A DNA stretch of 64,000 nt from Methanospirillum hungatei (GTDB lineage: Archaea > Halobacteriota > Methanomicrobia > Methanomicrobiales > Methanospirillaceae). Within the stretch, counting starts at the first letter, position 1; each line of letters opens with the position of its first letter. The position numbers were made by a program, and so were the translations under genes. The stretch spans positions 2,170,001-2,234,000 of the forward strand of contig NZ_CP077107.1 of assembly GCF_019263745.1 (NCBI RefSeq), written 5' to 3'. This document shows, piece by piece, positions 1 through 64,000 of the stretch. The notes beneath the pieces were generated by a model. The model did no database searches. It had not been told where the DNA came from and saw only the letters and a list, made by a program, of their open reading frames with translations.

Positions 1-122
1 CCGTATGCTGGATTAAAAGGGTACACCGGATAGTCACTGGATGATGTATCACTGACAAATAATGCACCTGATGGCGTTAATGCAGTGATAAATAGTATTG
101 GTATGAAAGCTGCAGCTGACAT
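1..122 (-). CDS. 5' end of an exported protein, cut by the window edge
   Basis: From an ATG at 120-122 the frame stays open to the left edge (about 40 codons). The start looks like a signal peptide: a hydrophobic run at residues 3-16, small residues, then a Ser/Thr/Asp-rich mature beginning (SDTSSSD). There is no positively charged head before the hydrophobic run and no clear ribosome site, so the start is uncertain. It lies 64 bases downstream of the TPR gene on the same strand and may share its transcript. No family can be assigned from this fragment. Confidence 0.4.
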   Translation of the reverse strand, partial: MSAAAFIPILFITALTPSGALFVSDTSSSDYPVYPFNPAY

Positions 123-186
123 ACATACATGATCTGATACGAGAAATAAATACGTTCTCTTGATTCAATAAAAAGGGAAAAAATGA

Positions 187-831
187 TTATAATGCTTTTT
201 CAAGAGTATTCTGTGCCGCGTCAATCTCACCAAGCATCTCAAGTGCTTTGGCCAGGTCCTGGTTCATTGATGCGAGTTCATCAGGGAGTTCTTCTCCGGC
301 CTGTTCATACTGACTGATTGCAATTGTCAGAGATTCTTTTGCGTTTTTATACTGCTGAATTGCAATGTATGCTCTTCCCTTTCCTGCATTCGGTCCCCAG
401 CTGGAATCGGGATTTTTGGCATATGAGACGGCCTTGGTATATGCATCAATGGCTGAGAGGTACCGTTTCTGGTTTTCAAGAGCAAGTCCCCTGCCGTACC
501 ATGCCTCAGGTGCGGTCCCATTCAGGTTGATTGCCTTTTCAAAGGAGTTCAGTGCATCTTTAAAACTTCCCCCTTCAAGATAACTCCACCCTTCTTTTAC
601 ATAATCCTCATATGTGGGTGGTTTCGGGGTTGGTGTCTGGAGGTCAGTTCCAAAATAGTCAAGTTTGCTCATCTCTTTTGATTCATCATCAAACTGTGCA
701 AGCAGCCAGTTTGGAGCTGCCAGAAGATTCCCACGCGACCATCCGTCATCAGAGGTATCAAGCCCGAGAACTCCGGCAGGTAGAATCAGCCCAGCCAGTA
801 AGATGGCTGAATACAGGAAATTATAATTCAT
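187..831 (-). CDS. exported TPR-repeat protein
   Basis: The protein has 214 residues. Residues 1-23 form a signal peptide (hydrophobic core YSAILLAGLILPAG). After a linker with a TPTPKPPTYEDY segment come about three tetratricopeptide repeats (roughly residues 78-214), with typical signatures such as WSYLEGGSFKDALNSFEKAI and AWYGRGLALENQKRYLSAI. TPRs are helical scaffolds for protein binding. With a signal peptide it should act outside the cytoplasmic membrane, in a cell-surface assembly that cannot be named. It is one of five TPR genes in the window. Its neighbours (a truncated exported protein, and the acyl-CoA synthetase 62 bases upstream) give no functional link. Confidence 0.85.
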   Translation of the reverse strand: MNYNFLYSAILLAGLILPAGVLGLDTSDDGWSRGNLLAAPNWLLAQFDDESKEMSKLDYFGTDLQTPTPKPPTYEDYVKEGWSYLEGGSFKDALNSFEKAINLNGTAPEAWYGRGLALENQKRYLSAIDAYTKAVSYAKNPDSSWGPNAGKGRAYIAIQQYKNAKESLTIAISQYEQAGEELPDELASMNQDLAKALEMLGEIDAAQNTLEKAL

Positions 832-893
832 TCCTCAGAGGTTTAAAAAAATAGAATAAAAACATGTCAGGTGGTTCAGCTCACCAGACAAAA

Positions 894-2765
894 TTATACG
901 GATTTTCCGGTTCCGTTCTTCTGCTCTTCTTCAAACCGCTTCATCTCAATCTCACGAAGGTCTTTTCTTTTAATCTTCCCTGAGATGGTTTTTGGCAGTT
1001 CTTTTACAAATTCAATCTTCCGGGGATATTTATAGGGGGCTGTAACTGACTTGACATATTCCTGAATATCACGGGCCAGTTTATCAGACGGTTCAAATCC
1101 TGCCTTGAGAACTATGAACGCCTTTACAACAAATCCACGAATTATATCCGGAGACCCGATAACTGCTGCTTCCTGGACTGCCTGGTGCTCTATGATTGCA
1201 CTCTCAACTTCAAATGGGCCGATACGATATCCGGAGGCTTTTATGACATCATCATCACGGCCAACAAACCAGAAGTAACCGTCATTGTCCATCATTGCCC
1301 GATCGCCGGTATAGTAAAAACCTCCTCTGAATGAATTCGTGTTTGCTTCTTCATTGCCCCAGTATTCCATGAAAAATCCGATCGGACGGGGATCGGTTTT
1401 TATGGCAATTGATCCTTCCTCTCCTGGTTTTACCGGTTTTCCATCCTCATCATGCAGTTCAATGACCCAGCCAGGGGAGGGTTTTCCCATCGATCCATAC
1501 TTTGGCTCCATGCAGGGGAAGGTACCAACACACAGGACAGTTTCGGTCTGACCATACCCTTCGTATATCTCAAGACCGGTTGCATCCTTCCATGCTTTAA
1601 TGACCTCCGGATTGATGAGCTCCCCGGCACTGACACAATGACGGAGTTCAGAAAAGTCATACTTCCGAAGGTCGGCCATGATCAGCATCCGGTAGATGGT
1701 CGGTGGTGCACAAAATGTTGTAATCCCGTATTTTTCGATGAGAGGGAGGAGCTCAGTGGCATTAAACTTGCTCCGGTAATCATACACAAAGATTGCTGCC
1801 CCTTCGACCCATTGACCAAACAGTTTTCCCCATGCAGACTTCGCCCATCCGGTGTCTGATACGGTAAAATGCAGGTCATTGTTTCTGACATCATGCCAGA
1901 ACCGTGCCGTTACTATATGACCAAGCGGGTATGCCTGTGAATGCAGGACCATCTTGGGATCACCCGTGGTTCCGGATGAAAAGAAAATGACCATGGGATC
2001 AGATGACTTGGTCTTTCGCATTCCTTTCAGATTGATGATCCGTGACGACACCGGAGCCGGGTATGTTAATTCTCGCTCATATGAAAGCCAGCCGTCACGT
2101 GCACCATCCACTACCATTTTTGTATGAAGAGTCGGACATGAATCCAGAATCTCATCAACCTTATGGGCGTTTTCCATGTCGGTAATGACCATCTTTGCTT
2201 CAGATGTATTGACCCGGTAGGCAAGATCCTTTGGTGTGAGCATGGTTGGTGCCGGGATATACACCGCTCCTATCTTGATAAGGGCCACGGTCATAAACCA
2301 CCATTCAGGCACCCGGTGAAGCATGATGATAACCCGGTCACCTTTTGAGATCTTGTACTTGATCATCATGTTGACGATCTCATTTGATCTCCTGGAGATG
2401 TCACGGAATGTAAAAAATTTTTCAGCTCCTTCCTGGTTAGTCCAGACCATTGCTATTTTGTTCCGGTCTTTTTTTGCCCAGGCATCGACTACATCAAACC
2501 CGAAATTAAAATACTCCGGGACTTCTATTCGAAAATTCCGGTATGTTTCGTCATAATTTTGCATATTATGACGGTGGGGGGATGGAGAGTCATCGATGAT
2601 GGGGCTTGACTCACCACAGGGATATATGCCATATCCGGAAAGTTTTCGGAGCTGCCTGGTACATGCCTCATTTATCCAGTCAGAGCGTGAAACCTGTCTG
2701 ACAACACATTCCTGATCGACCCGGTGAGTCAGATCATCATCCATCGTTATTGAAAACCGAACCAT
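894..2765 (-). CDS. ribbon-helix-helix domain fused to AMP-forming acyl-CoA synthetase
   Basis: The protein has 623 residues. Residues 1-42 look like a CopG/MetJ-type ribbon-helix-helix DNA-binding domain: beta strand VRFSITMDDDL, then a helix-turn-helix ending SRSDWINEACTRQL. After a Pro/Ser-rich linker, residues from about 69 are an acyl-CoA synthetase of the medium-chain (ACSM/Macs1) type: P-loop FFSSGTTGDPKMV, then GYGQTE, YTGDRA and the C-terminal lysine region KTISGKIKRKDLRE. The family converts acid + ATP + CoA to acyl-CoA + AMP + PPi; the Methanosarcina homologue prefers 2-methylbutyrate. ATG 2564 (residue 68) would give the enzyme alone but has no ribosome site. The gene follows the 2-oxoacid oxidoreductase subunits yet has its own TATA-like box, so it may be a separate unit. 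Confidence 0.9.
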   Translation of the reverse strand: MVRFSITMDDDLTHRVDQECVVRQVSRSDWINEACTRQLRKLSGYGIYPCGESSPIIDDSPSPHRHNMQNYDETYRNFRIEVPEYFNFGFDVVDAWAKKDRNKIAMVWTNQEGAEKFFTFRDISRRSNEIVNMMIKYKISKGDRVIIMLHRVPEWWFMTVALIKIGAVYIPAPTMLTPKDLAYRVNTSEAKMVITDMENAHKVDEILDSCPTLHTKMVVDGARDGWLSYERELTYPAPVSSRIINLKGMRKTKSSDPMVIFFSSGTTGDPKMVLHSQAYPLGHIVTARFWHDVRNNDLHFTVSDTGWAKSAWGKLFGQWVEGAAIFVYDYRSKFNATELLPLIEKYGITTFCAPPTIYRMLIMADLRKYDFSELRHCVSAGELINPEVIKAWKDATGLEIYEGYGQTETVLCVGTFPCMEPKYGSMGKPSPGWVIELHDEDGKPVKPGEEGSIAIKTDPRPIGFFMEYWGNEEANTNSFRGGFYYTGDRAMMDNDGYFWFVGRDDDVIKASGYRIGPFEVESAIIEHQAVQEAAVIGSPDIIRGFVVKAFIVLKAGFEPSDKLARDIQEYVKSVTAPYKYPRKIEFVKELPKTISGKIKRKDLREIEMKRFEEEQKNGTGKSV

Positions 2766-2776
2766 CTGTAATAATC

Positions 2777-2786
2777 TGGTGCACCA
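2777..2786. promoter_or_regulatory. perfect 10-bp palindrome in the acyl-CoA synthetase leader
   Basis: TGGTGCACCA reads the same on both strands and lies 12-21 bases upstream of the synthetase start codon, near the transcription start expected from the TATA-like box at 2821-2828. This is a natural operator position. The encoded protein has a ribbon-helix-helix domain, a class that binds short palindromes, so autoregulation is possible but unproven. Confidence 0.4.
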
Positions 2787-2820
2787 AATTGTAAAAGAGT
2801 TGTGAATGGGTGAACCAGTA

Positions 2821-2828
2821 TTTATATC
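2821..2828 (-). promoter_or_regulatory. TATA-like box of the acyl-CoA synthetase gene
   Basis: On the minus strand the sequence reads GATATAAA, about 57 bases before the ATG at 2765. It lies in the 93-base gap after the ferredoxin-subunit gene, so the synthetase can be transcribed apart from the oxidoreductase genes. Confidence 0.5.
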
Positions 2829-2858
2829 AAAACCTGGCGAACAGACAGGGAATGGGTC

Positions 2859-3122
2859 TTAATTACCAGTTGTGTTATCTTCCCGCACCATGGTGATGGC
2901 TTTTTTCGGGCATTCAGCTGCACAGATGCCGCAGCCCTTGCAGAAGACCAGATCGATCTCATAGTCATCATTGATAACACCATCTGGACAGTACATTGCA
3001 CACATCCCACAGGAATTACAGATTCCCTTATCAACAACTGGTCTGAATACCCTCCAGGTTCCGGTGTTCCCACAGGCACCTTCACGCGGCTTTGATATAG
3101 CAAGTCTATCTCTGGCTACCAA
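2859..3122 (-). CDS. porD: 2-oxoacid:ferredoxin oxidoreductase, delta (ferredoxin) subunit
   Basis: An 87-residue polyferredoxin-type subunit. Two [4Fe-4S] motifs are visible, CNSCGMCAMYCPDG and CKGCGICAAECPKK, which pass electrons from the catalytic subunits to ferredoxin. The chosen start is TTG at 3122, directly after the stop of the gamma-subunit gene (TAATTG); no ATG fits in this frame. It is the last of four subunit genes in the order beta-alpha-gamma-delta. The substrate (pyruvate or branched 2-oxoacid) cannot be read from this subunit. Confidence 0.9.
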   Translation of the reverse strand: MVARDRLAISKPREGACGNTGTWRVFRPVVDKGICNSCGMCAMYCPDGVINDDYEIDLVFCKGCGICAAECPKKAITMVREDNTTGN

Positions 3123-3650
3123 TTACATCAACTCCTCATATGCCATCAGGGCAGCTTTCAGATTTCGTTCATCTGAAAACATCTCTTTTATTGCTGCACT
3201 TGCGGATTCGCGTGAAAAGAGTCCCATTTTTGCAAGTGCTCCTATTACCGGCGTGTTCAGGATCGGACTTCCGGCGACGATTAAATTTGTTTTAAGAGCA
3301 ATGCCGGTAAGATCCACATGCTGCACATTATATCCCTCTGCTTTTTTCGGAACCTTCGGAGCATTTATCAGGACCTTTCCTTCAGGTTTGAGTCCTTCAA
3401 AGACATTGACAAGATCAAGAATGGAAGGATCAAGCACCACAACCAGGTCCGGATTATGGATCTGGGAATATATCTTGATTGGCTTGTCATCGATTCGGAT
3501 GAATGAGACAATCGGGGCTCCTCTGCGTTCTGCACCGTAAAACGGAGCGGCGGTTGCATATTTGCCGTCCCGGAACGAGGCAAGTGCCATCAGTTTTGCT
3601 GCAGTAACACCACCCTGACCGCCCCGTGAATGAAGTCTGATCTCATACAT
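3123..3650 (-). CDS. porG: 2-oxoacid:ferredoxin oxidoreductase, gamma subunit
   Basis: The protein has 175 residues, normal for the gamma subunit. The family signature RLHSRGGQGGVTAAKLMA is at the N-terminus and AERRGAPIVSFIRID follows near residue 43. This subunit belongs to the CoA-binding/structural part of the thiamine-diphosphate oxidoreductases that interconvert 2-oxoacid + CoA and acyl-CoA + CO2 with ferredoxin. Its ATG overlaps the alpha-subunit stop codon (ATGA at 3647-3650 read in reverse), which indicates translational coupling. Confidence 0.92.
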   Translation of the reverse strand: MYEIRLHSRGGQGGVTAAKLMALASFRDGKYATAAPFYGAERRGAPIVSFIRIDDKPIKIYSQIHNPDLVVVLDPSILDLVNVFEGLKPEGKVLINAPKVPKKAEGYNVQHVDLTGIALKTNLIVAGSPILNTPVIGALAKMGLFSRESASAAIKEMFSDERNLKAALMAYEELM

Positions 3651-4756
3651 CAGGCATCAACTCCAAACCAGAACTCTTCCCCGATCCGTCTGTCTCGTAC
3701 AAATCCTGCGATGTCATTATACGTGACTTCCTGTCCTCCAAGACCGGCAATGACATTAAAGCATTCTTTTCCGGTTTTTGCCCGGATAGATGATGCAAGA
3801 ATTCCACCAAACCCGAATGAGTAGTTCCGGTCAATGACCACCAGGTCACGGTTCCCGAGATCCAGGTCAGGGAAGGGTCGGATCCATCTGACACGCATTG
3901 AACCTGCTTTTACTCCCTCATTCCGAAGGATATCAACAGCAACTTCCGCCTCTTTTCCAAGCGTTCCCATAGCCAGGATCAAAACCTCTGCGTCTTCACA
4001 CCGGTAATCTTCAGTCCAGGAGTATTTTCTTCCGAATGATGTAGCGAAAGCCTCTTCGGTCTCCCTGATTACCTGCACAGAGTCCCGCATGGACCGTTCG
4101 ATATCGTACCGGATCTTAAAATAGTCAGCTGATGAGGTCATACACCCGTACCCGGCAGGTGCATCTGTACTGATAGCATGATCCAGAACCAGTGGCGGTA
4201 TGAAGTCCCCGATCTGGTTTTCTTCAAGTTGCTGTGAGATGTGTGAGAGAGCAAATCCGTCAAGGTTAATCATGACCGGCAGGTAGACTCTCCGGTCCTC
4301 TGCGATTCGGAATGCCATGATGGTTGCGTCATATGCTTCCTGTACGGTTGCGACATACACCTGGAGCCACCCGGTATCACGTGCCTGAAGTGCATCAGTA
4401 TGTTCTGCCCAGACATTCCATCCCGGACCAAGGGCCCGGTTCACGTTTGCCATGACGATAGGAAGGCGTGCACCAGCAGCCCAGTTGACCATCTCATGCA
4501 TGTATAACAGACCGTGAGAACTGGTTGCAGTAAAAGTCCGCACCCCGGTGATGCTTGCACCAATACAGGCAGCCATGGCGGAGTGTTCACTCTCTACTGG
4601 AATATATTTGGATTTGAGGCTGCCGTTTGTCACATAGTTTGCAATCTGCTCAACGATCTCGGTTTGGGGGGTGATCGGGTATGCTGCAACCACAGCAGGA
4701 TTTGCCTGTCTGACCGCTGCAGCAACGGCATTATTCCCAGTAGATACTGTTAGCAT
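3650..4756 (-). CDS. porA: 2-oxoacid:ferredoxin oxidoreductase, alpha subunit
   Basis: The protein has 368 residues, close to the usual length for pyruvate/2-oxoisovalerate-type alpha subunits. Conserved features are the N-terminal GNNAVAAAVRQANPAVVAAY, then YPITPQTEIVE, ESEHSAMAACIGAS and TATSSHGLLYMHE, the pyrimidine-domain core that builds the active site with the beta subunit. The gene overlaps the beta-subunit gene by 7 bases and the gamma gene by 1 base. I call it pyruvate-type by general resemblance; the acyl-CoA synthetase next door leaves a branched-chain or other 2-oxoacid substrate possible. Confidence 0.92.
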   Translation of the reverse strand: MLTVSTGNNAVAAAVRQANPAVVAAYPITPQTEIVEQIANYVTNGSLKSKYIPVESEHSAMAACIGASITGVRTFTATSSHGLLYMHEMVNWAAGARLPIVMANVNRALGPGWNVWAEHTDALQARDTGWLQVYVATVQEAYDATIMAFRIAEDRRVYLPVMINLDGFALSHISQQLEENQIGDFIPPLVLDHAISTDAPAGYGCMTSSADYFKIRYDIERSMRDSVQVIRETEEAFATSFGRKYSWTEDYRCEDAEVLILAMGTLGKEAEVAVDILRNEGVKAGSMRVRWIRPFPDLDLGNRDLVVIDRNYSFGFGGILASSIRAKTGKECFNVIAGLGGQEVTYNDIAGFVRDRRIGEEFWFGVDA

Positions 4757-5658
4757 GTTCCCTCCGCTTCAGCTTTTAACAGACGCAAATTCCGTTCCAT
4801 CTCTCCCCGTATGGCTTTTACTTTCTCATCATTCATCCCGGAGAACCGTCCCTGCATCTTGAGGTATTCTTCAAGCGGAGCAGGCTTTATCATTGCCGCC
4901 TTTGTCGGACCGCTTAAGGTAAGCGTATCATATTCACGTTCGTACATTGCCCAGATTCCGGTCTTTACTGCCATCTTCCCAATTTCAATGGTCTGGGATG
5001 CATCATACCTCCATCCGGGAGGACAGGGAGCCAGAATATGCATGAACTTTGGTCCCCGGATAGAAAGGGCCTTTTGCACCTTTTTCACCAGATCCTGGGG
5101 GTATGCACTGCAAGCGGTTGCCATATATGGCAGGTGATGAGCTGCAATTATTCTGTCAAGATCCTTCTTGGCATGGGTTTTGCCACCTGGGGTCGTGGTA
5201 GTCCGTGCACCAAGCGGTGTGGATCCTGACCGCTGCATACCGGTGTTTCCATATGCCTCATTATCATAACAGATGTACAGGAAGTTTGTATCCCGTTCCA
5301 ATGCTCCTGAAAGTGCCTGGATACCAATATCCACCGTTCCACCATCACCTGCATAGGCGATGACGTTCGTGTTTTTCCCCACTGCTTCAAATGCTGCAGC
5401 CATTCCTGATGCAACCGCAGCAGCAGCAGCAAATGCAACATTATACACCGGTATGTTAAACGATGTATTTGGCCAGACCCCCTGCAGAACACTGGTGCAG
5501 CAGGCAGGAACTACCAGAACCGTATCTGGTCCGGCTGCCTTGAGCACGTGTCTGAGTATGAGGGACGAGCTGCACCCTGCACATGCAGAGGTACATTTAC
5601 AGATATATTCGCTCGCAGAAGTCCCTGACATGACAATCTGTACCCGTTTGTCTGTCAT
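4750..5658 (-). CDS. porB: 2-oxoacid:ferredoxin oxidoreductase, beta (thiamine-diphosphate) subunit
   Basis: The protein has 302 residues. It carries the thiamine-diphosphate site (AYAGDGGTVDIGIQALSGA and YICYDNEAYGNTGMQRS) and Cys residues near the N-terminus (CKCTSACAGC) and in the CPPGW segment that bind the proximal iron-sulfur cluster in the family. This subunit does the decarboxylation or carboxylation chemistry. It is the first gene of the four-subunit operon; the 47 bases upstream hold several palindromes that may control it. Confidence 0.93.
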   Translation of the reverse strand: MTDKRVQIVMSGTSASEYICKCTSACAGCSSSLILRHVLKAAGPDTVLVVPACCTSVLQGVWPNTSFNIPVYNVAFAAAAAVASGMAAAFEAVGKNTNVIAYAGDGGTVDIGIQALSGALERDTNFLYICYDNEAYGNTGMQRSGSTPLGARTTTTPGGKTHAKKDLDRIIAAHHLPYMATACSAYPQDLVKKVQKALSIRGPKFMHILAPCPPGWRYDASQTIEIGKMAVKTGIWAMYEREYDTLTLSGPTKAAMIKPAPLEEYLKMQGRFSGMNDEKVKAIRGEMERNLRLLKAEAEGTC

Positions 5659-5667
5659 GATAAATAA

Positions 5668-5707
5668 TGATAGTTTGATCTATCACTAGTGAAATCATCA
5701 GATGATT
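5668..5707. promoter_or_regulatory. three adjoining palindromes upstream of porB
   Basis: Three dyads fill the short gap between the Cys-cluster gene and porB: TGATAG/CTATCA with a 6-base spacer (5668-5685), CACTAGTG (5684-5691), and AATCATC/GATGATT with a 1-base spacer (5693-5707). They lie 10-49 bases before the porB ATG. Such stacking suggests an operator or an mRNA structure; no regulator is identified. Confidence 0.4.
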
Positions 5708-5993
5708 ATGCACAAAAAAATCTGCGGCAATGGTCAGGTCTGAATGAATAAATCGTGCAATGGAATGATTCATCTTCACCAGGCCGGAGAAATGGGCAGG
5801 AATCCGGGTACTGTTTCATTCGGTCACTATCCCGAAACCTGACAAGATCCTCTCCTCCAATTCGTGCAAAAAACCGCTGCTTGGTCAGGGTAAAGTGACA
5901 AAAATGCTGGGTATCCCCGATACTTCGTTCAACCAGCATATATCGTCTCATGTGCAGGCAGCATTTGCCACACCGGTTACAGGGATCAGCCAT
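5706..5993 (-). CDS. YkgJ-type Cys-cluster (metal-binding) protein
   Basis: A 95-residue protein with the YkgJ/UPF0153 pattern: CNRCGKCC at the N-terminus, an isolated Cys near residue 32, SCPFL near residue 66, and a C-terminal series CTIYSFRPDHCRRFFC. The family is thought to bind zinc or an iron-sulfur cluster; its role is unknown. I chose ATG 5993 because GAGGTGGCGA just before it is a strong ribosome site and the ATG overlaps the end of recQ by 8 bases, implying coupled translation. A start at 6005 is possible but would lie upstream of that site. Confidence 0.8.
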   Translation of the reverse strand: MADPCNRCGKCCLHMRRYMLVERSIGDTQHFCHFTLTKQRFFARIGGEDLVRFRDSDRMKQYPDSCPFLRPGEDESFHCTIYSFRPDHCRRFFCA

Positions 5994-7800
5994 TCGCCAC
6001 CTCATGTCTGGTATACGCGTTTATTGCCTCAAGGAACGGCTGACCATACTGCTCGAGACGGCGTTCACCGACACCATATACATGGCGCAGATCATCAGGA
6101 TTTCTGGGTCTGACTCTGGCCATCTCCCGTAAGGTCTTATTTGGAAAGATCCTGAATGGAGGCATATCATGCTCATCAGCAAGCAATTTTCTGACATCTC
6201 TTAAGATCTCATACAAATTATTCTCCGCAGGAGTCGGCTCGCTTCCCACCGATTCATCAGTAAGCACCGCCTGAAATTCAGGCTCACCAATTCTGACCGG
6301 AATTTTTCCAGCAAGAGCATCACGAGTCCGGGGATTTTTTCTGACAACTGGATACCGGGAACCATACCGTGACAGATACCCACAGGAAATGAGTTCTCGA
6401 ATCCAGTATACCCACATGCCTCTCCGGTGAGGTTTCCCAGACCCGAAACAGGAAGAGGTATCATGCCCTCTACTTATCACCTTGTCATCAATAGTTCCGG
6501 AAAGAATGTCAGCAATATATGAGACACCGTAATCATCTCTGAGCTCTTCCATGCAGGTAGAAATGGTTGCCAGGATATCTCTTCCGTCTATTGTTTTCCG
6601 CCCGGAATGGCAGGAATCACAGTTCCCGCATGATGGTTTGTCCCACGATTCTCCAAAATATGTCAGCAATACAGCCCGGCGACAGGCCCGTGACTCACAA
6701 TACCCGACCATTTCGTGAAGTTTTCGAAGACCTACCTGCCGTTCTGTTCCATCTGCCATCTGTTCGATAAGATACTCTATCTTTCTGAAATCTCCCCTCG
6801 AGTAAAGAAGAAGACATTCAGCAGGATCTCCATCACGTCCTGCACGTCCGGTCTCCTGGTAATAGTGCTCAAGGTTTTTTGGAAGGTCATAATGAACTAC
6901 AAACCTGACATCCGGTTTATTAATTCCCATTCCGAATGCGACGGTTGCGACAATTATCCTGACTTCATCCCTGAGAAACCGGTCCTGGGTTTCATGCCTG
7001 ACAGATTTTGGAAGATCAGCATGGTAGGGAAGTGCTGAAAACCTATTCTTCTGAAGCAGTTTTGCCAGATCAGTCACCTGACGTTTTGAAAAGCAATAGA
7101 TAATTCCGGATTCGTTTGGGTGACCCTGCAGGAAATGGACAAGTTGCTGTTCACCGTCTTCTTTCTTTTCAATCCGGTAGATCAGGTTCTCACGGTTAAA
7201 AGAGCCAATAAAAACCGCCGGGTCAGAAAGACTGAGTTCATTGATAATATCTGTACGGACTGACGGTGTTGCGGTTGCTGTCAGGGCGATTATCGGGACA
7301 TCTTCAAAGGTTTTTCGAATAATTGAAAGCTGTCGATACTCCGGCCTGAATTCATGACCCCACTGTGATATACAATGGGCTTCATCTATCGCAAAAAGAC
7401 TGATCTGAATGGATTTGAGGAACTCAAGAAATGCCGGCTGGACCAGACGTTCAGGAGATATATATAATAATTTTAAGGTTCCTGTTCGGATGGCATCTTC
7501 AACACTGCGTTTATCTTTGATATCCTGGGTACTGTTTAAAAATGCTGCAGGTATTCCGGACTCAGCAAGACAGTCTACCTGATCTTTCATAAGGGCAATC
7601 AGAGGAGATAACACAATTCCGGTTCCCTCCCTGATGAGAGCCGGGATCTGATAGCACAGTGACTTACCTCCACCGGTTGCGATCACCGCAAGGACATCCC
7701 TGCCATTGAGTACCTGGGTGATTATCTCCTTTTGACCGGGCCGAAATGTTCGGTACCCGAACCATCTGTGGAGAACATCTTCCGGAAGAGGACCTTTCAT
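5986..7800 (-). CDS. recQ: RecQ-family ATP-dependent DNA helicase
   Basis: The protein has 604 residues with the full bacterial RecQ layout. Helicase motifs come first: the aromatic-Gln motif FRPGQKEII near residue 19, Walker A ATGGGKS at 41-47, DEAHCISQWGHEFRPEY near 138, and YYQETGRAGRDGDP near 315. A zinc-binding RQC segment (CESRACRR and CGNCDSC, about 375-400) and a C-terminal HRDC domain (about 515-600) follow. RecQ unwinds DNA 3'-5' in recombination and fork repair. Complete RecQ is uncommon in archaea, so transfer from bacteria is likely. It is followed by the overlapping Cys-cluster gene. Confidence 0.95.
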   Translation of the reverse strand: MKGPLPEDVLHRWFGYRTFRPGQKEIITQVLNGRDVLAVIATGGGKSLCYQIPALIREGTGIVLSPLIALMKDQVDCLAESGIPAAFLNSTQDIKDKRSVEDAIRTGTLKLLYISPERLVQPAFLEFLKSIQISLFAIDEAHCISQWGHEFRPEYRQLSIIRKTFEDVPIIALTATATPSVRTDIINELSLSDPAVFIGSFNRENLIYRIEKKEDGEQQLVHFLQGHPNESGIIYCFSKRQVTDLAKLLQKNRFSALPYHADLPKSVRHETQDRFLRDEVRIIVATVAFGMGINKPDVRFVVHYDLPKNLEHYYQETGRAGRDGDPAECLLLYSRGDFRKIEYLIEQMADGTERQVGLRKLHEMVGYCESRACRRAVLLTYFGESWDKPSCGNCDSCHSGRKTIDGRDILATISTCMEELRDDYGVSYIADILSGTIDDKVISRGHDTSSCFGSGKPHRRGMWVYWIRELISCGYLSRYGSRYPVVRKNPRTRDALAGKIPVRIGEPEFQAVLTDESVGSEPTPAENNLYEILRDVRKLLADEHDMPPFRIFPNKTLREMARVRPRNPDDLRHVYGVGERRLEQYGQPFLEAINAYTRHEVANG

Positions 7801-7957
7801 TCAGATACAGGTTATATGTGATATCAGAAAACAGCATCTTCTCAGAACCGGTATACTGAACAATTTTCGTCTCATTTTTTCCCTGATCGAGCGAAAAGTT
7901 CATCCGTGAGCACCCTGATACGATAACAACTAAGAGGATGCCCGGCATGTCGGATGG

Positions 7958-8557
7958 ATGCCCGGCTATGATATGGGAGATATTATGGGGACATTTCTTG
8001 TAGACTATCAAAGCCATGATGAACCAGTGGAAAAAGTACCGGAAATTACAAACCAGGCGGTCAAAAAGATCAGGGCTGGTTCAAAAGGGGTGGGGAATCT
8101 TCAGGTTGTCGAATTTATTCTCGGAAATGAATTATTTGCTATAGACCTGTTTGAAACCAGGGAAGTTATCAATTATACTGAAATTACTCCTCTTCCCAAT
8201 ACTCCTTCATTTATCAAAGGAATTATCGATCTGCGTGGAATCATCACAACCATCATCGATCTTAAAGAGATGATGAACATTACCCGGGAGGCAGATGGAA
8301 AGAAAAAATCCCGGATTATCGTTCTTGATGCAACAGTTTCGGAGAAGATGATCGGGGTTTTAGTTGATGATGTCCTGGCCGTCTCAACATACACAGAGGA
8401 AGATATCGATAAGGATACCCATGCATCAAAGAGCAGTGATCGTGATATCCTTGGTATCATCCGGAAAAAAGTGAAAACCGGTGACCGTGATAAAAGTGAT
8501 CTGATCATCTGGCTTGATATCAAAACCATGATTCACAAGGTCGAGCAGGATCTGTAA
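7958..8557 (+). CDS. CheW-like chemotaxis coupling protein
   Basis: The protein has 199 residues. After an N-terminal extension of about 45 residues comes a CheW domain: VVEFILGNELFAIDLFETRE, then LPNTPSFIKGIIDLRGIITTIIDLK, the SH3-like core that couples chemoreceptors to CheA. Other in-frame ATGs exist; ATG 7985 follows GGGAGA by 4 bases and is a good alternative (190 residues). No other chemotaxis gene lies in the window, so it works with components elsewhere or as a stand-alone scaffold. Confidence 0.88.
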   Translation: MPGYDMGDIMGTFLVDYQSHDEPVEKVPEITNQAVKKIRAGSKGVGNLQVVEFILGNELFAIDLFETREVINYTEITPLPNTPSFIKGIIDLRGIITTIIDLKEMMNITREADGKKKSRIIVLDATVSEKMIGVLVDDVLAVSTYTEEDIDKDTHASKSSDRDILGIIRKKVKTGDRDKSDLIIWLDIKTMIHKVEQDL

Positions 8558-8560
8558 CCA

Positions 8561-9379
8561 TCAGGGAACCAGGAGAGAATAGACCTTTCCAAGCAGCAAC
8601 AGTTCTTCTGCCTGGTTTTGTAATCTTCTCGTTTTGAAACCGGGCACATTCATCTCCTGCCAGTCAAGATCTGTTTTCACATCCCAGAGGATCAATCCAT
8701 CAGGGGGAGCTGGTTTTATCTTATTTTTGCATGCACCGGAGAGGTACTTCTCTAGACCTGATCGTGATAGGGTGCCTTCTGATACCTGTATTAATGATGA
8801 AGCAATGCACCTGACCATATGCCATAAAAAGCTCTGTGCAGTAATCTCAAGCCATAATCCGGATTCATCGTACGATATCTCAACAGCATCGATTGTCTTT
8901 TCAGGTGTTTTTCCTGGCTCTATCCGGGCAAAACAGGTAAAATCATGTTTTCCGAGAAAAAGGGGAGCAACATCCTTCATTGCATCAATGTCTGAAGGAA
9001 CCTGTGAAAAGTAAAACCGGTATGTCCGGTTGATAACATCATACCTCGGATAGAACGTTTCCGGTGCATAACTCCATGATGTCACCCAGATATCCGGAGG
9101 GAGCTGACCATTTATAGCCCTGATGGCCCGGTCTGGGTTGGATGTTGACAATGCAAGTATCTGACACCTGGCATGCACTCCCCGGTCTGTTCTCCCAGAC
9201 AGGGCAAGCCGGGATTCCTGCCGGTTTGTAATTATTCCTGCCCTGATACAGGCCGCTTCAATCTCTCCTTCTATGGTCCGCCTGTCTGGCTGGTATTGTG
9301 AACCAAAGAAGGCGGTCCCGATATATCCAATCTGAAATGCCAGCCTTACTTGTGAAGTCTGCCCCGGATCTTCCGCCAT
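8561..9379 (-). CDS. truA: tRNA pseudouridine synthase TruA
   Basis: The protein has 272 residues, normal for archaeal TruA. The catalytic Asp is in SGRTDRGVHARCQI (near residue 64), the N-terminal RLAFQIGYIGTAFFGSQ is typical, and FLWHMVRCIAS lies near residue 185. TruA isomerises uridines 38-40 of the tRNA anticodon stem-loop. It overlaps the PHP gene upstream by 34 bases and converges with the cheW-like gene with only 3 bases between stops. Confidence 0.95.
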   Translation of the reverse strand: MAEDPGQTSQVRLAFQIGYIGTAFFGSQYQPDRRTIEGEIEAACIRAGIITNRQESRLALSGRTDRGVHARCQILALSTSNPDRAIRAINGQLPPDIWVTSWSYAPETFYPRYDVINRTYRFYFSQVPSDIDAMKDVAPLFLGKHDFTCFARIEPGKTPEKTIDAVEISYDESGLWLEITAQSFLWHMVRCIASSLIQVSEGTLSRSGLEKYLSGACKNKIKPAPPDGLILWDVKTDLDWQEMNVPGFKTRRLQNQAEELLLLGKVYSLLVP

Positions 9380-10011
9380 GAATTCCGCAATGACTGTTTG
9401 GTATAAATTCTGACCGGAGTTTTTCTTCCTGCCGGCTGTGTTTTTCCATCCCTGATTGCATTGAGGATGGATCCGATATCTTTCTCAGCATCTATCAGGG
9501 TTCTTCCATACCCGATAAACCTGGCATTATGGGCATCACTACCGGCAACTGCAGGTTTTCCCATCTTGCGTGCAAGCCGCATCGCCCGCTGGTTTGCATG
9601 GGGAATGACATACCGGCTGTTGTATACTTCTATTGCATCAGCAGCACCAAATGCTTCAAAACATTTCAGGGCTGCACCATGCCTGTACCGGTGGAATGGA
9701 TGGGGCAGAATGGTAACTCCACCGGCCTGATGCACTTTTGTTATGGTATCCAGGACTGGCATACCTGGTTCTGGAGCAGTTGTAACTCCAAGCGCTATTA
9801 GATGTCCGTCTTTTGTTGACACTTCAACACCAGGAATTACCAGAACCTCAGAAGCGATTTCCCTGGCTATCTGGTACCCGTCCATGGTGTCATGGTCCGT
9901 GATTGCGATGACATCTATTCCAACCGCTGCAGCGGTGGCAAGAACCTGTGCTACTGAACTCTCCCCGTCTTTAGAACAGGAAGTATGAATATGGAGATCG
10001 GCTGTGAGCAT
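9346..10011 (-). CDS. PHP-domain metal-dependent phosphoesterase
   Basis: The protein has 221 residues. The PHP metal-binding motifs are visible: ADLHIHTSCSKDG at residue 4, ITDHDTMDG near 37, HPFHRYRHG near 101 and GSDAHNARFIGYG near 157. The family hydrolyses phosphate esters (3',5'-nucleoside bisphosphates, oligoribonucleotides or histidinol phosphate in characterised members); the substrate here is unknown. It is translated just before, and overlapping, truA. Confidence 0.9.
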   Translation of the reverse strand: MLTADLHIHTSCSKDGESSVAQVLATAAAVGIDVIAITDHDTMDGYQIAREIASEVLVIPGVEVSTKDGHLIALGVTTAPEPGMPVLDTITKVHQAGGVTILPHPFHRYRHGAALKCFEAFGAADAIEVYNSRYVIPHANQRAMRLARKMGKPAVAGSDAHNARFIGYGRTLIDAEKDIGSILNAIRDGKTQPAGRKTPVRIYTKQSLRNSWRKIRGRLHK

Positions 10012-10059
10012 CCCTGACTACACTATTCTTTTTATCTCACCGGTATTAAGGAAAGGGTG

Positions 10060-11475
10060 ATGAGGATCCTACTGCCTACCGGAAGGGTTACGTATACCAT
10101 GGTATGTGATGCTGCAAAGGGATTTGACGCGGATGTAGTTGTTACCGGTGAACTTGCATCATTTCTCTCTCCGGAAAAACTTCTCTCCATCCTGCGTTCA
10201 GGAGAGTCGTATGATATGGTACTCATTTCAGGAATGTGTACTGCATCATTTCTGAGTGTGGAAGATGAAACCGGAATCCCGGTGTATCGTGGGCCGCGGC
10301 ATGCAGCAGACTTGAGAATGGTCCTCCCGCTCATTGGCAAGATCCCGTTATCAAGAGAGGTTCCGGCTGATGAATTCCTCTCCGGCGAGCGAAAAAAAGA
10401 GGCATACAAAAAAATCGCTGCCAGGGAAGTGGAAGGTGAACCTGCCTTCTGTATCCGGGGAGTGAAAATTGGTGGAAAGACCAGGATTAAAGTCCTGGCA
10501 GAGATTATGGATGCCCACCGGACACCAGATATCAGGCAGAAAGTGAGTGATTTTTTTGACAGAGGAGCCGATATCGTTGATCTCGGATTTGGATTTGACG
10601 CATGCCCGGATGATGTTCGCGCAGTCTTTTCCCAGCTTGCAGACCTTGATAGACCACTTGCCATTGATTCCCAGGATCCTGCCCTCATCGCAGCAGCACT
10701 CTTTCGGGCAGACCTCATTCTCTCTCTCCAGGAAGAGAATATGAAAGATATCGGGAGCGATGTTGCAAAAGCAGGATGTGCAGCGGTAATTGTTCCTGGA
10801 AATGCTGGCCTTGAGTCAAATATCAGGCAGGCACTGGATTTTGGTATACAGGACATAATCGCAGACCCGGTTCTCCAGCCCTGTGGTTCAGGATTTGTTC
10901 AATCACTCTCCCTGTTTCAAAAACCAGGAGTTCCTCTCTTCTTTGGTGCAGGAAATGTCATCGAACTTCTGGATGCCGATTCAGTCGGGATGTGTGCCCT
11001 TCTTGCCGGAATGGCGTATGAAACTCATGCATCTGTGATTTTTTGCAGTGAGCACAGTGACAAAACAGCCGGATGCATATCAGAAATGCGGTCTGCCACA
11101 AATATGATGGCATTAATAGAAGGAAGGCCCTATCCGAAAGATCTTGGTATTGATCTGTTCTGGATCAAAGAAAAGAGGCGACGAAGAGAACCACCTTTGG
11201 AATATAATCGTGTTATTATGGCTGAATCCATGCCCCGGGAAATAGCATATGATCCACGAGGGAACTTTCGGATAGGTGTTGAAGGTGAATACATCGTTGC
11301 AGTCAGGAACGGAACGGCAATCAAAGGCTCCAGGTGGCAGGATGTATTATTCACAATAATACAGGAAGACGGGGTCTCTTTGTTTGATCATGCCGGATAC
11401 CTTGGTGCTGAACTCTACAAGGCTGAGTTATCTCTTCGGTTCAATAGAAGTTTTGAACAGGACGGACCGTTCTGA
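10060..11475 (+). CDS. dihydropteroate synthase-related protein (methanopterin-type)
   Basis: The protein has about 471 residues. The middle part (about 150-340) resembles the TIM barrel of dihydropteroate synthase: RGADIVDLGFGF, AIDSQDP, CAAVIVPGN and VPLFFGAGNVIELLDAD. Long N- and C-terminal regions are typical of the methanogen-specific relatives of this enzyme, which are implicated in joining the pterin and 4-(ribofuranosyl)aminobenzene precursors in tetrahydromethanopterin synthesis. ATG 10060 follows GGAAAGGG directly; GTG 10057 is the adjacent alternative. It heads a plus-strand cluster with the JAMM, RibL and Tsr3 genes. Confidence 0.85.
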   Translation: MRILLPTGRVTYTMVCDAAKGFDADVVVTGELASFLSPEKLLSILRSGESYDMVLISGMCTASFLSVEDETGIPVYRGPRHAADLRMVLPLIGKIPLSREVPADEFLSGERKKEAYKKIAAREVEGEPAFCIRGVKIGGKTRIKVLAEIMDAHRTPDIRQKVSDFFDRGADIVDLGFGFDACPDDVRAVFSQLADLDRPLAIDSQDPALIAAALFRADLILSLQEENMKDIGSDVAKAGCAAVIVPGNAGLESNIRQALDFGIQDIIADPVLQPCGSGFVQSLSLFQKPGVPLFFGAGNVIELLDADSVGMCALLAGMAYETHASVIFCSEHSDKTAGCISEMRSATNMMALIEGRPYPKDLGIDLFWIKEKRRRREPPLEYNRVIMAESMPREIAYDPRGNFRIGVEGEYIVAVRNGTAIKGSRWQDVLFTIIQEDGVSLFDHAGYLGAELYKAELSLRFNRSFEQDGPF

Positions 11476-11531
11476 GCACAATAGCCTTGTATAATCAGAA
11501 CCGATGAATACGAAGGATTACGAGCAGTAGT

Positions 11532-11903
11532 ATGAATATTTCCGCAATACATAGAAATACCCTTGATCTCCTGCTGGCAATGGGACGTGAATCACATCCA
11601 CGGGAATTTGCCGCACTGCTCTCTGCAGAGTCAGGTGTCATATCTGAAGTCCACCTGATACCAGGATCAATCGGGGGTGAAGCAAGTGCCCAGGTTCCTT
11701 TTGAGATGGTTCCTCTCCATCTAGGAATAACCGGGAGCGCTCATAGTCATCCGAATGGTGCAATATGGCCGTCTGATGCTGATATCCGGTTTTTTTCCGT
11801 AAGTGGGAGTTGTCATATCATCGTGGGATACCCGTACGGACCAGATGACTGGCGGTGTTTTTATCCGGATGGAACTCCCGTCACTCTTGAGGTGGTACCA
11901 TGA
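11532..11903 (+). CDS. JAMM/MPN-domain protein (predicted metalloprotease)
   Basis: A 123-residue single-domain protein with the JAMM zinc motif HSHPNGAIWPSDAD (HxHPx7SxxD) and the upstream conserved HPREFAALL containing the catalytic Glu. Related archaeal proteins remove ubiquitin-like SAMP modifiers, but stand-alone copies of this short type have no proven substrate. Its last 4 bases overlap the start of ribL, so the two are probably translated together. Confidence 0.88.
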   Translation: MNISAIHRNTLDLLLAMGRESHPREFAALLSAESGVISEVHLIPGSIGGEASAQVPFEMVPLHLGITGSAHSHPNGAIWPSDADIRFFSVSGSCHIIVGYPYGPDDWRCFYPDGTPVTLEVVP

Positions 11904-12370
11904 TCCGGGTGGTTGCAACCGGAACCTTTGACATCTTACATCCCGGCCATCTCTGGTATCTCAAAGAATCAGCACAACTTGGGGATGAACTCTATGTCAT
12001 TATTGCCCGTGATGCGAACATCAGGCACAAACCAAGGCCGGTCATCCCTGAAGAGCAGCGGCGATGCATGGTAGAAGCACTTCGGCCGGTTACCAAAGCC
12101 ATCTTAGGGGACCTTACTGATATGTACAGGCCAATCCGGGAATTAAACCCTGATATTATCACCTTAGGGTGTAATCAGCATTTCAACCCGGAAATTCTGG
12201 AGCGGACTCTTGAAAAACAGGGAATGCAGACAAAAGTTGTCAGGATATCTGCATTCACGAATTCTCCTTTTACCAGCTCCCGTGACATTGTCCAGGAGGT
12301 TATCCGAAGGTCTGACGACATGAAACGGCACATAGAGCCAGGAGATCATTCATCAGGATGTGATGAGTAA
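11900..12370 (+). CDS. ribL: archaeal FAD synthetase RibL
   Basis: A 156-residue cytidylyltransferase-fold protein. The nucleotide-binding signature TGTFDILHPGHLWYL is at residue 8, with LGCNQHF near 94 and FTSSRDI near 121. RibL from Methanocaldococcus makes FAD from FMN and ATP. The length fits. It overlaps the JAMM gene by 4 bases and shares a base with the next start (TAATG), so it sits in a tightly coupled operon. Confidence 0.9.
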   Translation: MIRVVATGTFDILHPGHLWYLKESAQLGDELYVIIARDANIRHKPRPVIPEEQRRCMVEALRPVTKAILGDLTDMYRPIRELNPDIITLGCNQHFNPEILERTLEKQGMQTKVVRISAFTNSPFTSSRDIVQEVIRRSDDMKRHIEPGDHSSGCDE

Positions 12371-12864
12371 TGATCCCCTTGCTTTCATACCGGGACAACT
12401 CCTGTGATCCCAAAAAATGTACGATGAAAAAACTTGAACGAGCCGGAATGGTCAGACTTTTCTCCAGGCTTTCATCAATTCCCCGAAACAGTCTCATCCT
12501 TGACCCGACAGCCGAGCAGGCCCTCTCCCCTGCTGACCGGGAAAAGACAAAGACCATCACCGCTCTTGACTGTTCATGGGAAGTCCTGGATACAGATCAG
12601 GTGAGATCATGGAGGTTTAAACGTGCTCTCCCCTATCTTCTGGCTGCAAATCCGGTAAACTTTGGGAGGCCGTTTCGCCTGACTTCTGCAGAAGCGATGG
12701 CAGCTGCCCTTGTCATTTTAGGAGAATCATCCCAGGCTGAAATGCTACTCAGCAAGATATCATGGGGTATCAGGTTTTTGGAACTAAACCGTGAGCCACT
12801 TGATGCATATGCCCAGGCTGCTGATAGTGCTGAAATAATTCAGATACAGGGTGAATTTTTCTAA
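12370..12864 (+). CDS. tsr3: rRNA aminocarboxypropyltransferase Tsr3
   Basis: The protein has 164 residues, matching archaeal Tsr3/DUF367. The N-terminal RLI-like segment with CDPKKCT is followed by the SPOUT-like core (ILDPTAEQALS, ALDCSWE, RALPYLLAANPVNFGRPF). Tsr3 transfers the 3-amino-3-carboxypropyl group of S-adenosylmethionine to the small-subunit rRNA. It is the last gene of the plus-strand cluster; an AT-rich tract follows the stop. Confidence 0.92.
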   Translation: MIPLLSYRDNSCDPKKCTMKKLERAGMVRLFSRLSSIPRNSLILDPTAEQALSPADREKTKTITALDCSWEVLDTDQVRSWRFKRALPYLLAANPVNFGRPFRLTSAEAMAAALVILGESSQAEMLLSKISWGIRFLELNREPLDAYAQAADSAEIIQIQGEFF

Positions 12865-12898
12865 AAAAAATTTCAGGTTTTAATATTCCCGAAATATT

Positions 12899-14194
12899 CT
12901 ATTTTGATACTGCTATCTTGCCTGCCCGCTCAAAACAGATATTTGCTTCCCTGGTTTCATTCATCAGTTTTAATGCCTTCCCTTTTGCGTACCAGGCAAT
13001 GGAAGATCCAGGATCTTTATCGATGATCTGATCAAAGTAGGTGATCGCCGTACTTGGTCTGCCTGCATCAACGAGGATGTTTCCTAAAATGTACATTGCT
13101 TCAGTATATGAGGGATCAATCCGGATGGCCTGAAGAAAACAGTCAATTGCTTCAGTCTCATTACCCATGCTTTTCAGGGTTTTCCCCATCTCAAAATAGG
13201 CGTGGGCATTATTTGGATCAATTTCAATTGTTTTCAGCATTGCATTCAAAGAATTCCGGTACCCTCCCATCTTGCGGTATGCAATCGATTTTGAAAACCA
13301 GGCTGCAGAATATCGTGGGGCAATTTCCAGAGTCTTATTAAAATATTCAATGGCGGTTTGCGGATCTTTGTCTTTATGCAGACAAATATTTCCCTGCAGA
13401 AGATAGGCTTCAGCGATCTGCATCTTGTAGGTTTTGTTATCCGGATTAATCTCTAATGCCTGCTCATATGCTTCAATTGCGTCATCAAACTGCTTTAATA
13501 CCTTGTATGAGTTCCCAAGAAGGACATATGCATGAGGATCATCACCCCTTTGTTTAATGACCAACTGAAAGCATTTTATCGCAAGGTGGTATGCACCAAT
13601 CTTCATCAAACAGCGACCTTCAGAGAGCAGAATGTCCGGATCACGAGGACTTTTTTTCAATGCAATTTCATATGCATCAATCGCATCGTGATATTTTCGT
13701 TGATCAAAAAAGTATTTTCCTTTTAACTCATAGGGATAATCATAATTTTTATCCAGTTTCAGGGCTTTATCAAAATATTCAATCGCATCATCTCTTTTAT
13801 TCAATGTCCAGAGTGTCAGCCCTTTGGCATGGAGTGCCGGAACATAATCATGATTCCTGGTCAGCACTTTATTACAGCATTCAATTGCTTCAAAGCACTT
13901 TAAGGGCTCTTTTTCCATCAAGGCAAGGTTACGGAGATTTAATGCTTTCCCTATCAGGTAATCATCAATGTCAGGATTTATTTCGAATGCCCGGGTATAG
14001 CATTCTTCTGCCTGGGTATATTTTTTCACGCCTGAAAGTGCTTCTCCAAGTCCGTACCAGCAATCTGAATGCCCTTTATCACACTCTATACCACGGTGAA
14101 ATTGTTGAACAGCCTCTTCGTATCTTTTTTTATTGACGAGTTTCATCCCTTTTTGAAAATATGAATCTGAATCACTTCCTGACATCCATCCCAT
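12899..14194 (-). CDS. cytoplasmic TPR-repeat protein
   Basis: The protein has 431 residues, almost entirely tetratricopeptide repeats (about twelve, spaced 34 residues). Examples of the repeat ends are NPDNKTYKMQIAEAYLL, DPNNAHAYFEMGKTLKSMG and DPSYTEAMYILGNILVDAG. There is no signal peptide or membrane segment. It probably acts as a scaffold, but no partner is indicated by its neighbours. A second, exported TPR gene lies upstream on the same strand across a 245-base gap with a strong hairpin. Confidence 0.88.
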   Translation of the reverse strand: MGWMSGSDSDSYFQKGMKLVNKKRYEEAVQQFHRGIECDKGHSDCWYGLGEALSGVKKYTQAEECYTRAFEINPDIDDYLIGKALNLRNLALMEKEPLKCFEAIECCNKVLTRNHDYVPALHAKGLTLWTLNKRDDAIEYFDKALKLDKNYDYPYELKGKYFFDQRKYHDAIDAYEIALKKSPRDPDILLSEGRCLMKIGAYHLAIKCFQLVIKQRGDDPHAYVLLGNSYKVLKQFDDAIEAYEQALEINPDNKTYKMQIAEAYLLQGNICLHKDKDPQTAIEYFNKTLEIAPRYSAAWFSKSIAYRKMGGYRNSLNAMLKTIEIDPNNAHAYFEMGKTLKSMGNETEAIDCFLQAIRIDPSYTEAMYILGNILVDAGRPSTAITYFDQIIDKDPGSSIAWYAKGKALKLMNETREANICFERAGKIAVSK

Positions 14195-14318
14195 ATTTTT
14201 TCACTCCTGATATCCGGAAACCACAGGAAGAAAACGAAGAAGGTGTATTTTTATTATTTTTATTATTTTCATAGATCTCAATCCATTATACTATATGATC
14301 TTGTTATTGTATACTATC

Positions 14319-14356
14319 CTGCAAAACATTCTGGTATATTCGAGAATGTTTTGCAG
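14319..14356. repeat. perfect 14-bp inverted repeat (hairpin)
   Basis: CTGCAAAACATTCT at 14319-14332 and its exact reverse complement at 14343-14356 enclose a 10-base loop. It sits between two minus-strand TPR genes. On the minus strand no T-run follows, so it is not a classic terminator; on the plus strand TTTTT occurs 14 bases later. It may be an mRNA processing or termination structure, or the remnant of a small inverted-repeat element. Confidence 0.7.
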
Positions 14357-14439
14357 ATATCTATGTAGCGTTTTTGGTGCGCACGTCTTGAAACAATCTC
14401 CGTTTTACTACCATTATTCTTAGGACGCTGTGTAGGGCA

Positions 14440-15225
14440 CTATAGTAGATCACCAGATTGTATCATGATATCAAAACCTTGAAGATTTGTGAATATCTTT
14501 TGACTTAAATCAGTTGATCTCATCGGATCCAGCTCAAGTGCCTGACGATAACTCTGGATTCCGTCAGAAAATGCCTGGTTTTTATTCAAAACATCATGGA
14601 CATCATCAGAATCAGCTCGAGAACCTGTCTGTAGTACACTGAGCTGGTTCATCAGCGATGAATTCGCTGTCGCAAGACCAATGTAGGCATCTCCCCGTAA
14701 TTCCCAGACATCCGGATTATTTGGCTGGTTCTTGAGAATTTCGTCGGTTTTATCAATCGCTTGTTTGTACTGGCCGGATGATATTGAAGACTGGACAATC
14801 GTCAGTTGATCTGACACATCAGCTGGCTGAGCATATGCAATTTTCAGCAACAAATCACGTGATTCTTCTGTTCTACCAAGTGTTTTTAGCACATCCGATT
14901 TCTTTTTCATCACAGCAAGATTGTTTGGATTCTGTTCCAGTGTTTTTGTATAAACGGTCAGCGCTTCAAGGTGTTTTCCACTGGATGCAAGAATATCTCC
15001 TTTTTCTTCCAGGGAATCATAATTGTCAGGTTTTATTGAGAGTGATGTATCATAAGCGAGTGATGCGACATCCTTGATTCCTACCTGGGCAGAAAGGTCT
15101 CCAACCTGGTTCAGACTGGAACTTAAAAATTCAGCAGGCTGATTCATTCCTGCAATTTCAGGGAGAAAGATTACCAAAGCACCTGTAATAAGAATGAATA
15201 TCGCAATGAGTGTAATCACTTTCAT
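14440..15225 (-). CDS. membrane-anchored or exported TPR-repeat protein
   Basis: The protein has 261 residues. Residues 4-24 (ITLIAIFILITGALVIFL) form a signal peptide or membrane anchor. TPR units follow between about 55 and 250 (for example SLEEKGDILASSGKHLEAL and DVWELRGDAYIGLA). It is likely a surface-facing scaffold. The gene stands between a PfpI-like gene and another TPR gene; nothing in the context names its partner. Confidence 0.85.
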   Translation of the reverse strand: MKVITLIAIFILITGALVIFLPEIAGMNQPAEFLSSSLNQVGDLSAQVGIKDVASLAYDTSLSIKPDNYDSLEEKGDILASSGKHLEALTVYTKTLEQNPNNLAVMKKKSDVLKTLGRTEESRDLLLKIAYAQPADVSDQLTIVQSSISSGQYKQAIDKTDEILKNQPNNPDVWELRGDAYIGLATANSSLMNQLSVLQTGSRADSDDVHDVLNKNQAFSDGIQSYRQALELDPMRSTDLSQKIFTNLQGFDIMIQSGDLL

Positions 15226-15293
15226 TGCATATATCTCTCGGTGAAGTATAATTTAAGAATTATTTAATGAAGTTGAAGGATTTAAAAGGATAC

Positions 15294-15875
15294 TTAAATA
15301 TCAAATCCAAGTTTGTTTGGCGCAGGGACAACCTGTGGGCCGTTAAACTCAGGGTTCCCATACAGATATTCAACAATTAATTCAGCAAACCGTTTTGCAT
15401 CACTGGGATCCCGAGCTGTTACAAGTCGGTCTAAAAAGACGAATGGTTTATCTTCAAACTTCACATCCATCTTCATCATCTCCCTGATGGCCATCCCGGA
15501 TATGACAGTCGCAGGTCTTTTTTTGAGAATGCCTGCCTTTGCCATCACGACCGGACCGGTACTGATACCACCAATTACCTTCCGGTGTATCCGGAAGATC
15601 TTGACCAGTTCTAACAGGTCCGGATTATTCCAGAAATGAGCCTGGGCTCCCTGACCGCCAAGAATAGTCAGAGCATCAAATTCCTCTTCGCGTGTTAGTA
15701 TCACGTCCTCAAAACTGAGTGGAACAAAGACTCTTCCACCAAAAGTTCCTTTTGCCTGGCCTGCTTCCCGTGAGGCAAACTCATACGGGATCTTATTATG
15801 ATCAAATACTGCCGTAACCTGGGCCAGTTCCTTGTCATGGTACTGGGCAGGAGGGACTGCGATGAGGATCTTCAT
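15294..15875 (-). CDS. DJ-1/PfpI-family protein lacking the nucleophilic Cys
   Basis: The protein has 193 residues with the DJ-1/PfpI class I glutamine-amidotransferase-like fold: KILIAVPPAQYHDKEL at the start, EFDALTILGGQGA near 65 and an elbow GGISTGPVVMAKAG near 102-115. In most members the elbow reads A(I/A)C(H/A)GP with a catalytic Cys; here position 105 is Ser. Protease, glyoxalase or deglycase activity by the usual mechanism is therefore doubtful. Its start lies 12 bases after the stop of the exported protein upstream. Confidence 0.85.
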   Translation of the reverse strand: MKILIAVPPAQYHDKELAQVTAVFDHNKIPYEFASREAGQAKGTFGGRVFVPLSFEDVILTREEEFDALTILGGQGAQAHFWNNPDLLELVKIFRIHRKVIGGISTGPVVMAKAGILKKRPATVISGMAIREMMKMDVKFEDKPFVFLDRLVTARDPSDAKRFAELIVEYLYGNPEFNGPQVVPAPNKLGFDI

Positions 15876-15886
15876 GGAAAAAAATT

Positions 15887-17032
15887 TTAATTATCGGTAG
15901 AATCTGCTGTTCCGCCACTTAAGTAATCAGCCATATCACCGGTGACAAATCCTAATTCTCCCATCTCCTGGCCGCCCATACTTACTTCACCAAACTCAGG
16001 GAACTTGGGGAGTGTACTATTGGTTCCGTTTGGAATGATATCGTCAAAGTGTCCGATTGCCTTTTGTGCCTCGTCATAATATTTCTTTGCGTTATCATAA
16101 TTTTCCTGACCATTTGAGACAGATGAGACAAAGCTCCGGTCATCAATATATCCTTCGTACCGGTCCTTTGCCTCTGAGATAAGGTAGAAGAATGCATCTA
16201 TGTAATTAGCCTTGTCATAAAAGTCCTCTGCGATATTCATGCTGACAAGGTCCATATATGTTGTATCTGCCCAGTCAACACCCTCTCCAATCAGGAACCG
16301 GTGACCTGGAGACTTTTCTGTCTTGTCATTGAAAGGATCATCGTCCGGCTTATTTGCCTGATCTACATAATCCTCAAACCAACGGACAGTAATTGTTTTG
16401 AACTTCTCTGTCAGGTCAGGGCTTGACGGGTCAGGAGTCTTTTGTGTCATTGGGATGGCTATCTCGAGACCTTCAAGGGTGCTGCCCTGCTGCTCCTCTT
16501 CTTCCTGAGGAAGTGCTGCTGAAGCATCAGGCAGGGTGTACATCGTCATGTTCGGGAATTTATCTTTAATCTTGTTCCAGAACTCGGCAGAAACCTGGTA
16601 GTACTGGTCTACAACAGTATAGTACTCTGATCCATCAGAAGAACGGGAGACTGAATTGAGATATGAATGGTAGTCTTCAAATGTGGAGCCTGCCATCGAT
16701 GTGTAGTAAAGATAGCCGACAATATTGTTTGCATCTGCAAAGAATTCCGGACTCACGTTCTCCATGATAAGCCGGTAATATGCATCGGTTACTTCACTCA
16801 GCTTTGAACCGGTCGGGACCGTGGAGTTCGAAATCTTCTTGATTGCCTTCTCTGCTTCGGTCATGAATGCTTCGTCATTATACGGGCTCGCATCCGAAGA
16901 CCCTTTCATGCTGAGTGGCATCTGCTGAAAAGTTGGAGCAAATGCTGCGCTACTAACCGCAACAAAGAGCACCAACGCAGCGATGCCGGATATTATATAG
17001 AATATGCTGCGTCTCATACTCTCAGTCATCAT
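15887..17032 (-). CDS. exported or membrane-anchored protein of unknown function
   Basis: The protein has 381 residues. I do not recognise a family. Residues 8-30 (SIFYIISGIAALVLFVAV) make a signal anchor. The rest is soluble, acidic and rich in Tyr, Asp and Ser, with helical segments containing repeated YYxxxxxY-type stretches and a central EEEEQQ tract. An ATG at 17017 (MRRSIFY) would remove five residues and keep the anchor. It precedes the PfpI-like gene on the same strand and faces the pentapeptide-repeat gene. Confidence 0.75.
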   Translation of the reverse strand: MMTESMRRSIFYIISGIAALVLFVAVSSAAFAPTFQQMPLSMKGSSDASPYNDEAFMTEAEKAIKKISNSTVPTGSKLSEVTDAYYRLIMENVSPEFFADANNIVGYLYYTSMAGSTFEDYHSYLNSVSRSSDGSEYYTVVDQYYQVSAEFWNKIKDKFPNMTMYTLPDASAALPQEEEEQQGSTLEGLEIAIPMTQKTPDPSSPDLTEKFKTITVRWFEDYVDQANKPDDDPFNDKTEKSPGHRFLIGEGVDWADTTYMDLVSMNIAEDFYDKANYIDAFFYLISEAKDRYEGYIDDRSFVSSVSNGQENYDNAKKYYDEAQKAIGHFDDIIPNGTNSTLPKFPEFGEVSMGGQEMGELGFVTGDMADYLSGGTADSTDN

Positions 17033-17103
17033 GTAGGTAACTCAAAAAGGTTTCCTATGTCACATGTTTTAGATGAGTATATTTCCCCACTGCGCCTGAT
17101 AAC

Positions 17104-17119
17104 TGATATAGTAATATCA
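17104..17119 (+). promoter_or_regulatory. possible TATA region with 6-bp dyad before the pentapeptide gene
   Basis: TGATAT-AGTA-ATATCA is a perfect dyad in an AT-rich stretch 31-46 bases before the preferred GTG start at 17150. The spacing suits an archaeal promoter; the dyad could be a regulator site or chance. Confidence 0.3.
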
Positions 17120-17149
17120 AACAAATTATCACACAAACAGGTGGGCGGA

Positions 17150-17521
17150 GTGCCAGAAGCAGAACAGGTTGAAGCAATAAAAGGAGGAGTCGCTTCATGG
17201 AATCAATGGAAAGCGGCAAATCCAAGAAAACGTCCGGATCTGAGGGGGGCTCATCTTACCGGACTATCTCTTGAAGGGATCAATTTAAATGGGGCACGGC
17301 TTGCCGAGGTTGATTTTGAATTTTGCAATCTGAAAAAAGCAAATTTTGCCGGGGCAGATCTCAGCCGGGCAAATCTCTCAAACACCGATCTGACTGATGC
17401 CGTGTTTCTGAATGCAAATCTTCAGGGTGCTCGTCTGACCGGAGCAACGGTAACCAGGGCGGATTTCAGAGGTGCCAATGTCGCCGGGGCAGACATCAGG
17501 CAGATAAAGCGCGGCCTCTGA
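17150..17521 (+). CDS. pentapeptide-repeat protein
   Basis: The protein has 123 residues. From about residue 30 it consists of pentapeptide repeats A(D/N)LxX (LRGAHLTGLSLEGINLNGAR, ANFAGADLSRANLSNTDLTD), which fold into a right-handed beta-helix. The N-terminal PEAEQVEAIKGGVASWNQW cap precedes the repeats. GTG 17150 is preferred: AGGTG lies 6 bases upstream and the cap then starts the protein; ATG 17057 would add 31 unrelated residues and leave only 24 bases to the divergent gene. Function unknown; some relatives mimic DNA or protect gyrase. Confidence 0.8.
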   Translation: MPEAEQVEAIKGGVASWNQWKAANPRKRPDLRGAHLTGLSLEGINLNGARLAEVDFEFCNLKKANFAGADLSRANLSNTDLTDAVFLNANLQGARLTGATVTRADFRGANVAGADIRQIKRGL

Positions 17522-17535
17522 TTCCTGTCCACTTT

Positions 17536-18621
17536 TTATTGTATTATTTTATAGAGTGTCGTCCGTTCAGCGAGGACTTTCCCAAGATCTGAACAGATAT
17601 ATTCCATTTCATCAGGATCCAGATATTCTCCGGTGGATCCTCCTGCTTCTCCGGTCACATCATCAAGATACATCGTGCCAGCAAGGTCATCTGCACCGGC
17701 CAAAAGGGCCATCTGTGTCATCTTTGTCCCAAGTTTCGGCCATGATACCTGGATATGATCAAAGTTATCCAAAAACAGCCGGCATACAGCAGTCGTGACC
17801 AGATCATCCCTGCCGGTCGGACCATACCTAACCAGACCCTTTTCGTACAGAGGCGTTTTTTGGTGGATGTACGTGAGGAGAACCATCTCTGTGAATCCTC
17901 CGGTATCATCCTGGATCCTTCTGATTCTATCCAGGTGTTCAGCCCTGTCCCGGGGGGTTTCGGTTGATCCATACATGATGGTCGCTGTTGATCGAAGACC
18001 AAGACTATGGGCCTCACGGGCAATCCGTTCCCAGACTTCGGTCTTCACCTTTGCCGGACAGATGGTTTTTCTGACCTCATCAACCAGGATTTCTGCAGCA
18101 GTTCCCTGCAGGGTTCCAAGACCTCCTGCCATCAGCTGCCTGATAACCTCCGGAGTTGGAAGATTTGCCTTTCGTGCGACGAAGTCTATCTCATCAGGAG
18201 AAAATGCATGAATATGAACAGTTGGGTGAATTTCATGCACCCACTTCATAAACTGTAGGTATGTTTCAAGGGTAAAGTCAGGATGAACACCGGAGAGAAA
18301 ACATATCTCTGTAACATTCCGTTCTTTTGCATACCGTGCCTGTTCCTTTACCTCATCCTCACCAAACAGGTACGCCCCCGGACTCTTTTTGGTCCTGCCA
18401 AATCCGCAAAATCCACAGAGGTTTTTACAGATATTGGTGATATGGATATTCTGATTCCTGACAAATGTGACCCTGTTTCCGTTCTTTCTTCTGCAGACCT
18501 CATCTGCTGCCCGAAACAGGTCGAATACCTCCTGACCGGATACAGAAAGGAGAAAAGCCGCTTCATCTGGGGTGAGGCGATGTCCTGCCAGGGTATCTGA
18601 TAAAAGAGTATGGAGATCCAT
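17536..18621 (-). CDS. cofH: 7,8-didemethyl-8-hydroxy-5-deazariboflavin (FO) synthase subunit 2
   Basis: A radical-SAM protein of 361 residues with the cluster motif CKNLCGFC (Cys 65, 69, 72; CX3CX2C) and GGLGTLQGTAAEILVDEVR typical of CofH. CofH and CofG build the F420 chromophore from tyrosine and 5-amino-6-ribitylaminouracil. ATG 18621 is chosen because it lies 4 bases after the signal-peptidase stop and AGGT precedes it; a longer reading would overlap that gene. CofG is not in the window. Confidence 0.93.
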   Translation of the reverse strand: MDLHTLLSDTLAGHRLTPDEAAFLLSVSGQEVFDLFRAADEVCRRKNGNRVTFVRNQNIHITNICKNLCGFCGFGRTKKSPGAYLFGEDEVKEQARYAKERNVTEICFLSGVHPDFTLETYLQFMKWVHEIHPTVHIHAFSPDEIDFVARKANLPTPEVIRQLMAGGLGTLQGTAAEILVDEVRKTICPAKVKTEVWERIAREAHSLGLRSTATIMYGSTETPRDRAEHLDRIRRIQDDTGGFTEMVLLTYIHQKTPLYEKGLVRYGPTGRDDLVTTAVCRLFLDNFDHIQVSWPKLGTKMTQMALLAGADDLAGTMYLDDVTGEAGGSTGEYLDPDEMEYICSDLGKVLAERTTLYKIIQ

Positions 18622-18625
18622 ACGC

Positions 18626-19333
18626 TTACCTGTTCCTCTTTTGGTTTGTTTCTTCTTCCCGTTTTGCACGGCTGCGGAGATAGAGTTCGTGGAGCACCAT
18701 AATTACAACAACAATGATGATGACCGGGACAATATTTAATGGCAGGTATCCGATGTAGGGAACAGAGTACATCGCTTTCCCGATGATCCACTCCTTCTTA
18801 ACCGGTTCAATCGGTCCACCAAGGTTACGGTAATTTGACCAGCCAACCTGGTCGATGACCGGATTATTATCTCCTTTGGTGATATATCCTTCATGAGGAG
18901 CGGTATATGTCGCAGTTTTCATTCCTGCCTCTAAAGCGATCTCCTCTCCTTCATCAACCCAGAACATGGCCCGATGAATTATCGGATGAAGTTCGGTGTT
19001 CCCGTTCGGTCGGTATATTATTACATCACCAGGCATCCCGAACTTTTCATACCCGGATGCATTGCCTTCTTCAAGACTTTGTAACTCACCGTACCGGTCG
19101 CCGGCAACCACTAACACCAGGTCACCCACGTTCATGTGTGGTACCATGCTCTCTGATTCGATGGTCACAATTGCCGGCCATGTTCCACAGATCAGCAGAA
19201 GTATTGCAACAATGGCACCCACGGTTACCAGAACAGATGCTATCTCCCTGACAGCCGAGGGGAACTGCCCGTCGCTCTTCCAGAATGTGATAATTTTATC
19301 CCGTATTGTTTGTTTGGCGTTTTGATCTGCCAT
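18626..19333 (-). CDS. signal peptidase I (archaeal/ER type)
   Basis: The protein has 235 residues. An N-terminal membrane segment (about 34-50) leads to the catalytic Ser62 in SESMVPHMNVGDLVLV; HPIIHRAMFW (near 110) supplies the His that replaces the bacterial Lys, and KGDNNPVIDQVGW (near 148) the Asp. A second hydrophobic segment lies near 190-215. It removes signal peptides from secreted proteins such as the many exported proteins here. It is upstream of, and almost touching, cofH. Confidence 0.93.
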   Translation of the reverse strand: MADQNAKQTIRDKIITFWKSDGQFPSAVREIASVLVTVGAIVAILLLICGTWPAIVTIESESMVPHMNVGDLVLVVAGDRYGELQSLEEGNASGYEKFGMPGDVIIYRPNGNTELHPIIHRAMFWVDEGEEIALEAGMKTATYTAPHEGYITKGDNNPVIDQVGWSNYRNLGGPIEPVKKEWIIGKAMYSVPYIGYLPLNIVPVIIIVVVIMVLHELYLRSRAKREEETNQKRNR

Positions 19334-19432
19334 GATGTCTGTATATGGTTTTAGATCTGGCCTCTTAAGGGTTCACTTCCTGACATGGTCAGGCGGGTAT
19401 ATTTTCATTCGTGCTGAAGGTACTAGTGCAGA

Positions 19433-20857
19433 ATGCTTGACAGCACCATGATCGTGGAACGGTTTCTGGATACAAAACTCCAGGTTCATCCGGACGTGGT
19501 CAGATATATCCGCGAACAGAAAGATGAGCGGCTTATTGACACGATCATCTCCGGCGTTCCTGATGATTGTGTGGTAGTTTCACTCAGGCATATTCCTGGT
19601 CTTCTCCCTTCACGAGATGGTGTGCGGTTTTTGTGTGATCCTGAAGTGGAGATCATCTCCGGCCGGATGGGAACCTCGAAGCCGGTGGGGAGGGTAGAGG
19701 ACTATATCATTTATTTTGCAGACCGGTATGCCAGACTCTCCGGTATGATCCGGGGGAGATGTAATCCGGTTCCCATTGAGGCACTCAAACGAAACAGCCG
19801 GTATAAACAGGAGGAGTTTGCTGTCTGTGGCATGGTCATGGAGGTCCGGAGCACCGGTAATGGTCACCGGATGGCAGAGATAGAGGATTCAACCGGATCT
19901 GTTATGGCCCTGTTTAATAAAGACCGACCGGATTTTTCAGAGGCAGAGCGAATTGTCCCTGATGAGGTTATCGGGGTTCGTGGCTCACTCTCAAGTGAAG
20001 GAAATCTCATCTTTGCCGACCAGATATTCAGGCCTGATATTCCATTTTCTTATGCTCCCTACACGAGTGACCGGAAAGGGGCCGCAGTCCTGATATCTGA
20101 TGTCCATGTTGGAAGTGATACGTTCCTTGATGATGAATGGAACCGGTTTGCAGACTGGCTGAGCGACAGTGAGGTCTCCTACCTTCTTGTAGCCGGTGAC
20201 CTAGTAGATGGAATTGGTATTTACCCTGACCAGGACAAAGAACTCGTTATCCCCAATATTTATGAGCAGTATGATGTGCTTGGAACGATGCTCTCAGACC
20301 TGCCTTCCCATCTGAAGATAATTCTCGCTCCCGGAAACCATGACGTGGTGCGGGGGGCCGAACCACAACCGGTCATCCCTGAAAAGTTCAGGAAAAATTA
20401 TTCCAGCAATTGCCTGTTTGTCGAAAATCCCGCTCTCGTCAACCTACAGGGAGTGAGAGTACTGATGTATCATGGGAGATCATTTGACGATCTCATCGGT
20501 CTTATGCCGGGGGCGAGCTATGAGAAAGCCTATGACGTCATCCCTGAGATGCTTAAACGCCGTCACCTTGCTCCATGTTATGGTAAAAGAACCCCAATTG
20601 CTGCAGATACCGTGGACCGGCTGATTATCGATCCCATCCCTGAGGTGGTACATACCGGCCATGTCCATATTTATGGGATCAGCAGATATCGCAATGTCCT
20701 GGGAATCAACTCAGGGACATGGCAGAGTCAGACGGCATTTCAGAAACAGATGAATATTCAGCCGACTCCGGCAGTTGCCATCTCACTTGATCTGACAACA
20801 CTCCAGCCCCGGGTGCATGATTTCATGAATGATTCCCCCGAGCCACTCGTTTTGTAA
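19433..20857 (+). CDS. polB: DNA polymerase D (PolII) small subunit DP1
   Basis: The protein has 474 residues. The C-terminal calcineurin-like phosphoesterase has all metal motifs: ISDVHVGSDTF, VAGDLVDGIG, APGNHD and HTGHVHIYG, so the 3'-5' exonuclease centre looks intact. An OB-fold lies before it (about 125-210, FAVCGMVMEVRSTG). DP1 is the proofreading subunit of the euryarchaeal replicative polymerase; the large subunit is not in the window. Its last 35 bases overlap the convergent TPR gene. Confidence 0.95.
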   Translation: MLDSTMIVERFLDTKLQVHPDVVRYIREQKDERLIDTIISGVPDDCVVVSLRHIPGLLPSRDGVRFLCDPEVEIISGRMGTSKPVGRVEDYIIYFADRYARLSGMIRGRCNPVPIEALKRNSRYKQEEFAVCGMVMEVRSTGNGHRMAEIEDSTGSVMALFNKDRPDFSEAERIVPDEVIGVRGSLSSEGNLIFADQIFRPDIPFSYAPYTSDRKGAAVLISDVHVGSDTFLDDEWNRFADWLSDSEVSYLLVAGDLVDGIGIYPDQDKELVIPNIYEQYDVLGTMLSDLPSHLKIILAPGNHDVVRGAEPQPVIPEKFRKNYSSNCLFVENPALVNLQGVRVLMYHGRSFDDLIGLMPGASYEKAYDVIPEMLKRRHLAPCYGKRTPIAADTVDRLIIDPIPEVVHTGHVHIYGISRYRNVLGINSGTWQSQTAFQKQMNIQPTPAVAISLDLTTLQPRVHDFMNDSPEPLVL

Positions 20858-21746
20858 GAAGTGGTTTTTTTGCTTCTTCTTCCTGCGTTTTATACCAGGC
20901 AAGAAGGATAGCGTCCACTTCCTGTTCCCATGCGATAAGGTCAGGATCTCCGGGCATGAGCCGGATAGTTTTCCTGATTACATGTACTGCCTCTGGATAC
21001 CGTCCAAGGTCTTTGAGCACCAGAGCATATTTTTTTGCAGCGTCCCCATATGCCGGATCACTCCTGACTGCATGTTGGTATAAATCCTGGGCATCTGCTA
21101 GTCGTCCCTGCTGAGCGTATACATCAGCAAGATGGGACAGAACTTCAGCATCATGGGGAAGAAGTAAGTATGCGGATTTCAGGGCTTTTTCAGCTTTGGT
21201 GATTTCTCCTTCGGCTGCAAGGATGGTTCCCCAGGTATCCAGAAACGGACCGTTTTTATCGATCTGGCTTCCCAATTTCTCCATTATTCGTCGTGCATTA
21301 TGTGGATCCCCGGATATTGAGAGGATATATGCCGCTGCATTGTCCAGATCTGTATCATCCGGGTATTTTGCCCGTAAGGCTGTAACCGTTTTGAGTGCCT
21401 GGTCATATTTGTTCATCCGGGTATATACAAAGGCAAGAAGGAGGGTACTGTCGTATGAGCGTTCCTCATCCGGAATCAGGAGAAGGAGATCTGCGGCGGT
21501 TGAATATTCTCCCCGGTGAGCAAGTCCGGTCGCCAGGTCTTTATAGAGCTGATCCTGGTGCAGCCTGATATCATCCTCTCCAAATGTATATGTCCCGTTT
21601 TCAAATACAGTGAGGATTATTTCCTTGTTCTTCTCGGCCAAAAGGGCTGACAGGTTATCACTGGAATTCGTGGCATTACCAAAGGCCGTTACTCCGGGGA
21701 TAATAAACAGGATGAGGATTATCAGCCGGAAAAACATTGAGATCAA
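20823..21746 (-). CDS. exported TPR-repeat protein
   Basis: The protein has 307 residues. A signal peptide (residues 1-23, FFRLIILILFIIPGVTA) precedes several tetratricopeptide repeats between about 75 and 275 (AVLSHLADVYAQQGRLADAQ and AKKYALVLKDLGRYPEAV). It is predicted to act outside the membrane as a scaffold. The stop region overlaps the end of polB by 35 bases, so the two transcripts are antisense there. Confidence 0.87.
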   Translation of the reverse strand: MISMFFRLIILILFIIPGVTAFGNATNSSDNLSALLAEKNKEIILTVFENGTYTFGEDDIRLHQDQLYKDLATGLAHRGEYSTAADLLLLIPDEERSYDSTLLLAFVYTRMNKYDQALKTVTALRAKYPDDTDLDNAAAYILSISGDPHNARRIMEKLGSQIDKNGPFLDTWGTILAAEGEITKAEKALKSAYLLLPHDAEVLSHLADVYAQQGRLADAQDLYQHAVRSDPAYGDAAKKYALVLKDLGRYPEAVHVIRKTIRLMPGDPDLIAWEQEVDAILLAWYKTQEEEAKKPLLTKRVARGNHS

Positions 21747-21823
21747 AATGCAGGGGAAAAAGAAATGGCTTGTGGATCGAAAACCGCGTTTTTGAAATGG
21801 ACGAGTATTCCTAGTGAACCGAC

Positions 21824-21832
21824 ATATAAATA
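21824..21832 (+). promoter_or_regulatory. TATA box of the membrane pyrophosphatase gene
   Basis: ATATAAATA lies about 95 bases before the preferred ATG at 21927 in an intergenic region of 180 bases, implying a leader of about 70 bases. Confidence 0.5.
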
Positions 21833-21926
21833 GCGCGGTTCCAATTCGTATCGTTATTTACGTATAATCAACGAATGATAACAGATCACCGTCTCGATTC
21901 TCAGTTTCTGACTGGACGTGATACGA

Positions 21927-23945
21927 ATGGATATGTTATATATTGTACCGGTTTGTGCCCTTATCGGGCTTATCTTCGCTGGTCTCAGCTACGCCCGGAT
22001 GAAAAAGGAATCTCCGGGTGATGAACTGATGCAGAAGATTGCCGCAGCCATTCATCTTGGTGCAATGACCTACCTCAAACGGCAGTATACTGCCATTGCG
22101 GTCTTCGTCGTTGTTCTTGCGGTAATTCTGTCTCTTGTAATTAACCCTCTCACCGCCGTCTGTTATGTTGTTGGAGCAGGTCTTTCTGCCCTTGCAGGTT
22201 TTATTGGCATGTTTTCCGCAACAAAAGCAAACGTCAGAACCGCAAATGCTGCAAAGCAGGGAATGGCATCGGCCTTTAAGGTTTCATTCTCCGCTGGTAT
22301 GGTCATGGGTCTGACGGTTGTCGGTCTTGGTATGTTGGGTCTGTCTCTGATGTTCTTCCTTATGACTGGAATCACTGGTGTGACAGATCATGCTACTATC
22401 AGCATTCTCTCCGGGTTCTCTCTTGGTGCATCATCTATTGCACTGTTTGCCCGTGTTGGTGGTGGTATCTTTACCAAGGCAGCTGATGTCGGTGCAGATT
22501 TGGTTGGAAAAGTTGAAGCAGGCATTCCTGAGGATGACCCCCGGAACCCGGCAGTCATTGCAGATAATGTCGGTGACAATGTCGGTGATATCGCCGGTAT
22601 GGGTGCTGACCTGTATGAGTCATATGTTGGTGCAGTCATTGCTACGATGCTTATCGGAGCAACTGCCGGTATGGCAAGCCAGTTCCCAGGCGTTCCCTCA
22701 ATGAACCTGATTGCCCTTCCAATGATGATCGCAGGTCTTGGAATTATCGCGTCCGTCATTGGTTCATTCTTTGTCCGGACCAACAAGAACGAAGCACATG
22801 CAATTCACAAGGCATTCAACTCAGGAACCTTTGCTGGTCTTCTCCTGACTGTTGCCGCTGTCTACGTTCTTGTTGAGATGCTCGCACCAGGTCAGCTTGG
22901 TATCTTCTATGCAACCATCGCTGGCCTTGTCGGTGGATTCCTGATTGGTCTTGTGACTGAATACTACACGTCTTATGATCACAAGCCAACCCAGTCCATT
23001 GTCAAGTCTGCAGAGACCGGAGCAGCAACCGATATCATTGCAGGTATTGCAGTCGGTATGGAGTCAACCTTCATCCCGGTGATCATCGTCGCAGCAGCTA
23101 TCCTGATTGCAAACTACTTTGGTGGCATCTATGGTGTAGCCCTTGCCGGTGTCGGTATGCTTGCAACCCTTGGTATTACCCTCTCCGTTGATGCATACGG
23201 CCCAATCGCAGACAATGCAGGTGGTATTGCAGAGATGAGCCACCAGGGTCCAGGCGTTCGTGCCATTACCGATACCCTTGATTCAGTCGGAAACACAACC
23301 GCTGCAATCGGTAAGGGATTTGCAATTGGTGGTGCAGCACTGACCGCTCTTGGTCTCTTTGCCGCATACACTCAGGCTGTTAAGCTTGAGATGGTCAACA
23401 TGCTTGAACCGGTTGTCTTTGTCGGTATCCTCATCGGTGCCATGCTTCCGTTCCTGTTCTCATCCTTTGCCATGAAGGCAGTCGGAAAGGCAGCAGGATA
23501 TATCGTCGAAGAAGTCCGCCGCCAGTTTAAGGAAATCCCAGGACTTATGGAAGGAAAGAACGATCCGGACTATGCTTCCTGTATTACTATCTCAACCAAC
23601 GCAGCACTGCGTGAGATGATACTCCCAGGATTAATGGCAATTGCAGCACCGATTATCATTGGTATTGCACTTGGTTCACATGCCCTTGCAGGACTTCTTG
23701 TCGGTTCAATCTCCTCTGGTTTCCTCGTTGCTGTTATGATGGCAAATGCCGGTGGAGCATGGGACAACACCAAGAAGTACATCGAACAGGGACACTCCGG
23801 TGGAAAAGGTTCCTTTGCTCACAAAGCAGCGGTTACCGGTGACACCGTTGGAGATCCGTTCAAGGATACTGCAGGACCAGCTCTCAACATTCTGCTCAAA
23901 TTAATGGCAATTGTTGCAGTGGTCTTTGCACCTATCTTCCTGTAA
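21927..23945 (+). CDS. hppA: membrane-bound ion-translocating pyrophosphatase, K+-dependent type
   Basis: The protein has 672 residues and about 16 membrane segments. The catalytic loop [20 protein letters not shown] and [20 protein letters not shown] (near 185-230) binds Mg-pyrophosphate. [10 protein letters not shown] (near 454) has Ala where K+-independent enzymes have Lys, the known mark of the K+-dependent group; that group includes both H+ and Na+ pumps, and I cannot decide the ion. ATG 21927 is chosen because GGACGTGAT, close to a consensus ribosome site, ends 4 bases before it. A T8 tract follows the stop. Confidence 0.95.
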
Positions 23946-23959
23946 ACCCAGGACATCCC

Positions 23960-23967
23960 TTTTTTTT
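23960..23967 (+). terminator. T8 terminator after hppA
   Basis: Eight consecutive T residues 15 bases after the hppA stop codon, the usual form of an archaeal transcription terminator. Confidence 0.55.
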
Positions 23968-24042
23968 GTCAGCAGATGAGTTTTCACAAAACTGAAAAAT
24001 ATCCTTCAGCAGGATAACAAAAGATTTACTCAGAAATAACGG

Positions 24043-24759
24043 TTAATTGAGATTATTTTGCTGATTTTCTCTTGAAATATAATGCCTGGTATATTTCCCA
24101 TCTTTTACTAACCGAATGCATCCTTCATAAACCAGGTGCCTGACTGTTCGAGTCACCGTCGGGCTTGCAATTCCCAGGCATTCTGCGATATCTCTCCTTG
24201 TAATTCCCGGATTGTGTTGTACCAGGGTGAGGATTTTTCCTGTAAGTCCTGATGAAGACCGGGAGAGGAACAATTGCTCCTTCATTGAAAAGGTATTGTG
24301 GTTTTCAAAGAAATGGTATGATTTTCCCTGGTCAAATATTGAGATACACTTAGTTTCAGCCAGGCGATCGATGTGGTATCTTAATGTGTTTTCATTACTT
24401 TTAGATAAGATAGCAAGTCTTGTCAGATCAATTCCCGGATTATCACAAATAAGGGCAAATATTTTCTTTCTTGTTTCATGTTCCAGAACATTTGTTGCTG
24501 TAATTCTTCTGTACCCCGATACCCGTTCCCGGACTATCCTGCTCAATACATCGTTATCTGATAGAAAATCATTCCATATCCAATGAAATGGGTGCCTGCT
24601 TTTTTGATGATGTTCAGACCCTGCTGTTTGAGATGGAGATTGTTCTTTTTCAGATTCGTCCAGCAGAGCATTTCTAGGTTCCGGAGCATATCCGTCCAAG
24701 GGAATACCCAGAGTGATAAGAAAAAATCCTAATGCAAAACCAATATTGGAGTAATGCAT
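24043..24759 (-). CDS. membrane-anchored regulator with two winged-helix domains (copy 1)
   Basis: The protein has 238 residues. Residues 5-22 (NIGFALGFFLITLGIPL) are hydrophobic and should anchor it in the membrane. Two winged helix-turn-helix units follow: about 95-150 (ETRKKIFALICDNPGIDL, SKSNENTLRYHIDRL) and about 175-228 (NPGITRRDIAECLGIASPTV, RHLVYEGCIRLVKDG), joined by FFENHNTFSMKEQLFLSR. It is closely similar along its whole length to the protein at 43211-43957, including the anchor. It probably is a one-component membrane-bound transcription factor. It lies between the pyrophosphatase and htpX genes. Confidence 0.85.
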   Translation of the reverse strand: MHYSNIGFALGFFLITLGIPLDGYAPEPRNALLDESEKEQSPSQTAGSEHHQKSRHPFHWIWNDFLSDNDVLSRIVRERVSGYRRITATNVLEHETRKKIFALICDNPGIDLTRLAILSKSNENTLRYHIDRLAETKCISIFDQGKSYHFFENHNTFSMKEQLFLSRSSSGLTGKILTLVQHNPGITRRDIAECLGIASPTVTRTVRHLVYEGCIRLVKDGKYTRHYISRENQQNNLN

Positions 24760-24800
24760 AACGCTATCACATGTTAGTATCCGGGAGAATAAAAATCTCT

Positions 24801-25010
24801 TCAGGATACATACAATCGAGAATCAGGTAGCTCATCTGACCAGAGTGAGTATGTATTCGTGGAGAGAATTCTGTAATGAAAGGCATCTTCTGGTGCCTCT
24901 TCATAATCGGAGGTGATGGTCCAGACGAAATCCTGGTACTTGTTGTCCCCTTTATGCTCTATAAAACCATAGGAAAATACATCCAAAACAAAAAGGTTTC
25001 TCCGGTTCAT
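24801..25010 (-). CDS. small hypothetical reading frame
   Basis: A 69-residue open frame between the regulator gene and htpX. The protein is rich in aromatic and acidic residues and matches nothing I know. It starts 4 bases beyond a terminator-like hairpin at the end of htpX and has no clear promoter or ribosome site. It could be a real small gene, a fragment of a lost gene, or chance. Confidence 0.3.
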   Translation of the reverse strand: MNRRNLFVLDVFSYGFIEHKGDNKYQDFVWTITSDYEEAPEDAFHYRILSTNTYSLWSDELPDSRLYVS

Positions 25011-25013
25011 CAG

Positions 25014-25039
25014 TAAAAATCCAGAATATATATCTGGAT
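25014..25039 (-). terminator. hairpin terminator after htpX
   Basis: On the minus strand ATCCAGA and TCTGGAT form a perfect 7-bp stem around a TATATAT loop, followed at once by TTTTT. This is a textbook intrinsic-terminator layout, 26 bases past the htpX stop. Confidence 0.65.
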
Positions 25040-25064
25040 CAGATAAACCGGATTTTTTTTAAAT

Positions 25065-25940
25065 TTAATATCCCCGGATCTCTTTTCTGACTTTCTCCAG
25101 GTTTTCAATCCGCTTTTCAAGTGCGGGATGAGTTGAAAATAGTGCTGCAAGTGATTTTCCCGAAATTGCAGGGATAATATAGAATGCATTTGCTCCCTCC
25201 GCAGCAACCTTTGCCTGGGCTGGAACACGGTCCACCTTCCCACTAATCTTTTGTAATGCAGAGATGAGAGCATCAGGGTCCTGAGTTATAAATGCTGCTC
25301 CTCTGTCTGCTGCAAATTCCCGGTATCTGGACAATGCCATCATCAGGAGGGTTGCAATTACCCAGACAACGGCAGCAACTATACCTGCGATAATCCAGGC
25401 ACCTCCCTGTTCCCTGTTGAATATAGAAGCGAAAAGGAAGTTGTTCATTATCATGGATGCGATCATCGCAACAAAACTTGCAATGGTCATCGTCAGGATG
25501 TCACGGTTTTTAATGTGGGAGAGCTCATGAGCCAGGACTGCTTCCAGTTCTGGTTTATTCAGGGTAGCCATAATGGAGTCTGTGACTGCGACCACTGCAT
25601 GATGAGGACTTCTTCCCGTTGCGAACGCATTTGGCATTGGGGACTGCATCACTGCAATTCTTGGTTTTGGTAAGTCCGCATCAGTACATAATTTCTCAAC
25701 CATCCGGTGCAGATCCGGGTATTCATCTGCTTCGATAACTCTGGCACCGGTCGTCATCATCACCAGTTTATCAGAGAAGAAATACTGAACAAGGCCCATT
25801 CCTACCGCTATGACGATAATAAATCCTGAAGGGAGACCAAGAGCCATAAGGACTCCCATAAAGACTAGATAAACGAATAAGAGCAGAATCCAGGTTAAAA
25901 ATATTCTACCGGACAGGCCGGTATCTCGTTTCCATTTCAT
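25065..25940 (-). CDS. htpX: membrane zinc metalloprotease HtpX (M48)
   Basis: The protein has 291 residues. Two N-terminal membrane segments (about 13-60) precede the zinc motif HELSHIKNRD (near 139) with the third ligand in REFAADRGAAF (near 207). MQSPMPNAFATGRSPHHAVV just before the active site is typical. HtpX degrades damaged membrane proteins. It is transcribed divergently from the Ca2+-ATPase gene and ends in a hairpin terminator. Confidence 0.94.
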   Translation of the reverse strand: MKWKRDTGLSGRIFLTWILLLFVYLVFMGVLMALGLPSGFIIVIAVGMGLVQYFFSDKLVMMTTGARVIEADEYPDLHRMVEKLCTDADLPKPRIAVMQSPMPNAFATGRSPHHAVVAVTDSIMATLNKPELEAVLAHELSHIKNRDILTMTIASFVAMIASMIMNNFLFASIFNREQGGAWIIAGIVAAVVWVIATLLMMALSRYREFAADRGAAFITQDPDALISALQKISGKVDRVPAQAKVAAEGANAFYIIPAISGKSLAALFSTHPALEKRIENLEKVRKEIRGY

Positions 25941-25969
25941 TGATGAATCGGGTCACATGTATGGTTCTC

Positions 25970-25976
25970 ATATAAG
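25970..25976 (+). promoter_or_regulatory. TATA-like box of the P-type ATPase gene
   Basis: ATATAAG lies in the divergent htpX/ATPase gap. The transcription start expected about 25 bases downstream falls at the left arm of the inverted repeat 25993-26026. Confidence 0.45.
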
Positions 25977-25992
25977 AAAGGATTCCTGATTC

Positions 25993-26026
25993 GATAAGCT
26001 ACCTGACCTGACATGTGTAGCTTATC
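25993..26026. promoter_or_regulatory. 10-bp inverted repeat in the ATPase leader
   Basis: GATAAGCTAC (25993-26002) and GTAGCTTATC (26017-26026) are exact reverse complements separated by 14 bases. The position, just after the TATA-like box, suits a repressor operator or a 5' mRNA hairpin. Confidence 0.55.
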
Positions 26027-26066
26027 ATGTGAATTCTGCCGAAATTCTCATGAGCTCATACAACAT

Positions 26067-26087
26067 GATCATGGTATCACCATGATC
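26067..26087. promoter_or_regulatory. 9-bp inverted repeat covering the ATPase start codon
   Basis: GATCATGGT (26067-26075) and ACCATGATC (26079-26087) form a perfect dyad with a 3-base centre. The preferred start ATG (26082-26084) lies inside the right arm, so a hairpin or bound protein here would block translation or transcription. Confidence 0.5.
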
Positions 26088-28634
26088 CCATTGCAGGACC
26101 TGGCTCAGTATGGAAAAGACGGATTATCATCAGAATCTGTTCTGGAATCACGAACAAAATATGGGAAAAATGAACTTACTCCCCCAAAACGGATTCCGGT
26201 CTGGAAACAATACTTGGAAAAATACCAGGATCCGATAATCCGGATTCTACTTGTTGCCGTTGTCCTTTCTGCAGTTGTTGCTCTCTTGGAAGGCAATAGT
26301 CTCATCGACACTATAGGAATCGCACTTGCAGTCATATTAGCAACGACCATAGCATTTTTAACCGAATACCGGAGTAACCGGGAGTTTGACGCATTAAATG
26401 CGATGCGGGAGGATACCGCAGTCAAGGTAATCAGAAATAACAGCCCCTCCACCATTCCGATGAGGGATGTTGTTGTTGGTGATGCCATACTCCTGGAAGC
26501 AGGCGATATGGTTCCGGCAGACGGGTACCTTCTGGTTGCATCTGACATAGAAACAGATGAATCAGCCTTTACCGGTGAGAGCGAGCCGGTTAAGAAGAAT
26601 GATCATGATGTTATTCTGAAAGGATCGTATATCACCAACGGCAGAGGAACAATGATTGCAGCGGCTGTCGGTGATTTGACAAAAATGGGGATGATAGCCT
26701 CATCGCTGATAGAGGGAACACGACCCGAAACCCCGCTCCAGGTAAAACTGAAAGATTTGGCACACCTGATAAGCAAATTCGGGTATTTCATGGCAGGACT
26801 TATCATCGCCCTGGTCCTGGCCCAGGAATTTTTATCCGGTGCCCCTCCGCAAACTCCGCTTGAGATCTTCTCTGTCCTTTTGCATGCCTGTATGTTTGCG
26901 GTTGTCATCATCGTTGTCTCGGTTCCGGAAGGTCTCCCGGTCAGTGTTACCGTATCACTTGCCCTTACCATGGGGAAGATGACCAGGGCAAAAAGTCTTG
27001 TCAGACGGATGATTGCCTGTGAGACAGTAGGTTCGGTCACGGTTATCTGCACAGACAAAACCGGAACACTCACGATGAACCAGATGGAGGTTGCGGCATC
27101 ATCCATCGAAGTTCCAGAGGAAATAAAGGGGTATCCATCAGCTCCTGCCGAATGGATTACTCTGAATGCTGCCGTAAACAGCACAGCAGAGCTTGAACAC
27201 TCCGGTGGAAAAATGATAACCGTCGGAAACTCTACTGAAGCTGCTCTTCTTCGCTGGCTTCATCGGGCAGGAATCGCATATCCGGATATCAGAAAGGCGA
27301 TACCACCAGTACATCAGGATTTTTTCAACTCAAAGAAAAAACAGATGTCTACCATTGTCCAATTCGGAGATAAACAGGTTATCCTGGTGAAAGGTGCTCC
27401 AGAGATCATTGCATCACGGTGCAGCCCTGCCCCGGATCTAAAGAATCTTCACCACCTGGCAGAACGGGCAATGAGAACGCTGGCATTTGCACATGGCACA
27501 CTCAGCCCGCAAGGAGATGAACCAGGGGCACTCATCTGGGACGGGTATGTCGGTATCAGGGATGAAGTCAGACCCGATGTCCCGGAAGCTGTGAAAACCT
27601 GTAATAATGCAGGAATCACGGTAAAAATGGTCACCGGTGACAGCCCTGAGACTGGTGCAGCCATAGCCAGAGAGACCGGTATTCTGACCTCTGGATCCAT
27701 CATGACCGGGCCAGAGTTCAGGGAATTATCTGAAGAAAAAAGAAGGGAAGTGGTCAGGGATATCCAGGTTCTTGCCAGGTCAGAGCCTCATGACAAATTG
27801 CTCTTAGTAAAAGCCCTTCAGTCAAACGGAGATGTTGTCGCTGTTACTGGTGACGGAACAAATGATGCCCCGGCTCTTCGGAATGCTGATGTCGGTCTCG
27901 CAATGGGTATTGCAGGAACCGAGGTGGCAAGAGAAGCTAGTGACATTATTCTTCTGGATGATTCTTTCCCGACTATTGAGCGGGCAGTATGGTGGGGGAG
28001 AGCATTATTTGAAAATATCCAGCGGTTTTTGATATTCCAGCTGACCATTAACATATCTGCTGCAATCCTGACATTTACCGCTCCACTTCTTGGATTAAAA
28101 CCACCATTTACGATTATCCAACTTCTCTGGATTAATATCATCATGGATTCGCTTGCAGCTCTGGCTCTCTGCTCTGAGGCACCTCACCCGGCCCTGATGA
28201 GCAAAAAACCAATCCCACGAACTGCATCGGTTATCACCCCGTATATGAAACGTGCAATTCTCATAACTGCCGGGATATACATTGTCGCTGGAATTGCCGG
28301 ATTATGGGCAGGTCTTCCATGTATGGAGACACCTGAACAGCAGGCAACAGCATTCTTTGCAGGATTTGTACTTGCACAGGTCTGGAATGGTATTAACTGC
28401 CGGGGGATTAATGGGATCATGCCCCCCTTGTTCAAAGGAAACCCGGTCTTCTATGGGATAATGGGACTTATTGTTGTGATTCAGATAATCATCGTGCAGT
28501 TTGGAGGAGAGATATTTGATACCGTGCCATTAAGTCCGGTTCAATGGGTTGTCATTGGCCTTGGGACTATGCCTGTATTATTGATCTGGCCGCTGCTCCG
28601 GATAATTACACACAAATCAGTTCGGTCTGAATAA
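26082..28634 (+). CDS. P-type Ca2+-transporting ATPase (P2B-like)
   Basis: The protein has 850 residues. The order is normal for P2 ATPases: N-terminal cation-ATPase domain, actuator TDESAFTGESEPVKK (near 165), PEGLPVSVTVSLAL in M4 (near 287), phosphorylated Asp325 in ICTDKTGTLT, VTGDGTNDAPALRNADVG (near 590), and six C-terminal membrane segments. The M4 sequence and CETVGSVT are closest to calmodulin-type (P2B) calcium pumps, without a regulatory tail. An upstream ATG (26013) would add a Cys-rich extension but falls inside an inverted repeat, so 26082 is preferred although no good ribosome site precedes it. Confidence 0.92.
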   Translation: MIPLQDLAQYGKDGLSSESVLESRTKYGKNELTPPKRIPVWKQYLEKYQDPIIRILLVAVVLSAVVALLEGNSLIDTIGIALAVILATTIAFLTEYRSNREFDALNAMREDTAVKVIRNNSPSTIPMRDVVVGDAILLEAGDMVPADGYLLVASDIETDESAFTGESEPVKKNDHDVILKGSYITNGRGTMIAAAVGDLTKMGMIASSLIEGTRPETPLQVKLKDLAHLISKFGYFMAGLIIALVLAQEFLSGAPPQTPLEIFSVLLHACMFAVVIIVVSVPEGLPVSVTVSLALTMGKMTRAKSLVRRMIACETVGSVTVICTDKTGTLTMNQMEVAASSIEVPEEIKGYPSAPAEWITLNAAVNSTAELEHSGGKMITVGNSTEAALLRWLHRAGIAYPDIRKAIPPVHQDFFNSKKKQMSTIVQFGDKQVILVKGAPEIIASRCSPAPDLKNLHHLAERAMRTLAFAHGTLSPQGDEPGALIWDGYVGIRDEVRPDVPEAVKTCNNAGITVKMVTGDSPETGAAIARETGILTSGSIMTGPEFRELSEEKRREVVRDIQVLARSEPHDKLLLVKALQSNGDVVAVTGDGTNDAPALRNADVGLAMGIAGTEVAREASDIILLDDSFPTIERAVWWGRALFENIQRFLIFQLTINISAAILTFTAPLLGLKPPFTIIQLLWINIIMDSLAALALCSEAPHPALMSKKPIPRTASVITPYMKRAILITAGIYIVAGIAGLWAGLPCMETPEQQATAFFAGFVLAQVWNGINCRGINGIMPPLFKGNPVFYGIMGLIVVIQIIIVQFGGEIFDTVPLSPVQWVVIGLGTMPVLLIWPLLRIITHKSVRSE

Positions 28635-28698
28635 ATTACTCCCTTACTTTTTATTCTTCTCCCTTATCGGGAAGAGAGTGGAGTTATCAGGTTCTCAT

Positions 28699-29397
28699 TT
28701 AACGAACCCTATTTTTACTTTTTTTCCTGAACAGGTAAACCATAAAAGAAAATGTAGACATAATAAACACAAGTACGAGGACTGGAATTACCAAATACCA
28801 GAGGTTTACATCCAAGTATTCTTGTATCGCAAACATCGACATCCCGATGATATAACTTTGCAGAATAGTCCCTGCCAAAACCGCTGAAAAAATTTTAGAG
28901 GGATTCATCCCAAGTATTCTTCCCAGGATTGAACCTCCAATAGATCCTGATCCCTGCAAGGGAAGAAAAACAAAAGTAGCCAGGCCAATAAAGCAGAAAC
29001 GCTCTATCCACCGATGTTTTGAGAGATAATTACTGCCATTCTGAACCAGAAAAGAGATCCATCTCCCTAATATGGGAATTCTGCAGACAACGTCAAAATT
29101 CCAGAGCATAAAAGTGCATAATACCATATCTACATAGGTGAAGACAAAGCAGACAACCTGCCATGAGAATCCTAATGCAATTGCTGCAGGAATTATTGAC
29201 TCTTTTCCTGCTGGAGGAATGAAATAGAGAAAAATGAGGCTGACTATCTGAATAAACTGCTGATAATCATACATTATCCAGAGGGTAAGGATGAGGAGAG
29301 ATCCAAGGATAAACGGTATTGCGAATAATAATACACGATGGATTTTATGTTGATGTTCAGTTAATCGTGTACTATCCATCCATTCCGAAAGTTTCAT
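28699..29397 (-). CDS. putative small multidrug-export family membrane protein
   Basis: The protein has 232 residues and about six membrane segments. The motifs IPPAGKESIIPAAIALG (near 60) and FVFLPLQGSGSIGGSILGRI (near 141) resemble the family named putative small multidrug export proteins (COG2426); export of drugs has not been shown for it. It starts 18 bases after the flippase-like gene and is likely in its operon. Confidence 0.75.
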   Translation of the reverse strand: MKLSEWMDSTRLTEHQHKIHRVLLFAIPFILGSLLILTLWIMYDYQQFIQIVSLIFLYFIPPAGKESIIPAAIALGFSWQVVCFVFTYVDMVLCTFMLWNFDVVCRIPILGRWISFLVQNGSNYLSKHRWIERFCFIGLATFVFLPLQGSGSIGGSILGRILGMNPSKIFSAVLAGTILQSYIIGMSMFAIQEYLDVNLWYLVIPVLVLVFIMSTFSFMVYLFRKKSKNRVR

Positions 29398-29415
29398 ATC
29401 TTTTTCCTCAGAATG

Positions 29416-30432
29416 TTAGTTTTCACTCGTAACCTCTCGTTTTACAATGAGAATGGTGCCGACAAGTCCGAGCAGAACATTCAGATAGAACATGATAAGT
29501 CTCCATAACAGGATGAAAACGCCAAGAATGGCTGTCGGGACAAAGAGAGCATAAAGTGAAGTAGCAGAAATCTCTGCAATTCCTGATGCTCCCGGAGTAA
29601 GTGGGATCATACTCACAAGAGCGATGATTATCTGGGCAAATATTGAATTTCCAAGAGACGGTGGAAGACCAAGACCCATGAGGATAACAGAGGCAACAAC
29701 AAACTCAGAGATCCAGAAGAGAAGTGAGAAGAAAAATCCCTGCATGACTCCTGCTTTTCCGCATCCTGCAAATGATACAAGCCCTGAAGTGAAATGATCA
29801 TACTCCTCATCTGTTCTTGTGATTAATTTCGTTATTGAAGCTGATGGGAACCGCCTTCCAATCCAGTTGAGAAGTCGCATGATCCTGGTTTTTACCTGAA
29901 CCGGATATTTCCCTGCAAGTATCAATACCAGATCAAAGAACAACAAAAGCCCGATAGATAAAAAGATGACTGCAACAAATGCATCACCAAGTCCTACAAT
30001 TACGTCCCACATTAATAGAAGTGCTGCAACTGCAAGGATGACGAGAATAATGGCATCCAAAAAACGTTCAGTTATCACTACAGCAGTTGCATCACCTACT
30101 TTCATCCCTGATTTGTATAACTCATGAATCCTGATTGGTTCACCTCCGGCAGAACTTGGTGTTATTGCTGCTACCAGAAGGTTGGCAATGACTGCCAGGT
30201 AACAAGTTTGAAAAGTAATTTTGTGCCCGAGTGCAAGACACAGAACCTTAATTCTTTGAGCCCAAAGTCCGAAGGATATAAACCGTAATCCTATCGCAAG
30301 ACCTAAAAAGTAAATATTAAAATGCTTTAAATATTGGAATGTCTCTTCATTGAAGGTTGAGAAGAGAATAATGACTAAAACAATAGCACTAAATGCAAAA
30401 GAACCGTAAATCCAAAGTTTTCGCGTATCCAC
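29416..30432 (-). CDS. UPF0104/LPG-synthase-TM-type membrane protein (flippase-like)
   Basis: The protein has 338 residues and about eight membrane segments. TPSSAGGEPIRIHEL (near 91) and LTPGASGIAEIS (near 283) are the hallmark motifs of the family that includes the membrane domain of MprF and AglD-neighbouring proteins. Members are thought to move lipids or lipid-linked sugars across the membrane. It is followed at 18 bases by the small multidrug-export-like gene. Confidence 0.88.
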   Translation of the reverse strand: MDTRKLWIYGSFAFSAIVLVIILFSTFNEETFQYLKHFNIYFLGLAIGLRFISFGLWAQRIKVLCLALGHKITFQTCYLAVIANLLVAAITPSSAGGEPIRIHELYKSGMKVGDATAVVITERFLDAIILVILAVAALLLMWDVIVGLGDAFVAVIFLSIGLLLFFDLVLILAGKYPVQVKTRIMRLLNWIGRRFPSASITKLITRTDEEYDHFTSGLVSFAGCGKAGVMQGFFFSLLFWISEFVVASVILMGLGLPPSLGNSIFAQIIIALVSMIPLTPGASGIAEISATSLYALFVPTAILGVFILLWRLIMFYLNVLLGLVGTILIVKREVTSEN

Positions 30433-30504
30433 TTTCTTCTCCAGTACCTAAGTCCACTTTATTGGGCTCTGATATCTGAAGTAAGTATCATTACCGATGA
30501 TTAA

Positions 30505-30933
30505 AATACAAGAAAACCAGTTGAGATTTCATCGATTCCAAAAGGGAATCGTGAGTGGTTTACGACAATAACCGAGATGATTGATGCATTCTGTGATGAG
30601 AGGCTGGATGATGAATATGCAGAGATCTGCCGGTATGTTGCAGGTAAACTTGCACGAAACCGTGATTGCCAGGTTTTGAGGGGAAAGATACCGATCTGGG
30701 CATTTGGAATCATCTATGCTGTCGGACAAATAAATTTCCTCTTTGATACATCGTTTGAGCTCTATCAGTTGGCTGATGATATCTGCTCGTATTTTGGCAC
30801 AAGCAAAAGTACTGTATCATAAAAAGCAAAGATGATCCGGGATTTCATTGGGATGGACAGATATTGGGATCCGAAGTATTCAACTTCTCGAATGATGAAT
30901 AAAAACCCGTTTGAAAGGTTTTTGATGCCATGA
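30505..30933 (+). pseudogene. broken DUF6398 gene with in-frame TAA
   Basis: In one frame the sequence encodes a DUF6398-like domain: MIDAFCDERLDDEYAEICRY, LRGKIPIWAFGIIYAVGQIN and FGTSKSTVS, then TAA at 30820-30822, then directly KAKMIRDFIGMDRYWDPKYS in the same frame until TGA at 30931. In intact members the serine-rich turn runs straight into the KAK helix, so the TAA interrupts the domain. The upstream coding-like part (from 30505) has no start codon before ATG 30577. It is most simply a decayed gene; stop readthrough is an alternative. TAA is not a pyrrolysine codon. Confidence 0.75.
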
Positions 30934-30995
30934 CCTGGATTTAAGGTCACATAACCTCATCTCTACGGGCTGAAGGTATGTATACGAACGATGGA

Positions 30996-31832
30996 TCAGG
31001 TGCCGGATGAATACGCTCCGGTAAGGATTTTTCCCAGTTCGTTTAAATTTCTGCTTAATCCCTCTTTTGTGGATGACAAGGGTACAATATATGGATTAAC
31101 ATCAGAATGCATAACTAAAGAATGGACACCATAGACGGATTGAATTACATCTCTGGTAATTACGTTCCTTGGATCTCCTGCCGTAAAGATCTTCCCATCT
31201 TTCATGATAATTACCTGGTCGGCATATCGCATTGACATATTCAGATCATGACTGACCAAAACGATCTGCAGTTTTCCATAATCAACAAGCCCTCTTAACA
31301 TCTCCATAACCTCTAACTGATGCCGGATATCAAGATTTGAGGTGGGTTCATCAAGCAGGAGAACTTCTGGCATCTGGGCGAGACCCCGTGCAATGAATAC
31401 CTTTTGTCGTTGTCCCCCGCTGAGTTCATCAATATACCGGAGAGCGATATCTTCTAAGTCCATAAAGTGTAGAATGTTAGAGACAATATCAAGATCATTT
31501 TTTGCAGAAGAAAGTTTGGAATGAGGGTGACGCCCGAGAAGTACAACATCCATCACCGTCAGAGCAGGAATATCGTCACGTTCCTGGGGAACAAACCCAA
31601 TCTGTCTGGCGATCTCATTGATGTTCATATGAGCGACTTCTTTCCCATTCAAAAGGATGACTCCTTTTTGAGGAGAAATTATCCGGTTCATGCAGTGAAG
31701 GAGCGTTGATTTACCAACTCCATTCGGTCCGAGTATGCAAATCAGCTTTGAGTGTCCTAAATCCAGGCAGATATCATCAAGGATCTTCTCACTTGAATAG
31801 GAAAATTCAACGTTTTTAAAACAGATTTTCAT
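30996..31832 (-). CDS. ABC importer ATPase, iron-siderophore/cobalamin type
   Basis: The protein has 278 residues. Walker A GPNGVGKST (near 35), signature LSGGQRQKVFIARGLA (near 138), Walker B VLLLDEPTSNLD (near 158) and switch His VLVSHDLNMS (near 191) are all intact. The family powers uptake of iron chelates, haem or vitamin B12 through FecCD/BtuC permeases. It is the last gene of a four-gene operon after the binding protein, methyltransferase and permease. The C-terminal 30 residues go beyond the usual domain. Confidence 0.93.
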   Translation of the reverse strand: MKICFKNVEFSYSSEKILDDICLDLGHSKLICILGPNGVGKSTLLHCMNRIISPQKGVILLNGKEVAHMNINEIARQIGFVPQERDDIPALTVMDVVLLGRHPHSKLSSAKNDLDIVSNILHFMDLEDIALRYIDELSGGQRQKVFIARGLAQMPEVLLLDEPTSNLDIRHQLEVMEMLRGLVDYGKLQIVLVSHDLNMSMRYADQVIIMKDGKIFTAGDPRNVITRDVIQSVYGVHSLVMHSDVNPYIVPLSSTKEGLSRNLNELGKILTGAYSSGT

Positions 31833-31841
31833 TCCAGAGCC

Positions 31842-32894
31842 CTACCATATTTCCTTCTTTCTGCATATTATCAGGTACAAAAAAAGTGGACCGCCAATAA
31901 ACGCAGTAATTACTCCTACCGGTAAAATTGTCGGAGCAACAATAGTCCGTGCGACCCCATCAGCCATCATTAATAATGTAGCTCCAAATAATCCTGATGC
32001 CGGAATGAGATACCGGTGATCTGAACCAAGAAACATCCTGACCACATGAGGAGAAATCATCCCGACAAAACCTATCACACCAGTAAAACTTACAATGGTG
32101 GCTGCCGTTATAGAAATTGCAAACAATGTGATCTTTCGGGTTTTTTCTACGTTCACACCAAGACCCACTGCTCCTTCATCACCAATACTCATGACATTGA
32201 GTTCTTTTGCTTTCCAAACCAGCAGGAGACATCCAAACACGACAGAAATGAGCATATAGGGAATGACATTCCAGGTTACCTTATCTAACGTCCCTACTGT
32301 CCACATGTACACACTCTGAACATCATTGGCATCTGCGGAGATCATCATCAGGGTTGTCATCGCACTAAAAATGTACATCGTGGCAATTCCAGCAAGAATC
32401 ATCATTGATGGGGTTGGTTTTCTCATTTTTGAAAGCGACATTATCACAAACATGGGTATCAGGGAAAAGATGAATGCATTCAAAATGATGGCTACATCCC
32501 CAAACATGGCTCCTATACCCCCGATTATTGCAACAGCAGCTCCAAATCCTGCCCCTGTAGAGATTCCGGTCGTGTATGGATCAGCGAGAGGGTTTTTCAT
32601 AATCCCTTGCATTGCTGATCCGGCGACTGCTAACCCTATCCCTGCCAGGATTCCCCCAATAATCCTGGGAAGCCGGATATTCATGATTACATGTTCCTTT
32701 ACGGTTTCCGGATCACTCAGGTGCAAAAGACGGCTTAAAAGAACCTGATATGATTCAATGAAAGAAAGCCCATATGAACCGAGGCTCATTGAAATGCCGA
32801 TAATTCCTAAGAGGAGAAGAAAACAAACGAGAATGAAAATATACTTGGTATATATGTAGGTATGGTACCTACTCTTTACATCTTCCATATACAT
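31842..32894 (-). CDS. ABC importer permease, FecCD/BtuC family
   Basis: The protein has 350 residues and about ten membrane segments. Typical motifs are RLPRIIGGILAGIGLAVAGS near 73, ADPYTTGISTGAGFGAA near 103, and GFVGMISPHVVRMFLGSDHR near 272, which contacts the ATPase. It forms the channel for the substrate delivered by the dockerin-bearing binding protein. A 9-base gap separates it from the ATPase gene. Confidence 0.93.
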   Translation of the reverse strand: MYMEDVKSRYHTYIYTKYIFILVCFLLLLGIIGISMSLGSYGLSFIESYQVLLSRLLHLSDPETVKEHVIMNIRLPRIIGGILAGIGLAVAGSAMQGIMKNPLADPYTTGISTGAGFGAAVAIIGGIGAMFGDVAIILNAFIFSLIPMFVIMSLSKMRKPTPSMMILAGIATMYIFSAMTTLMMISADANDVQSVYMWTVGTLDKVTWNVIPYMLISVVFGCLLLVWKAKELNVMSIGDEGAVGLGVNVEKTRKITLFAISITAATIVSFTGVIGFVGMISPHVVRMFLGSDHRYLIPASGLFGATLLMMADGVARTIVAPTILPVGVITAFIGGPLFLYLIICRKKEIW

Positions 32895-32960
32895 CTGGAT
32901 TTGAGAAAACAGAGATCATTTCAAAGATTGAATGTAAATATCCATGACCTGTGCAGGGTT

Positions 32961-33722
32961 TTATAAATCGTTGTCTATCTTCCCTTTCACACCGCTGACA
33001 AGGAAATAGTCCTTCCAGTACCCATGTTTGATGAGCCGGGTCCCACTTAATACACGCCTTTTCAAACCTTCTTTTGCAGTGATATCAATAAAACCCACTT
33101 CTTTCATCATTTCTAGATCAGCAGATGGACGGATTGCATGAGAGGACCATAAATTCAGGCGGGTTTCATCTTCGAATCCATGTGAGTAAGGATTTCGAAA
33201 TTCGGTAATCAATATCAACAATTTAGATAAATCGCTCCATCTGCGTCTGAACCAGGAATTTTTGAGATCCGTATACCAGTTTCCATCAATATACACAACC
33301 TTTCCCCCAGGTTTTACCACACGATACCATTCGTGTAAGGCTTTTTCTGGATGTGGTATCGTCCATAATGCAAACTTGCTCACAACTGCATCAAAGGAGT
33401 TATCAGGAAATGGGAGGGACTCTGCATCTCCCTTTTGAAATTCAATTGATTGTTTGAATCGTTTACAATTCTCAATCGCTTCTTTGAGCATCCCATCAGA
33501 ATTGTCTACCCCGGTGACATCATGACCAAGATATGCCAGTTGTAAAGCTACAACTCCAGGACCGGTCCCTACATCAAGAACTTTTAATTTTTTAGTCCCG
33601 AGTTCCCCTGAAAAAATGGTTTGCCATCCTTCCCGCTCATATCGCTTGGAAAGACCTGTCTGGACAAATTTACTATACCCGAATGACTGGTTTGTCCATG
33701 CATCTGCTATCTCTTCTTTCAT
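32961..33722 (-). CDS. SAM-dependent methyltransferase (UbiE-like) in the importer operon
   Basis: The protein has 253 residues. The SAM-binding motifs are clear: VLDVGTGPGVVALQLA (near 48), GVDNSDGMLKEA (near 70), GDAESLPFPDNSFDAVV (near 98) and VVKPGGKVVYIDG (near 135). The substrate is unknown. ATG 33722 is chosen because it overlaps the stop of the binding-protein gene as ATGA, so the two are translationally coupled; a longer reading would overlap it by 46 bases. It may modify the imported ligand or a chelator. Confidence 0.87.
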   Translation of the reverse strand: MKEEIADAWTNQSFGYSKFVQTGLSKRYEREGWQTIFSGELGTKKLKVLDVGTGPGVVALQLAYLGHDVTGVDNSDGMLKEAIENCKRFKQSIEFQKGDAESLPFPDNSFDAVVSKFALWTIPHPEKALHEWYRVVKPGGKVVYIDGNWYTDLKNSWFRRRWSDLSKLLILITEFRNPYSHGFEDETRLNLWSSHAIRPSADLEMMKEVGFIDITAKEGLKRRVLSGTRLIKHGYWKDYFLVSGVKGKIDNDL

Positions 33723-34951
33723 AATGCAAACCCATAGTTGGATACATCCAGTGAAATACCGCAAAATCTGTCGATATAGTCCTGGTGAATCTTCTGTGGA
33801 TTGAGATCTTCAAAGAGCTCAGGATAGAACCATTTTGCTTCGTATGCAATTGAAACCAGATAGGAGGCTCCATTGGTGATATCAAATGCGAGAACGTGAA
33901 TATTATCATTTTTCGCCGAACTGGTGACACGGAATGTATCTTTCACCAGGTCAAGACGTTCCTTGAGCGGAGTAATATTTGCATTGTATCCAGCTGTTAT
34001 GATGCTGATGATATGGTCAGGATCTTTTTGAATGGCCCATTCTGTGTCATACACCGGATAAATTCCTTCATCAAGTTCTCTTCCGATGTTCACCGCTCCA
34101 GCTATCTCTGAGTTCTCTAAGTCACCGCTTCCAACTCCCCGTGCTTTATTTCCGACAGAGTCTAACAGGACTGTTACTTTTTCATCTTCAGGAATGGCTC
34201 CCACCCTGGTCTGAATGTCATGGAGGATATCATCATGCCATTTCAGGTATTCATATGCCTTGTCTTCTTTCCCAAGGATATAACTGAGAACGAGGATACC
34301 TGATATGGTCTTTCCAGACTCCCATGATGGAAGACGAACTACGTCAATACCTGCTAATTTATTCTCTAATTCTGGATCATATGAATTACGAGTTCCGGTG
34401 TAGAAAACATCTGGCTTGAGGGCTAATATCTTCTCGGCATCCGGTTTAAAGCGGTCACCAAAAGATGGCAGGTTACATAACTCTGGAAAGAACGTAGGAT
34501 ATTTGGCAATTGCATCATCAATACCAATTATTTTATCTGCAGCTCCAAGGACACGAACAATTTCTGCATATTTTGTGTAGGATACTACGATTGATTCAAC
34601 AGGCAGGGTGACAGAACTATCCTGTCCGTCAATATCAACATAATGCAATTTTGTCGCCGTATGATCCATAATTGCCTGGATCTGCTTGATGTCGTCTTCA
34701 GATATTACTCCATCCAAATTTGCATCTGCAAGAATCGTCTTCTCTTTATTTCCGGCAATTATTCCATTAATGTAGTCAATGTCCTGTTCATCTATCACCA
34801 GATCTCCATTCGCATTTCCATACACCGTAAGGGTAATAGATGACATCTTGTCCCCGAAATCCTGCGATGATGCATCAACTGCTCCGAATATCAATCCTAA
34901 TACCATCAATGCGACAAGAAGTCGAGCTCTCAAAACAATTTTTTTTGACAT
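33719..34951 (-). CDS. dockerin-bearing periplasmic binding protein of an ABC importer
   Basis: The protein has 410 residues. A signal peptide or anchor (residues 8-27) is followed by a type I dockerin-like pair of calcium loops: NANGDLVIDEQD (46-57) and DANLDGVISEDD (76-87). The rest (about 115-400) is an iron/cobalamin-type binding protein: VVSYTKYAEIVRVLGAADKI, ALKPDVFYTG and VTVLLDSVGN. It captures the ligand outside the membrane. The dockerin may tether it to a cohesin-bearing surface partner. It is the first gene of the operon; a TATA-like ATTATAATATA lies at 34977-34987. Confidence 0.88.
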   Translation of the reverse strand: MSKKIVLRARLLVALMVLGLIFGAVDASSQDFGDKMSSITLTVYGNANGDLVIDEQDIDYINGIIAGNKEKTILADANLDGVISEDDIKQIQAIMDHTATKLHYVDIDGQDSSVTLPVESIVVSYTKYAEIVRVLGAADKIIGIDDAIAKYPTFFPELCNLPSFGDRFKPDAEKILALKPDVFYTGTRNSYDPELENKLAGIDVVRLPSWESGKTISGILVLSYILGKEDKAYEYLKWHDDILHDIQTRVGAIPEDEKVTVLLDSVGNKARGVGSGDLENSEIAGAVNIGRELDEGIYPVYDTEWAIQKDPDHIISIITAGYNANITPLKERLDLVKDTFRVTSSAKNDNIHVLAFDITNGASYLVSIAYEAKWFYPELFEDLNPQKIHQDYIDRFCGISLDVSNYGFAL

Positions 34952-34976
34952 AGATCAATATAATTTTGGCAAGTGG

Positions 34977-34987
34977 TATATTATAAT
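34977..34987 (-). promoter_or_regulatory. TATA-like box of the dockerin/ABC importer operon
   Basis: On the minus strand the sequence reads ATTATAATATA, about 30 bases before the ATG at 34951. The mRNA leader would be only a few bases. Confidence 0.45.
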
Positions 34988-35056
34988 GTTCCTGTCTGAA
35001 TAACCTGTCACAAAAAGGAAACGGCCAAATGAAAGACGAATAAAACAAACCGAATC

Positions 35057-35067
35057 ATTAAATATAT
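35057..35067 (+). promoter_or_regulatory. TATA-like box of the sensor-kinase gene
   Basis: ATTAAATATAT lies about 35-43 bases before the ATG at 35100. There is no Shine-Dalgarno sequence; instead TCCTCCTAC, the complement of one, is at 35079-35087, so translation may be leaderless or nearly so. Confidence 0.4.
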
Positions 35068-35099
35068 GTTTATAGAAATTCCTCCTACATACTACTGAT

Positions 35100-37820
35100 A
35101 TGTCCCCCCATCCTCTCCGTGTACTCTATGTTGATGATGAAGAATATCTCCTTGATCTCGCCAAAATTTTTCTTGAGCGAACAAAGGAATTCATCGTAGA
35201 TACATGTACCTCTGCCGTTAAAGCGTTGGATATGTTACATCATACTCCATTTGATGCGATTATTTCCGATTACCAGATGCCGGAAATGGACGGCATAGAA
35301 TTTCTCATTCAGGTGCGGGCAGAGATCGGAGATATTCCTTTTATTCTCTTTACCGGAAAAGGGAGAGAAGAGGTAGTCATCAGGGCTATTGATAACGGAG
35401 TAGACTTTTATCTTCAAAAAGGGGGGGATCCGAAATCCCAGTTTTCTGAACTCGTGCATAAAATAAAAAAATCTGTCGAGAGAATTCAGGCCGTCAGGGC
35501 ACTTGCAGAGAACGAAGAGCGAATGAGGCTTGCTCTTGACGGAGCAAAGGAAGGTCACTGGGATGTGAATATAGTGACCGGGAAGACCTATATCAGTCCC
35601 CGGGCCTGTGAGATGCTTGGATACCCTCAGGATGAGTTGCAGGAAATATTGGGTTTTAATCGAAGATCAATTATTCATCCTGAAGATATTTCGAAGACTG
35701 AACAGATAATGAAGGACTATTTTCAGGGAAAAACAGGGTTCTTTCAAGTTGAACAACGCCTCCGGATGAAATGCGGAGAATGGAAATGGATGCTGGTCAG
35801 GGGGAAAGTAATAGAATATGACGAGAATCATCACCCTGTCCGGTTTGTTGGGACATATACCGATATAACTGAACAAAAACAAGTTGAAGCAGAACTTCTT
35901 CTTGCAAAAAAAGACTGGGAAACAATATTTCGTGCGGTTGGAAATCCGACATTCATCCTTGATGTGGACCATACCATCATTGATGCAAATGAAGCTGTTC
36001 TTCAAATGACCGGAAAGTCTCTTGAAGAGATAAAGGGGCTCAAATGCTGGAATATATTCCATGATCCAAATGGTACGTCTCATCCATTTGGTTGTCCACT
36101 TGAGAAGATGAGATCTTCAGGGATAATGGAGACCGTGACCATCGATGCTGAAATATTTAATAAAACACTCATGGTCTCCTGCACTCCTGTAGTTGATGAG
36201 TCCGGTAACATAATTAAGGCTATTCATATCGCTACGGATGTGACAGAAAACATCCATCTTGAACGATATCTTCAGGAAAACAGGGATTACCTAAACCAGA
36301 TATTTACTTCAGTCAGGGAGGGTATTGTCATCGTCGATGCTTATACTCATGAAATACTTGACATCAATCCTGCAGCAGCTCAGATGATTGGTGCTCCCAA
36401 AGAAGAAATTATTCTTCAGCGTTACCATAATTATTTTTTTTCTTCAGATTGTGAAAAATGTCCAATCACTGATCTTATGCCGAAAATCGATAATTCTGAA
36501 CAGGTGCTGATTACTACAGAAGGTAGGAAAATCCCAATAATTAAATATGCAGTTCCTTTTTCTTTCCATGGAAGAGAATGTCTTCTCGTAACATTTATTG
36601 ACAATTCTGAACGTGAAAAAATCTATTTTGATCTTTTGGGAGCATATCGACAACTATCAGATGCGAAAGAAGAACTAAAATCACAATATGATGATCTGGT
36701 AACTCTTCAGAATTCTTTACAAGCAAGTGAAATAAAGTATCGATCAATCATCGAGACAACACCAAATATCATATGGGATCTCTCTTTGGATGGAATAATA
36801 TCATATATCAATCCCCAATGTCAGGACGTCCTTGGGTATACTGCAGAAGAATTAATCGGACTGCCGATTATCTCGCTGATTCCTCCTGATAATCAAGATG
36901 ATGCCAGATATTATTTGATTAACCGACCATCACACGATCCCAATATTATTACTCTGGATCTCCCGTTCATCCACAAAAATGGAAGTGTTGTAATCCTGAA
37001 CATCCGTTCTTCACATATCGTTGACATGTATGGGGAGCAAGGGGGGTATCGATGTGTTGCACTCGATATTACTGATCTCATTCATTCGAAACACGAGTTG
37101 GAGGAGAAAAATCGTCAGGTTGAGCAATTAATAGAGCAAAAAACCCTCTTTTTATACCAGTTGGCTCATGACTTACGGACCCCGCTGACTCCGATAATCG
37201 GGATGGGACCTTTGTTACTTGATTCAGTTTCCGATTCAGACACCCGGGATTATGTCCGGATTTTTTTAGACAATATTTCGTACCTCTGGAAGATGATCGA
37301 AGAGATCCTGGTTCATGTCCAGTTAAACAGTATGTATTCCCTTGATACTGTAGAGCCATGTAATCTTCATACTCTCATTGACGATGCAATAACCTCAAAT
37401 CAGCATTTGGCTCAACAAAATGAGTTAATCATTGAAAACAATGTAGACTCAGATCTTGTCATCCCAGTGTTAAAATTATACACCGACCTGGCTTTTCGTA
37501 ATATCATCAATAATGCGGTAAAGTACAATGTCCCCAAAGGAAAAGTGACAATATCCGCATCAGTCCAGGAGCATGATCTCATCATCTCAATTTCAGATAC
37601 TGGAGTTGGTATCCCAAAAGCGATACAGGACAAAATTTGGGACGAGTTATTTACCGGAGATATTTCACGCAAAGATCCATTGTCAAAAGGATTAGGTCTA
37701 CCTATTGCAAAAAAAATAATTGAACTTCAAAACGGATCAATTGGAGTGATCAGCGACGGTCATTTAACTGGTTCTACGTTTCTCATTCGGTTACCCTATA
37801 ATGGTTATAATGGGGAATGA
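35100..37820 (+). CDS. cytoplasmic hybrid sensor histidine kinase (REC, four PAS-like domains, kinase)
   Basis: The protein has 906 residues and no membrane segment. The order is: receiver domain (about 6-120, phosphoacceptor Asp57 in IISDYQMPEMDG), PAS domains at about 138-265, 280-390, 400-505 and 555-675, then a HisKA helix with His in LAHDLRTPLTPI (near 690) and HATPase motifs NNAVKYN, DTGVGIP and GLGLPIAKKI. The second and third PAS domains carry Cys/His groups (CWNIFHD ... FGCPLEKM, and SDCEKCPI), a pattern seen in many methanogen PAS proteins and possibly a cofactor site. It can receive a phosphate and send one on; its partner is unknown. It is divergent from the importer operon. Confidence 0.92.
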   Translation: MSPHPLRVLYVDDEEYLLDLAKIFLERTKEFIVDTCTSAVKALDMLHHTPFDAIISDYQMPEMDGIEFLIQVRAEIGDIPFILFTGKGREEVVIRAIDNGVDFYLQKGGDPKSQFSELVHKIKKSVERIQAVRALAENEERMRLALDGAKEGHWDVNIVTGKTYISPRACEMLGYPQDELQEILGFNRRSIIHPEDISKTEQIMKDYFQGKTGFFQVEQRLRMKCGEWKWMLVRGKVIEYDENHHPVRFVGTYTDITEQKQVEAELLLAKKDWETIFRAVGNPTFILDVDHTIIDANEAVLQMTGKSLEEIKGLKCWNIFHDPNGTSHPFGCPLEKMRSSGIMETVTIDAEIFNKTLMVSCTPVVDESGNIIKAIHIATDVTENIHLERYLQENRDYLNQIFTSVREGIVIVDAYTHEILDINPAAAQMIGAPKEEIILQRYHNYFFSSDCEKCPITDLMPKIDNSEQVLITTEGRKIPIIKYAVPFSFHGRECLLVTFIDNSEREKIYFDLLGAYRQLSDAKEELKSQYDDLVTLQNSLQASEIKYRSIIETTPNIIWDLSLDGIISYINPQCQDVLGYTAEELIGLPIISLIPPDNQDDARYYLINRPSHDPNIITLDLPFIHKNGSVVILNIRSSHIVDMYGEQGGYRCVALDITDLIHSKHELEEKNRQVEQLIEQKTLFLYQLAHDLRTPLTPIIGMGPLLLDSVSDSDTRDYVRIFLDNISYLWKMIEEILVHVQLNSMYSLDTVEPCNLHTLIDDAITSNQHLAQQNELIIENNVDSDLVIPVLKLYTDLAFRNIINNAVKYNVPKGKVTISASVQEHDLIISISDTGVGIPKAIQDKIWDELFTGDISRKDPLSKGLGLPIAKKIIELQNGSIGVISDGHLTGSTFLIRLPYNGYNGE

Positions 37821-37935
37821 AAAATCAAATATTGAAACTGATACTTCACTTGGAATCATTTTTTCGTGATTTCATACTCCATAAACAAAACAATAATCAC
37901 TCTAATCATGACTCCCCCCAAACTCATGATGGCAC

Positions 37936-38712
37936 ATGAGATATTTATGTTTCATTTTTCTGATATCAGTAATTTTTATATCAATATCCTCCGCTTCTCC
38001 GCTCACGGTTCATTATCTGGATGTTGGACAAGGAGATTCAGCCCTTATTGAACATAACAATCATACCATGCTTATCGATGCCGGAACTCTGGATGCTGGT
38101 CCAACGATTCTTTCTTATCTCCAGAGCCGTGGGATTACATACCTTGACGTGATGGTATCGAGCCATCCCCACTCTGATCACATCGGGGGTATGGTGGATG
38201 TTCTCAATGAGATTCCTGTCCAATTATTCGTAGATAATGGGGCTACTCATACCACTCCGGTGTACAGGGATCTGGAAAAAGTTCTGGTCAAGAAACAGAT
38301 TCCCTATGCCACCGCAGGAAGGGGTGATGTAATTCCCTTTACTGATGATGTTCATATTGAGGTAACACATCCAGATTATCTCTCTGATGATATGAATGAA
38401 GATTCCCTGGCTCTTCTTCTCACCTATGGAGATGCCACCCTTTTCTTCCCCGGAGATTGTGAGCAGTGTGATGCTACAGCTGATGTGGTGAAACTCGCTC
38501 ATCATGGCTCAAAAGGTTCAGCATCACGGGGATTATTACACAATGACTATCCACAAGATGTTATCATCTCTCTTGGCCGAAACAATGACTATCATTATCC
38601 TGCTCCTTCAACCATGAATGCTTTGACAAAAGCCGGGATTTCAGTTCACCGGACAGACCTTGAAGGAACGATTGTTTTAAAGACTGATGGGAAGAGATAC
38701 TGGTTTGTGTAA
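37936..38712 (+). CDS. secreted MBL-fold hydrolase, ComEC C-terminal type
   Basis: The protein has 258 residues. A signal peptide (1-20) is followed by a metallo-beta-lactamase fold: VHYLDVGQGDSALIEH, SSHPHSDHIGGMVDVL (metal motif), FPGDCE and LAHHGSKGSAS. This is the form found at the end of the DNA-uptake protein ComEC and also alone; relatives are thought to be nucleases. It heads a three-gene operon with the DUF3006 and ArsC-like genes. Confidence 0.9.
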   Translation: MRYLCFIFLISVIFISISSASPLTVHYLDVGQGDSALIEHNNHTMLIDAGTLDAGPTILSYLQSRGITYLDVMVSSHPHSDHIGGMVDVLNEIPVQLFVDNGATHTTPVYRDLEKVLVKKQIPYATAGRGDVIPFTDDVHIEVTHPDYLSDDMNEDSLALLLTYGDATLFFPGDCEQCDATADVVKLAHHGSKGSASRGLLHNDYPQDVIISLGRNNDYHYPAPSTMNALTKAGISVHRTDLEGTIVLKTDGKRYWFV

Positions 38713-38713
38713 G

Positions 38714-38941
38714 ATGGTGCTGGCAACAGTTGACCGGATTGAAGATGATGTTATGGTACTTGTAACTCATACCGAATCGGTCCAGGAGATCCTTCTCCCC
38801 CGGATATTGTTTGAGAATATTTATGAGGGTGATGTCGTCCGGGTAGTTGCGGAGAAAGATGAGGATGGGAAGGAGGAGATTGAGAAGCAGATTGGGGAGA
38901 TGAGGAAAGAAATTAATGTTACCTCTATGAGAAACATATGA
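38714..38941 (+). CDS. DUF3006 small protein
   Basis: The protein has 75 residues and resembles DUF3006: ATVDRIEDDVMVLV at the start, LLPRILFENIYEGDVVRVVA in the middle and a charged helix at the end. Such proteins are often encoded beside ComEC-type MBL hydrolases, and their role is unknown. ATG 38714 lies one base after the stop of the MBL gene. A longer frame from 38687 would overlap that gene. Confidence 0.8.
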   Translation: MVLATVDRIEDDVMVLVTHTESVQEILLPRILFENIYEGDVVRVVAEKDEDGKEEIEKQIGEMRKEINVTSMRNI

Positions 38942-38944
38942 TTG

Positions 38945-39364
38945 ATGAAACGGAAAGTCCTCTTTATTTGTACCCATAACTCTGCCCGTTCACAGATGGC
39001 TGAAGGATATGTAAATGCCCGGTATAGTGATCGGTATGAAGGGTTTAGTGCCGGGACCGAGGTAACCAGAGTCCATCCTCTGGCAATCAGAGTCATGAAT
39101 GAGATAGGCATTGATATCAGTCATCAGAAGTCAAAGGAACTTGAGGGATTCTTTGACTATGAGATTGACACAGTTGTTACGGTATGTGATGGTGCAAATG
39201 CTGTCTGCCCCATGTTCCCAGGTGCAAAAGAGACGATCCATGTCAGCTTCCCGGATCCATCATCCGCAACCGGAACTGAAGATATACAACTGGAGATGTT
39301 TCGTAGGGTGCGGGATGACATTTTGTCCTTTATTGACCAACAGTTTGGAAAAAAAGATACATAA
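38945..39364 (+). CDS. arsC: ArsC-type arsenate reductase / low-molecular-weight phosphatase
   Basis: The protein has 139 residues. The phosphatase-type loop CTHNSARSQMAEG (CX5R) is near residue 8 and VTVCDGANAVCPMFPG (near 79) supplies further Cys residues as in thioredoxin-coupled ArsC, with the acid Asp in FPDPS. Arsenate reduction is the likely role, but no ars transporter or ArsR lies in the window. ATG 38945 starts 3 bases after the DUF3006 stop; a TTG just before it is less likely. Confidence 0.88.
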   Translation: MKRKVLFICTHNSARSQMAEGYVNARYSDRYEGFSAGTEVTRVHPLAIRVMNEIGIDISHQKSKELEGFFDYEIDTVVTVCDGANAVCPMFPGAKETIHVSFPDPSSATGTEDIQLEMFRRVRDDILSFIDQQFGKKDT

Positions 39365-39814
39365 TAGATATCAGTTCTCTCTATTTTAAACTGAATTCTT
39401 TTTATTCTTTGAGCGAGGTATTCCTTCTTTATAATTATCAGGTAATGATTAATTTCATACTCATTTCATATTAGTGAGACCTGTCTATATCAATAAAAAA
39501 TTTCGTTAGACAATGCCAAGCTTGTTTTTCCTGAGATCAGATATTCTCGTATATCTGATGTTAAATATAGAATAGACTTTTAAATGATGCCCGATTTTAA
39601 TTATATTTCTCCCCTGATGTATTTTTTGGACGGTTTATTTTGAGAAGGGAAAGTTACTCATGATTATTCTGCGAAATTGAGTAATATTAGGATAAATTTG
39701 CTATAAAAATAAAAATTGAGTGTATTTTCTAAAAATATCCTGCATAAATTATTTAAATAAGCAATCTGACGATCAAAAGGATAATTGATATCCATTTCAG
39801 ATGAAAAGTATTAT
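39365..39814. other. AT-rich intergenic region with one hairpin
   Basis: About 450 bases without a convincing gene. It is visibly AT-rich with several T-runs. ATCAGATAT (39536-39544) and ATATCTGAT (39551-39559) form a perfect 9-bp hairpin with a 6-base loop. ATTATTTAAATAA near 39749-39761 may be the promoter of the lipoprotein gene that follows. Confidence 0.6.
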
Positions 39815-40294
39815 ATGGCAAAGAATGTTCTTTTGACCAGCACAATCCGCTCTCATATGAGAAATGTATTATATACAATGATTTTTATTATCCTTGTGAG
39901 TAGCACTTTATTGTCTGCCGGGTGTTCATCACTCATTCAATCAGATGATATCGCTTTTATGGGCTCTCTGAAAGAATTTCAAAATGAATCTGTGACGAAT
40001 ATCAAACTCATAAACGAGGATGTTAATCTAAAAGATTGGGATGCTGTCCGGACAGACCTCAGTGCGTATCAAAGCGTGATTAAAACGAAAATTATCGATT
40101 TAAATGAGATGGAGGTCTCAGAACGACTCATCCCAATACGGGAGAAGGCGGTGATGGCTCTTGAGAAAGAAGAAAAGATCCTCCAATCAATTCAAAATCT
40201 GTCTGAGCTCAATGAGTCAGTCATCTCAGATCTTGCAGGAGATTATCTCTCAAATATTATTGAGGCTGCAATCAAGTCGGTAATTTCTGGATAA
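39815..40294 (+). CDS. lipoprotein of unknown function
   Basis: The protein has about 159 residues. A hydrophobic segment (VLYTMIFIILVSSTLL) ends in a lipobox-like LLSAGC|SS, so the Cys is probably lipid-modified and the protein anchored outside the membrane. The mature part is helical and acidic, without a known domain. The start is uncertain: ATG 39815 (MAKNVLL) is listed; ATG 39857 (MRNVLYT) would leave a normal short signal peptide. Confidence 0.7.
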   Translation: MAKNVLLTSTIRSHMRNVLYTMIFIILVSSTLLSAGCSSLIQSDDIAFMGSLKEFQNESVTNIKLINEDVNLKDWDAVRTDLSAYQSVIKTKIIDLNEMEVSERLIPIREKAVMALEKEEKILQSIQNLSELNESVISDLAGDYLSNIIEAAIKSVISG

Positions 40295-40621
40295 TACCAT
40301 TTTTTATAAATATAGAATTCACTACACTATCTTTTAAACCAGATAAAGCCGTTCACATGGTGAATACATATTCCAGAAAAGGGGTTCGACTCTTTTTCAA
40401 AGCTCTGGATCTCCTCCACTCGAAGGGGATTGATGTTGTTGCATCATGTCCTGTCAGAACAATTACAAATAACAGTAGAAAGTTTGACTCAAACCCCGAT
40501 ACAGGTTCCTGTTGATCCACAAGCGGCACGGGCAATAGCCACTAACCCTTCTGTGCCTGGATTCTGTCTCTAATGACATAAAGCCCGGACAATGGTACCG
40601 GTTCCTGATAATAAAAAAAGT
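40295..40621. other. intergenic region without a recognisable gene
   Basis: About 330 bases. A short plus-strand frame from 40358 (about 50 codons) and a 60-codon minus-strand frame exist but have no family resemblance and no good ribosome site. The A7 tract at 40613-40619 belongs to the histone terminator. Nothing else stands out. Confidence 0.5.
40613..40619 (-). terminator. oligo-T terminator after the histone gene
   Basis: Seven T residues on the minus strand, 3-9 bases after the histone stop codon, typical of archaeal termination. Confidence 0.55.
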
Positions 40622-40831
40622 TTATTCGAATTTCTCTGCAGCAATCTCAATGTCTTCTGCTTTAAGAGTCTTTCTGCCTGCATGACCTGCAAGTTTTACT
40701 GCTTCCTTGACAAGGTCACCGATAAACTCTTCTGCCTTCTCTGCAAGGATGACTGATGCATCTGCACCGACACGCTCAGCACCACTGTTTTTTGCAATCC
40801 GTGCGACTGCTGCAATTGGTAAATCTGCCAT
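40622..40831 (-). CDS. archaeal histone
   Basis: A 69-residue histone-fold protein: ADLPIAAVARIAKNSGAERV, then SVILAEKAEEFIGDLVKEAV and GRKTLKAEDIEIAAEKF. It packages DNA as in other Euryarchaeota. ATG 40831 is chosen because it gives the standard histone start and length; the longer frame adds 29 unrelated residues. The gene is monocistronic with a TATA box about 35 bases upstream. Confidence 0.95.
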   Translation of the reverse strand: MADLPIAAVARIAKNSGAERVGADASVILAEKAEEFIGDLVKEAVKLAGHAGRKTLKAEDIEIAAEKFE

Positions 40832-40860
40832 AATTATTACCCATTTATCATAACGAACCA

Positions 40861-40873
40861 TAAATATAAAAAC
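40861..40873 (-). promoter_or_regulatory. TATA box of the histone gene
   Basis: On the minus strand the sequence reads GTTTTTATATTTA, centred about 35 bases before the histone ATG, giving a leader of about 10 bases with GGGT as ribosome site. Confidence 0.55.
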
Positions 40874-41121
40874 TTCACCCAAAAATCTCATAATTTTGGC
40901 CCAAGATCCTGTTTTCATTCTGTATTGGGTGCACTACCAACTGCTATCCGGCTCACCTGTGCATATCCCAGTACATCCTATCTCATACGGTAAAACAAAA
41001 TCCATAATAATGGCGATATTACGTAAATAGTGGCAATATATTCTGGATTCATGAAAATAGTCCCCCTGGGAGATGGATACACTCCGGAGATTATGATGTC
41101 CGGAAGAATAGGTTTCTATAT

Positions 41122-41385
41122 ATGGCCCCATTGGATGTTAATGGTCATTTAATCGCTATAATAAGAATAATTTTTGAATATGATCGTATTGGTAGGAAGA
41201 GTGTGATGGATAAGATGGTTGACTCGTGTCTCCGGGGAATGAACGCATATAATCAGACCGAAATTGATACCTCATTATTAAACCAGGATGACACGCCCAA
41301 CAGGATACCATCGGGCACTTATGGGACCTGGCTACGCCAACGGCTTGAATTGTTCGTAGATGGTCGAACAATTCTCTCCAATTAA
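41122..41385 (+). CDS. small hypothetical reading frame
   Basis: An 87-residue open frame in the gap between the histone and the K+/H+ antiporter genes. It has no recognisable domain, membrane segment or convincing ribosome site. Internal ATGs (for example 41206) would shorten it. It could be a small orphan gene, a relic or chance; the 290 bases before it also hold nothing recognisable. Confidence 0.3.
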   Translation: MAPLDVNGHLIAIIRIIFEYDRIGRKSVMDKMVDSCLRGMNAYNQTEIDTSLLNQDDTPNRIPSGTYGTWLRQRLELFVDGRTILSN

Positions 41386-41412
41386 GATAATTTTCATGTC
41401 ATCTGATAATGA

Positions 41413-43164
41413 TTATGATTGGTTCTCTTCTGACCGGGAGAAAAGGGTCTGATGGACCCGGTCACGTTCCCGGTCAATCTGATCATGAGTTGCACCAGAA
41501 TGCCGGAGAATTAATTCTGTTACCGATAATGCCAGTTCTCCTTCATCAGATAAAATTACATCTGCACCAGCTTTTTTGAGGTTTTGAACCTCTGATACAT
41601 ACAAAGTACGGGCGATAACCCTGATATCCGGATTGATCCGTTTGGCATTTTTAACGATTTCATCACTTTCCGGAATATTTGCAGCACTGATCACCAGAAC
41701 ATCGGCATTTTTTACTCCGGCTTTTTTGAGTGTGTCTATATGGCTGGCATTTCCATAGATCGCCTTATATCCTTTTTTTATCAGCGATTGGACTGTTTCG
41801 ACATTTAACTCAATAATAAGTGGTTCAATTGAATTGTCTCTCAAAAGCCTGGATACCGTCTGACCAACAGGTCCATACCCGATAACAATGGCAGTTGACT
41901 CATCAGTCTGTTTATCCAGTTCACATTCAGATACAGAACTGATCTGTGGGCCACACCGCTCCTGGATATATTTCGATACTCGTGGACAATCGTTGAGATA
42001 ACACTCAAATTTTCCAATAGCACGAAACAGGATTGGGTTTAATGTTATCGAGATGATTGCTGCAGCGACCAGAACATTTGAGGCGTTCTCTGGTAAAATA
42101 TGAAGGTCTCTTCCCATCGTCGCCAAAATAAAAGAAAATTCTCCGATTTGTGAGAGGACAACTGCCACAGATAATGCAATTCTGAGCGGGTATCGCATCA
42201 GGATAATTATAAAAAATGCAATCAGTGGCTTTCCGATAAGGATTATGAGAAGGGTTGCAACAACAAAAATTGCAGAATCAGCAAGGCTTGACCAGTCAAA
42301 AAGCATCCCTACTGATACAAAGAACAATACCGCAAATGCGTCACGTAGGGGCAGTGCCTCAGTAGCAGCCCGAAGGGAAAATTCTGATCTCCCAACAACC
42401 ATTCCGGCAAGAAATGCTCCAAGAGCCATGGAGACATCAAACAGGAATGCTGATCCGACAGCAATACACATTGCAATTGCAAGAATTGAGAGGGTAAACA
42501 GCTCACGGGAACCAGTTTTTGCAATATTTGTGAGGAGTTTAGGGATGACCCATCCGCCAACTACGAATGTGAATCCGACAAGCAGGAGAATTTTAACCGT
42601 TGCTATACCCACAGCAGTTCCGATACCTGTTAATCCAACAACTGAGCTGCCAAACACAGCTGGAAGCAGGACCAGAACAAAGACCGTGAATAAGTCTTCC
42701 ATCACCAGCCATCCGATTGCAATATGACCGGTTTTGGTATGGAGTTCATTATTGTCTGAGAGCACTCGTGTTAAAACAACAGTACTGGCTACTGATATTG
42801 CAAGTCCGAAGATAATTCCTGCTTCTATGCTCCAGCCCAGCCAGTACATGATTATTGCACCAAGGGCAGTCGCAGTCAGGCTTTGAATCAGGGCACCGGG
42901 GAGTGCAACTTTTCTTACCGCTAAAAATTCTTTTAAGTGGAATTGCAGCCCTACTCCGAACATAAGGAGAATTACTCCTATCTCTGCCAATTGTTCGGCG
43001 AGTTCATAGTTCGCAACAAATCCGGGTGTATTGGGGCTGACCATAATTCCGGCGATCAGGTACCCGATAATCGGTGATAGGCCCAGACGATGGGTGATAT
43101 ACCCGAAAAAGAGGGCTGCTGCAAATCCTCCGGTAAGCGTGAGGATGAGTTCGACACTATGCAC
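41413..43164 (-). CDS. monovalent cation:proton antiporter (CPA2/KefB type) with TrkA-N domain
   Basis: The protein has 583 residues. About twelve membrane segments (1-385; for example GFFAGYITHRLGLSPIIGY-like start and GAFLAGMVVGRSEFSLRA) are followed by a nucleotide-binding regulatory domain: AIVIGYGPVGQTVSRLL (near 425), ADVLVISAA and IRVIARTL. It exchanges K+ or Na+ for H+, gated by NAD(H). The second membrane-anchored winged-helix regulator is encoded 46 bases upstream on the same strand, a candidate controller. Confidence 0.9.
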   Translation of the reverse strand: MHSVELILTLTGGFAAALFFGYITHRLGLSPIIGYLIAGIMVSPNTPGFVANYELAEQLAEIGVILLMFGVGLQFHLKEFLAVRKVALPGALIQSLTATALGAIIMYWLGWSIEAGIIFGLAISVASTVVLTRVLSDNNELHTKTGHIAIGWLVMEDLFTVFVLVLLPAVFGSSVVGLTGIGTAVGIATVKILLLVGFTFVVGGWVIPKLLTNIAKTGSRELFTLSILAIAMCIAVGSAFLFDVSMALGAFLAGMVVGRSEFSLRAATEALPLRDAFAVLFFVSVGMLFDWSSLADSAIFVVATLLIILIGKPLIAFFIIILMRYPLRIALSVAVVLSQIGEFSFILATMGRDLHILPENASNVLVAAAIISITLNPILFRAIGKFECYLNDCPRVSKYIQERCGPQISSVSECELDKQTDESTAIVIGYGPVGQTVSRLLRDNSIEPLIIELNVETVQSLIKKGYKAIYGNASHIDTLKKAGVKNADVLVISAANIPESDEIVKNAKRINPDIRVIARTLYVSEVQNLKKAGADVILSDEGELALSVTELILRHSGATHDQIDRERDRVHQTLFSRSEENQS

Positions 43165-43210
43165 GTGTAATTACATGCATGTAAGTATTCAAATAATTGC
43201 TGTTAATCCG

Positions 43211-43957
43211 TCAGGCTGAATCTGCAATCTCCTTTTGCAGGATGTATCCTCTCTCTTCTGGCAGGTAATGTCGGGTATTTCTTCCTTCTTTAAGGAGAAT
43301 CACCCATTTTTCTTCTGCAAGATGCAGAACTGCACGGGTTATTGTTGGACTTGTGACTCCAAGTTTTTCTGCAATCTCTTTTCTGGTGATACCTGGAGAT
43401 TCGTGAATTAATTGCAGAATATTCCCGGTAAGGCCTGATGAAAACCGTGATAGGAACTGTTGCTCTTCAGGAGAAAATGTATTGTGGTTCTCAAAGAAAT
43501 GTGATGAACGCCCGTTATGTACACGAATAATGTATTTTTCCTGTGAAATCTTGTCAAGATGATATCGGAGTGTACTTTCATTGCATTGTGAAATCTCTGC
43601 AAGCCGGCCAAGAGTGATTCCTGGATTTTGGATGATCAGATCATACACTTTTCGTCGGGTTTCATGATCTAAAACATTATGGGAGGAGATTTTGCGATAT
43701 CCTCTCAGTTGATCTCTGATTTGTCTGTCAAATGAGTCAAAATCACCAAGAAGGCTTGTTAACACCCATTGTTCAGAGAAACGGTATGGGTGAGGGGAAG
43801 ACGTATAGGGGTTTTCTGATGTGATGTGCTCACCAGATCCATCATCCAGTATGAGGACATTCGGGCTCTCAAAATAGAAACCCTGGGGAGTAATGATGGA
43901 AAGTACGAGAGGAATTATGAAAAATCCTAACGCAAACCCGAAATTAACACAACGCAT
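43211..43957 (-). CDS. membrane-anchored regulator with two winged-helix domains (copy 2)
   Basis: The protein has 248 residues. The N-terminal anchor CVNFGFALGFFIIPLVLSI matches that of copy 1 (24043-24759), and both winged-helix units are present: ETRRKVYDLIIQNPGITL with CNESTLRYHLDKI, and SPGITRKEIAEKLGVTSPTI with a basic wing. The linker FFENHNTFSPEEQQFLSRFS is almost identical to copy 1. ATG 43957 is preferred over a TTG at 43969 and aligns with the start of copy 1. It is probably co-transcribed with the downstream antiporter gene. Confidence 0.86.
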   Translation of the reverse strand: MRCVNFGFALGFFIIPLVLSIITPQGFYFESPNVLILDDGSGEHITSENPYTSSPHPYRFSEQWVLTSLLGDFDSFDRQIRDQLRGYRKISSHNVLDHETRRKVYDLIIQNPGITLGRLAEISQCNESTLRYHLDKISQEKYIIRVHNGRSSHFFENHNTFSPEEQQFLSRFSSGLTGNILQLIHESPGITRKEIAEKLGVTSPTITRAVLHLAEEKWVILLKEGRNTRHYLPEERGYILQKEIADSA

Positions 43958-43969
43958 ATTTCTATACAA

Positions 43970-44377
43970 GTAAGGGAGTCAGAATATTATAAGCATACTG
44001 CAAATCCGAATCGCTCTTCAATTTTTATGGAATATGACCTTTTTGTAATGATGCTATTCTTTGTTATGTGAATCAGTAAAAATTTTTCAAAATTACACCG
44101 GAAATAACACAAAAAGGTAGCTTATTCAGTCATAGCACGTTTTTACGTGTTCATCAAATGATGTACACATCCCGGTAAATTCCATTGATCTTTGTGATGA
44201 TCATGGATCTCCTCTGAACTGGTGTCTCACGTGGGGATAAGGGAGATTGAGTGGTCCAGTTCATTAAATAATCAAATTCGCTGGACTACATCAAATGGAT
44301 CTATATTATATGATTGATATGGGAGCAAATTTTACGAAGGGTTCACCCTTGAACCAAAATATTCTGTAGGAAATAAT
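43970..44377. other. intergenic region upstream of secF
   Basis: About 400 bases between divergent genes without a convincing frame. It contains CACGTTTTTACGTG (about 44149) and, close to secF, overlapping small dyads AAGGG/CCCTT and GGTTCA/TGAACC at 44337-44355. GTAGGA at about 44366-44371 is the probable secF ribosome site. Confidence 0.5.
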
Positions 44378-45265
44378 ATGGATATAATAACCAGTATTAA
44401 CCGGTTTCTCTCATCGGCATCTCCGGCAAAGCTCTGTATCATACCTGTTTTCTTATTCATACTCTCGCTCTCAGTTCTGGGTATGACCATTCTCCAAACC
44501 GGATTGCCGGTATCTCCCGGTATTGAGTTTCAGGGCGGACTAAGTATTACTATCGCAACTGATGAGACGACAGAGTCATTAATGGAGACTTTTCACGAGT
44601 ATGATATCATCAGTGTCGCGGAAGGCATTCATGAGGGGAAATACCTCAAATTTGGTCCGATGGATGAAAAAAAAGTTCTTGAACTGACCAGGATCGTTGA
44701 TGAGAGATATACTGATGCAAAAATTGATCATATCGGTTCATCATTTGGGAAAACATTGCAGGATCAGGCAGGGTTTGCAATCTTGTTTTCATTCATCGGT
44801 ATGGCAATTGTGGTTTTTGTCATCTTTCGCTCTTTTGTTCCTTCTCTTGCAATCGTCTTATCAGCCCTTGCTGACATGGTTATGACTGCTGCAGCAATGA
44901 ATATTTTGGGAATTCAACTCTCACTTGGGACAACAGCTGCACTATTGATGTTGATTGGATATTCTGTGGATAGTGATATTCTTCTGACTTCACGTGTTCT
45001 CAAACGAAAAGGGACTTTTGATGAGAAGGTATCCGGAGCATTCAGGACCGGAATTATCATGACCTCCACAACATTTGGAGCAATTGCTGCGATGTGGATC
45101 ATCTCATGGATTGGTGGCATACAGATCATTCATGAAATTGCCCAGGTGCTTCTCATTGGTCTTCTCTTTGATGTCATGAACACATGGCTGACAAATGTAG
45201 GGATCCTCAAGTGGTATCTGACCGGAGAAAAAGGGAAAAAATACTCATTCCGGGGTGGCTTGTAA
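44378..45265 (+). CDS. secF: preprotein translocase accessory subunit SecF
   Basis: The protein has 295 residues and six membrane segments. The family signature is GIEFQGGLSITIA after the first segment, with FSFIGMAIVVFVIFRSFVPS and SLGTTAALLMLIGYSVDSDI in the membrane core. With SecD it uses the ion gradient to finish protein export. The gene is followed directly by secD with no gap (TAA then ATG); secF before secD is the usual archaeal order. Confidence 0.95.
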   Translation: MDIITSINRFLSSASPAKLCIIPVFLFILSLSVLGMTILQTGLPVSPGIEFQGGLSITIATDETTESLMETFHEYDIISVAEGIHEGKYLKFGPMDEKKVLELTRIVDERYTDAKIDHIGSSFGKTLQDQAGFAILFSFIGMAIVVFVIFRSFVPSLAIVLSALADMVMTAAAMNILGIQLSLGTTAALLMLIGYSVDSDILLTSRVLKRKGTFDEKVSGAFRTGIIMTSTTFGAIAAMWIISWIGGIQIIHEIAQVLLIGLLFDVMNTWLTNVGILKWYLTGEKGKKYSFRGGL

Positions 45266-46720
45266 ATGGATAAAAAAACAATCATAGAGACGGTAAAAGA
45301 TTATAGGGTTTCAATTTACCTTATCCTGGTGATTGCGTCGTTCATCATTCTGTTTCCTCATCCAGGTCCATCAGGTCTTCAGACCAATCTTCAGTTTGGA
45401 CTGGACCTTGATGGAGGTTCATGGATCCAACTTGAATATCAGGCTGCAACCGTGAAGTTTAAGTCCGATATGACTCTTGATTCATTCATTCCTGCACTAA
45501 AAAATCAGCTTGGATCAGAAGTCATTCAAGTGGATGAAGATACTCTGGAGATCAGGAAATCTATTACTGAAGAGGAACTTCGTGGTATATTTTCAGGTCT
45601 TAATGCGTCATTGGTCTCTTTTTCTCCGGGTGTGACAAAAGAGACTGCTGAAGATATTAAACGGATTTTAGAGAATAAAATTAACAGTCTTGGGACACGT
45701 GATGCCAAGGTCTATGTCATAACCGGACTGAATGGAATCAGTCGGTACATCAGGGTTGAGATGGCTGGTGTTTCCATGGGTCAGGCCAAAGAAATTGTTG
45801 GTAAACAGGGTAAATTTGAGGTCCGGTTTCACACAATAGGAAATGAGACCGCTCATGTCCTCTTTGGTGATTCAATTCAATCAGTTGCAAATCCATCCCA
45901 AAGTCCACCTAATAGCGATAACTGGGGTGTTTCATTTGTTATCTCACCACAAGGAGCAGAAAACCTTCGGTCGGTTGCTATCTCATCCGGTGCTGTAAAA
46001 AATCCACAAGGTCATAATCTGGATATGATACTAGACGGAGAGGTTGTATTCTCCGCCCCTCTTGCTCCTGATCTGGCAGCAGAACTCCAAACCAGACCGA
46101 CTTCCAACCTTCTGGCTTCTACCGGGTATGGTCAGGAAGGGAAAGAACAGGCAAAACTGCTTGAAATACATCTTCGAAACGGAGCACTCCCGGTCGAGGT
46201 TCAGATTGCGGGATCAGGTTCTGTCTCTGCAGAGTTAGGTGAACAATTTAAGTTCTGGTGTGTGGTAGCAGGATTATGTGCTCTTATTGCAGTGGGAATC
46301 AGTGTCTTGTACCGGTATCATGAACCGGCAATTGTACTTCCGATGGTGCTTATTAATGCTTCAGAAGTACTCATCCTCCTTGCAATCACCTCATTCTTCC
46401 TGCAGCTTGATCTTGCAACTATTGCCGGACTGATTGCAGTTCTTGGAACAGGAATTGATCAGATGGTAATTCTCACGGATGAAATATTGCATGAAGGGAA
46501 GGTTCCTTCACCAAATCTCTATGTAAAACGGTTAAAACGAGCCCTTTCCATAATCGTGGCATCTGCAGCAACTGTTTTTATTGCAATGCTTCCATTAGCA
46601 CTCATGGATCTTTCAACGCTCCGGGGATTTGCCATCGTTACCATTTTGGGTGTGCTTGTTGGAGTCATCATCACCCGACCTGCATATGGCCGGATTATCA
46701 TGGCAATCCTCTCACGATAA
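45266..46720 (+). CDS. secD: preprotein translocase accessory subunit SecD
   Basis: The protein has 484 residues. The first membrane segment is followed by FGLDLDGGSWIQLEYQ, a large extracytoplasmic domain (about 60-315), and a C-terminal membrane bundle with LATIAGLIAVLGTGIDQMVI. Length and layout are normal for archaeal SecD. It works with SecF at the SecYEG channel. T6 follows the stop, a likely terminator. Confidence 0.95.
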   Translation: MDKKTIIETVKDYRVSIYLILVIASFIILFPHPGPSGLQTNLQFGLDLDGGSWIQLEYQAATVKFKSDMTLDSFIPALKNQLGSEVIQVDEDTLEIRKSITEEELRGIFSGLNASLVSFSPGVTKETAEDIKRILENKINSLGTRDAKVYVITGLNGISRYIRVEMAGVSMGQAKEIVGKQGKFEVRFHTIGNETAHVLFGDSIQSVANPSQSPPNSDNWGVSFVISPQGAENLRSVAISSGAVKNPQGHNLDMILDGEVVFSAPLAPDLAAELQTRPTSNLLASTGYGQEGKEQAKLLEIHLRNGALPVEVQIAGSGSVSAELGEQFKFWCVVAGLCALIAVGISVLYRYHEPAIVLPMVLINASEVLILLAITSFFLQLDLATIAGLIAVLGTGIDQMVILTDEILHEGKVPSPNLYVKRLKRALSIIVASAATVFIAMLPLALMDLSTLRGFAIVTILGVLVGVIITRPAYGRIIMAILSR

Positions 46721-46769
46721 TTTTTTGAGAATGGTCTGGTAACACCGTGCTTGACTTTCTGTGAAAAAA

Positions 46770-47996
46770 TTAGATCTCCTGTTTTGATCCCGGATTTATC
46801 TCAGGAAGGGCGTATTTTTGTTTTAATGTCCCGAATACAAATGGCACAGCAAGTAAAAAACCTGCACAGCCGAATGTTACGAACATGACGCCATATGTTG
46901 AAGCGATTGCGATAACCGGAACAATGGCCAGGGTAGATGCGAATTGTCCCAGGTTTAAGGATACAGAAAATCCACCGCTTGCTCTTCCAAGAAATTGTTT
47001 TGGTGTAATTGTCGCAATCCATGTCAGAATTGTTGGCATCAGAATCCCTTCTGCAATGCCTACACATACCACTGCGATTCCGACGACAACAAGAGATGAT
47101 GCAAGTCCTAACAAACAGTATCCGAGTCCAAAGAAAACAAATGTGGCAGTCAGGATCGTGTTCCGATGAAATCTCCAGACTATTCTGCCATATGCAAGTC
47201 CCATGAGTGATGAAGCACACCCCATGATACCCAGGAATAATCCACTGGTAAGGGCTGTGTTCTCTCCAAGTATTCGTGCTGCATCCATCGTCGCAATCAG
47301 GTAGGGGAATTTGACTGGCATAAGAAAGAACAACATGTTCCCCAGAAACAGAGTAATGTACGCCATCAAGAGGGGAGCTGTCGGGAATTGTTCTGGTGAT
47401 TCATCCTTGTCCCTCATAATCTTTGGAAGAACCGGTTCTCTCATGGTGAGCAAAACTCCGGCAAGAATGACAATACCTACCAGGTAAATCAGGAATGCTG
47501 CATGCCAGGAAATACCTGCAAGCCATCCGCCGCTCATTTCCAGAACCAAAACTCCAAATCCCATGGCTGCTGCCTGATACCCAAGGACTCTGGCGCGGGT
47601 AATCCCTTCATAGTAACAGGGGATCAGTGATGATGTCGTACAGGTAATTCCGGCAATACCAATCCCAAGAAAGAATCTGCCTGCAAGGAGTGCGTATATA
47701 TTGTCAAGGTAATAGCCGGAACTGCCTGCGATGGTGAAGATGGCTATGGAAACAATAAGGACCTTGATTTTCCCGATTTTGTCGGAGAGAGCACCAAGGA
47801 AAATACCGGTAAGGGCGATTGCCAGTGCAGGAAGCGTTATTATAAGGGAGATAACAGAATCTGATGCATCCGGGAAAGCCTCACTGATGAAAGGAAGTGC
47901 AGGCGCGACTGCTGCTCCTCCCATGAGAATCATCATGGCCGATAACAAGAGAAATAGGAGTGTCCATTTCGTTGGTTGAAATGTTCGGGAAATCAT
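46770..47996 (-). CDS. major facilitator superfamily transporter
   Basis: The protein has 408 residues and twelve membrane segments. The loop between segments 2 and 3 reads GALSDKIGKIKVLI, the standard MFS motif, and GRFFLGIGIAGITC follows in segment 4. The cargo is unknown; the family includes sugar, drug and organic-acid carriers. It is divergent from a TrmB-type regulator across a 61-base gap, so that regulator probably controls it. Confidence 0.9.
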   Translation of the reverse strand: MISRTFQPTKWTLLFLLLSAMMILMGGAAVAPALPFISEAFPDASDSVISLIITLPALAIALTGIFLGALSDKIGKIKVLIVSIAIFTIAGSSGYYLDNIYALLAGRFFLGIGIAGITCTTSSLIPCYYEGITRARVLGYQAAAMGFGVLVLEMSGGWLAGISWHAAFLIYLVGIVILAGVLLTMREPVLPKIMRDKDESPEQFPTAPLLMAYITLFLGNMLFFLMPVKFPYLIATMDAARILGENTALTSGLFLGIMGCASSLMGLAYGRIVWRFHRNTILTATFVFFGLGYCLLGLASSLVVVGIAVVCVGIAEGILMPTILTWIATITPKQFLGRASGGFSVSLNLGQFASTLAIVPVIAIASTYGVMFVTFGCAGFLLAVPFVFGTLKQKYALPEINPGSKQEI

Positions 47997-48057
47997 GCCC
48001 TATCTTGTTACCAATGTTAAAATATGAAAAAAATGCTCCTGAATTCAGTAGCTAATC

Positions 48058-48807
48058 ATGATAGACGAATCATTACTTTCAGACCTGAAAAGCATCGGGA
48101 TGAGTGAATACGAGGCAAAGGTGTATGGTATTCTTACCGCTCTTCGGGTAGCCGATGCCCGTGAAATTCATGAACATACAAAGATACCCCGTGGCAGAAT
48201 CTACGAAACCCTTGCGTCTTTGGTCCAAAAAGGATTTGTCGTGTCTTCAGGGAAATCTCCGGCCATGTATTCTCCGGTTGATCTTACCTTGATATTTGAA
48301 AGACTGAAACGGGAATCGGTGAGTTCTCTTGATCAGTTATGTGTTCGGCTGAAAAATTTAGAGACTGAATCTCCTGAACCGCTTATGCAGGGGTACAAAC
48401 TCTCTACTGAATGGACCCGGGATAACCAGATTCGAATGGTTTTAAGAAGGGCAAAATCAGAAATTATCTTTCTCTGTAATGACAAGGAATTTTTAAAAAA
48501 ATATAGTATTGATATTGCTCGTGCTGCAAAACGGGTCCATGTGTATCTTATTGTGGGTAAAAAGGAACTTGCAGAGTTTGCTCCGGTAAAATGTTACATG
48601 GGTGGAAATGATATCGAATCATCATTTTTTCACAGGGAGATGAGTGAAGATTCCGGCCTGGTGATAAAATTGTTATTGATAGCAGATAGTCGTGAATCCA
48701 TCTCTATTCTAGAAGATAATGGAATACTTACTGGAATATTTATTTTTCCAGATATCAATGCCAGGTATCTATCAAAAAATTTTATCCAGGAAATTCAGCC
48801 GGTTTGA
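48058..48807 (+). CDS. TrmB-family transcriptional regulator
   Basis: The protein has 249 residues. The N-terminal winged helix is the TrmB type: LKSIGMSEYEAKVYGILTAL, HTKIPRGRIYETLASLVQKG. A coiled stretch (about 80-105) leads to a C-terminal phospholipase-D-like sensing domain (REIIFLCND-like). TrmB proteins bind sugars in known cases. It faces the MFS transporter gene with a 61-base gap. A T7 tract follows the stop. Confidence 0.9.
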   Translation: MIDESLLSDLKSIGMSEYEAKVYGILTALRVADAREIHEHTKIPRGRIYETLASLVQKGFVVSSGKSPAMYSPVDLTLIFERLKRESVSSLDQLCVRLKNLETESPEPLMQGYKLSTEWTRDNQIRMVLRRAKSEIIFLCNDKEFLKKYSIDIARAAKRVHVYLIVGKKELAEFAPVKCYMGGNDIESSFFHREMSEDSGLVIKLLLIADSRESISILEDNGILTGIFIFPDINARYLSKNFIQEIQPV

Positions 48808-48811
48808 TGAC

Positions 48812-48818
48812 TTTTTTT
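48812..48818 (+). terminator. T7 terminator after the trmB-like gene
   Basis: Seven T residues 5 bases after the stop codon, typical for archaeal termination. Confidence 0.5.
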
Positions 48819-48904
48819 CTGATATTCAGAGCTCCTGTTCCTGGTAACAAAAGATGAATTTAGATCTTGTACTCGTTTTATGGCTGAATCGAAAAAAGGG
48901 ATAA

Positions 48905-50464
48905 TTATGCCGGATTTTCTGTTCCCTTCCTATCACGAAGCTGGTATACTACCATTACAATAAGGGAAATCGGCAGGGCTATTACCAGGGGATCGATAAC
49001 GGTCCATGGTGCTGGCAGAATCGTGACAGCCCCGGTGAGAAGCTGAGATATTCCAAGGACTTTTGCTTCAGCGGTATGAACGAAAATGGTCCATATAAAC
49101 CAAATTACTGTCCCGACGATCATACTTACCACTGCTCCGGCCTTTGAGGGATTTCTGGCATACACGCCGACAGCAAATGCCGGAAGGAATGCTGATGCAC
49201 AAAGGCCCATGAACATAGCAGTAGCCCTTGCGATAATCCCTGCTGGCATGGCAAGAGCTAAGGCAACACTGACGATCATCATAACAATACACCCGATCTG
49301 GTTTGCCCGGAGGGACATTGCACATTTTTGTCCTCTTCCCCAGATATCACAGACTAGGGCGGTTCCCATGGTATGATAGAGAGAAGAGAGAGTGGACATT
49401 GCTGCAGAGAGCAGGGTCAACATGAAGATGACGATAAACAGATCCGGTGTTGCCATGTTGATGTAGAGCGGGATGATTGAGTCAACGTTTCCTCCGGCTG
49501 CATCAACTGCGATCTTGCCTACATGCTGGTAAAAATACACATTTGTCAATGCACCAACGGTAAAGGCAACCCCGGTCATCATCAGGATGAATGGTCCACC
49601 CACCAGGACTGCACGGTTAAGTGACTTGTTCTCTTTTGCGGTCATGAACCTGACTACAAGTTGTGGCTGGGCAAGAACACCGATACCAACACCAAGGACC
49701 AGGGTGGTGATAAGGGTAAACCATATCGGCGATCCTAGTTCAGGCATCGAGGCCCATCCGGTCATTCCTTGTCCGACAAGTGCTTCCGGAACCAGGTCAG
49801 ACATGGCAGCAAGTGCTTTGTGACCGGCAGTTACTCCCCCGACATATATGTACGTCAACACCAGAAGCACGGTCATACCAATAAGCATGATTGCACCCTG
49901 GAATGCATCGGTGTACATGACGGCGATTAACCCACCATAGATAACATAGAGAGCAACGACAACCGCAAAAGCGATCAGAGCGGTGGTGTATGAAATACTA
50001 AGCGTTGTTTCAAGGAAACGTGCTCCTCCAATCAGAACCGCTGCGGTGTACAGAGGCATACCAAGCAGGATGATAATACCGCTGATAAGCTGTAGTTTTG
50101 GTGACCGGAAGATCTTTCCCATCAGATCCGGAAAGGTAAGAGCCCCAGTCTCTGCTCCTTTTTCCCGTGTTTTCTTTCCGAATAAGACAAAGGCCAGGAG
50201 AATTCCGATTCCAATGTTAAATACCGTAAGCCAAATGAGGCCCATTCCCAGATTTGCAGCAACACCTCCAAACCCGACAATAGCTGATGTTGAGATGAAT
50301 GTTGCACCATATGACAAGGCAATGATCACCGGATGACTGTCCCTTCCGGCAAGCAGGTAATCTTCAGCGTGAAGTGTCTTTTTGTATCCAAGATATCCAA
50401 GCACCAATGTAATTGCAACATACACCAGAACCAGGATGGTTGTCACAACCGGATCAACTGCCAT
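48905..50464 (-). CDS. sodium:solute symporter (SSS/PutP family)
   Basis: The protein has 519 residues and about thirteen membrane segments. Typical motifs are LAGRDSHPVIIALSYGATFI (segment 1-2 region), GGLIAVMYTDAFQGAIMLIG (near 178) and LLSAAMSTLSSLYHTMGTAL with the Na+-site serines (near 355). It imports an organic solute, perhaps proline, an organic acid or an osmolyte, with Na+. Its start overlaps by 11 bases the gene of a 43-residue membrane protein, which is typical for one branch of the family. Confidence 0.92.
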   Translation of the reverse strand: MAVDPVVTTILVLVYVAITLVLGYLGYKKTLHAEDYLLAGRDSHPVIIALSYGATFISTSAIVGFGGVAANLGMGLIWLTVFNIGIGILLAFVLFGKKTREKGAETGALTFPDLMGKIFRSPKLQLISGIIILLGMPLYTAAVLIGGARFLETTLSISYTTALIAFAVVVALYVIYGGLIAVMYTDAFQGAIMLIGMTVLLVLTYIYVGGVTAGHKALAAMSDLVPEALVGQGMTGWASMPELGSPIWFTLITTLVLGVGIGVLAQPQLVVRFMTAKENKSLNRAVLVGGPFILMMTGVAFTVGALTNVYFYQHVGKIAVDAAGGNVDSIIPLYINMATPDLFIVIFMLTLLSAAMSTLSSLYHTMGTALVCDIWGRGQKCAMSLRANQIGCIVMMIVSVALALAMPAGIIARATAMFMGLCASAFLPAFAVGVYARNPSKAGAVVSMIVGTVIWFIWTIFVHTAEAKVLGISQLLTGAVTILPAPWTVIDPLVIALPISLIVMVVYQLRDRKGTENPA

Positions 50465-50585
50465 GATCTCTTCCTCCTTTATTCCAGTTGATCATTCCGT
50501 AAATTATGCAGGCAATAGCTAACCCTATCGCTAATGCGTACCCACCCCAGATCGCAGGGTCTGTAATACCAAATACTGAGAACAT
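50454..50585 (-). CDS. small membrane protein, symporter accessory type
   Basis: A 43-residue gene found by reading the minus strand upstream of the symporter. It starts with a segment FGITDPAIWGGYALAIGLAI, has one membrane span ending ACIIYGMINWNKGG, and its stop lies inside the start of the symporter gene (11-base overlap). GGAGGT lies 9 bases before its ATG (50583-50585). Small proteins of this shape, ending YGxxNWNKG, are known as symporter small accessory proteins. It probably helps assemble or stabilise the symporter. Confidence 0.82.
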   Translation of the reverse strand: MFSVFGITDPAIWGGYALAIGLAIACIIYGMINWNKGGRDHGS

Positions 50586-50627
50586 GTTTATCGAACCTCC
50601 GGTAAACTGTCAGCGAATATCAATACC

Positions 50628-50701
50628 GGGGACCGAAAAGAGCCGGCCCCCTATCTAAACACGAAAAAAAAGGTGACGAAAAATGAGTTGTTACAGATAG
50701 G
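50628..50701 (-). promoter_or_regulatory. structured leader of the symporter operon
   Basis: In the RNA sense (minus strand) GGGGGCCG and CGGTCCCC (50651-50644 and 50635-50628) form an 8-bp stem with one G-U pair. A second stem, CCTATCT/AGATAGG (50695-50701 with 50650-50656), encloses 38 bases. The stems share two bases, so they may compete. No riboswitch class was recognised. Confidence 0.4.
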
Positions 50702-50747
50702 TATCCACTGCTGTATCAATTTACCACACATAGGTGTACCCTGGTTC

Positions 50748-50755
50748 AGTATAAA
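50748..50755 (-). promoter_or_regulatory. TATA-like box of the symporter operon
   Basis: TTTATACT on the minus strand lies about 165 bases before the small accessory gene, predicting a leader of roughly 140 bases that contains the two hairpins. Confidence 0.4.
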
Positions 50756-50786
50756 TCTCACTCTGGTGCGTCAGAAAAAAATGGTG

Positions 50787-51659
50787 TTATGACTGATTTG
50801 TCTGGTTCTGATCCTGTGTGACAACAACAATGGATGTGGTGGTGTTGATAAAAGCCGGTACAGATATGGTCTGTGAACCGCCTGCAATTATTCGAATCAT
50901 GCCATCACGATACCAGTCATTGTTCCCTTCGTCACGCTCAGGAACCAGGTTCCCCGGATCAACATCCATTAAGATGCCATACTGCCCGGCAAGAATATCC
51001 CGGGGAACAGTAAAGGTCCGTGTTGTACTGGCCTGTCCGGTGGCCGGAACCGATCCAACCTCCCAAGTACCAAGGAGCATCGGTTCTGCAGCCTGTACAC
51101 TCCGGTTAGTCAGGTAGACGTCAACATAGAATTTCCCTGCATCAGATCCACCCCGGTTCTCAACTGCTGCAATCACCCTTATCTGATCCCCTGGTCCTGC
51201 TCGGGAAGGGATGATAAGTCCTGAACCCACAAGGTCTGCATCACTCCCATCAGGGAGCGGGTCTGCGATGCGGACTGTTTTTTGCTGAACCTGTGTGGTC
51301 TCTTTCCCCATAACTTCCCTGACAAATCTGTATGCGCCATCAGCAAGGTCAAGGGGCAAAAGGAAGGTCTTTACACTTGAGTAATCCCCTCCGGATGTTA
51401 TTGATTCCAGATCTGCTGATCCTATTGGTACCCGTGTTGCACTCCCCTCACTCTCATTTACGAGATAATAGGAGATGGTGACCGGCCCGCTGTCATCATC
51501 CCCTGCGTTTTTTACAACTTCGATCACCGTCAGTGAACCACCCGCATATCCGGTATCACTTACGATTAATCCCTCTGATGTAATATTCACTGCAGCCTGG
51601 GCCGGCAGGAAAACGGCAAGGAATACTATCATCAGCACCCATCCGGTACGAATGGTCAT
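50787..51659 (-). CDS. exported protein with two CARDB domains
   Basis: The protein has 290 residues. A signal peptide (1-22, VLMIVFLAVFLPAQA) is followed by two Ig-like CARDB units, about 27-130 and 140-255; the second is clearest (VENRGGSDAGKFYVDVYLTN and VDPGNLVPERDEGNNDW). Such domains mediate adhesion at the cell surface. The C-terminus is Thr/Gln/Asn-rich without a visible anchor. It is a single gene with a TATA-like palindrome at 51721-51732. Confidence 0.88.
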   Translation of the reverse strand: MTIRTGWVLMIVFLAVFLPAQAAVNITSEGLIVSDTGYAGGSLTVIEVVKNAGDDDSGPVTISYYLVNESEGSATRVPIGSADLESITSGGDYSSVKTFLLPLDLADGAYRFVREVMGKETTQVQQKTVRIADPLPDGSDADLVGSGLIIPSRAGPGDQIRVIAAVENRGGSDAGKFYVDVYLTNRSVQAAEPMLLGTWEVGSVPATGQASTTRTFTVPRDILAGQYGILMDVDPGNLVPERDEGNNDWYRDGMIRIIAGGSQTISVPAFINTTTSIVVVTQDQNQTNQS

Positions 51660-51720
51660 AACTGATGATTGGAGAGCGTTCCCATAAAACCTTTCCAGTA
51701 CACGAAAGTGCCGAGTCTAA

Positions 51721-51732
51721 TTATTTAAATAA
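51721..51732 (-). promoter_or_regulatory. TATA-like palindrome of the CARDB gene
   Basis: TTATTTAAATAA is a perfect palindrome about 62-73 bases before the CARDB start codon. An 8-bp inverted repeat, TCAGGTCT (51784-51791) and AGACCTGA (51831-51838), lies further upstream and may be a regulator site. Confidence 0.4.
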
Positions 51733-51919
51733 CTTTTAACCTGGATTCGGTCGTATTTGGATATATTCTTCAGGTTGGATAGTTCAGGTCTCTTATCCCT
51801 TGACATCAAATGTAACCTGTAGACCTGACAGATTATACTCTCTCAGAAATCAGGAAGCAGAAGTAATGATTATACCCCCTTCGGAATTGAGGGGATCATA
51901 TGAGGAGGAAAAGAAGGGA

Positions 51920-52168
51920 TTATACCTGTGGTGTCGTAACTAACCAGGTTGTACTGTTTGAATAACTGTACCGTTCTATTTTGAACTCCGGACAGATCTC
52001 AGAAAGGATTGCCATATTGGTTCCTACTTCTTTTGATGAGAGGCCGGTGTCTTTGGCGATATATTTTGATTTAAAGAAATTTGAACCTGGCTTCATCTGG
52101 CTTTTGAGATAGTCAATGAGACAGATCTGTCGTTCGTTGTAATTGTTACTAAATTTTGTCAGGATCAT
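51920..52168 (-). CDS. small winged-helix-like protein (DUF7123 type)
   Basis: An 82-residue protein resembling the archaeal DUF7123 family: SKYIAKDTGLSSKEVGTNMA looks like the helix-turn-helix of a small winged-helix DNA-binding protein, with ERYSYSNSTTWLVT as the wing end. Function unknown; probably a small regulator. It is alone, with a 600-base region upstream that carries repeated GTAGGAGGA on the opposite strand. Confidence 0.75.
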   Translation of the reverse strand: MILTKFSNNYNERQICLIDYLKSQMKPGSNFFKSKYIAKDTGLSSKEVGTNMAILSEICPEFKIERYSYSNSTTWLVTTPQV

Positions 52169-52764
52169 TGTTTCTCACTTTACTACGTTGTTGGATGTAG
52201 GAGGATAACCGGCCTTATTGAAAGACCGGGTGAAGTTCTTGGGTAGGAGGAACCGGAGGACATGGATTCTCTCCTGTGTTTGTTTCATGAGAGTGAACAA
52301 CGATTGTAGGAGGACATGTTGAACGCTACTCACGAACAGAGATCCATGCATGGGATCATGGTTGATCCATTTTGCATGAGTCCCCTGTGACATACCAGTG
52401 TTGAATGAAACAGCGTATAAGTGATAAGGATAAAACCGCGAAAAATCAGTCTGAAACAGGTTTAATCTGTCAAAATACGTTTTTTGCGAAATTAGCATAC
52501 CACATCAGGTACTTTGCTCAATGAGAGAATTTGCCATGGTTGCATCTGGTTTTTTGATGACTCCCTTCAGAACTCAATTCACATGATATGTGGATGAATT
52601 AGAAAAATTGCATTGTTTTCAGCAGTTGCAACCGGTTGCAACACTCTGATTTGTCATATGTGTTATCATATTTCTGGTAGATGACTGGTGTGGGATTTTT
52701 CTTGTCGCGGGAAAGAATATTTCCAGAGTATTAACCAATCGTATCACCAACAGGTAGGTGATTT
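52169..52764. other. 600-base intergenic region with repeats and a long palindrome
   Basis: No convincing gene; a minus-strand frame of 107 codons (52175-52498) has low-complexity composition and no family resemblance. The region holds three copies of GTAGGAGGA (52197, 52243, 52306) and an 18-bp perfect palindrome (52625-52642). It separates the DUF7123-type gene from phosphoglycerate mutase and may contain the leaders of both. Confidence 0.5.
52625..52642. promoter_or_regulatory. 18-bp perfect palindrome upstream of gpmA
   Basis: GTTGCAACCGGTTGCAAC is its own reverse complement, with GTTGCAAC also directly repeated inside it. It lies about 120 bases before the phosphoglycerate mutase start. 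The length and symmetry suggest a binding site for a dimeric regulator. Confidence 0.55.
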
Positions 52765-53514
52765 ATGATGTATACACTGGTTCTGATTCGTCATGGAGAA
52801 AGCCTCTGGAACCGGGAGAACCGGTTTACCGGATGGCGTGATATCGATCTCTCCCCCCAGGGCATTGAAGAAGCACGGGCGGCTGGGAAAGCCCTACGGG
52901 ATCATGGTCTGGATTTTGATATTGCCTATACTTCAGTCCTCAAGCGGGCTATCCGAACTCTCTGGCTCATCCAGGAAGAGATGGACCTTATGTGGATTCC
53001 GGTAATCAGAACATGGCGTCTGAATGAACGTCACTATGGGGCCTTGACTGGTCTGAATAAGACAGAGACGGTGGAAAAATATGGTGAGAAACAGGTTCAT
53101 ATATGGAGAAGAAGTTATGATATCCCACCACCGGCATATACTCCCGATGACCAGGACAATCCGTCATTTCACCGTCGGTACCAGGATATAGCAAAAACAG
53201 ATCTCCCGATGACCGAGTGCCTGAAGGATACGGTCGCACGGTTTATCCCCTACTGGAATGATGAGATTGCACCGGCTGTCAAATCAGGGAAGCGAGTTCT
53301 CATCACCGCTCACGGAAACAGTCTTCGGGCTCTTGTAAAACATCTTGATGCTATATCTGATGCAGACATCCCTGAGCTCAACATCCCGACCGGAATTCCA
53401 CTGGTGTATGAACTGGATGAGAACCTTAAACCACTGAAGCACTATTATCTTGGCGATGCTGAAAAAGTAAAAGCCGCCATGGAAGCGGTGAAAAATCAGG
53501 GAAAAGCAAAATAA
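52765..53514 (+). CDS. gpmA: 2,3-bisphosphoglycerate-dependent phosphoglycerate mutase
   Basis: The protein has 249 residues, the standard length of bacterial dPGM. The catalytic histidine is in [35 protein letters not shown] carries the catalytic Glu, and [18 protein letters not shown] the second His. It interconverts 3- and 2-phosphoglycerate in gluconeogenesis. Archaea usually use the cofactor-independent enzyme, so this copy is probably of bacterial origin. AGGTGAT lies just before the ATG; ATG 52768 is the next codon. It is convergent with pdxT. Confidence 0.94.
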
Positions 53515-53518
53515 TTTT

Positions 53519-54109
53519 TTAGGCCAGTACCTGTGTCAGGAAGTACTCATGCATCCGGAGGTCATGACTAATCTCCGGGTGAAAGGAGAGGATGAGTTTT
53601 TTCCCTTTTCTGACTGCTACGATCCCTTGTGGTATCTCTGCAAGAGCGGTAACATCTGGTCCGGCACTGGTAATAATTGGTGCCCGAATAAATATTGCAT
53701 GAAAGGGAGTATCAAATCCGGTGATCGGCAGGTCGGCTTCAAATGATTCTCGCTGCCTTCCGAATGCATTCCTGTTCACGGTAATGTCAAGCAGGTCAAG
53801 AGGAATAAACCTGGTCTCACCAATGAGGGTTCGTGCAGCAACTACCATACCGGCACAGGTTGCAAAGATGCCCCCCTCAAAATCTTTGATAACATCCCGC
53901 ATCCCGTTCTGATCAATGAGCCGCATTATCGTGGTGGATTCACCACCAGGAATAGCAAGGGCTACAAGTTCAGGAATTTCTTCTGCTTTTCTGACTGGTA
54001 TAACCGGGATTGAGAGTCCCAGGTTGTGTATTGCCGATTCGAATGCAGATATATGCTCTGAAACATCTCCCTGGAGTGCCAGGACACCAACCGCAGCGTT
54101 ACCAGCCAC
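53519..54109 (-). CDS. pdxT: pyridoxal 5'-phosphate synthase glutaminase subunit PdxT
   Basis: The protein has 196 residues. Motifs are [13 protein letters not shown] at the start, [12 protein letters not shown] (near 50), nucleophile Cys in FATCAGM (near 81) and catalytic His-Glu in SFHPEIS (near 174). It releases ammonia from glutamine for PdxS. GTG 54109 is chosen: it overlaps the pdxS stop by 11 bases, GAGGTG lies 10 bases upstream, and the standard N-terminus follows. A longer frame would intrude 74 bases into pdxS. Confidence 0.94.
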
Positions 54110-54995
54110 GGGTTGAGAGCACCTCTTCAGGTGGGAGGGCATGAACATCAAGACCACGCATTGCGTTTCCAAGACCTTTTGAGACTTCGGCGATTACCTT
54201 TGGTTCATTCCAGTGGTTGACAGCCTCAACAATTGCCTTTGCCATGAGTTCCGGCTGTTCAGATTTGAAGATACCTGACCCGACGAATACTCCGTCACTT
54301 CCAAGCTGCATCATCAGCGCTGCATCTGCTGGTGTTGCGATACCTCCTGCTGAGAAGTTCACAACCGGAATACGCTGCCGTTTTGCCGTCTCAATAACAA
54401 GGTCAGCAGGTGCTTCAAGTTCACGTGCACGCTTAACAAGCTCAATCTCCTCCATTCCTTTGAGCTTTCTGATCTCAGAGAGGATTGTGCGGTTGTGGCG
54501 AACTGCTTCAACGACATTTCCGGTTCCTGCTTCTCCCTTGGTCCGGATCATCGCAGCACCTTCGTTAATTCTCCGAAGGGCTTCACCAAGATTTCGTGCA
54601 CCACAGACGAATGGGACAGTAAATTTCGACTTATCAATATGGTATTCTTCATCGGCAGGGGTGAGAACTTCAGACTCATCGATCATGTCTACACCAAGTG
54701 CCTCAAGGACTTGTGCTTCAACAAAATGCCCAATCCGTGCCTTTGCCATGACCGGGATAGAGACGGCGTCCATAATCTCGATGATCTTTTTTGGATCTGC
54801 CATACGGGCAACACCGCCCGCAGCTCTGATATCGGCAGGAACACGCTCCAGTGCCATAACTGCAACGGCTCCTGCGTCTTCTGCAATACTGGCCTGTTCG
54901 GCAGATACAACGTCCATTATTACGCCTCCTTTCTGCATGGAAGCAAATCCCCGTTTAATTAGTTCGGTGCCGAACCGGAGGTCTTCAAGTATCAT
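54099..54995 (-). CDS. pdxS: pyridoxal 5'-phosphate synthase subunit PdxS
   Basis: The protein has 298 residues, a TIM barrel with the conserved start [40 protein letters not shown] (Lys/Asp region) and [20 protein letters not shown]. It makes vitamin B6 from ribose 5-phosphate, glyceraldehyde 3-phosphate and ammonia. ATG 54995 overlaps the cobD stop as ATGA and gives the normal length; the longer frame adds 20 unrelated residues. Confidence 0.96.
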
Positions 54996-55912
54996 ATTCC
55001 GTATATATTGGATACACCGTCCAATAATAGTAGTGCGATACCGGCAAAAAAACAAAATAGGAGTGTTGAAAGACGAACCGTTCTGATTATTGAAGGTCCT
55101 GCTATTCGAAGTGACAGAATTCGGTTTCCAATCCGGTACACTCCTGGTTTATCAAATTGTATCCCCTCTCCTCCCGCGATCAACGACATCGGGATTCCAC
55201 CATTAAACCCAGGCCTTTTTTTCCGATCACGGATGAAAACTTCAATCGCTGGTTTGAGTTTCCTTTTTCCTGCATAGATAAGGATGAGAACAAGTCCGCA
55301 TATCCGGGCAGGAATATATGAGAGAATGTCATCCATCCGGGCTGCACACCATCCCAGATTCTTTCGCTCATCAGTATACCCGAGCATTGCGTCCATGGTG
55401 TTTGCTGCCCGATACATGGCTGCACCAGGAAGGCCGAGAATGAGAAACCAGAACAGGGGTGCTATGATACTGTCGTTAAGGTTTTCTGCTACCGACTCAA
55501 AGGCTGCGGAAAGAGTCTGTTCTTCTGATAAAACTGATGTATCCCGGGAAACCAGGAGCGATGCCTGCTTTGAACGTTCTTCATCTGATATTGCACGTGC
55601 AACTGCTTGTGCATGTTCTTCAAGAGCTCTCCAGGCAAAACAGATTTTGAGAAGAAATGGTCCTATTACCAGGTACACATACCATGGAGCTGCAATCTGA
55701 AAGAGAACGAATGGCAGGGTAAAGAGGACGACGGTTATTATCCATCCTACAATCCCAACCATCCGCTGCATCCAGGCAGGGTAACGCTCAGGTACTCCCC
55801 ACCATCCGATGAACCGTCCGATGAGTGCCACCGGGTGAAGCGATGTTTTTGGATCGCCACATACTCGATCAATGACCAGAGCAAAAAAAAGAACCGGGAT
55901 CTGAAGTATCAT
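54992..55912 (-). CDS. cbiB: adenosylcobinamide-phosphate synthase CobD/CbiB
   Basis: The protein has 306 residues and four to five membrane segments. Family motifs are [19 protein letters not shown] at the start, [11 protein letters not shown] (near 147) and [20 protein letters not shown] (near 170). It attaches aminopropanol phosphate to adenosylcobyric acid in cobalamin synthesis. It overlaps both neighbours at stop/start codons (Trm112-like upstream, pdxS downstream), so it is part of a coupled operon. Confidence 0.93.
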
Positions 55913-56094
55913 CAGGATGTGATATTCTGGGGAAGAAGGTTTGGAATTCCATCTTCAATCGGGTAGGTAACCGAACAGGCGTGGCAAATAAGGGATCCGG
56001 TCAGGATCTCTACTTCATTCTCTTCAGTCACTTTCAACTCAAGGTCACCCTTGCAGACCGGGCAACAGAGAATATCATATAATTCGCGTTTCAT
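55912..56094 (-). CDS. Trm112-family zinc-ribbon protein
   Basis: A 60-residue protein: LYDILCCPVCKGDLELKV at the start, CHACSVTYPIEDGIPNLLP at the end, with two Cys pairs for zinc. Trm112 proteins activate and stabilise several SAM-dependent methyltransferases acting on tRNA, rRNA and release factors. It overlaps purA by 4 bases and cbiB by 1 base. Confidence 0.9.
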   Translation of the reverse strand: MKRELYDILCCPVCKGDLELKVTEENEVEILTGSLICHACSVTYPIEDGIPNLLPQNITS

Positions 56095-57104
56095 GAGTAC
56101 TCATTCCTGATATCGATTATTTGTGAGAGTTCGGGCCCGGTGGAGATAAGGGTAATTGGTGCACCAATATCCTCTTCCGCCTGCTTTAAGAAATCTTTTG
56201 CTGGTTTAGTCAGCTGGGAGTATTTTGTTGCTCCAAAACAGGATGGATCAACATGATCAATACCGGTGATGGCAGCCTGGGTACATCCGTTTATCATGGC
56301 TGCATAGTGTGCCATTTCACTATCCCAGGTTCCAATTCTCCTTTCTCTTCCGGTGACGGTTCCAAACTCCTGGATTCCTTTTTCGTGTGCCTTTTCACTG
56401 GACATCTCAGTTGAGAATGGTCCTTCACCGACCCGTGTTGGGAATGCCTTGAAGACAACAATGACATCGTCGATTCTGGTCGGTCCAACACCATTATCTG
56501 CTGCCATCTGTGCTGCACAGGTATCCTTGCTGGTCACGAATGGATATGAACCAAAATAAAGTGAGATACCAAATCCCTGGGTTCCTTCAATCACTACGTT
56601 CTCGTCGTTGTCAAGAGCGGTGTTGACCTCAAGTGGCACATCGACAAGATAGGGATTCAGTTCAGGGAGATCCCGCGCAAGTCGGGCTACTCGCATTGCC
56701 CGGTCACGATTTGCTGGGCCACACCCGGTTCCGGTTGATCCAACCTTTTGTGACAGGTGAGTGTTGGTTTTATCCTCCTGAATATGCGATTCTTCAATAA
56801 TTGCACACCGCTTATCAAGGAAAATCCGCCCTTCTACGCCGAGAACCTCAATCTCCTGCTTTAAAACCCGCGGATCTACCAACACACCTGTTCCAATCAT
56901 GAGACGTGCGTCCGGGTAGACAAAACCTGACGGGCACATGCGGACTCCGAACTTCTTCTCGCCGACCATAACGGTATGGCCTGCATTCGGACCAACACCT
57001 CCCCGTGTGATTATTGTAGGGCGATCCTGGTGAGCAACATGAGAAACAATCTTCCCCTTGCCTTCATCACCAAAGTTACCGCCCACGATTATTGTACAAC
57101 TCAT
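56091..57104 (-). CDS. purA: adenylosuccinate synthetase
   Basis: The protein has 337 residues, the short archaeal form. Motifs are IIVGGNFGDEGKGKIVSHV at the start, GGVGPNAGHTV (near 36), QKVGSTGTGCGPA (near 120) and a C-terminal GITGIDHVDP-like base-recognition loop. It converts IMP + aspartate + GTP to adenylosuccinate. ATG 57104 is chosen because AGGTTGG lies just before it; the longer frame adds 17 unrelated residues. It is the first gene of the purA-trm112-cbiB-pdxS-pdxT chain. Confidence 0.94.
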   Translation of the reverse strand: MSCTIIVGGNFGDEGKGKIVSHVAHQDRPTIITRGGVGPNAGHTVMVGEKKFGVRMCPSGFVYPDARLMIGTGVLVDPRVLKQEIEVLGVEGRIFLDKRCAIIEESHIQEDKTNTHLSQKVGSTGTGCGPANRDRAMRVARLARDLPELNPYLVDVPLEVNTALDNDENVVIEGTQGFGISLYFGSYPFVTSKDTCAAQMAADNGVGPTRIDDVIVVFKAFPTRVGEGPFSTEMSSEKAHEKGIQEFGTVTGRERRIGTWDSEMAHYAAMINGCTQAAITGIDHVDPSCFGATKYSQLTKPAKDFLKQAEEDIGAPITLISTGPELSQIIDIRNEYS

Positions 57105-57171
57105 CCAACCTATGGCATAGGAGAGCGGGAGAAATAAAGATTTAGATTTTTTCATTGATCAAATACTCTGA

Positions 57172-57966
57172 TCACCAGTCATCCATTTCACGTTTGGCAA
57201 TAAGATCATCTGCTTCATCGTTCAGACCAAGACTTCGCAGACATTCAACCTTTGCATCATATACTTCAGCATGGTTTGGTTCAATCCTAATGACCCGGTC
57301 AAAGCATTTTATAGCTTCTTTGCAGTTATCAGTCTTTGAAAGGCAGTTCCCCAGTTCAAACCAGGCATCTGAGTCCTGGGGATCCTGTTTTAATATCTCT
57401 TTAAAGCAGCCAATCGCGGATTTATAGTCTTTAAGTTTCTGCAGGCTGATCCCTTTATTAAAAAGAGCGTTTACGTCCCCTGGCATCAGTTCCAGCATCC
57501 GGTTAAAACATTCTACTGATTCCTGATGCCGATCTATCTCTGCAAGAGCTGATCCCTTGTTGCTTAATGCATGCAGATTCCCAGGATCAATCTCGAGAAC
57601 CATATTGAAACAGGGTATCGCTTTGCTATATCGTCCCATGAAAAAGTAGTTAATGCCCATATAAAGCCAGTATCTGGGATCCTTGTCATTTAATTTGAGG
57701 GATTCTTCAAATGACTCTACTGCTTCCTGATACCGGATGAGGTTCATAAAAGCCAGGCCTTTTTGAAAATAGATCTCTTCATCAACCGGATTGAGTGATG
57801 AGGCCTTTTCAAAACATCGGATGGCATCTTCAAATTTTTGACTGGTGGCAAACCGGATCCCCTCTGATTTCCACCGTTCTGCCTCTTTGTCACTAATTAT
57901 ATCGACCATAGATCTCAGTATTCCGGTATCACATGATTTCCCGCCGAGTGCATTAAAGATATTCAT
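57172..57966 (-). CDS. cytoplasmic TPR-repeat protein
   Basis: The protein has 264 residues and about six tetratricopeptide repeats from residue 30 on (for example DPGNLHALSNKGSALAEIDR and DPQDSDAWFELGNCLSKTD). There is no signal peptide. A scaffold role is likely, but the partner is unknown. It is close to, but 67 bases upstream of, purA and divergent from a membrane-protein gene. Confidence 0.88.
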   Translation of the reverse strand: MNIFNALGGKSCDTGILRSMVDIISDKEAERWKSEGIRFATSQKFEDAIRCFEKASSLNPVDEEIYFQKGLAFMNLIRYQEAVESFEESLKLNDKDPRYWLYMGINYFFMGRYSKAIPCFNMVLEIDPGNLHALSNKGSALAEIDRHQESVECFNRMLELMPGDVNALFNKGISLQKLKDYKSAIGCFKEILKQDPQDSDAWFELGNCLSKTDNCKEAIKCFDRVIRIEPNHAEVYDAKVECLRSLGLNDEADDLIAKREMDDW

Positions 57967-58012
57967 CTCATATGTCCGAGTGGTTCATCATTTTAGAGAG
58001 AACAATACTACT

Positions 58013-58702
58013 ATGAATTTTGTCCGGCATATTCCGGATAGTAATGAGAATCGATCCCACAAAGAAAACAGAATTGCACATGATCTTCCCATCCTGTTCC
58101 TGCCCTTCATACCACTGGTCATCATCGTACCGGTGCTTCCCGCTGATTTCTCATCACGATTTATCACGGTATTCTTTGTAACGCTCCTGTTCATTACCGG
58201 GATATATAGTATGAGAGGAGACCGACGCAGATTTCTCATCTCGTGTATTCTGGCTCTCATCGCCACTGAAACGTTCTGGGTTTCGGTATGGCCTGCAGCG
58301 TCATCGCTTTTTTTGCCAGCAGAATTTTTCCTTCTGCTGTTTCTCATTCACCAGACCAGATACCTGGTGGAGGAGATGGTATGGTCAGATGGAACCATTT
58401 ATGATCTCTTTGGTATGGTGACGGCTCTTATCATAACCGGTGGAATTATGCTTGGAACAAGCCTTCACCTTGCCGGATGGATGAGCAGATCTACAGAGTA
58501 TGATCCTCTTACTATTCACAGCAGTTTTGCACAGGCACTCCCGGAAGGAATCCTTCTTCTGATACGAGGGGGAGAGAGCCCGTTTGGTGTCTCACCCCTT
58601 GCATCTGTCATCCTGATGGTAGGATCAGTATGCGGCTTTTTGCTCCTGGTTTTGTCTGCAGGAAAAGCAGCCGGTTATTATGTGAAAAACAGGGAACAAT
58701 AA
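58013..58702 (+). CDS. membrane protein of unknown function
   Basis: The protein has 229 residues. About six membrane segments are visible, starting with LPILFLPFIPLVIIVPVL after a charged head (HKENR) and ending with VILMVGSVCGFLLLVLSAG. Before the last span lies a re-entrant-like segment (FAQALPEGILLLIRGGESP) as in two-span ion channels, but no selectivity filter is obvious. ATG 58013 is chosen because it leaves 46 bases to the divergent TPR gene; the longer frame would run inside that gene. Confidence 0.75.
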   Translation: MNFVRHIPDSNENRSHKENRIAHDLPILFLPFIPLVIIVPVLPADFSSRFITVFFVTLLFITGIYSMRGDRRRFLISCILALIATETFWVSVWPAASSLFLPAEFFLLLFLIHQTRYLVEEMVWSDGTIYDLFGMVTALIITGGIMLGTSLHLAGWMSRSTEYDPLTIHSSFAQALPEGILLLIRGGESPFGVSPLASVILMVGSVCGFLLLVLSAGKAAGYYVKNREQ

Positions 58703-58707
58703 GAGGA

Positions 58708-59532
58708 TTATTCCTCTAAAGTAAGAACGCCCTTAAAAACAGTTTCAGCCGGACCTTTCATGAAAGCCCCGTCGGTAAGGGTTATGGTCAGGGGCCCACC
58801 GATGGTTTCAACCTCAACAACCGGTCCGGTTTTGGATAACCGGTGAGCAATGGCTGCTGAAGCAGTAGCACCAGTCCCGCAGGATAATGTCTCTCCTTCA
58901 ACACCCCGCTCCCATGTCTGGATTTTTATTGAGTCAGGACCGGTCACCTGAACAAGGTTGACATTTGCTCCTGCCGGGAAGAACTGGCTGGATCTGATAC
59001 CTGGAGCCACTTTCGTGATATCAACGACATCAAGATCCCTGAAAAAGACCACCGCATGCGGAACTCCTGTGTTTACTGCATATACTTCATATCCGTTGAT
59101 GATCTCATGAAAATCACCCTTCCCCTTTGCCGGGATAGCCGGGGCATCATATGCAGGTTTTGTCATCTCTACCTCTGCCATGAAGTCCCCGTCTTCATCG
59201 TATTCCATCTTTACTGTAACTGGTCCGGCTAGAGTTTGTATCGTGCATGGGCTCTTAACATATCCTGCATCAAATACATATTTTGCAAGGCACCGGATAC
59301 CATTTCCACACATCTCTGCTTCACTCTCATCTGGCTGGAACAGACGCATCCTGATATCATTTCCTTCTTTTTGAAGAAACAGCACCCCATCCCCACCGAT
59401 GCCAAATCTCCGATCACAATACAGAGATGCAAAGTGAGCCTTCATCTCATCCGGGATTATCGCACCGGCAAATTCATCAATCAGGATAAAGTCATTCCCG
59501 TTACCGTGGAGTTTGACAAATGGTATTTCCAT
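58708..59532 (-). CDS. dapF: diaminopimelate epimerase
   Basis: The protein has 274 residues. Both catalytic cysteines are in place: EMCGNGIRCLAKYV (near 74) and ETLSCGTGATASAAI (near 216), with KLHGNGNDFILIDE at the start. It converts LL- to meso-diaminopimelate for lysine synthesis. ATG 59532 starts 6 bases after the RuBisCO stop and gives the usual beginning; the longer frame overlaps rbcL. Confidence 0.94.
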   Translation of the reverse strand: MEIPFVKLHGNGNDFILIDEFAGAIIPDEMKAHFASLYCDRRFGIGGDGVLFLQKEGNDIRMRLFQPDESEAEMCGNGIRCLAKYVFDAGYVKSPCTIQTLAGPVTVKMEYDEDGDFMAEVEMTKPAYDAPAIPAKGKGDFHEIINGYEVYAVNTGVPHAVVFFRDLDVVDITKVAPGIRSSQFFPAGANVNLVQVTGPDSIKIQTWERGVEGETLSCGTGATASAAIAHRLSKTGPVVEVETIGGPLTITLTDGAFMKGPAETVFKGVLTLEE

Positions 59533-59537
59533 GTATA

Positions 59538-60740
59538 TCAGTTTGCAATTCCCCATTTATCCAGTGCCCGCTTCAGCTCTGGGTGATCCTGGGCATATGT
59601 GGCTGGAGGAATACCCGCAACCGCAGCATCTACCGCCTGTCGCATTGCAGCAGCCCCGGCTCGTGTCCCGTCAGGGTGTCCATGTATCCCGCCCCCTGCC
59701 TGGAGGATGATATCCCGCCCGAGCAGTCTGATCTCCTTGTCAACTCCACCTGGGTGAAGTCCCCCGCTTGCAACCGGGAATACTGGTTTCAGATCAAAGA
59801 AGGGTTCTGTAAGTGCCAGGTTGTCACCGCGCAATTCAGTCACATCATGCTCCATTTTACCTGATACAGTCCCGGTATGGAGTTGGTCACCACCAAGCAT
59901 TCTGACCAGACGACAGAGCGGTCTCATGGCGATTCCGTGTTCGCGGTTTCTGGTAATTGCTGCATGCATGGTCCGGTGAACATGGATGGGAAGGTTCAGT
60001 CCGGGTTCTTCTGCAACTGCTCTTACGGCATCAAATCCGCAAACGATGACATCAATCATCAGCATATTTGCACCCATTCTGACTGCTTCCCGGGCTCTTT
60101 CTACAATCTTGTCCCCCGCGGTTGAGATATTGACTGCATACAGCACATTTCTTCCTGATTCGCTCCTGACCCGGTCCAGTTGTTCCATGACAAGAGGGAG
60201 TCGCTCGTTTATGGGGCAGAATTTCTGGTCAGTCAGGGTCTCATCATCCTTGATCAGATCTACGCCACCGATTGCTGCTTCATACGCAACTTCAGCGGTA
60301 TCTTTTGGATTCAGACCAACTTTTGGTTTAATAATGGTCCCGACATGAGGCCGGTCTGTCGTTCCTACAAGTTTTCTTATACCCTCAATCCCATATCCCG
60401 GTCCTTTGAAAGGAATGATATCCTTGGAGAACTCGACATCAATCAGCCTGACTGCAGCAAGACGTGATAATCCAAAGAGGTTCCCTGCAACAACAGAGAG
60501 ATATTGGGGAATATTGCCTGGTTCAAATATTTCTGAAGGGTAGGTGATAGAACAGGTATATCCTTGTCCAGTTGGAATAATATCCCCGATACGGCCGTCA
60601 AGGTATCTGACATAATTCTGCCGTGTTGAAATTTCTGTCCATGTTCCTGTGGTCTGTTCTTCTGCTATCGCCCTGGCTGCCCAGTCAGGACTTACTCCTT
60701 CTTTTGGTCTGAAATAATATGTTGCAACGACATCTGTCAT
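59538..60740 (-). CDS. rbcL: form III RuBisCO large subunit
   Basis: The protein has 400 residues. Active-site elements are GTIIKPKVGLNPKDTAEV (Lys), GGVDLIKDDETLTDQ (carbamylated Lys and Asp-Asp-Glu metal site), GGDQLHTGTVSGKMEHD (loop 6 Lys) and ASGGLHPGG. Form III enzymes act in the archaeal AMP pathway: ribulose 1,5-bisphosphate + CO2 gives two 3-phosphoglycerate. ATG 60740 starts one base after the stop of the R15P-isomerase gene; dapF follows at 5 bases. Confidence 0.95.
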   Translation of the reverse strand: MTDVVATYYFRPKEGVSPDWAARAIAEEQTTGTWTEISTRQNYVRYLDGRIGDIIPTGQGYTCSITYPSEIFEPGNIPQYLSVVAGNLFGLSRLAAVRLIDVEFSKDIIPFKGPGYGIEGIRKLVGTTDRPHVGTIIKPKVGLNPKDTAEVAYEAAIGGVDLIKDDETLTDQKFCPINERLPLVMEQLDRVRSESGRNVLYAVNISTAGDKIVERAREAVRMGANMLMIDVIVCGFDAVRAVAEEPGLNLPIHVHRTMHAAITRNREHGIAMRPLCRLVRMLGGDQLHTGTVSGKMEHDVTELRGDNLALTEPFFDLKPVFPVASGGLHPGGVDKEIRLLGRDIILQAGGGIHGHPDGTRAGAAAMRQAVDAAVAGIPPATYAQDHPELKRALDKWGIAN

Positions 60741-60741
60741 G

Positions 60742-61698
60742 TTATTCTTCCTCACAATAAGGTAAATCTGAGCTCATATCATCATTATCCCAATGAAGCT
60801 GCTCTTTGATGATGGTATATGCCATTTCAGGAGGGAATACTCCTGCTTCAGTAATAATGTAATCAACGTAATCGGCAGGAGTAATATCAAAGGTCGGATT
60901 TCTGACGGTTACGTATGGGAGTTTTTTTCTCATCTCTTTTGAGAGTATCTCATCAGGTGTTCGCTCTTCGATAAGTATCCGTTCTCCGACGATGGTTCGG
61001 GGAGCAAATTTGTATGTCTCTGCAGCGACAAGAAAACTGACTCTGGCCTCATGAGCAGCAAGTGCTATCTGCGAGGTTCCGATTTTATTAATCACTGAAC
61101 CATTCACGGTTATTGCATCTGCACCCGTGATACACAGATCTACTTCTTTCATGAAATGGCGGGCTGCGGAGTCAACGATAAAATTCGTTCTGATTCCTGC
61201 ATCAGAAAGGGTTCTTGCAGTGATGTGACCCTGGTTTCTTGGTCTTACCTCAGTTGCATAGACTTCAATATTCATTCCCTGCTCATGTGCCTTGAGGATA
61301 CAACCCAGCGCAGCTTCAGAGTTACAATGTGTAAGGACCACATCACCGTCCCTGATGTGCCTGGCACCAATCTTTCCTATTTTATTGACTGCTTCCTCAG
61401 ATCGAGTTATGAATGAACATGCCCGCTCTTCCAGGTTTTTCTTTGCGGATTGTAGTTCTGACTCCTTTTTTAAGGGTTTCATAACCAGGTTTACCGCATT
61501 TGGAAGAGACACTGCTGTTGGCCTTGTTGCTACCAGTATCTCCGCCGCTTTTTCCATCTCCTGGCAATAGGTAAGGAGATCTGCTGGATGAATGGTCTGG
61601 GAATGATCATGAAGAGCCTGTGCAGCAGCCCTGGCAATTCTACCTGCACCCCTGATCTCCATCGTCTGGATCTTCTCTGCAGTCTCCTCAAGCGTCAT
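60742..61698 (-). CDS. ribose-1,5-bisphosphate isomerase
   Basis: The protein has 318 residues of the eIF2B-alpha-like isomerase family: TAEKIQTMEIRGAGRIARAA, VLTHCNSEAALGCI (near 131), VYATEVRPRNQGHITA, and DLCITGADAITVNGSVINKIG (catalytic Asp, near 198). In the archaeal AMP pathway it turns ribose 1,5-bisphosphate into ribulose 1,5-bisphosphate for RuBisCO, whose gene follows one base later. ATG 61698 is preferred to a TTG at 61725 because the family start MTLEETAEKI follows. AMP phosphorylase is not in the window. Confidence 0.92.
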   Translation of the reverse strand: MTLEETAEKIQTMEIRGAGRIARAAAQALHDHSQTIHPADLLTYCQEMEKAAEILVATRPTAVSLPNAVNLVMKPLKKESELQSAKKNLEERACSFITRSEEAVNKIGKIGARHIRDGDVVLTHCNSEAALGCILKAHEQGMNIEVYATEVRPRNQGHITARTLSDAGIRTNFIVDSAARHFMKEVDLCITGADAITVNGSVINKIGTSQIALAAHEARVSFLVAAETYKFAPRTIVGERILIEERTPDEILSKEMRKKLPYVTVRNPTFDITPADYVDYIITEAGVFPPEMAYTIIKEQLHWDNDDMSSDLPYCEEE

Positions 61699-61803
61699 AT
61701 CACATTCTATCTTTTTTCTTCTCAATAATCCTTGGGTTTTTTATATCTTCAGACCGGCCAAGGGTATTATCTGTCCCTTCGTATTATATCTGGTAGAGTT
61801 TTC

Positions 61804-62622
61804 ATGTCTGTAGCTGTGGTGTTTGATAGTGCCGGAACCCTGCTCCGCACCTATCGGATGGCAAAAAACATACTGACCGGTGAGCTGCTGACAGATGTGG
61901 AGACAACCATTCTCACCTTCGAAGATCCGGAACGTGTTCTTTGTGTGTTACATGGTCATACCCGGGATTTCATGACCGTTTCACCAGATCTGCTTATTTC
62001 GAAGTACCTCAAGGACCATGATGTCGGATTTGGAATATCGTGCACGCGAAAACTTGTTGAAAAAGAGCATATTCAGTCCGTTCTTCTGGAAGATACCTGG
62101 GCTACTGCGGGAGATATGCAGGAATGCATGCGTGTAATCTGGTCAGAAGTAAAAGAGAACGAAGTGGTTGCATTAAATAACGGGCTCATCGTTCACATGG
62201 GTAAAGAATGTATTGAATTTACCGTAACCGCTGGGGGAACCCCTTTTTTCGGGGCTCTGGAAACCATTACTACTCTCCATGATCGCGGTGTATGTACATA
62301 TATTGCCTCCGGGGATCGGGAAGCGAAACTGGAACGGATGGCTGATTATCTGGGCATTCCGAAGGACCGGGTTTTTGGTGTTGCCACACCATCGGTAAAA
62401 GAACAAATTGTTCGTGATTTACAAAAAAACCATGACCTGGTTGTGATGGTCGGCGATTCAATCAATGATCTCAGGGCAATGCGAGCTGCTGATATAGCAG
62501 TTCTCAGTGATCAGCAGTCATCAGTCAAACCTGCCGAGCTTGCAGATGTAGCAGACCATCGGATACGAGATATTCGCGAGGTTTTGAAAATCATCCCCCT
62601 GGTGGGAAAAAAGGCCCGATAA
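61804..62622 (+). CDS. HAD-superfamily protein with DxA active-site motif
   Basis: The protein has 272 residues. HAD motifs are: I, VVFDSAGTLLRTY at residue 5; II, CTYIASGDRE (near 184); III/IV, VVMVGDSINDLRAMRAADIA (near 225). In motif I the second Asp of the usual DxD is Ala (FDSAG), as in phosphonoacetaldehyde hydrolase, so normal phosphatase acid-base chemistry is doubtful. A cap region of about 150 residues lies between motifs I and II. ATG 61804 is chosen over an upstream start at 61732 because it gives the HAD start directly. It precedes atwA on the same strand. Confidence 0.88.
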   Translation: MSVAVVFDSAGTLLRTYRMAKNILTGELLTDVETTILTFEDPERVLCVLHGHTRDFMTVSPDLLISKYLKDHDVGFGISCTRKLVEKEHIQSVLLEDTWATAGDMQECMRVIWSEVKENEVVALNNGLIVHMGKECIEFTVTAGGTPFFGALETITTLHDRGVCTYIASGDREAKLERMADYLGIPKDRVFGVATPSVKEQIVRDLQKNHDLVVMVGDSINDLRAMRAADIAVLSDQQSSVKPAELADVADHRIRDIREVLKIIPLVGKKAR

Positions 62623-62716
62623 ATCACGCTATTTGCCGATCGTGAAATTTGGCATGCAGAAATAAAGATGTAATAGGCATCAGCGATAACAATACCTTAC
62701 GAAAGGTGTTTGCAAG

Positions 62717-64000
62717 ATGAGACCCCTGATCACGGTTGATAACCTTACCATGGCCTTCGACGGAAAGGAGGTCCTGAAAAATATATCCTTTACACTTGAG
62801 GAAGGAGAAATACTCGGCATAATTGGACGGAGCGGTGCAGGAAAAACAGTGCTGATGCACCTTCTTCGGGGTGTCGATCAGCCTCCTTCATCAGGAACAA
62901 TTACATACCACATGGCTGTCTGTGATTCATGTGAGTATGTTACCGTGCAGAGCCATGCAGGGCAGACTTGTCCGGTTTGTGGAGCTGTACTGAAACCACA
63001 GGATATTGATTTCTGGAGTTCGGAAAACGAGGTCTTGAAAAGACGGATCATGAAGCGAAATGCCATCATGTTCCAGCGGACCTTTGCATTGTATGGAAAT
63101 GACCGGGTCATTGATAATGTCCTTCACGCCCTGGATGATGTCGGGTATCCTCCAGGTAAAGCAGTAGGTCGTGCAGCAGATCTGATAGATCAGGTCCATC
63201 TTTCACACCGGATGATGCACATTGCACGGGATCTATCCGGAGGTGAAAAACAGCGTGTGGTGCTTGCACGTCAGCTCGCAAAAGAGCCGTTCTGTCTGTT
63301 TGCTGACGAGCCTACTGGGACTCTTGATCCCAAAACAGCGAGCCTCGTACATAATATGCTTGAAAACGCAGCAAAGAGCAATGGTATGTCGATGGTTGTC
63401 ACCTCGCACTTCACCCAGATTCTTGAGGATGTGGTGACCAGGGCAATCCTTCTTGAAGATGGACACATTAAGAAGATTGGGGCTCCGGATGAGGTTGTTC
63501 AGGTCTTTATGGAAGGATTTTCTGACCTTGAAACATTTTGTGAAATTGAACTTGGAAAAGATATCCTTCGGGCCAGAGAGTTATCAAAGCGATACATATC
63601 AGTGGACCGGGGCCTTATCAAGGCTGTCGACGGAGTCCAGTTTGAAGTCTATCATAAGGAGGTATTTGGAATAATCGGGACCTCCGGGGCTGGAAAAACA
63701 ACCCTTTCAAAGATGATTGCCGGTATAATTGAACCAACCAGTGGAGATCTGGGTGTGCTTGTTGGTGAAGACTGGGTGGATATGACAAAACCCGGTTTTG
63801 ATCTTCGGGGTCGGGCAAAACAGTACATTGGTCTTTTACATCAGGAGTATGATCTCTTCCCCCACCGGACAATCCTAGATAACCTGACTGATGCCATTGG
63901 CCTTGAGTTTCCCAAAGAACTGGCCATGCGTAAGGCGATCATTACCCTGAAGATGGCTGGTTTTACCCAGGAGAAGGCTCGCGAAATTCTTGAACGACTG
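62717..64000 (+). CDS. atwA: methyl-coenzyme M reductase activation component A2 (AtwA), 3' end missing
   Basis: The first 428 codons are present and the frame runs off the window. It is a tandem ABC ATPase. First unit: Walker A IIGRSGAGKTV (near 35), signature DLSGGEKQRVVLARQLA (near 175), Walker B LFADEPTGTLDP (near 195). Second unit: Walker A IIGTSGAGKTTLS (near 318). An insert in the first unit has two Cys pairs (CDSC, CPVC), a zinc-ribbon-like module. Component A2 supplies ATP to the reductive activation of nickel cofactor F430 in Mcr. GAAAGGTG lies 8 bases before the ATG. Confidence 0.93.
   Translation, partial: MRPLITVDNLTMAFDGKEVLKNISFTLEEGEILGIIGRSGAGKTVLMHLLRGVDQPPSSGTITYHMAVCDSCEYVTVQSHAGQTCPVCGAVLKPQDIDFWSSENEVLKRRIMKRNAIMFQRTFALYGNDRVIDNVLHALDDVGYPPGKAVGRAADLIDQVHLSHRMMHIARDLSGGEKQRVVLARQLAKEPFCLFADEPTGTLDPKTASLVHNMLENAAKSNGMSMVVTSHFTQILEDVVTRAILLEDGHIKKIGAPDEVVQVFMEGFSDLETFCEIELGKDILRARELSKRYISVDRGLIKAVDGVQFEVYHKEVFGIIGTSGAGKTTLSKMIAGIIEPTSGDLGVLVGEDWVDMTKPGFDLRGRAKQYIGLLHQEYDLFPHRTILDNLTDAIGLEFPKELAMRKAIITLKMAGFTQEKAREILERL

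Follow-up and report, generated by a model that had tools for sequence, protein, structure and literature searches.

The DUF6398 frame at positions 30505-30933 of the window (the whole 64,000-nucleotide stretch of the Methanospirillum hungatei genome that was analysed) is very probably, at about 0.88, a recently decayed pseudogene remnant: a 3' fragment left without a start codon by a rearrangement and carrying a nonsense change. The locus has at least two lesions and is a commonplace case of gene decay. Its frame is preceded by a TAA (30502-30504), closed by a TGA (30931-30933) and shows an in-frame TAA at 30820-30822, inside an otherwise continuous DUF6398 frame. It is made up of the following parts:

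30509-30819, + strand: surviving 3' fragment before the stop, matching DUF6398 profile positions 2-85; over 419 bases, its DNA is 84% identical to that of M. stamsii
30820-30822, + strand: in-frame TAA, replacing the glutamine codon of the relatives, in the final helix of what is predicted to be a helix-turn-helix
30823-30930, + strand: remainder after the stop, in register with the relatives, 28 of 36 residues identical to M. stamsii, omega 0.096
30931-30933, + strand: TGA, a few codons short of the end of the M. stamsii gene

Read across the stop, the frame matches positions 2-105 of the 106 of the PF19935 profile (130.5 bits, E 8.5e-38), over the Pfam cut-off of 27.2 bits, which bears out the initial annotation in that the family register is kept on both sides of an in-frame TAA. 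The part before the stop exceeds this cut-off by itself (107.5 bits), and the 36 amino acids after the stop, taken alone, give no Pfam score. Identity to the M. stamsii protein is 87 of 103 residues before the stop and 28 of 36 after it; 30505-30933 is not a chance open reading frame. The absence of a start codon from the upstream part, also noted at the outset, was confirmed: no ATG, GTG or TTG is in frame from 30505 up to the ATG at 30577-30579 (+), the frame passes from the upstream stop into the family domain without one, and this first start is within the domain, which begins 5' of it, so that its product would be of 81 amino acids, ended by the TAA. A PF19935 search of the own genome shows a single DUF6398 place, with one TAA inside. 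In a set of 101 genomes (the own one and 100 relatives), DUF6398 is present in 18 genomes, at 24 places, and an internal stop is reported only at that of the window.

The contig scan for DUF6398 gave 46 loci, of which 41 were examined and five were left out: four with a partial match (L067-L070), and L065, whose match has a length that is not a multiple of three. All 41 relatives extend at least 33 residues past the stop position, and the possibility that homologues end naturally at this point is thereby excluded. Twenty-six of the 41, chosen for having less than 190 amino acids between the domain start and the stop codon, were aligned. The residue at the stop position is glutamine in 18 of these 26, with CAA as the codon of M. 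stamsii and of a further Methanospirillum genome, G002; hence the change from a lysine codon (AAA to TAA), which had been offered as the origin of the stop, is not what the relatives indicate.

The full-length gene is found in M. stamsii (L025, NZ_QGMZ01000018.1), where it encodes a 513-residue protein with an ATG start and DUF6398 as its C-terminal third, and in a second Methanospirillum (G001), whose 508-residue protein is 39% identical to the M. stamsii form over 509 columns. The window matches the M. stamsii protein at residues ~366-511 only, and the whole 3.39-Mb single-contig genome contains only residues 366-510, besides one match at E 0.3. Compared with both intact genes, the open reading frame is disrupted: about 365 5' codons are gone, there is no start and the TAA interrupts what is left. 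The M. stamsii gene is like the window fragment in its syntenic neighbourhood and in the residue identities given above, but it is full length, has an ATG and no internal stop, and lies on the other side of a membrane-protein block. Its N-terminal 380 residues show matches, mostly weak, in 22 of the 232 genomes of the class. This N-terminal region shows no Pfam family above the cut-off and no NCBIfam or PADLOC family, and neither PADLOC nor NCBIfam assigns the two intact proteins or the window fragment to a family. Since the 5' part was lost by rearrangement, the missing start is a second and larger lesion. A single base change, as first proposed, therefore accounts for the stop and not for the locus, the 5' two thirds of which were lost through rearrangement. 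In the same way, 30505 holds as the opening of the frame and fails as the start of the gene, since it is a rearrangement edge with about 365 codons missing leftward.

Homology to M. stamsii (blastn) breaks at 28698/28712 and at 30492/30509. The junctions and the neighbouring genes are these:

28699-28712, no strand: left junction, where the P-type ATPase side meets the block; M. stamsii has CNNM/CorC and the whole 513-residue gene here
28699-29397, - strand: Sm_multidrug_ex family protein (PF06695), in the same block as the LPG_synthase_TM gene
29416-30432, - strand: LPG_synthase_TM membrane protein (PF03706), divergent neighbour, in the block that switched side relative to the gene
30493-30508, no strand: junction at which homology to the region upstream of the M. 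stamsii LPG_synthase_TM gene ends (30492) and homology to the middle of the 513-residue gene begins (30509)
30996-31832, - strand: ABC transporter ATPase gene, right of the fragment, with no match in the 18 kb surrounding the gene in M. stamsii

The junctions are sharp: beyond the breaks, identity drops almost to chance, at 18 of 60 bases to the left of the fragment and 11 of 60 to the right of the block. The fragment ends less abruptly on its right, with 27 of 60 bases identical after 30927. The gene order is changed. In M. stamsii it is P-type ATPase, CNNM/CorC (-), the 513-residue gene (+), the Sm_multidrug_ex homologue (-) and the LPG_synthase_TM homologue (-). The window has the two membrane-protein genes immediately after the ATPase, and the fragment comes next. 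The adjacency of ATPase and CorC is also present in G002 (L133) and was not seen in the seven further orthologous loci of the comparison (L134-L140); its presence in G002 supports, without proving, that the M. stamsii order is the older one. The own genome contains a CorC homologue elsewhere, 69% identical. In a repeat search of 28400-31200, the junctions are not flanked by direct repeats of the kind that would point to a mobile element; the search gives a 23-nt inverted pair (78%), one arm of which, at 30495-30517, lies over the junction. Other LPG_synthase_TM copies in the genus, with identity up to 62%, were taken as paralogues and give no information on the order. Genome G006 has a copy of this gene at 76%; in the 3.3 kb read there, neither inspection by eye nor a DNA search shows a DUF6398 gene.

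These arrangements would be explained by an M. stamsii-like ancestor, with a gene of about 513 codons between the P-type ATPase/CorC pair and the two-gene membrane-protein block. In the window lineage, the 3' third of the gene would have been copied or moved to the far side of the block by rearrangement, and the original site deleted together with CorC and the first ~365 codons. For this order of events we infer, as a possible route, a tandem duplication of the 3' part of the gene together with the block, followed by deletions that would leave the observed junctions. The nonsense change, at a usually conserved glutamine, would then have cut the fragment within the final helix of the helix-turn-helix predicted for it, and most of the residual similarity would be owed to selection before the loss.

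With the M. stamsii protein as query, 6 of 12 Methanospirillum genomes show a match, that of the window among them, and the gene is intact in two of the six (G009 and G001). The G008 copy lacks the N-terminal part and contains residues ~353-432 and 489-512 only, in different frames; it also has a TGA and a deletion that shifts the frame. The G002 copy shows a TAA near its start and lacks ~285 middle codons; it retains an open 197-residue form with the full DUF6398 domain. G003 has a weak match, which probably belongs to another DUF6398 subfamily. The remaining six genomes are without a match, four of them being less than 90% complete. At L072:8803-9594, in G002, a SPASM-domain frame continues directly into the opening residues and the TAA of the damaged DUF6398 gene, which gives the look of a truncated radical-SAM gene fused to it. 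The window at 30509 and L072 at 9595, after the internal deletion of G002, begin at the same protein residue (RKP), and the sequences to the left of these two points differ despite this shared start.

Compared with M. stamsii, the fragment shows a dN of 0.087 and a dS of 0.717, a ratio of 0.121, which is not much higher than that of two neighbour genes (0.072 and 0.075). The initial annotation had suggested a dN/dS of the part after the stop as a check; this is 0.096, against 0.128 for the part before it. Because the ratio has not yet risen towards 1, the gene loss looks recent, and the low value of the fragment is best explained by constraint that acted before the loss; a low ratio before and after an internal stop has to be read with caution, as it can simply reflect such a recent loss. 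Lineage changes were polarised with G002, with the ATPase gene as control. The ratio of replacement to silent changes is 13:12 in the window lineage (stop included), elevated against 27:94 in the control (Fisher p 0.0055), and 9:16 in the M. stamsii lineage, against 28:93 in the control (p 0.21); the direct contrast between the two lineages is non-significant (p 0.39). Replacements in the window lineage strike a lysine kept in 25 of 25 other relatives, a proline kept in 24 of 25 and a glutamate kept in 22 of 25, and changes in the M. stamsii lineage also fall in fairly conserved columns (21 of 25 and 19 of 25). Taken together, these counts are suggestive of a lineage-specific relaxed selection on the window fragment and of no more than that. 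Prokaryotic pseudogenes with a 5' truncation and a nonsense codon resemble the fragment in the lost start, the internal stop, the single copy and the replacements at conserved columns; no essential difference from them was found, with the dN/dS of the fragment not yet near 1. The initial view of decay in progress is supported by the 5' loss, the lack of a start, the stop and the replacements at conserved columns.

That the locus is instead a live shortened gene, starting at ATG 30577 or at a non-standard codon, with the 81-residue piece used or the TAA read through, is improbable. Such a gene would fit the low dN/dS before and after the stop, the short single-domain DUF6398 frames (~137-200 amino acids) common among the relatives, the open 197-residue form of G002 with its full domain, and the in-frame stops with low dN/dS reported in bacteria (PMC7918605); but ATG 30577 lies within the family domain, and the stop falls inside a helix that would contact DNA. 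Readthrough in particular is opposed by the use of TAA as the commonest stop of the window (25 of 43 stop-free frames of at least 250 amino acids), and recoding by the lack of an Rfam match in 30000-31500, so that no known recoding element is present at the locus. A promoter scan, which models bacterial promoters, shows nothing above chance. The initial annotation had left room for programmed readthrough and for a separate use of the N-terminal half; positive evidence was found for neither, the former is unlikely, and we infer that the fragment gives no product.

The TAA is one base away from the codon of the relatives and rests on a single assembly, both of which speak for a sequencing error in an otherwise open, 5'-truncated gene. 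This is very improbable and would not rescue the gene, because the missing start is a separate and larger lesion: without the stop, the frame is still startless before the domain, still lacks 365 residues and is still a remnant. Least probable of all is that the window arrangement is ancestral and that the N-terminal part of the M. stamsii protein was acquired by fusion. The N-terminal region is absent from most DUF6398 relatives, as a fusion would have it, but the 513-residue architecture is found end to end in a more distant Methanospirillum (39%, 509 columns) and partly in G002, and the window fragment is without a start.

Beyond the pseudogene remnant itself, the DUF6398 domain shows a predicted fold of its own interest. 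An AlphaFold2 model of the M. stamsii domain (L025:3037-3447), built on its alignment with 25 relatives (26 sequences in all), has a pLDDT of 89.3 and a pTM of 0.83, with helices at 2-21, 24-38, 44-47, 50-64, 78-85, 89-103 and 116-120. The stop corresponds to model residue 94, in helix 89-103, predicted as the second of a helix-turn-helix-like pair. Foldseek places TFIIB, Brf2, archaeal TFB and cyclins first, with probabilities mostly of 0.9-1.0 and E values of at least 0.08, none below 0.001. In the VIA-align comparison, the model reaches Z 13.2 to 8s52_M (99 residues at 2.0 A, 13% identity) and Z 13.0 to archaeal TFB 1d3u_B (6.2 A over 116 residues); by the tool's own caution, helical models can attain ~14 by chance. 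All 50 matches listed (Z 11.4-13.2) are TFIIB/Brf2-type factors, cyclins, or transcription complexes that contain such a factor; in these complexes, chain M or R is taken to be TFIIB from the structure titles. On this model, the domain is likely a single five-helix cyclin box like those of the TFIIB core. It would share its fold with the core repeat of TFIIB/TFB, but it has one repeat, its identity is only 13% (8s52_M) and the profile comparison is non-significant: hhalign of DUF6398 against a narrow TFB profile (16 repeats from 9 of 30 TFIIB-family loci) gives a probability of 2.8% and P 0.016, with the register shared across the latter half of the repeat, helix-turn-helix included. A PDB sequence search with the DUF6398 profile finds a MarR regulator only (E 0.039).

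Six relatives were scanned with Pfam; four contain TPR repeats together with DUF6398, and two show no other named domain. Tentatively, DUF6398 may be a single TFIIB-type cyclin box serving as a DNA-binding module of archaea and bacteria, alone, with TPR repeats or, in Methanospirillum, with a long N-terminal region. The window would then contain the wreck of a TFB-like regulator, of a family repeatedly lost or cut down in the genus. A search of 5.39 million papers gives no mention of DUF6398, and the TFIIB-like fold, if true, would provide this uncharacterised family of archaea and bacteria with a testable functional hypothesis; the predicted fold is the part most worth following.

Among the TFIIB-family loci, G065:C25:23959-24495 shows a second, diverged family match, the open frame of which is unusually long (971 amino acids), and G075:C1 contains a similar match in a long open frame of 1081 amino acids. 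Elsewhere in the window, the gene at 33719-34951 (-) encodes a periplasmic binding protein (PF01497), the N-terminal part of which, by eye, resembles a dockerin-type calcium-binding repeat.

Follow-up and report, generated by a model that had tools for sequence, protein, structure and literature searches.

Dockerin-bearing substrate-binding proteins have been reported to be common in ANME archaea (PMC9012536), and a 2017 review stated that it is not known what cohesins and dockerins do beyond the cellulosome (PMC5244752). Within the dockerin repeat, recognition of cohesin is known to depend on positions 10 and 11 (PMC8063739), with a putative role for positions 17, 18 and 22 (PMC3413522). In B. 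cellulosolvens, a polar swap from Met-Ala to Ser-Asp at positions 10/11 of a single repeat blocked that binding face (PMC8063739). The locus described here lies in a window of 64,000 nucleotides from Methanospirillum hungatei (contig NZ_CP077107.1), where an earlier note had placed four genes; all four open reading frames were found there, on the minus strand. They encode a substrate-binding protein of the Peripla_BP_2/FecB class (410 aa, 33719..34951; PF01497, E 3.2e-14), a SAM-dependent methyltransferase (Methyltransf_11, 253 aa, 32961..33722; PF08241, E 2.4e-28), a FecCD/BtuC-class permease (350 aa, 31842..32894; PF01032, E 1.3e-87) and a FecE/BtuD-class ATPase (278 aa, 30996..31832; PF00005, E 4.9e-31). 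PF01497, PF01032 and PF00005 are thus encoded together as in FecBCD/BtuFCD importers, all above cut-off. The receptor stop codon and the methyltransferase ATG overlap in the junction sequence TTATGA, which makes the translational coupling claimed previously plausible, and 66 nt separate methyltransferase and permease genes and 9 nt permease and ATPase genes. An Rfam search of the window gave no match.

The receptor comprises a signal peptide, a dockerin-type module (about residues 38-106; 34634..34840 on the minus strand, profile location G000:C1:2204634-2204840) and a ligand domain from about residue 114. Two calcium loops of the form DxNxDGxxxxxD, each followed by a helix, NANGDLVIDEQD (residues 46-57) and DANLDGVISEDD (residues 76-87), occupy exactly the positions noted before. 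Across 11 aligned receptors from the genus, which share just 27-38% identity with the window protein, the calcium-ligand residues 46, 48, 50, 54, 57, 76, 78, 80 and 87 are invariant, and calcium binding by the module is hence predicted. A profile of the 11 congeneric N-terminal modules retrieved dockerins as best PDB matches (E 1.8e-6); almost all of the first 18 matches were dockerin-bearing chains, and EF-hand proteins appeared only above E 0.1. PF00404 (Dockerin_1) matched all 11 profile members (best 1e-6), two paralogous receptors of the same genome exceeding the Pfam cut-off. The window module alone matched PF00404 weakly (E 0.13, under the Pfam cut-off), so that a Pfam search of the window receptor at E 0.1, which returned no dockerin, would by itself have been a false negative. 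A calmodulin-like EF-hand was considered and rejected: EF-hand models weakly matched at most 3 of the 11 members, as opposed to 11 of 11 for Dockerin_1, and EF-hand chains in the PDB scored far below dockerins. Moreover, the stretch ahead of loop 1 (FTLxIYGNAN), as read from the sequence, is short and offers too little space for a long entering helix; this agrees with the F-hand of dockerins better than with a calmodulin-type EF-hand. As the earlier note had claimed, the profile evidence identifies the N-terminal module as a dockerin rather than another EF-hand-like fold. Single-sequence AlphaFold2 models were too poor for use (pLDDT 34 and 31).

For docking, a genome-encoded cohesin partner would be expected, and none was found for this organism. 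PF00963 had no match in any of the 12 surveyed genomes of the genus, the complete genome of this organism and those of 11 congeners; it matched in 35 of 149 relatives and detected the positive control, Methanosarcina acetivorans. A second cohesin profile, A3, made from seven Methanosarcina and family f18 cohesins, had no credible match across eight genomes of the genus (best E 0.22). The absence of a visible cohesin gene, noticed previously for the window, thus extends to the whole genome by either profile. Neither a lipobox nor a C-terminal membrane segment is present in the window receptor, and among 14 FecB-type receptors scored in its genome, with or without dockerin, not one has a lipobox or a hydrophobic C-terminus. 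Methanospirillum cells are enclosed by a protein sheath. Receptors without a tether may hence stay with the cell, retained by the sheath.

Among relatives, the situation is different. A receptor-type dockerin was found in 37 of 393 genomes of a phylum sample and sits on FecB-type receptors in the 28 loci examined. PF00963 detected a cohesin in 18 of these 37 genomes; G278 was later added to the cohesin-bearing set because of a partial match to the A3 profile. In 15 of the 18, a cohesin lies 231-1,060 bases from a receptor-type dockerin, the other three being G204, for which the dockerin position is not listed, and G252 and G293, fragmented assemblies with cohesin and dockerin on separate contigs. 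Four Methanosarcina-like genomes (L205-L208) carry the cohesin gene directly 5' of the dockerin receptor gene, in the order cohesin, dockerin receptor, DUF4198 gene (not called in L205), methyltransferase, an extra gene (L207 and L208 only), permease and ATPase, the last present in three of the four loci. In L206, the receptor gene occupies 8259-9527 and the cohesin gene 9524-10138; the cohesin gene product, 204 residues long, matches PF00963 (E 7.4e-12) and bears a PGF-CTERM motif (E 4.4e-7). In two loci of family f18 (L209, L210), a cohesin protein and a scaffoldin combining cohesins with a dockerin precede the dockerin receptor, and a NikA-type receptor with dockerin, a methyltransferase and Nik permeases follow farther along. 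The gene arrangement of cohesin anchor, dockerin receptor and methyltransferase is thus real in relatives, and there the receptor probably docks to the membrane-anchored cohesin. The tethered receptor with a methyltransferase, as proposed in the earlier note, therefore stands as a gene order of Methanosarcina-like relatives but not for this organism.

Residues at the recognition face separate the two groups of genomes. As a score we used the Kyte-Doolittle mean over 12 positions, 10, 11, 17, 18, 21 and 22 of each repeat, with position 21 added to the set in the present analysis. All 22 receptor dockerins from cohesin-bearing genomes were hydrophobic (+0.05 to +0.95), whereas all 32 from cohesin-less genomes, including the window, were polar or acidic (-3.13 to -1.24), and the ranges did not overlap at all; the Mann-Whitney p of 5e-10 should not be read as a real probability, as the sequences are related and the contrasting lineages few. 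At these 12 positions, the window module has EQNGAG/EDQADH. Its mean of -2.07 places it among the cohesin-less sequences, a long way from those of the cohesin group, and cohesin-compatible residues are thus missing. The same contrast appears within one genus, g81, in which G250 without cohesin scored -1.72 and four genomes with cohesin +0.54 to +0.95. Previously unused sequences, a partial hold-out in that many came from genomes of the first set, were polar in 23 of 23 cohesin-less cases (-3.13 to -1.28), the new genomes G180 and G272 included, and hydrophobic (+0.31 or more) in 16 of 19 cases from cohesin genomes; the three exceptions (G325, G357 and G407, -0.28 to -1.26) lie on long NikA-type frames. 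The window protein hence carries an orphan dockerin, which probably binds no cohesin. Both groups retain the core of the module and, apart from some drift at position 78, the calcium ligands; in cohesin-bearing and cohesin-less genomes alike, conservation of the dockerin exceeds that of the ligand domain by a factor of 1.6-1.8. Such strong constraint on the calcium ligands suggests that the module still has a partner or a structural task.

The second gene product is a class I SAM-dependent methyltransferase by its PF08241 match and glycine-rich motif I (VLDVGTGPG). It reached no NCBIfam equivalog, and its PDB matches covered mainly the SAM domain; a scan of genome contigs with the methyltransferase returned just two unrelated bacterial enzymes. 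Five close members are encoded in its own genome, four of them within an importer cluster at 997-1,015 kb. Importer genes occurred in 16 of 20 neighbourhoods chosen solely by methyltransferase similarity, most commonly in the order NikA-methyltransferase-NikB-C-D-E. Altogether, 69 of 84 family methyltransferases lie within 2.5 kb of genes for importers of the unrelated FecBCD or NikABCDE types (39 beside Nik-type genes, 30 beside Fec-type genes and 15 beside neither in the DNA examined), in a set that is biased upward by loci fetched for their receptors and counted without a formal background rate. Linkage of this methyltransferase to importers is recurrent. Of the three observations that the note held to speak against its proposal, two, a non-dockerin fold of the loops and a methyltransferase missing from related operons, are not what was found, and the third, a genome without cohesin, is. 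In a quick tree, importer type switched between Nik and Fec at least six times and was clustered (0 of 500 shuffles were as low). The window enzyme belonged to a clade of nine with 97% support, including methyltransferases encoded directly 3' of dockerin receptors in another family, f22, and the Methanosarcina methyltransferases formed a separate clade.

Concerning the substrate, the closest solved relatives of the window receptor are iron and siderophore binding proteins, BtuF scoring far lower by profile. The best NCBIfam models for the ATPase were importer ATPases for F420-0, ferric dicitrate and haem, all below cut-off. A cobalamin-specific importer (BtuFCD proper), one of the types suggested earlier, is not favoured over importers of other chelates, since the B12-specific NCBIfam models for BtuC and BtuD scored far below cut-off and iron/siderophore proteins are closer to the receptor than BtuF. 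In other genomes, the neighbours of the methyltransferase family include CbiM, NikABCDE, DUF4198, DUF364/DUF4213 'heavy-metal chelation' and nitrogenase-like genes. Together, the nearness of the receptor to iron/siderophore proteins and these metal-linked neighbours led us to settle, with moderate confidence in both cases, on a chelated or complexed metal as the most likely importer substrate and on the chelating ligand as the putative target of the methyltransferase. ABC half-transporter pairs also occur near loci of the family and were counted as a hint to metal. Nik/Opp-type importers can carry peptides too, which counts against a metal-only reading.

We lean, with some reservation, toward the four genes forming a FecBCD-class importer, probably for chelated metal, with a companion cytoplasmic methyltransferase and a receptor that keeps its dockerin as a spacer rather than as a cohesin plug. 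The module, with its predicted calcium binding, would serve as a stabilised spacer, or foot, that separates the ligand domain from the signal peptide, and in Methanospirillum it would no longer be a cohesin plug, as cohesin and recognition face are both gone; in relatives, the same kind of module would plug the receptor into the cohesin encoded alongside. The first proposal for this locus, a conventional cohesin scaffold on the cell surface whose gene lies elsewhere in the genome, could draw on the real gene arrangement in relatives, but it is strongly disfavoured and in our view highly improbable for this organism, because cohesin is absent from the complete genome and the 11 congeners and the recognition face has turned polar. 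Less remote, although still unlikely, is that the dockerin of the genus remains a working plug with a socket that the profiles do not recognise, whether a strongly diverged cohesin or a protein of different fold, for instance on the sheath or S-layer. Invariant calcium ligands, the higher conservation of the module relative to the ligand domain and the lack of any other evident anchor in the 14 FecB-type receptors would agree with such a plug. However, its residues at the recognition positions are polar and vary from one paralogue to the next, the Methanosarcina/f18 profile stayed empty in the genus, and most FecB-type receptors of the genome have neither dockerin nor anchor.

As to the methyltransferase, we assume that it probably modifies the imported chelating ligand in the cytoplasm, e.g., for release or trapping of the metal. 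Alternatively, it might help to build a secreted chelator, a metallophore that the importer retrieves; paralogous importer clusters have ABC half-transporter pairs and an MFS protein in their vicinity, as might be the case for export genes. We consider this doubtful, since the operon has no other biosynthetic gene and the methyltransferase gene usually lies within or beside the importer operon. A nicotianamine-type metallophore was rejected separately, as no nicotianamine synthase is encoded in the genome. Taking window and relatives together, we may tentatively speculate, somewhat short of expecting it, that dockerins of archaeal metal-chelate receptors exist in two states recognisable from about 12 residues, a hydrophobic one docked to a neighbour-encoded, membrane-anchored cohesin and a polar, orphan one in cohesin-less lineages with calcium sites kept for another use, and that both share methyltransferases that hop between importer classes and process the imported chelate.

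The survey suggests a concrete non-cellulosomal job for the cohesin-dockerin pair, namely to keep nutrient receptors at the membrane in archaea that have no outer membrane, and a short residue signature sorted receptor dockerins into those of cohesin-bearing and cohesin-less genomes. It also ties a methyltransferase family to metal importers in methanogens. Methanogens need nickel, cobalt, iron and molybdenum or tungsten to produce methane. If true, a chelate-processing methyltransferase would represent a new ligand-processing step in their metal uptake. The genetically tractable Methanosarcina acetivorans appears to have an operon of this kind, which makes both ideas testable. No report of the methyltransferase pairing or of the split in recognition faces was found in the searchable literature, outside which subscription papers fall, including a 2009 survey of non-cellulosomal modules; the consulted passages of PMC9012536 and PMC5244752 do not describe the pairing.

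Compared with cellulosomal type I dockerins, the window module shares the duplication of a 12-residue calcium loop with its following helix and matches solved dockerins by profile. In contrast, it is N-terminal on a transport receptor, its genome is without cohesin, and its loop positions 10/11 are EQ and ED, where cellulosomal dockerins have known cohesin-binding residues. The ANME and Methanosarcina cohesin-dockerin systems share with it dockerins on substrate-binding proteins of metal and peptide importers, and their genomes also encode cohesins and PGF-type sorting signals (PMC9012536, PMC5244752). In the genus of the window, however, the receptor dockerin has a polar face and there is no cohesin. 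FecBCD/BtuFCD importers with a Peripla_BP_2 receptor have all three component families in common with the operon, which adds to them the dockerin module on the receptor and the coupled methyltransferase. An importer with a built-in ligand-modifying enzyme is exemplified by BtuFCD with CbiZ. Like there, a cytoplasmic enzyme is encoded together with the importer of its likely substrate; unlike there, the enzyme is a methyltransferase and not an amidohydrolase, and its family is common to two unrelated importer classes.

The association of importers with methyltransferases extends beyond the family of the window's methyltransferase, since FecBCD importers are also adjoined by further methyltransferase families, in the M. 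hungatei genome (NZ_CP077107.1, here C1; 1,105,129-1,109,060 and 2,557,806-2,560,847) and at loci L036, L039, L133 and L134. One of these families resembles C1:1108224-1109060, and another is O-methyltransferase-like, with PF00891. In the same genome, FecBCD importers are densely clustered at C1:985,000-1,025,000 (L032-L034). This cluster also holds three further dockerin receptors, two ABC half-transporter gene pairs of the exporter-type fold (ABC_membrane + ABC_tran) and no fewer than seven methyltransferases, which belong to several families. Nitrogenase-like genes (NifH-like and Oxidored_nitro) were found in or beside importer clusters of the dockerin-receptor, FecBCD or NikABCDE-methyltransferase type at L130 and L132 (genome G009), L116 (G134) and L180 (G224); L130 additionally features a DUF364/DUF4213 heavy-metal chelation protein.

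A subtilase-like protease of M. hungatei (C1:475,218; L001:1486-3141) carries a dockerin-type module C-terminally, above Pfam's cut-off, and here too a cohesin is absent from the genome. The split of receptor dockerins into hydrophobic-faced modules in cohesin-bearing genomes and polar-faced ones in cohesin-less genomes has exceptions in G325 (L247), G357 (L244) and G407 (L240), where long NikA-type frames carry polar-faced dockerins despite a cohesin-bearing genome; in G357 and G407, hydrophobic-faced dockerins are present alongside. In other genera of the order, FecB-type receptors (L073, L077, L084, L085, L088, L091, L093-L095 and L097) have an N-terminal extension that is shorter and contains only one calcium loop, of EF-hand-like type, at the same position as the dockerin module in window-type receptors.
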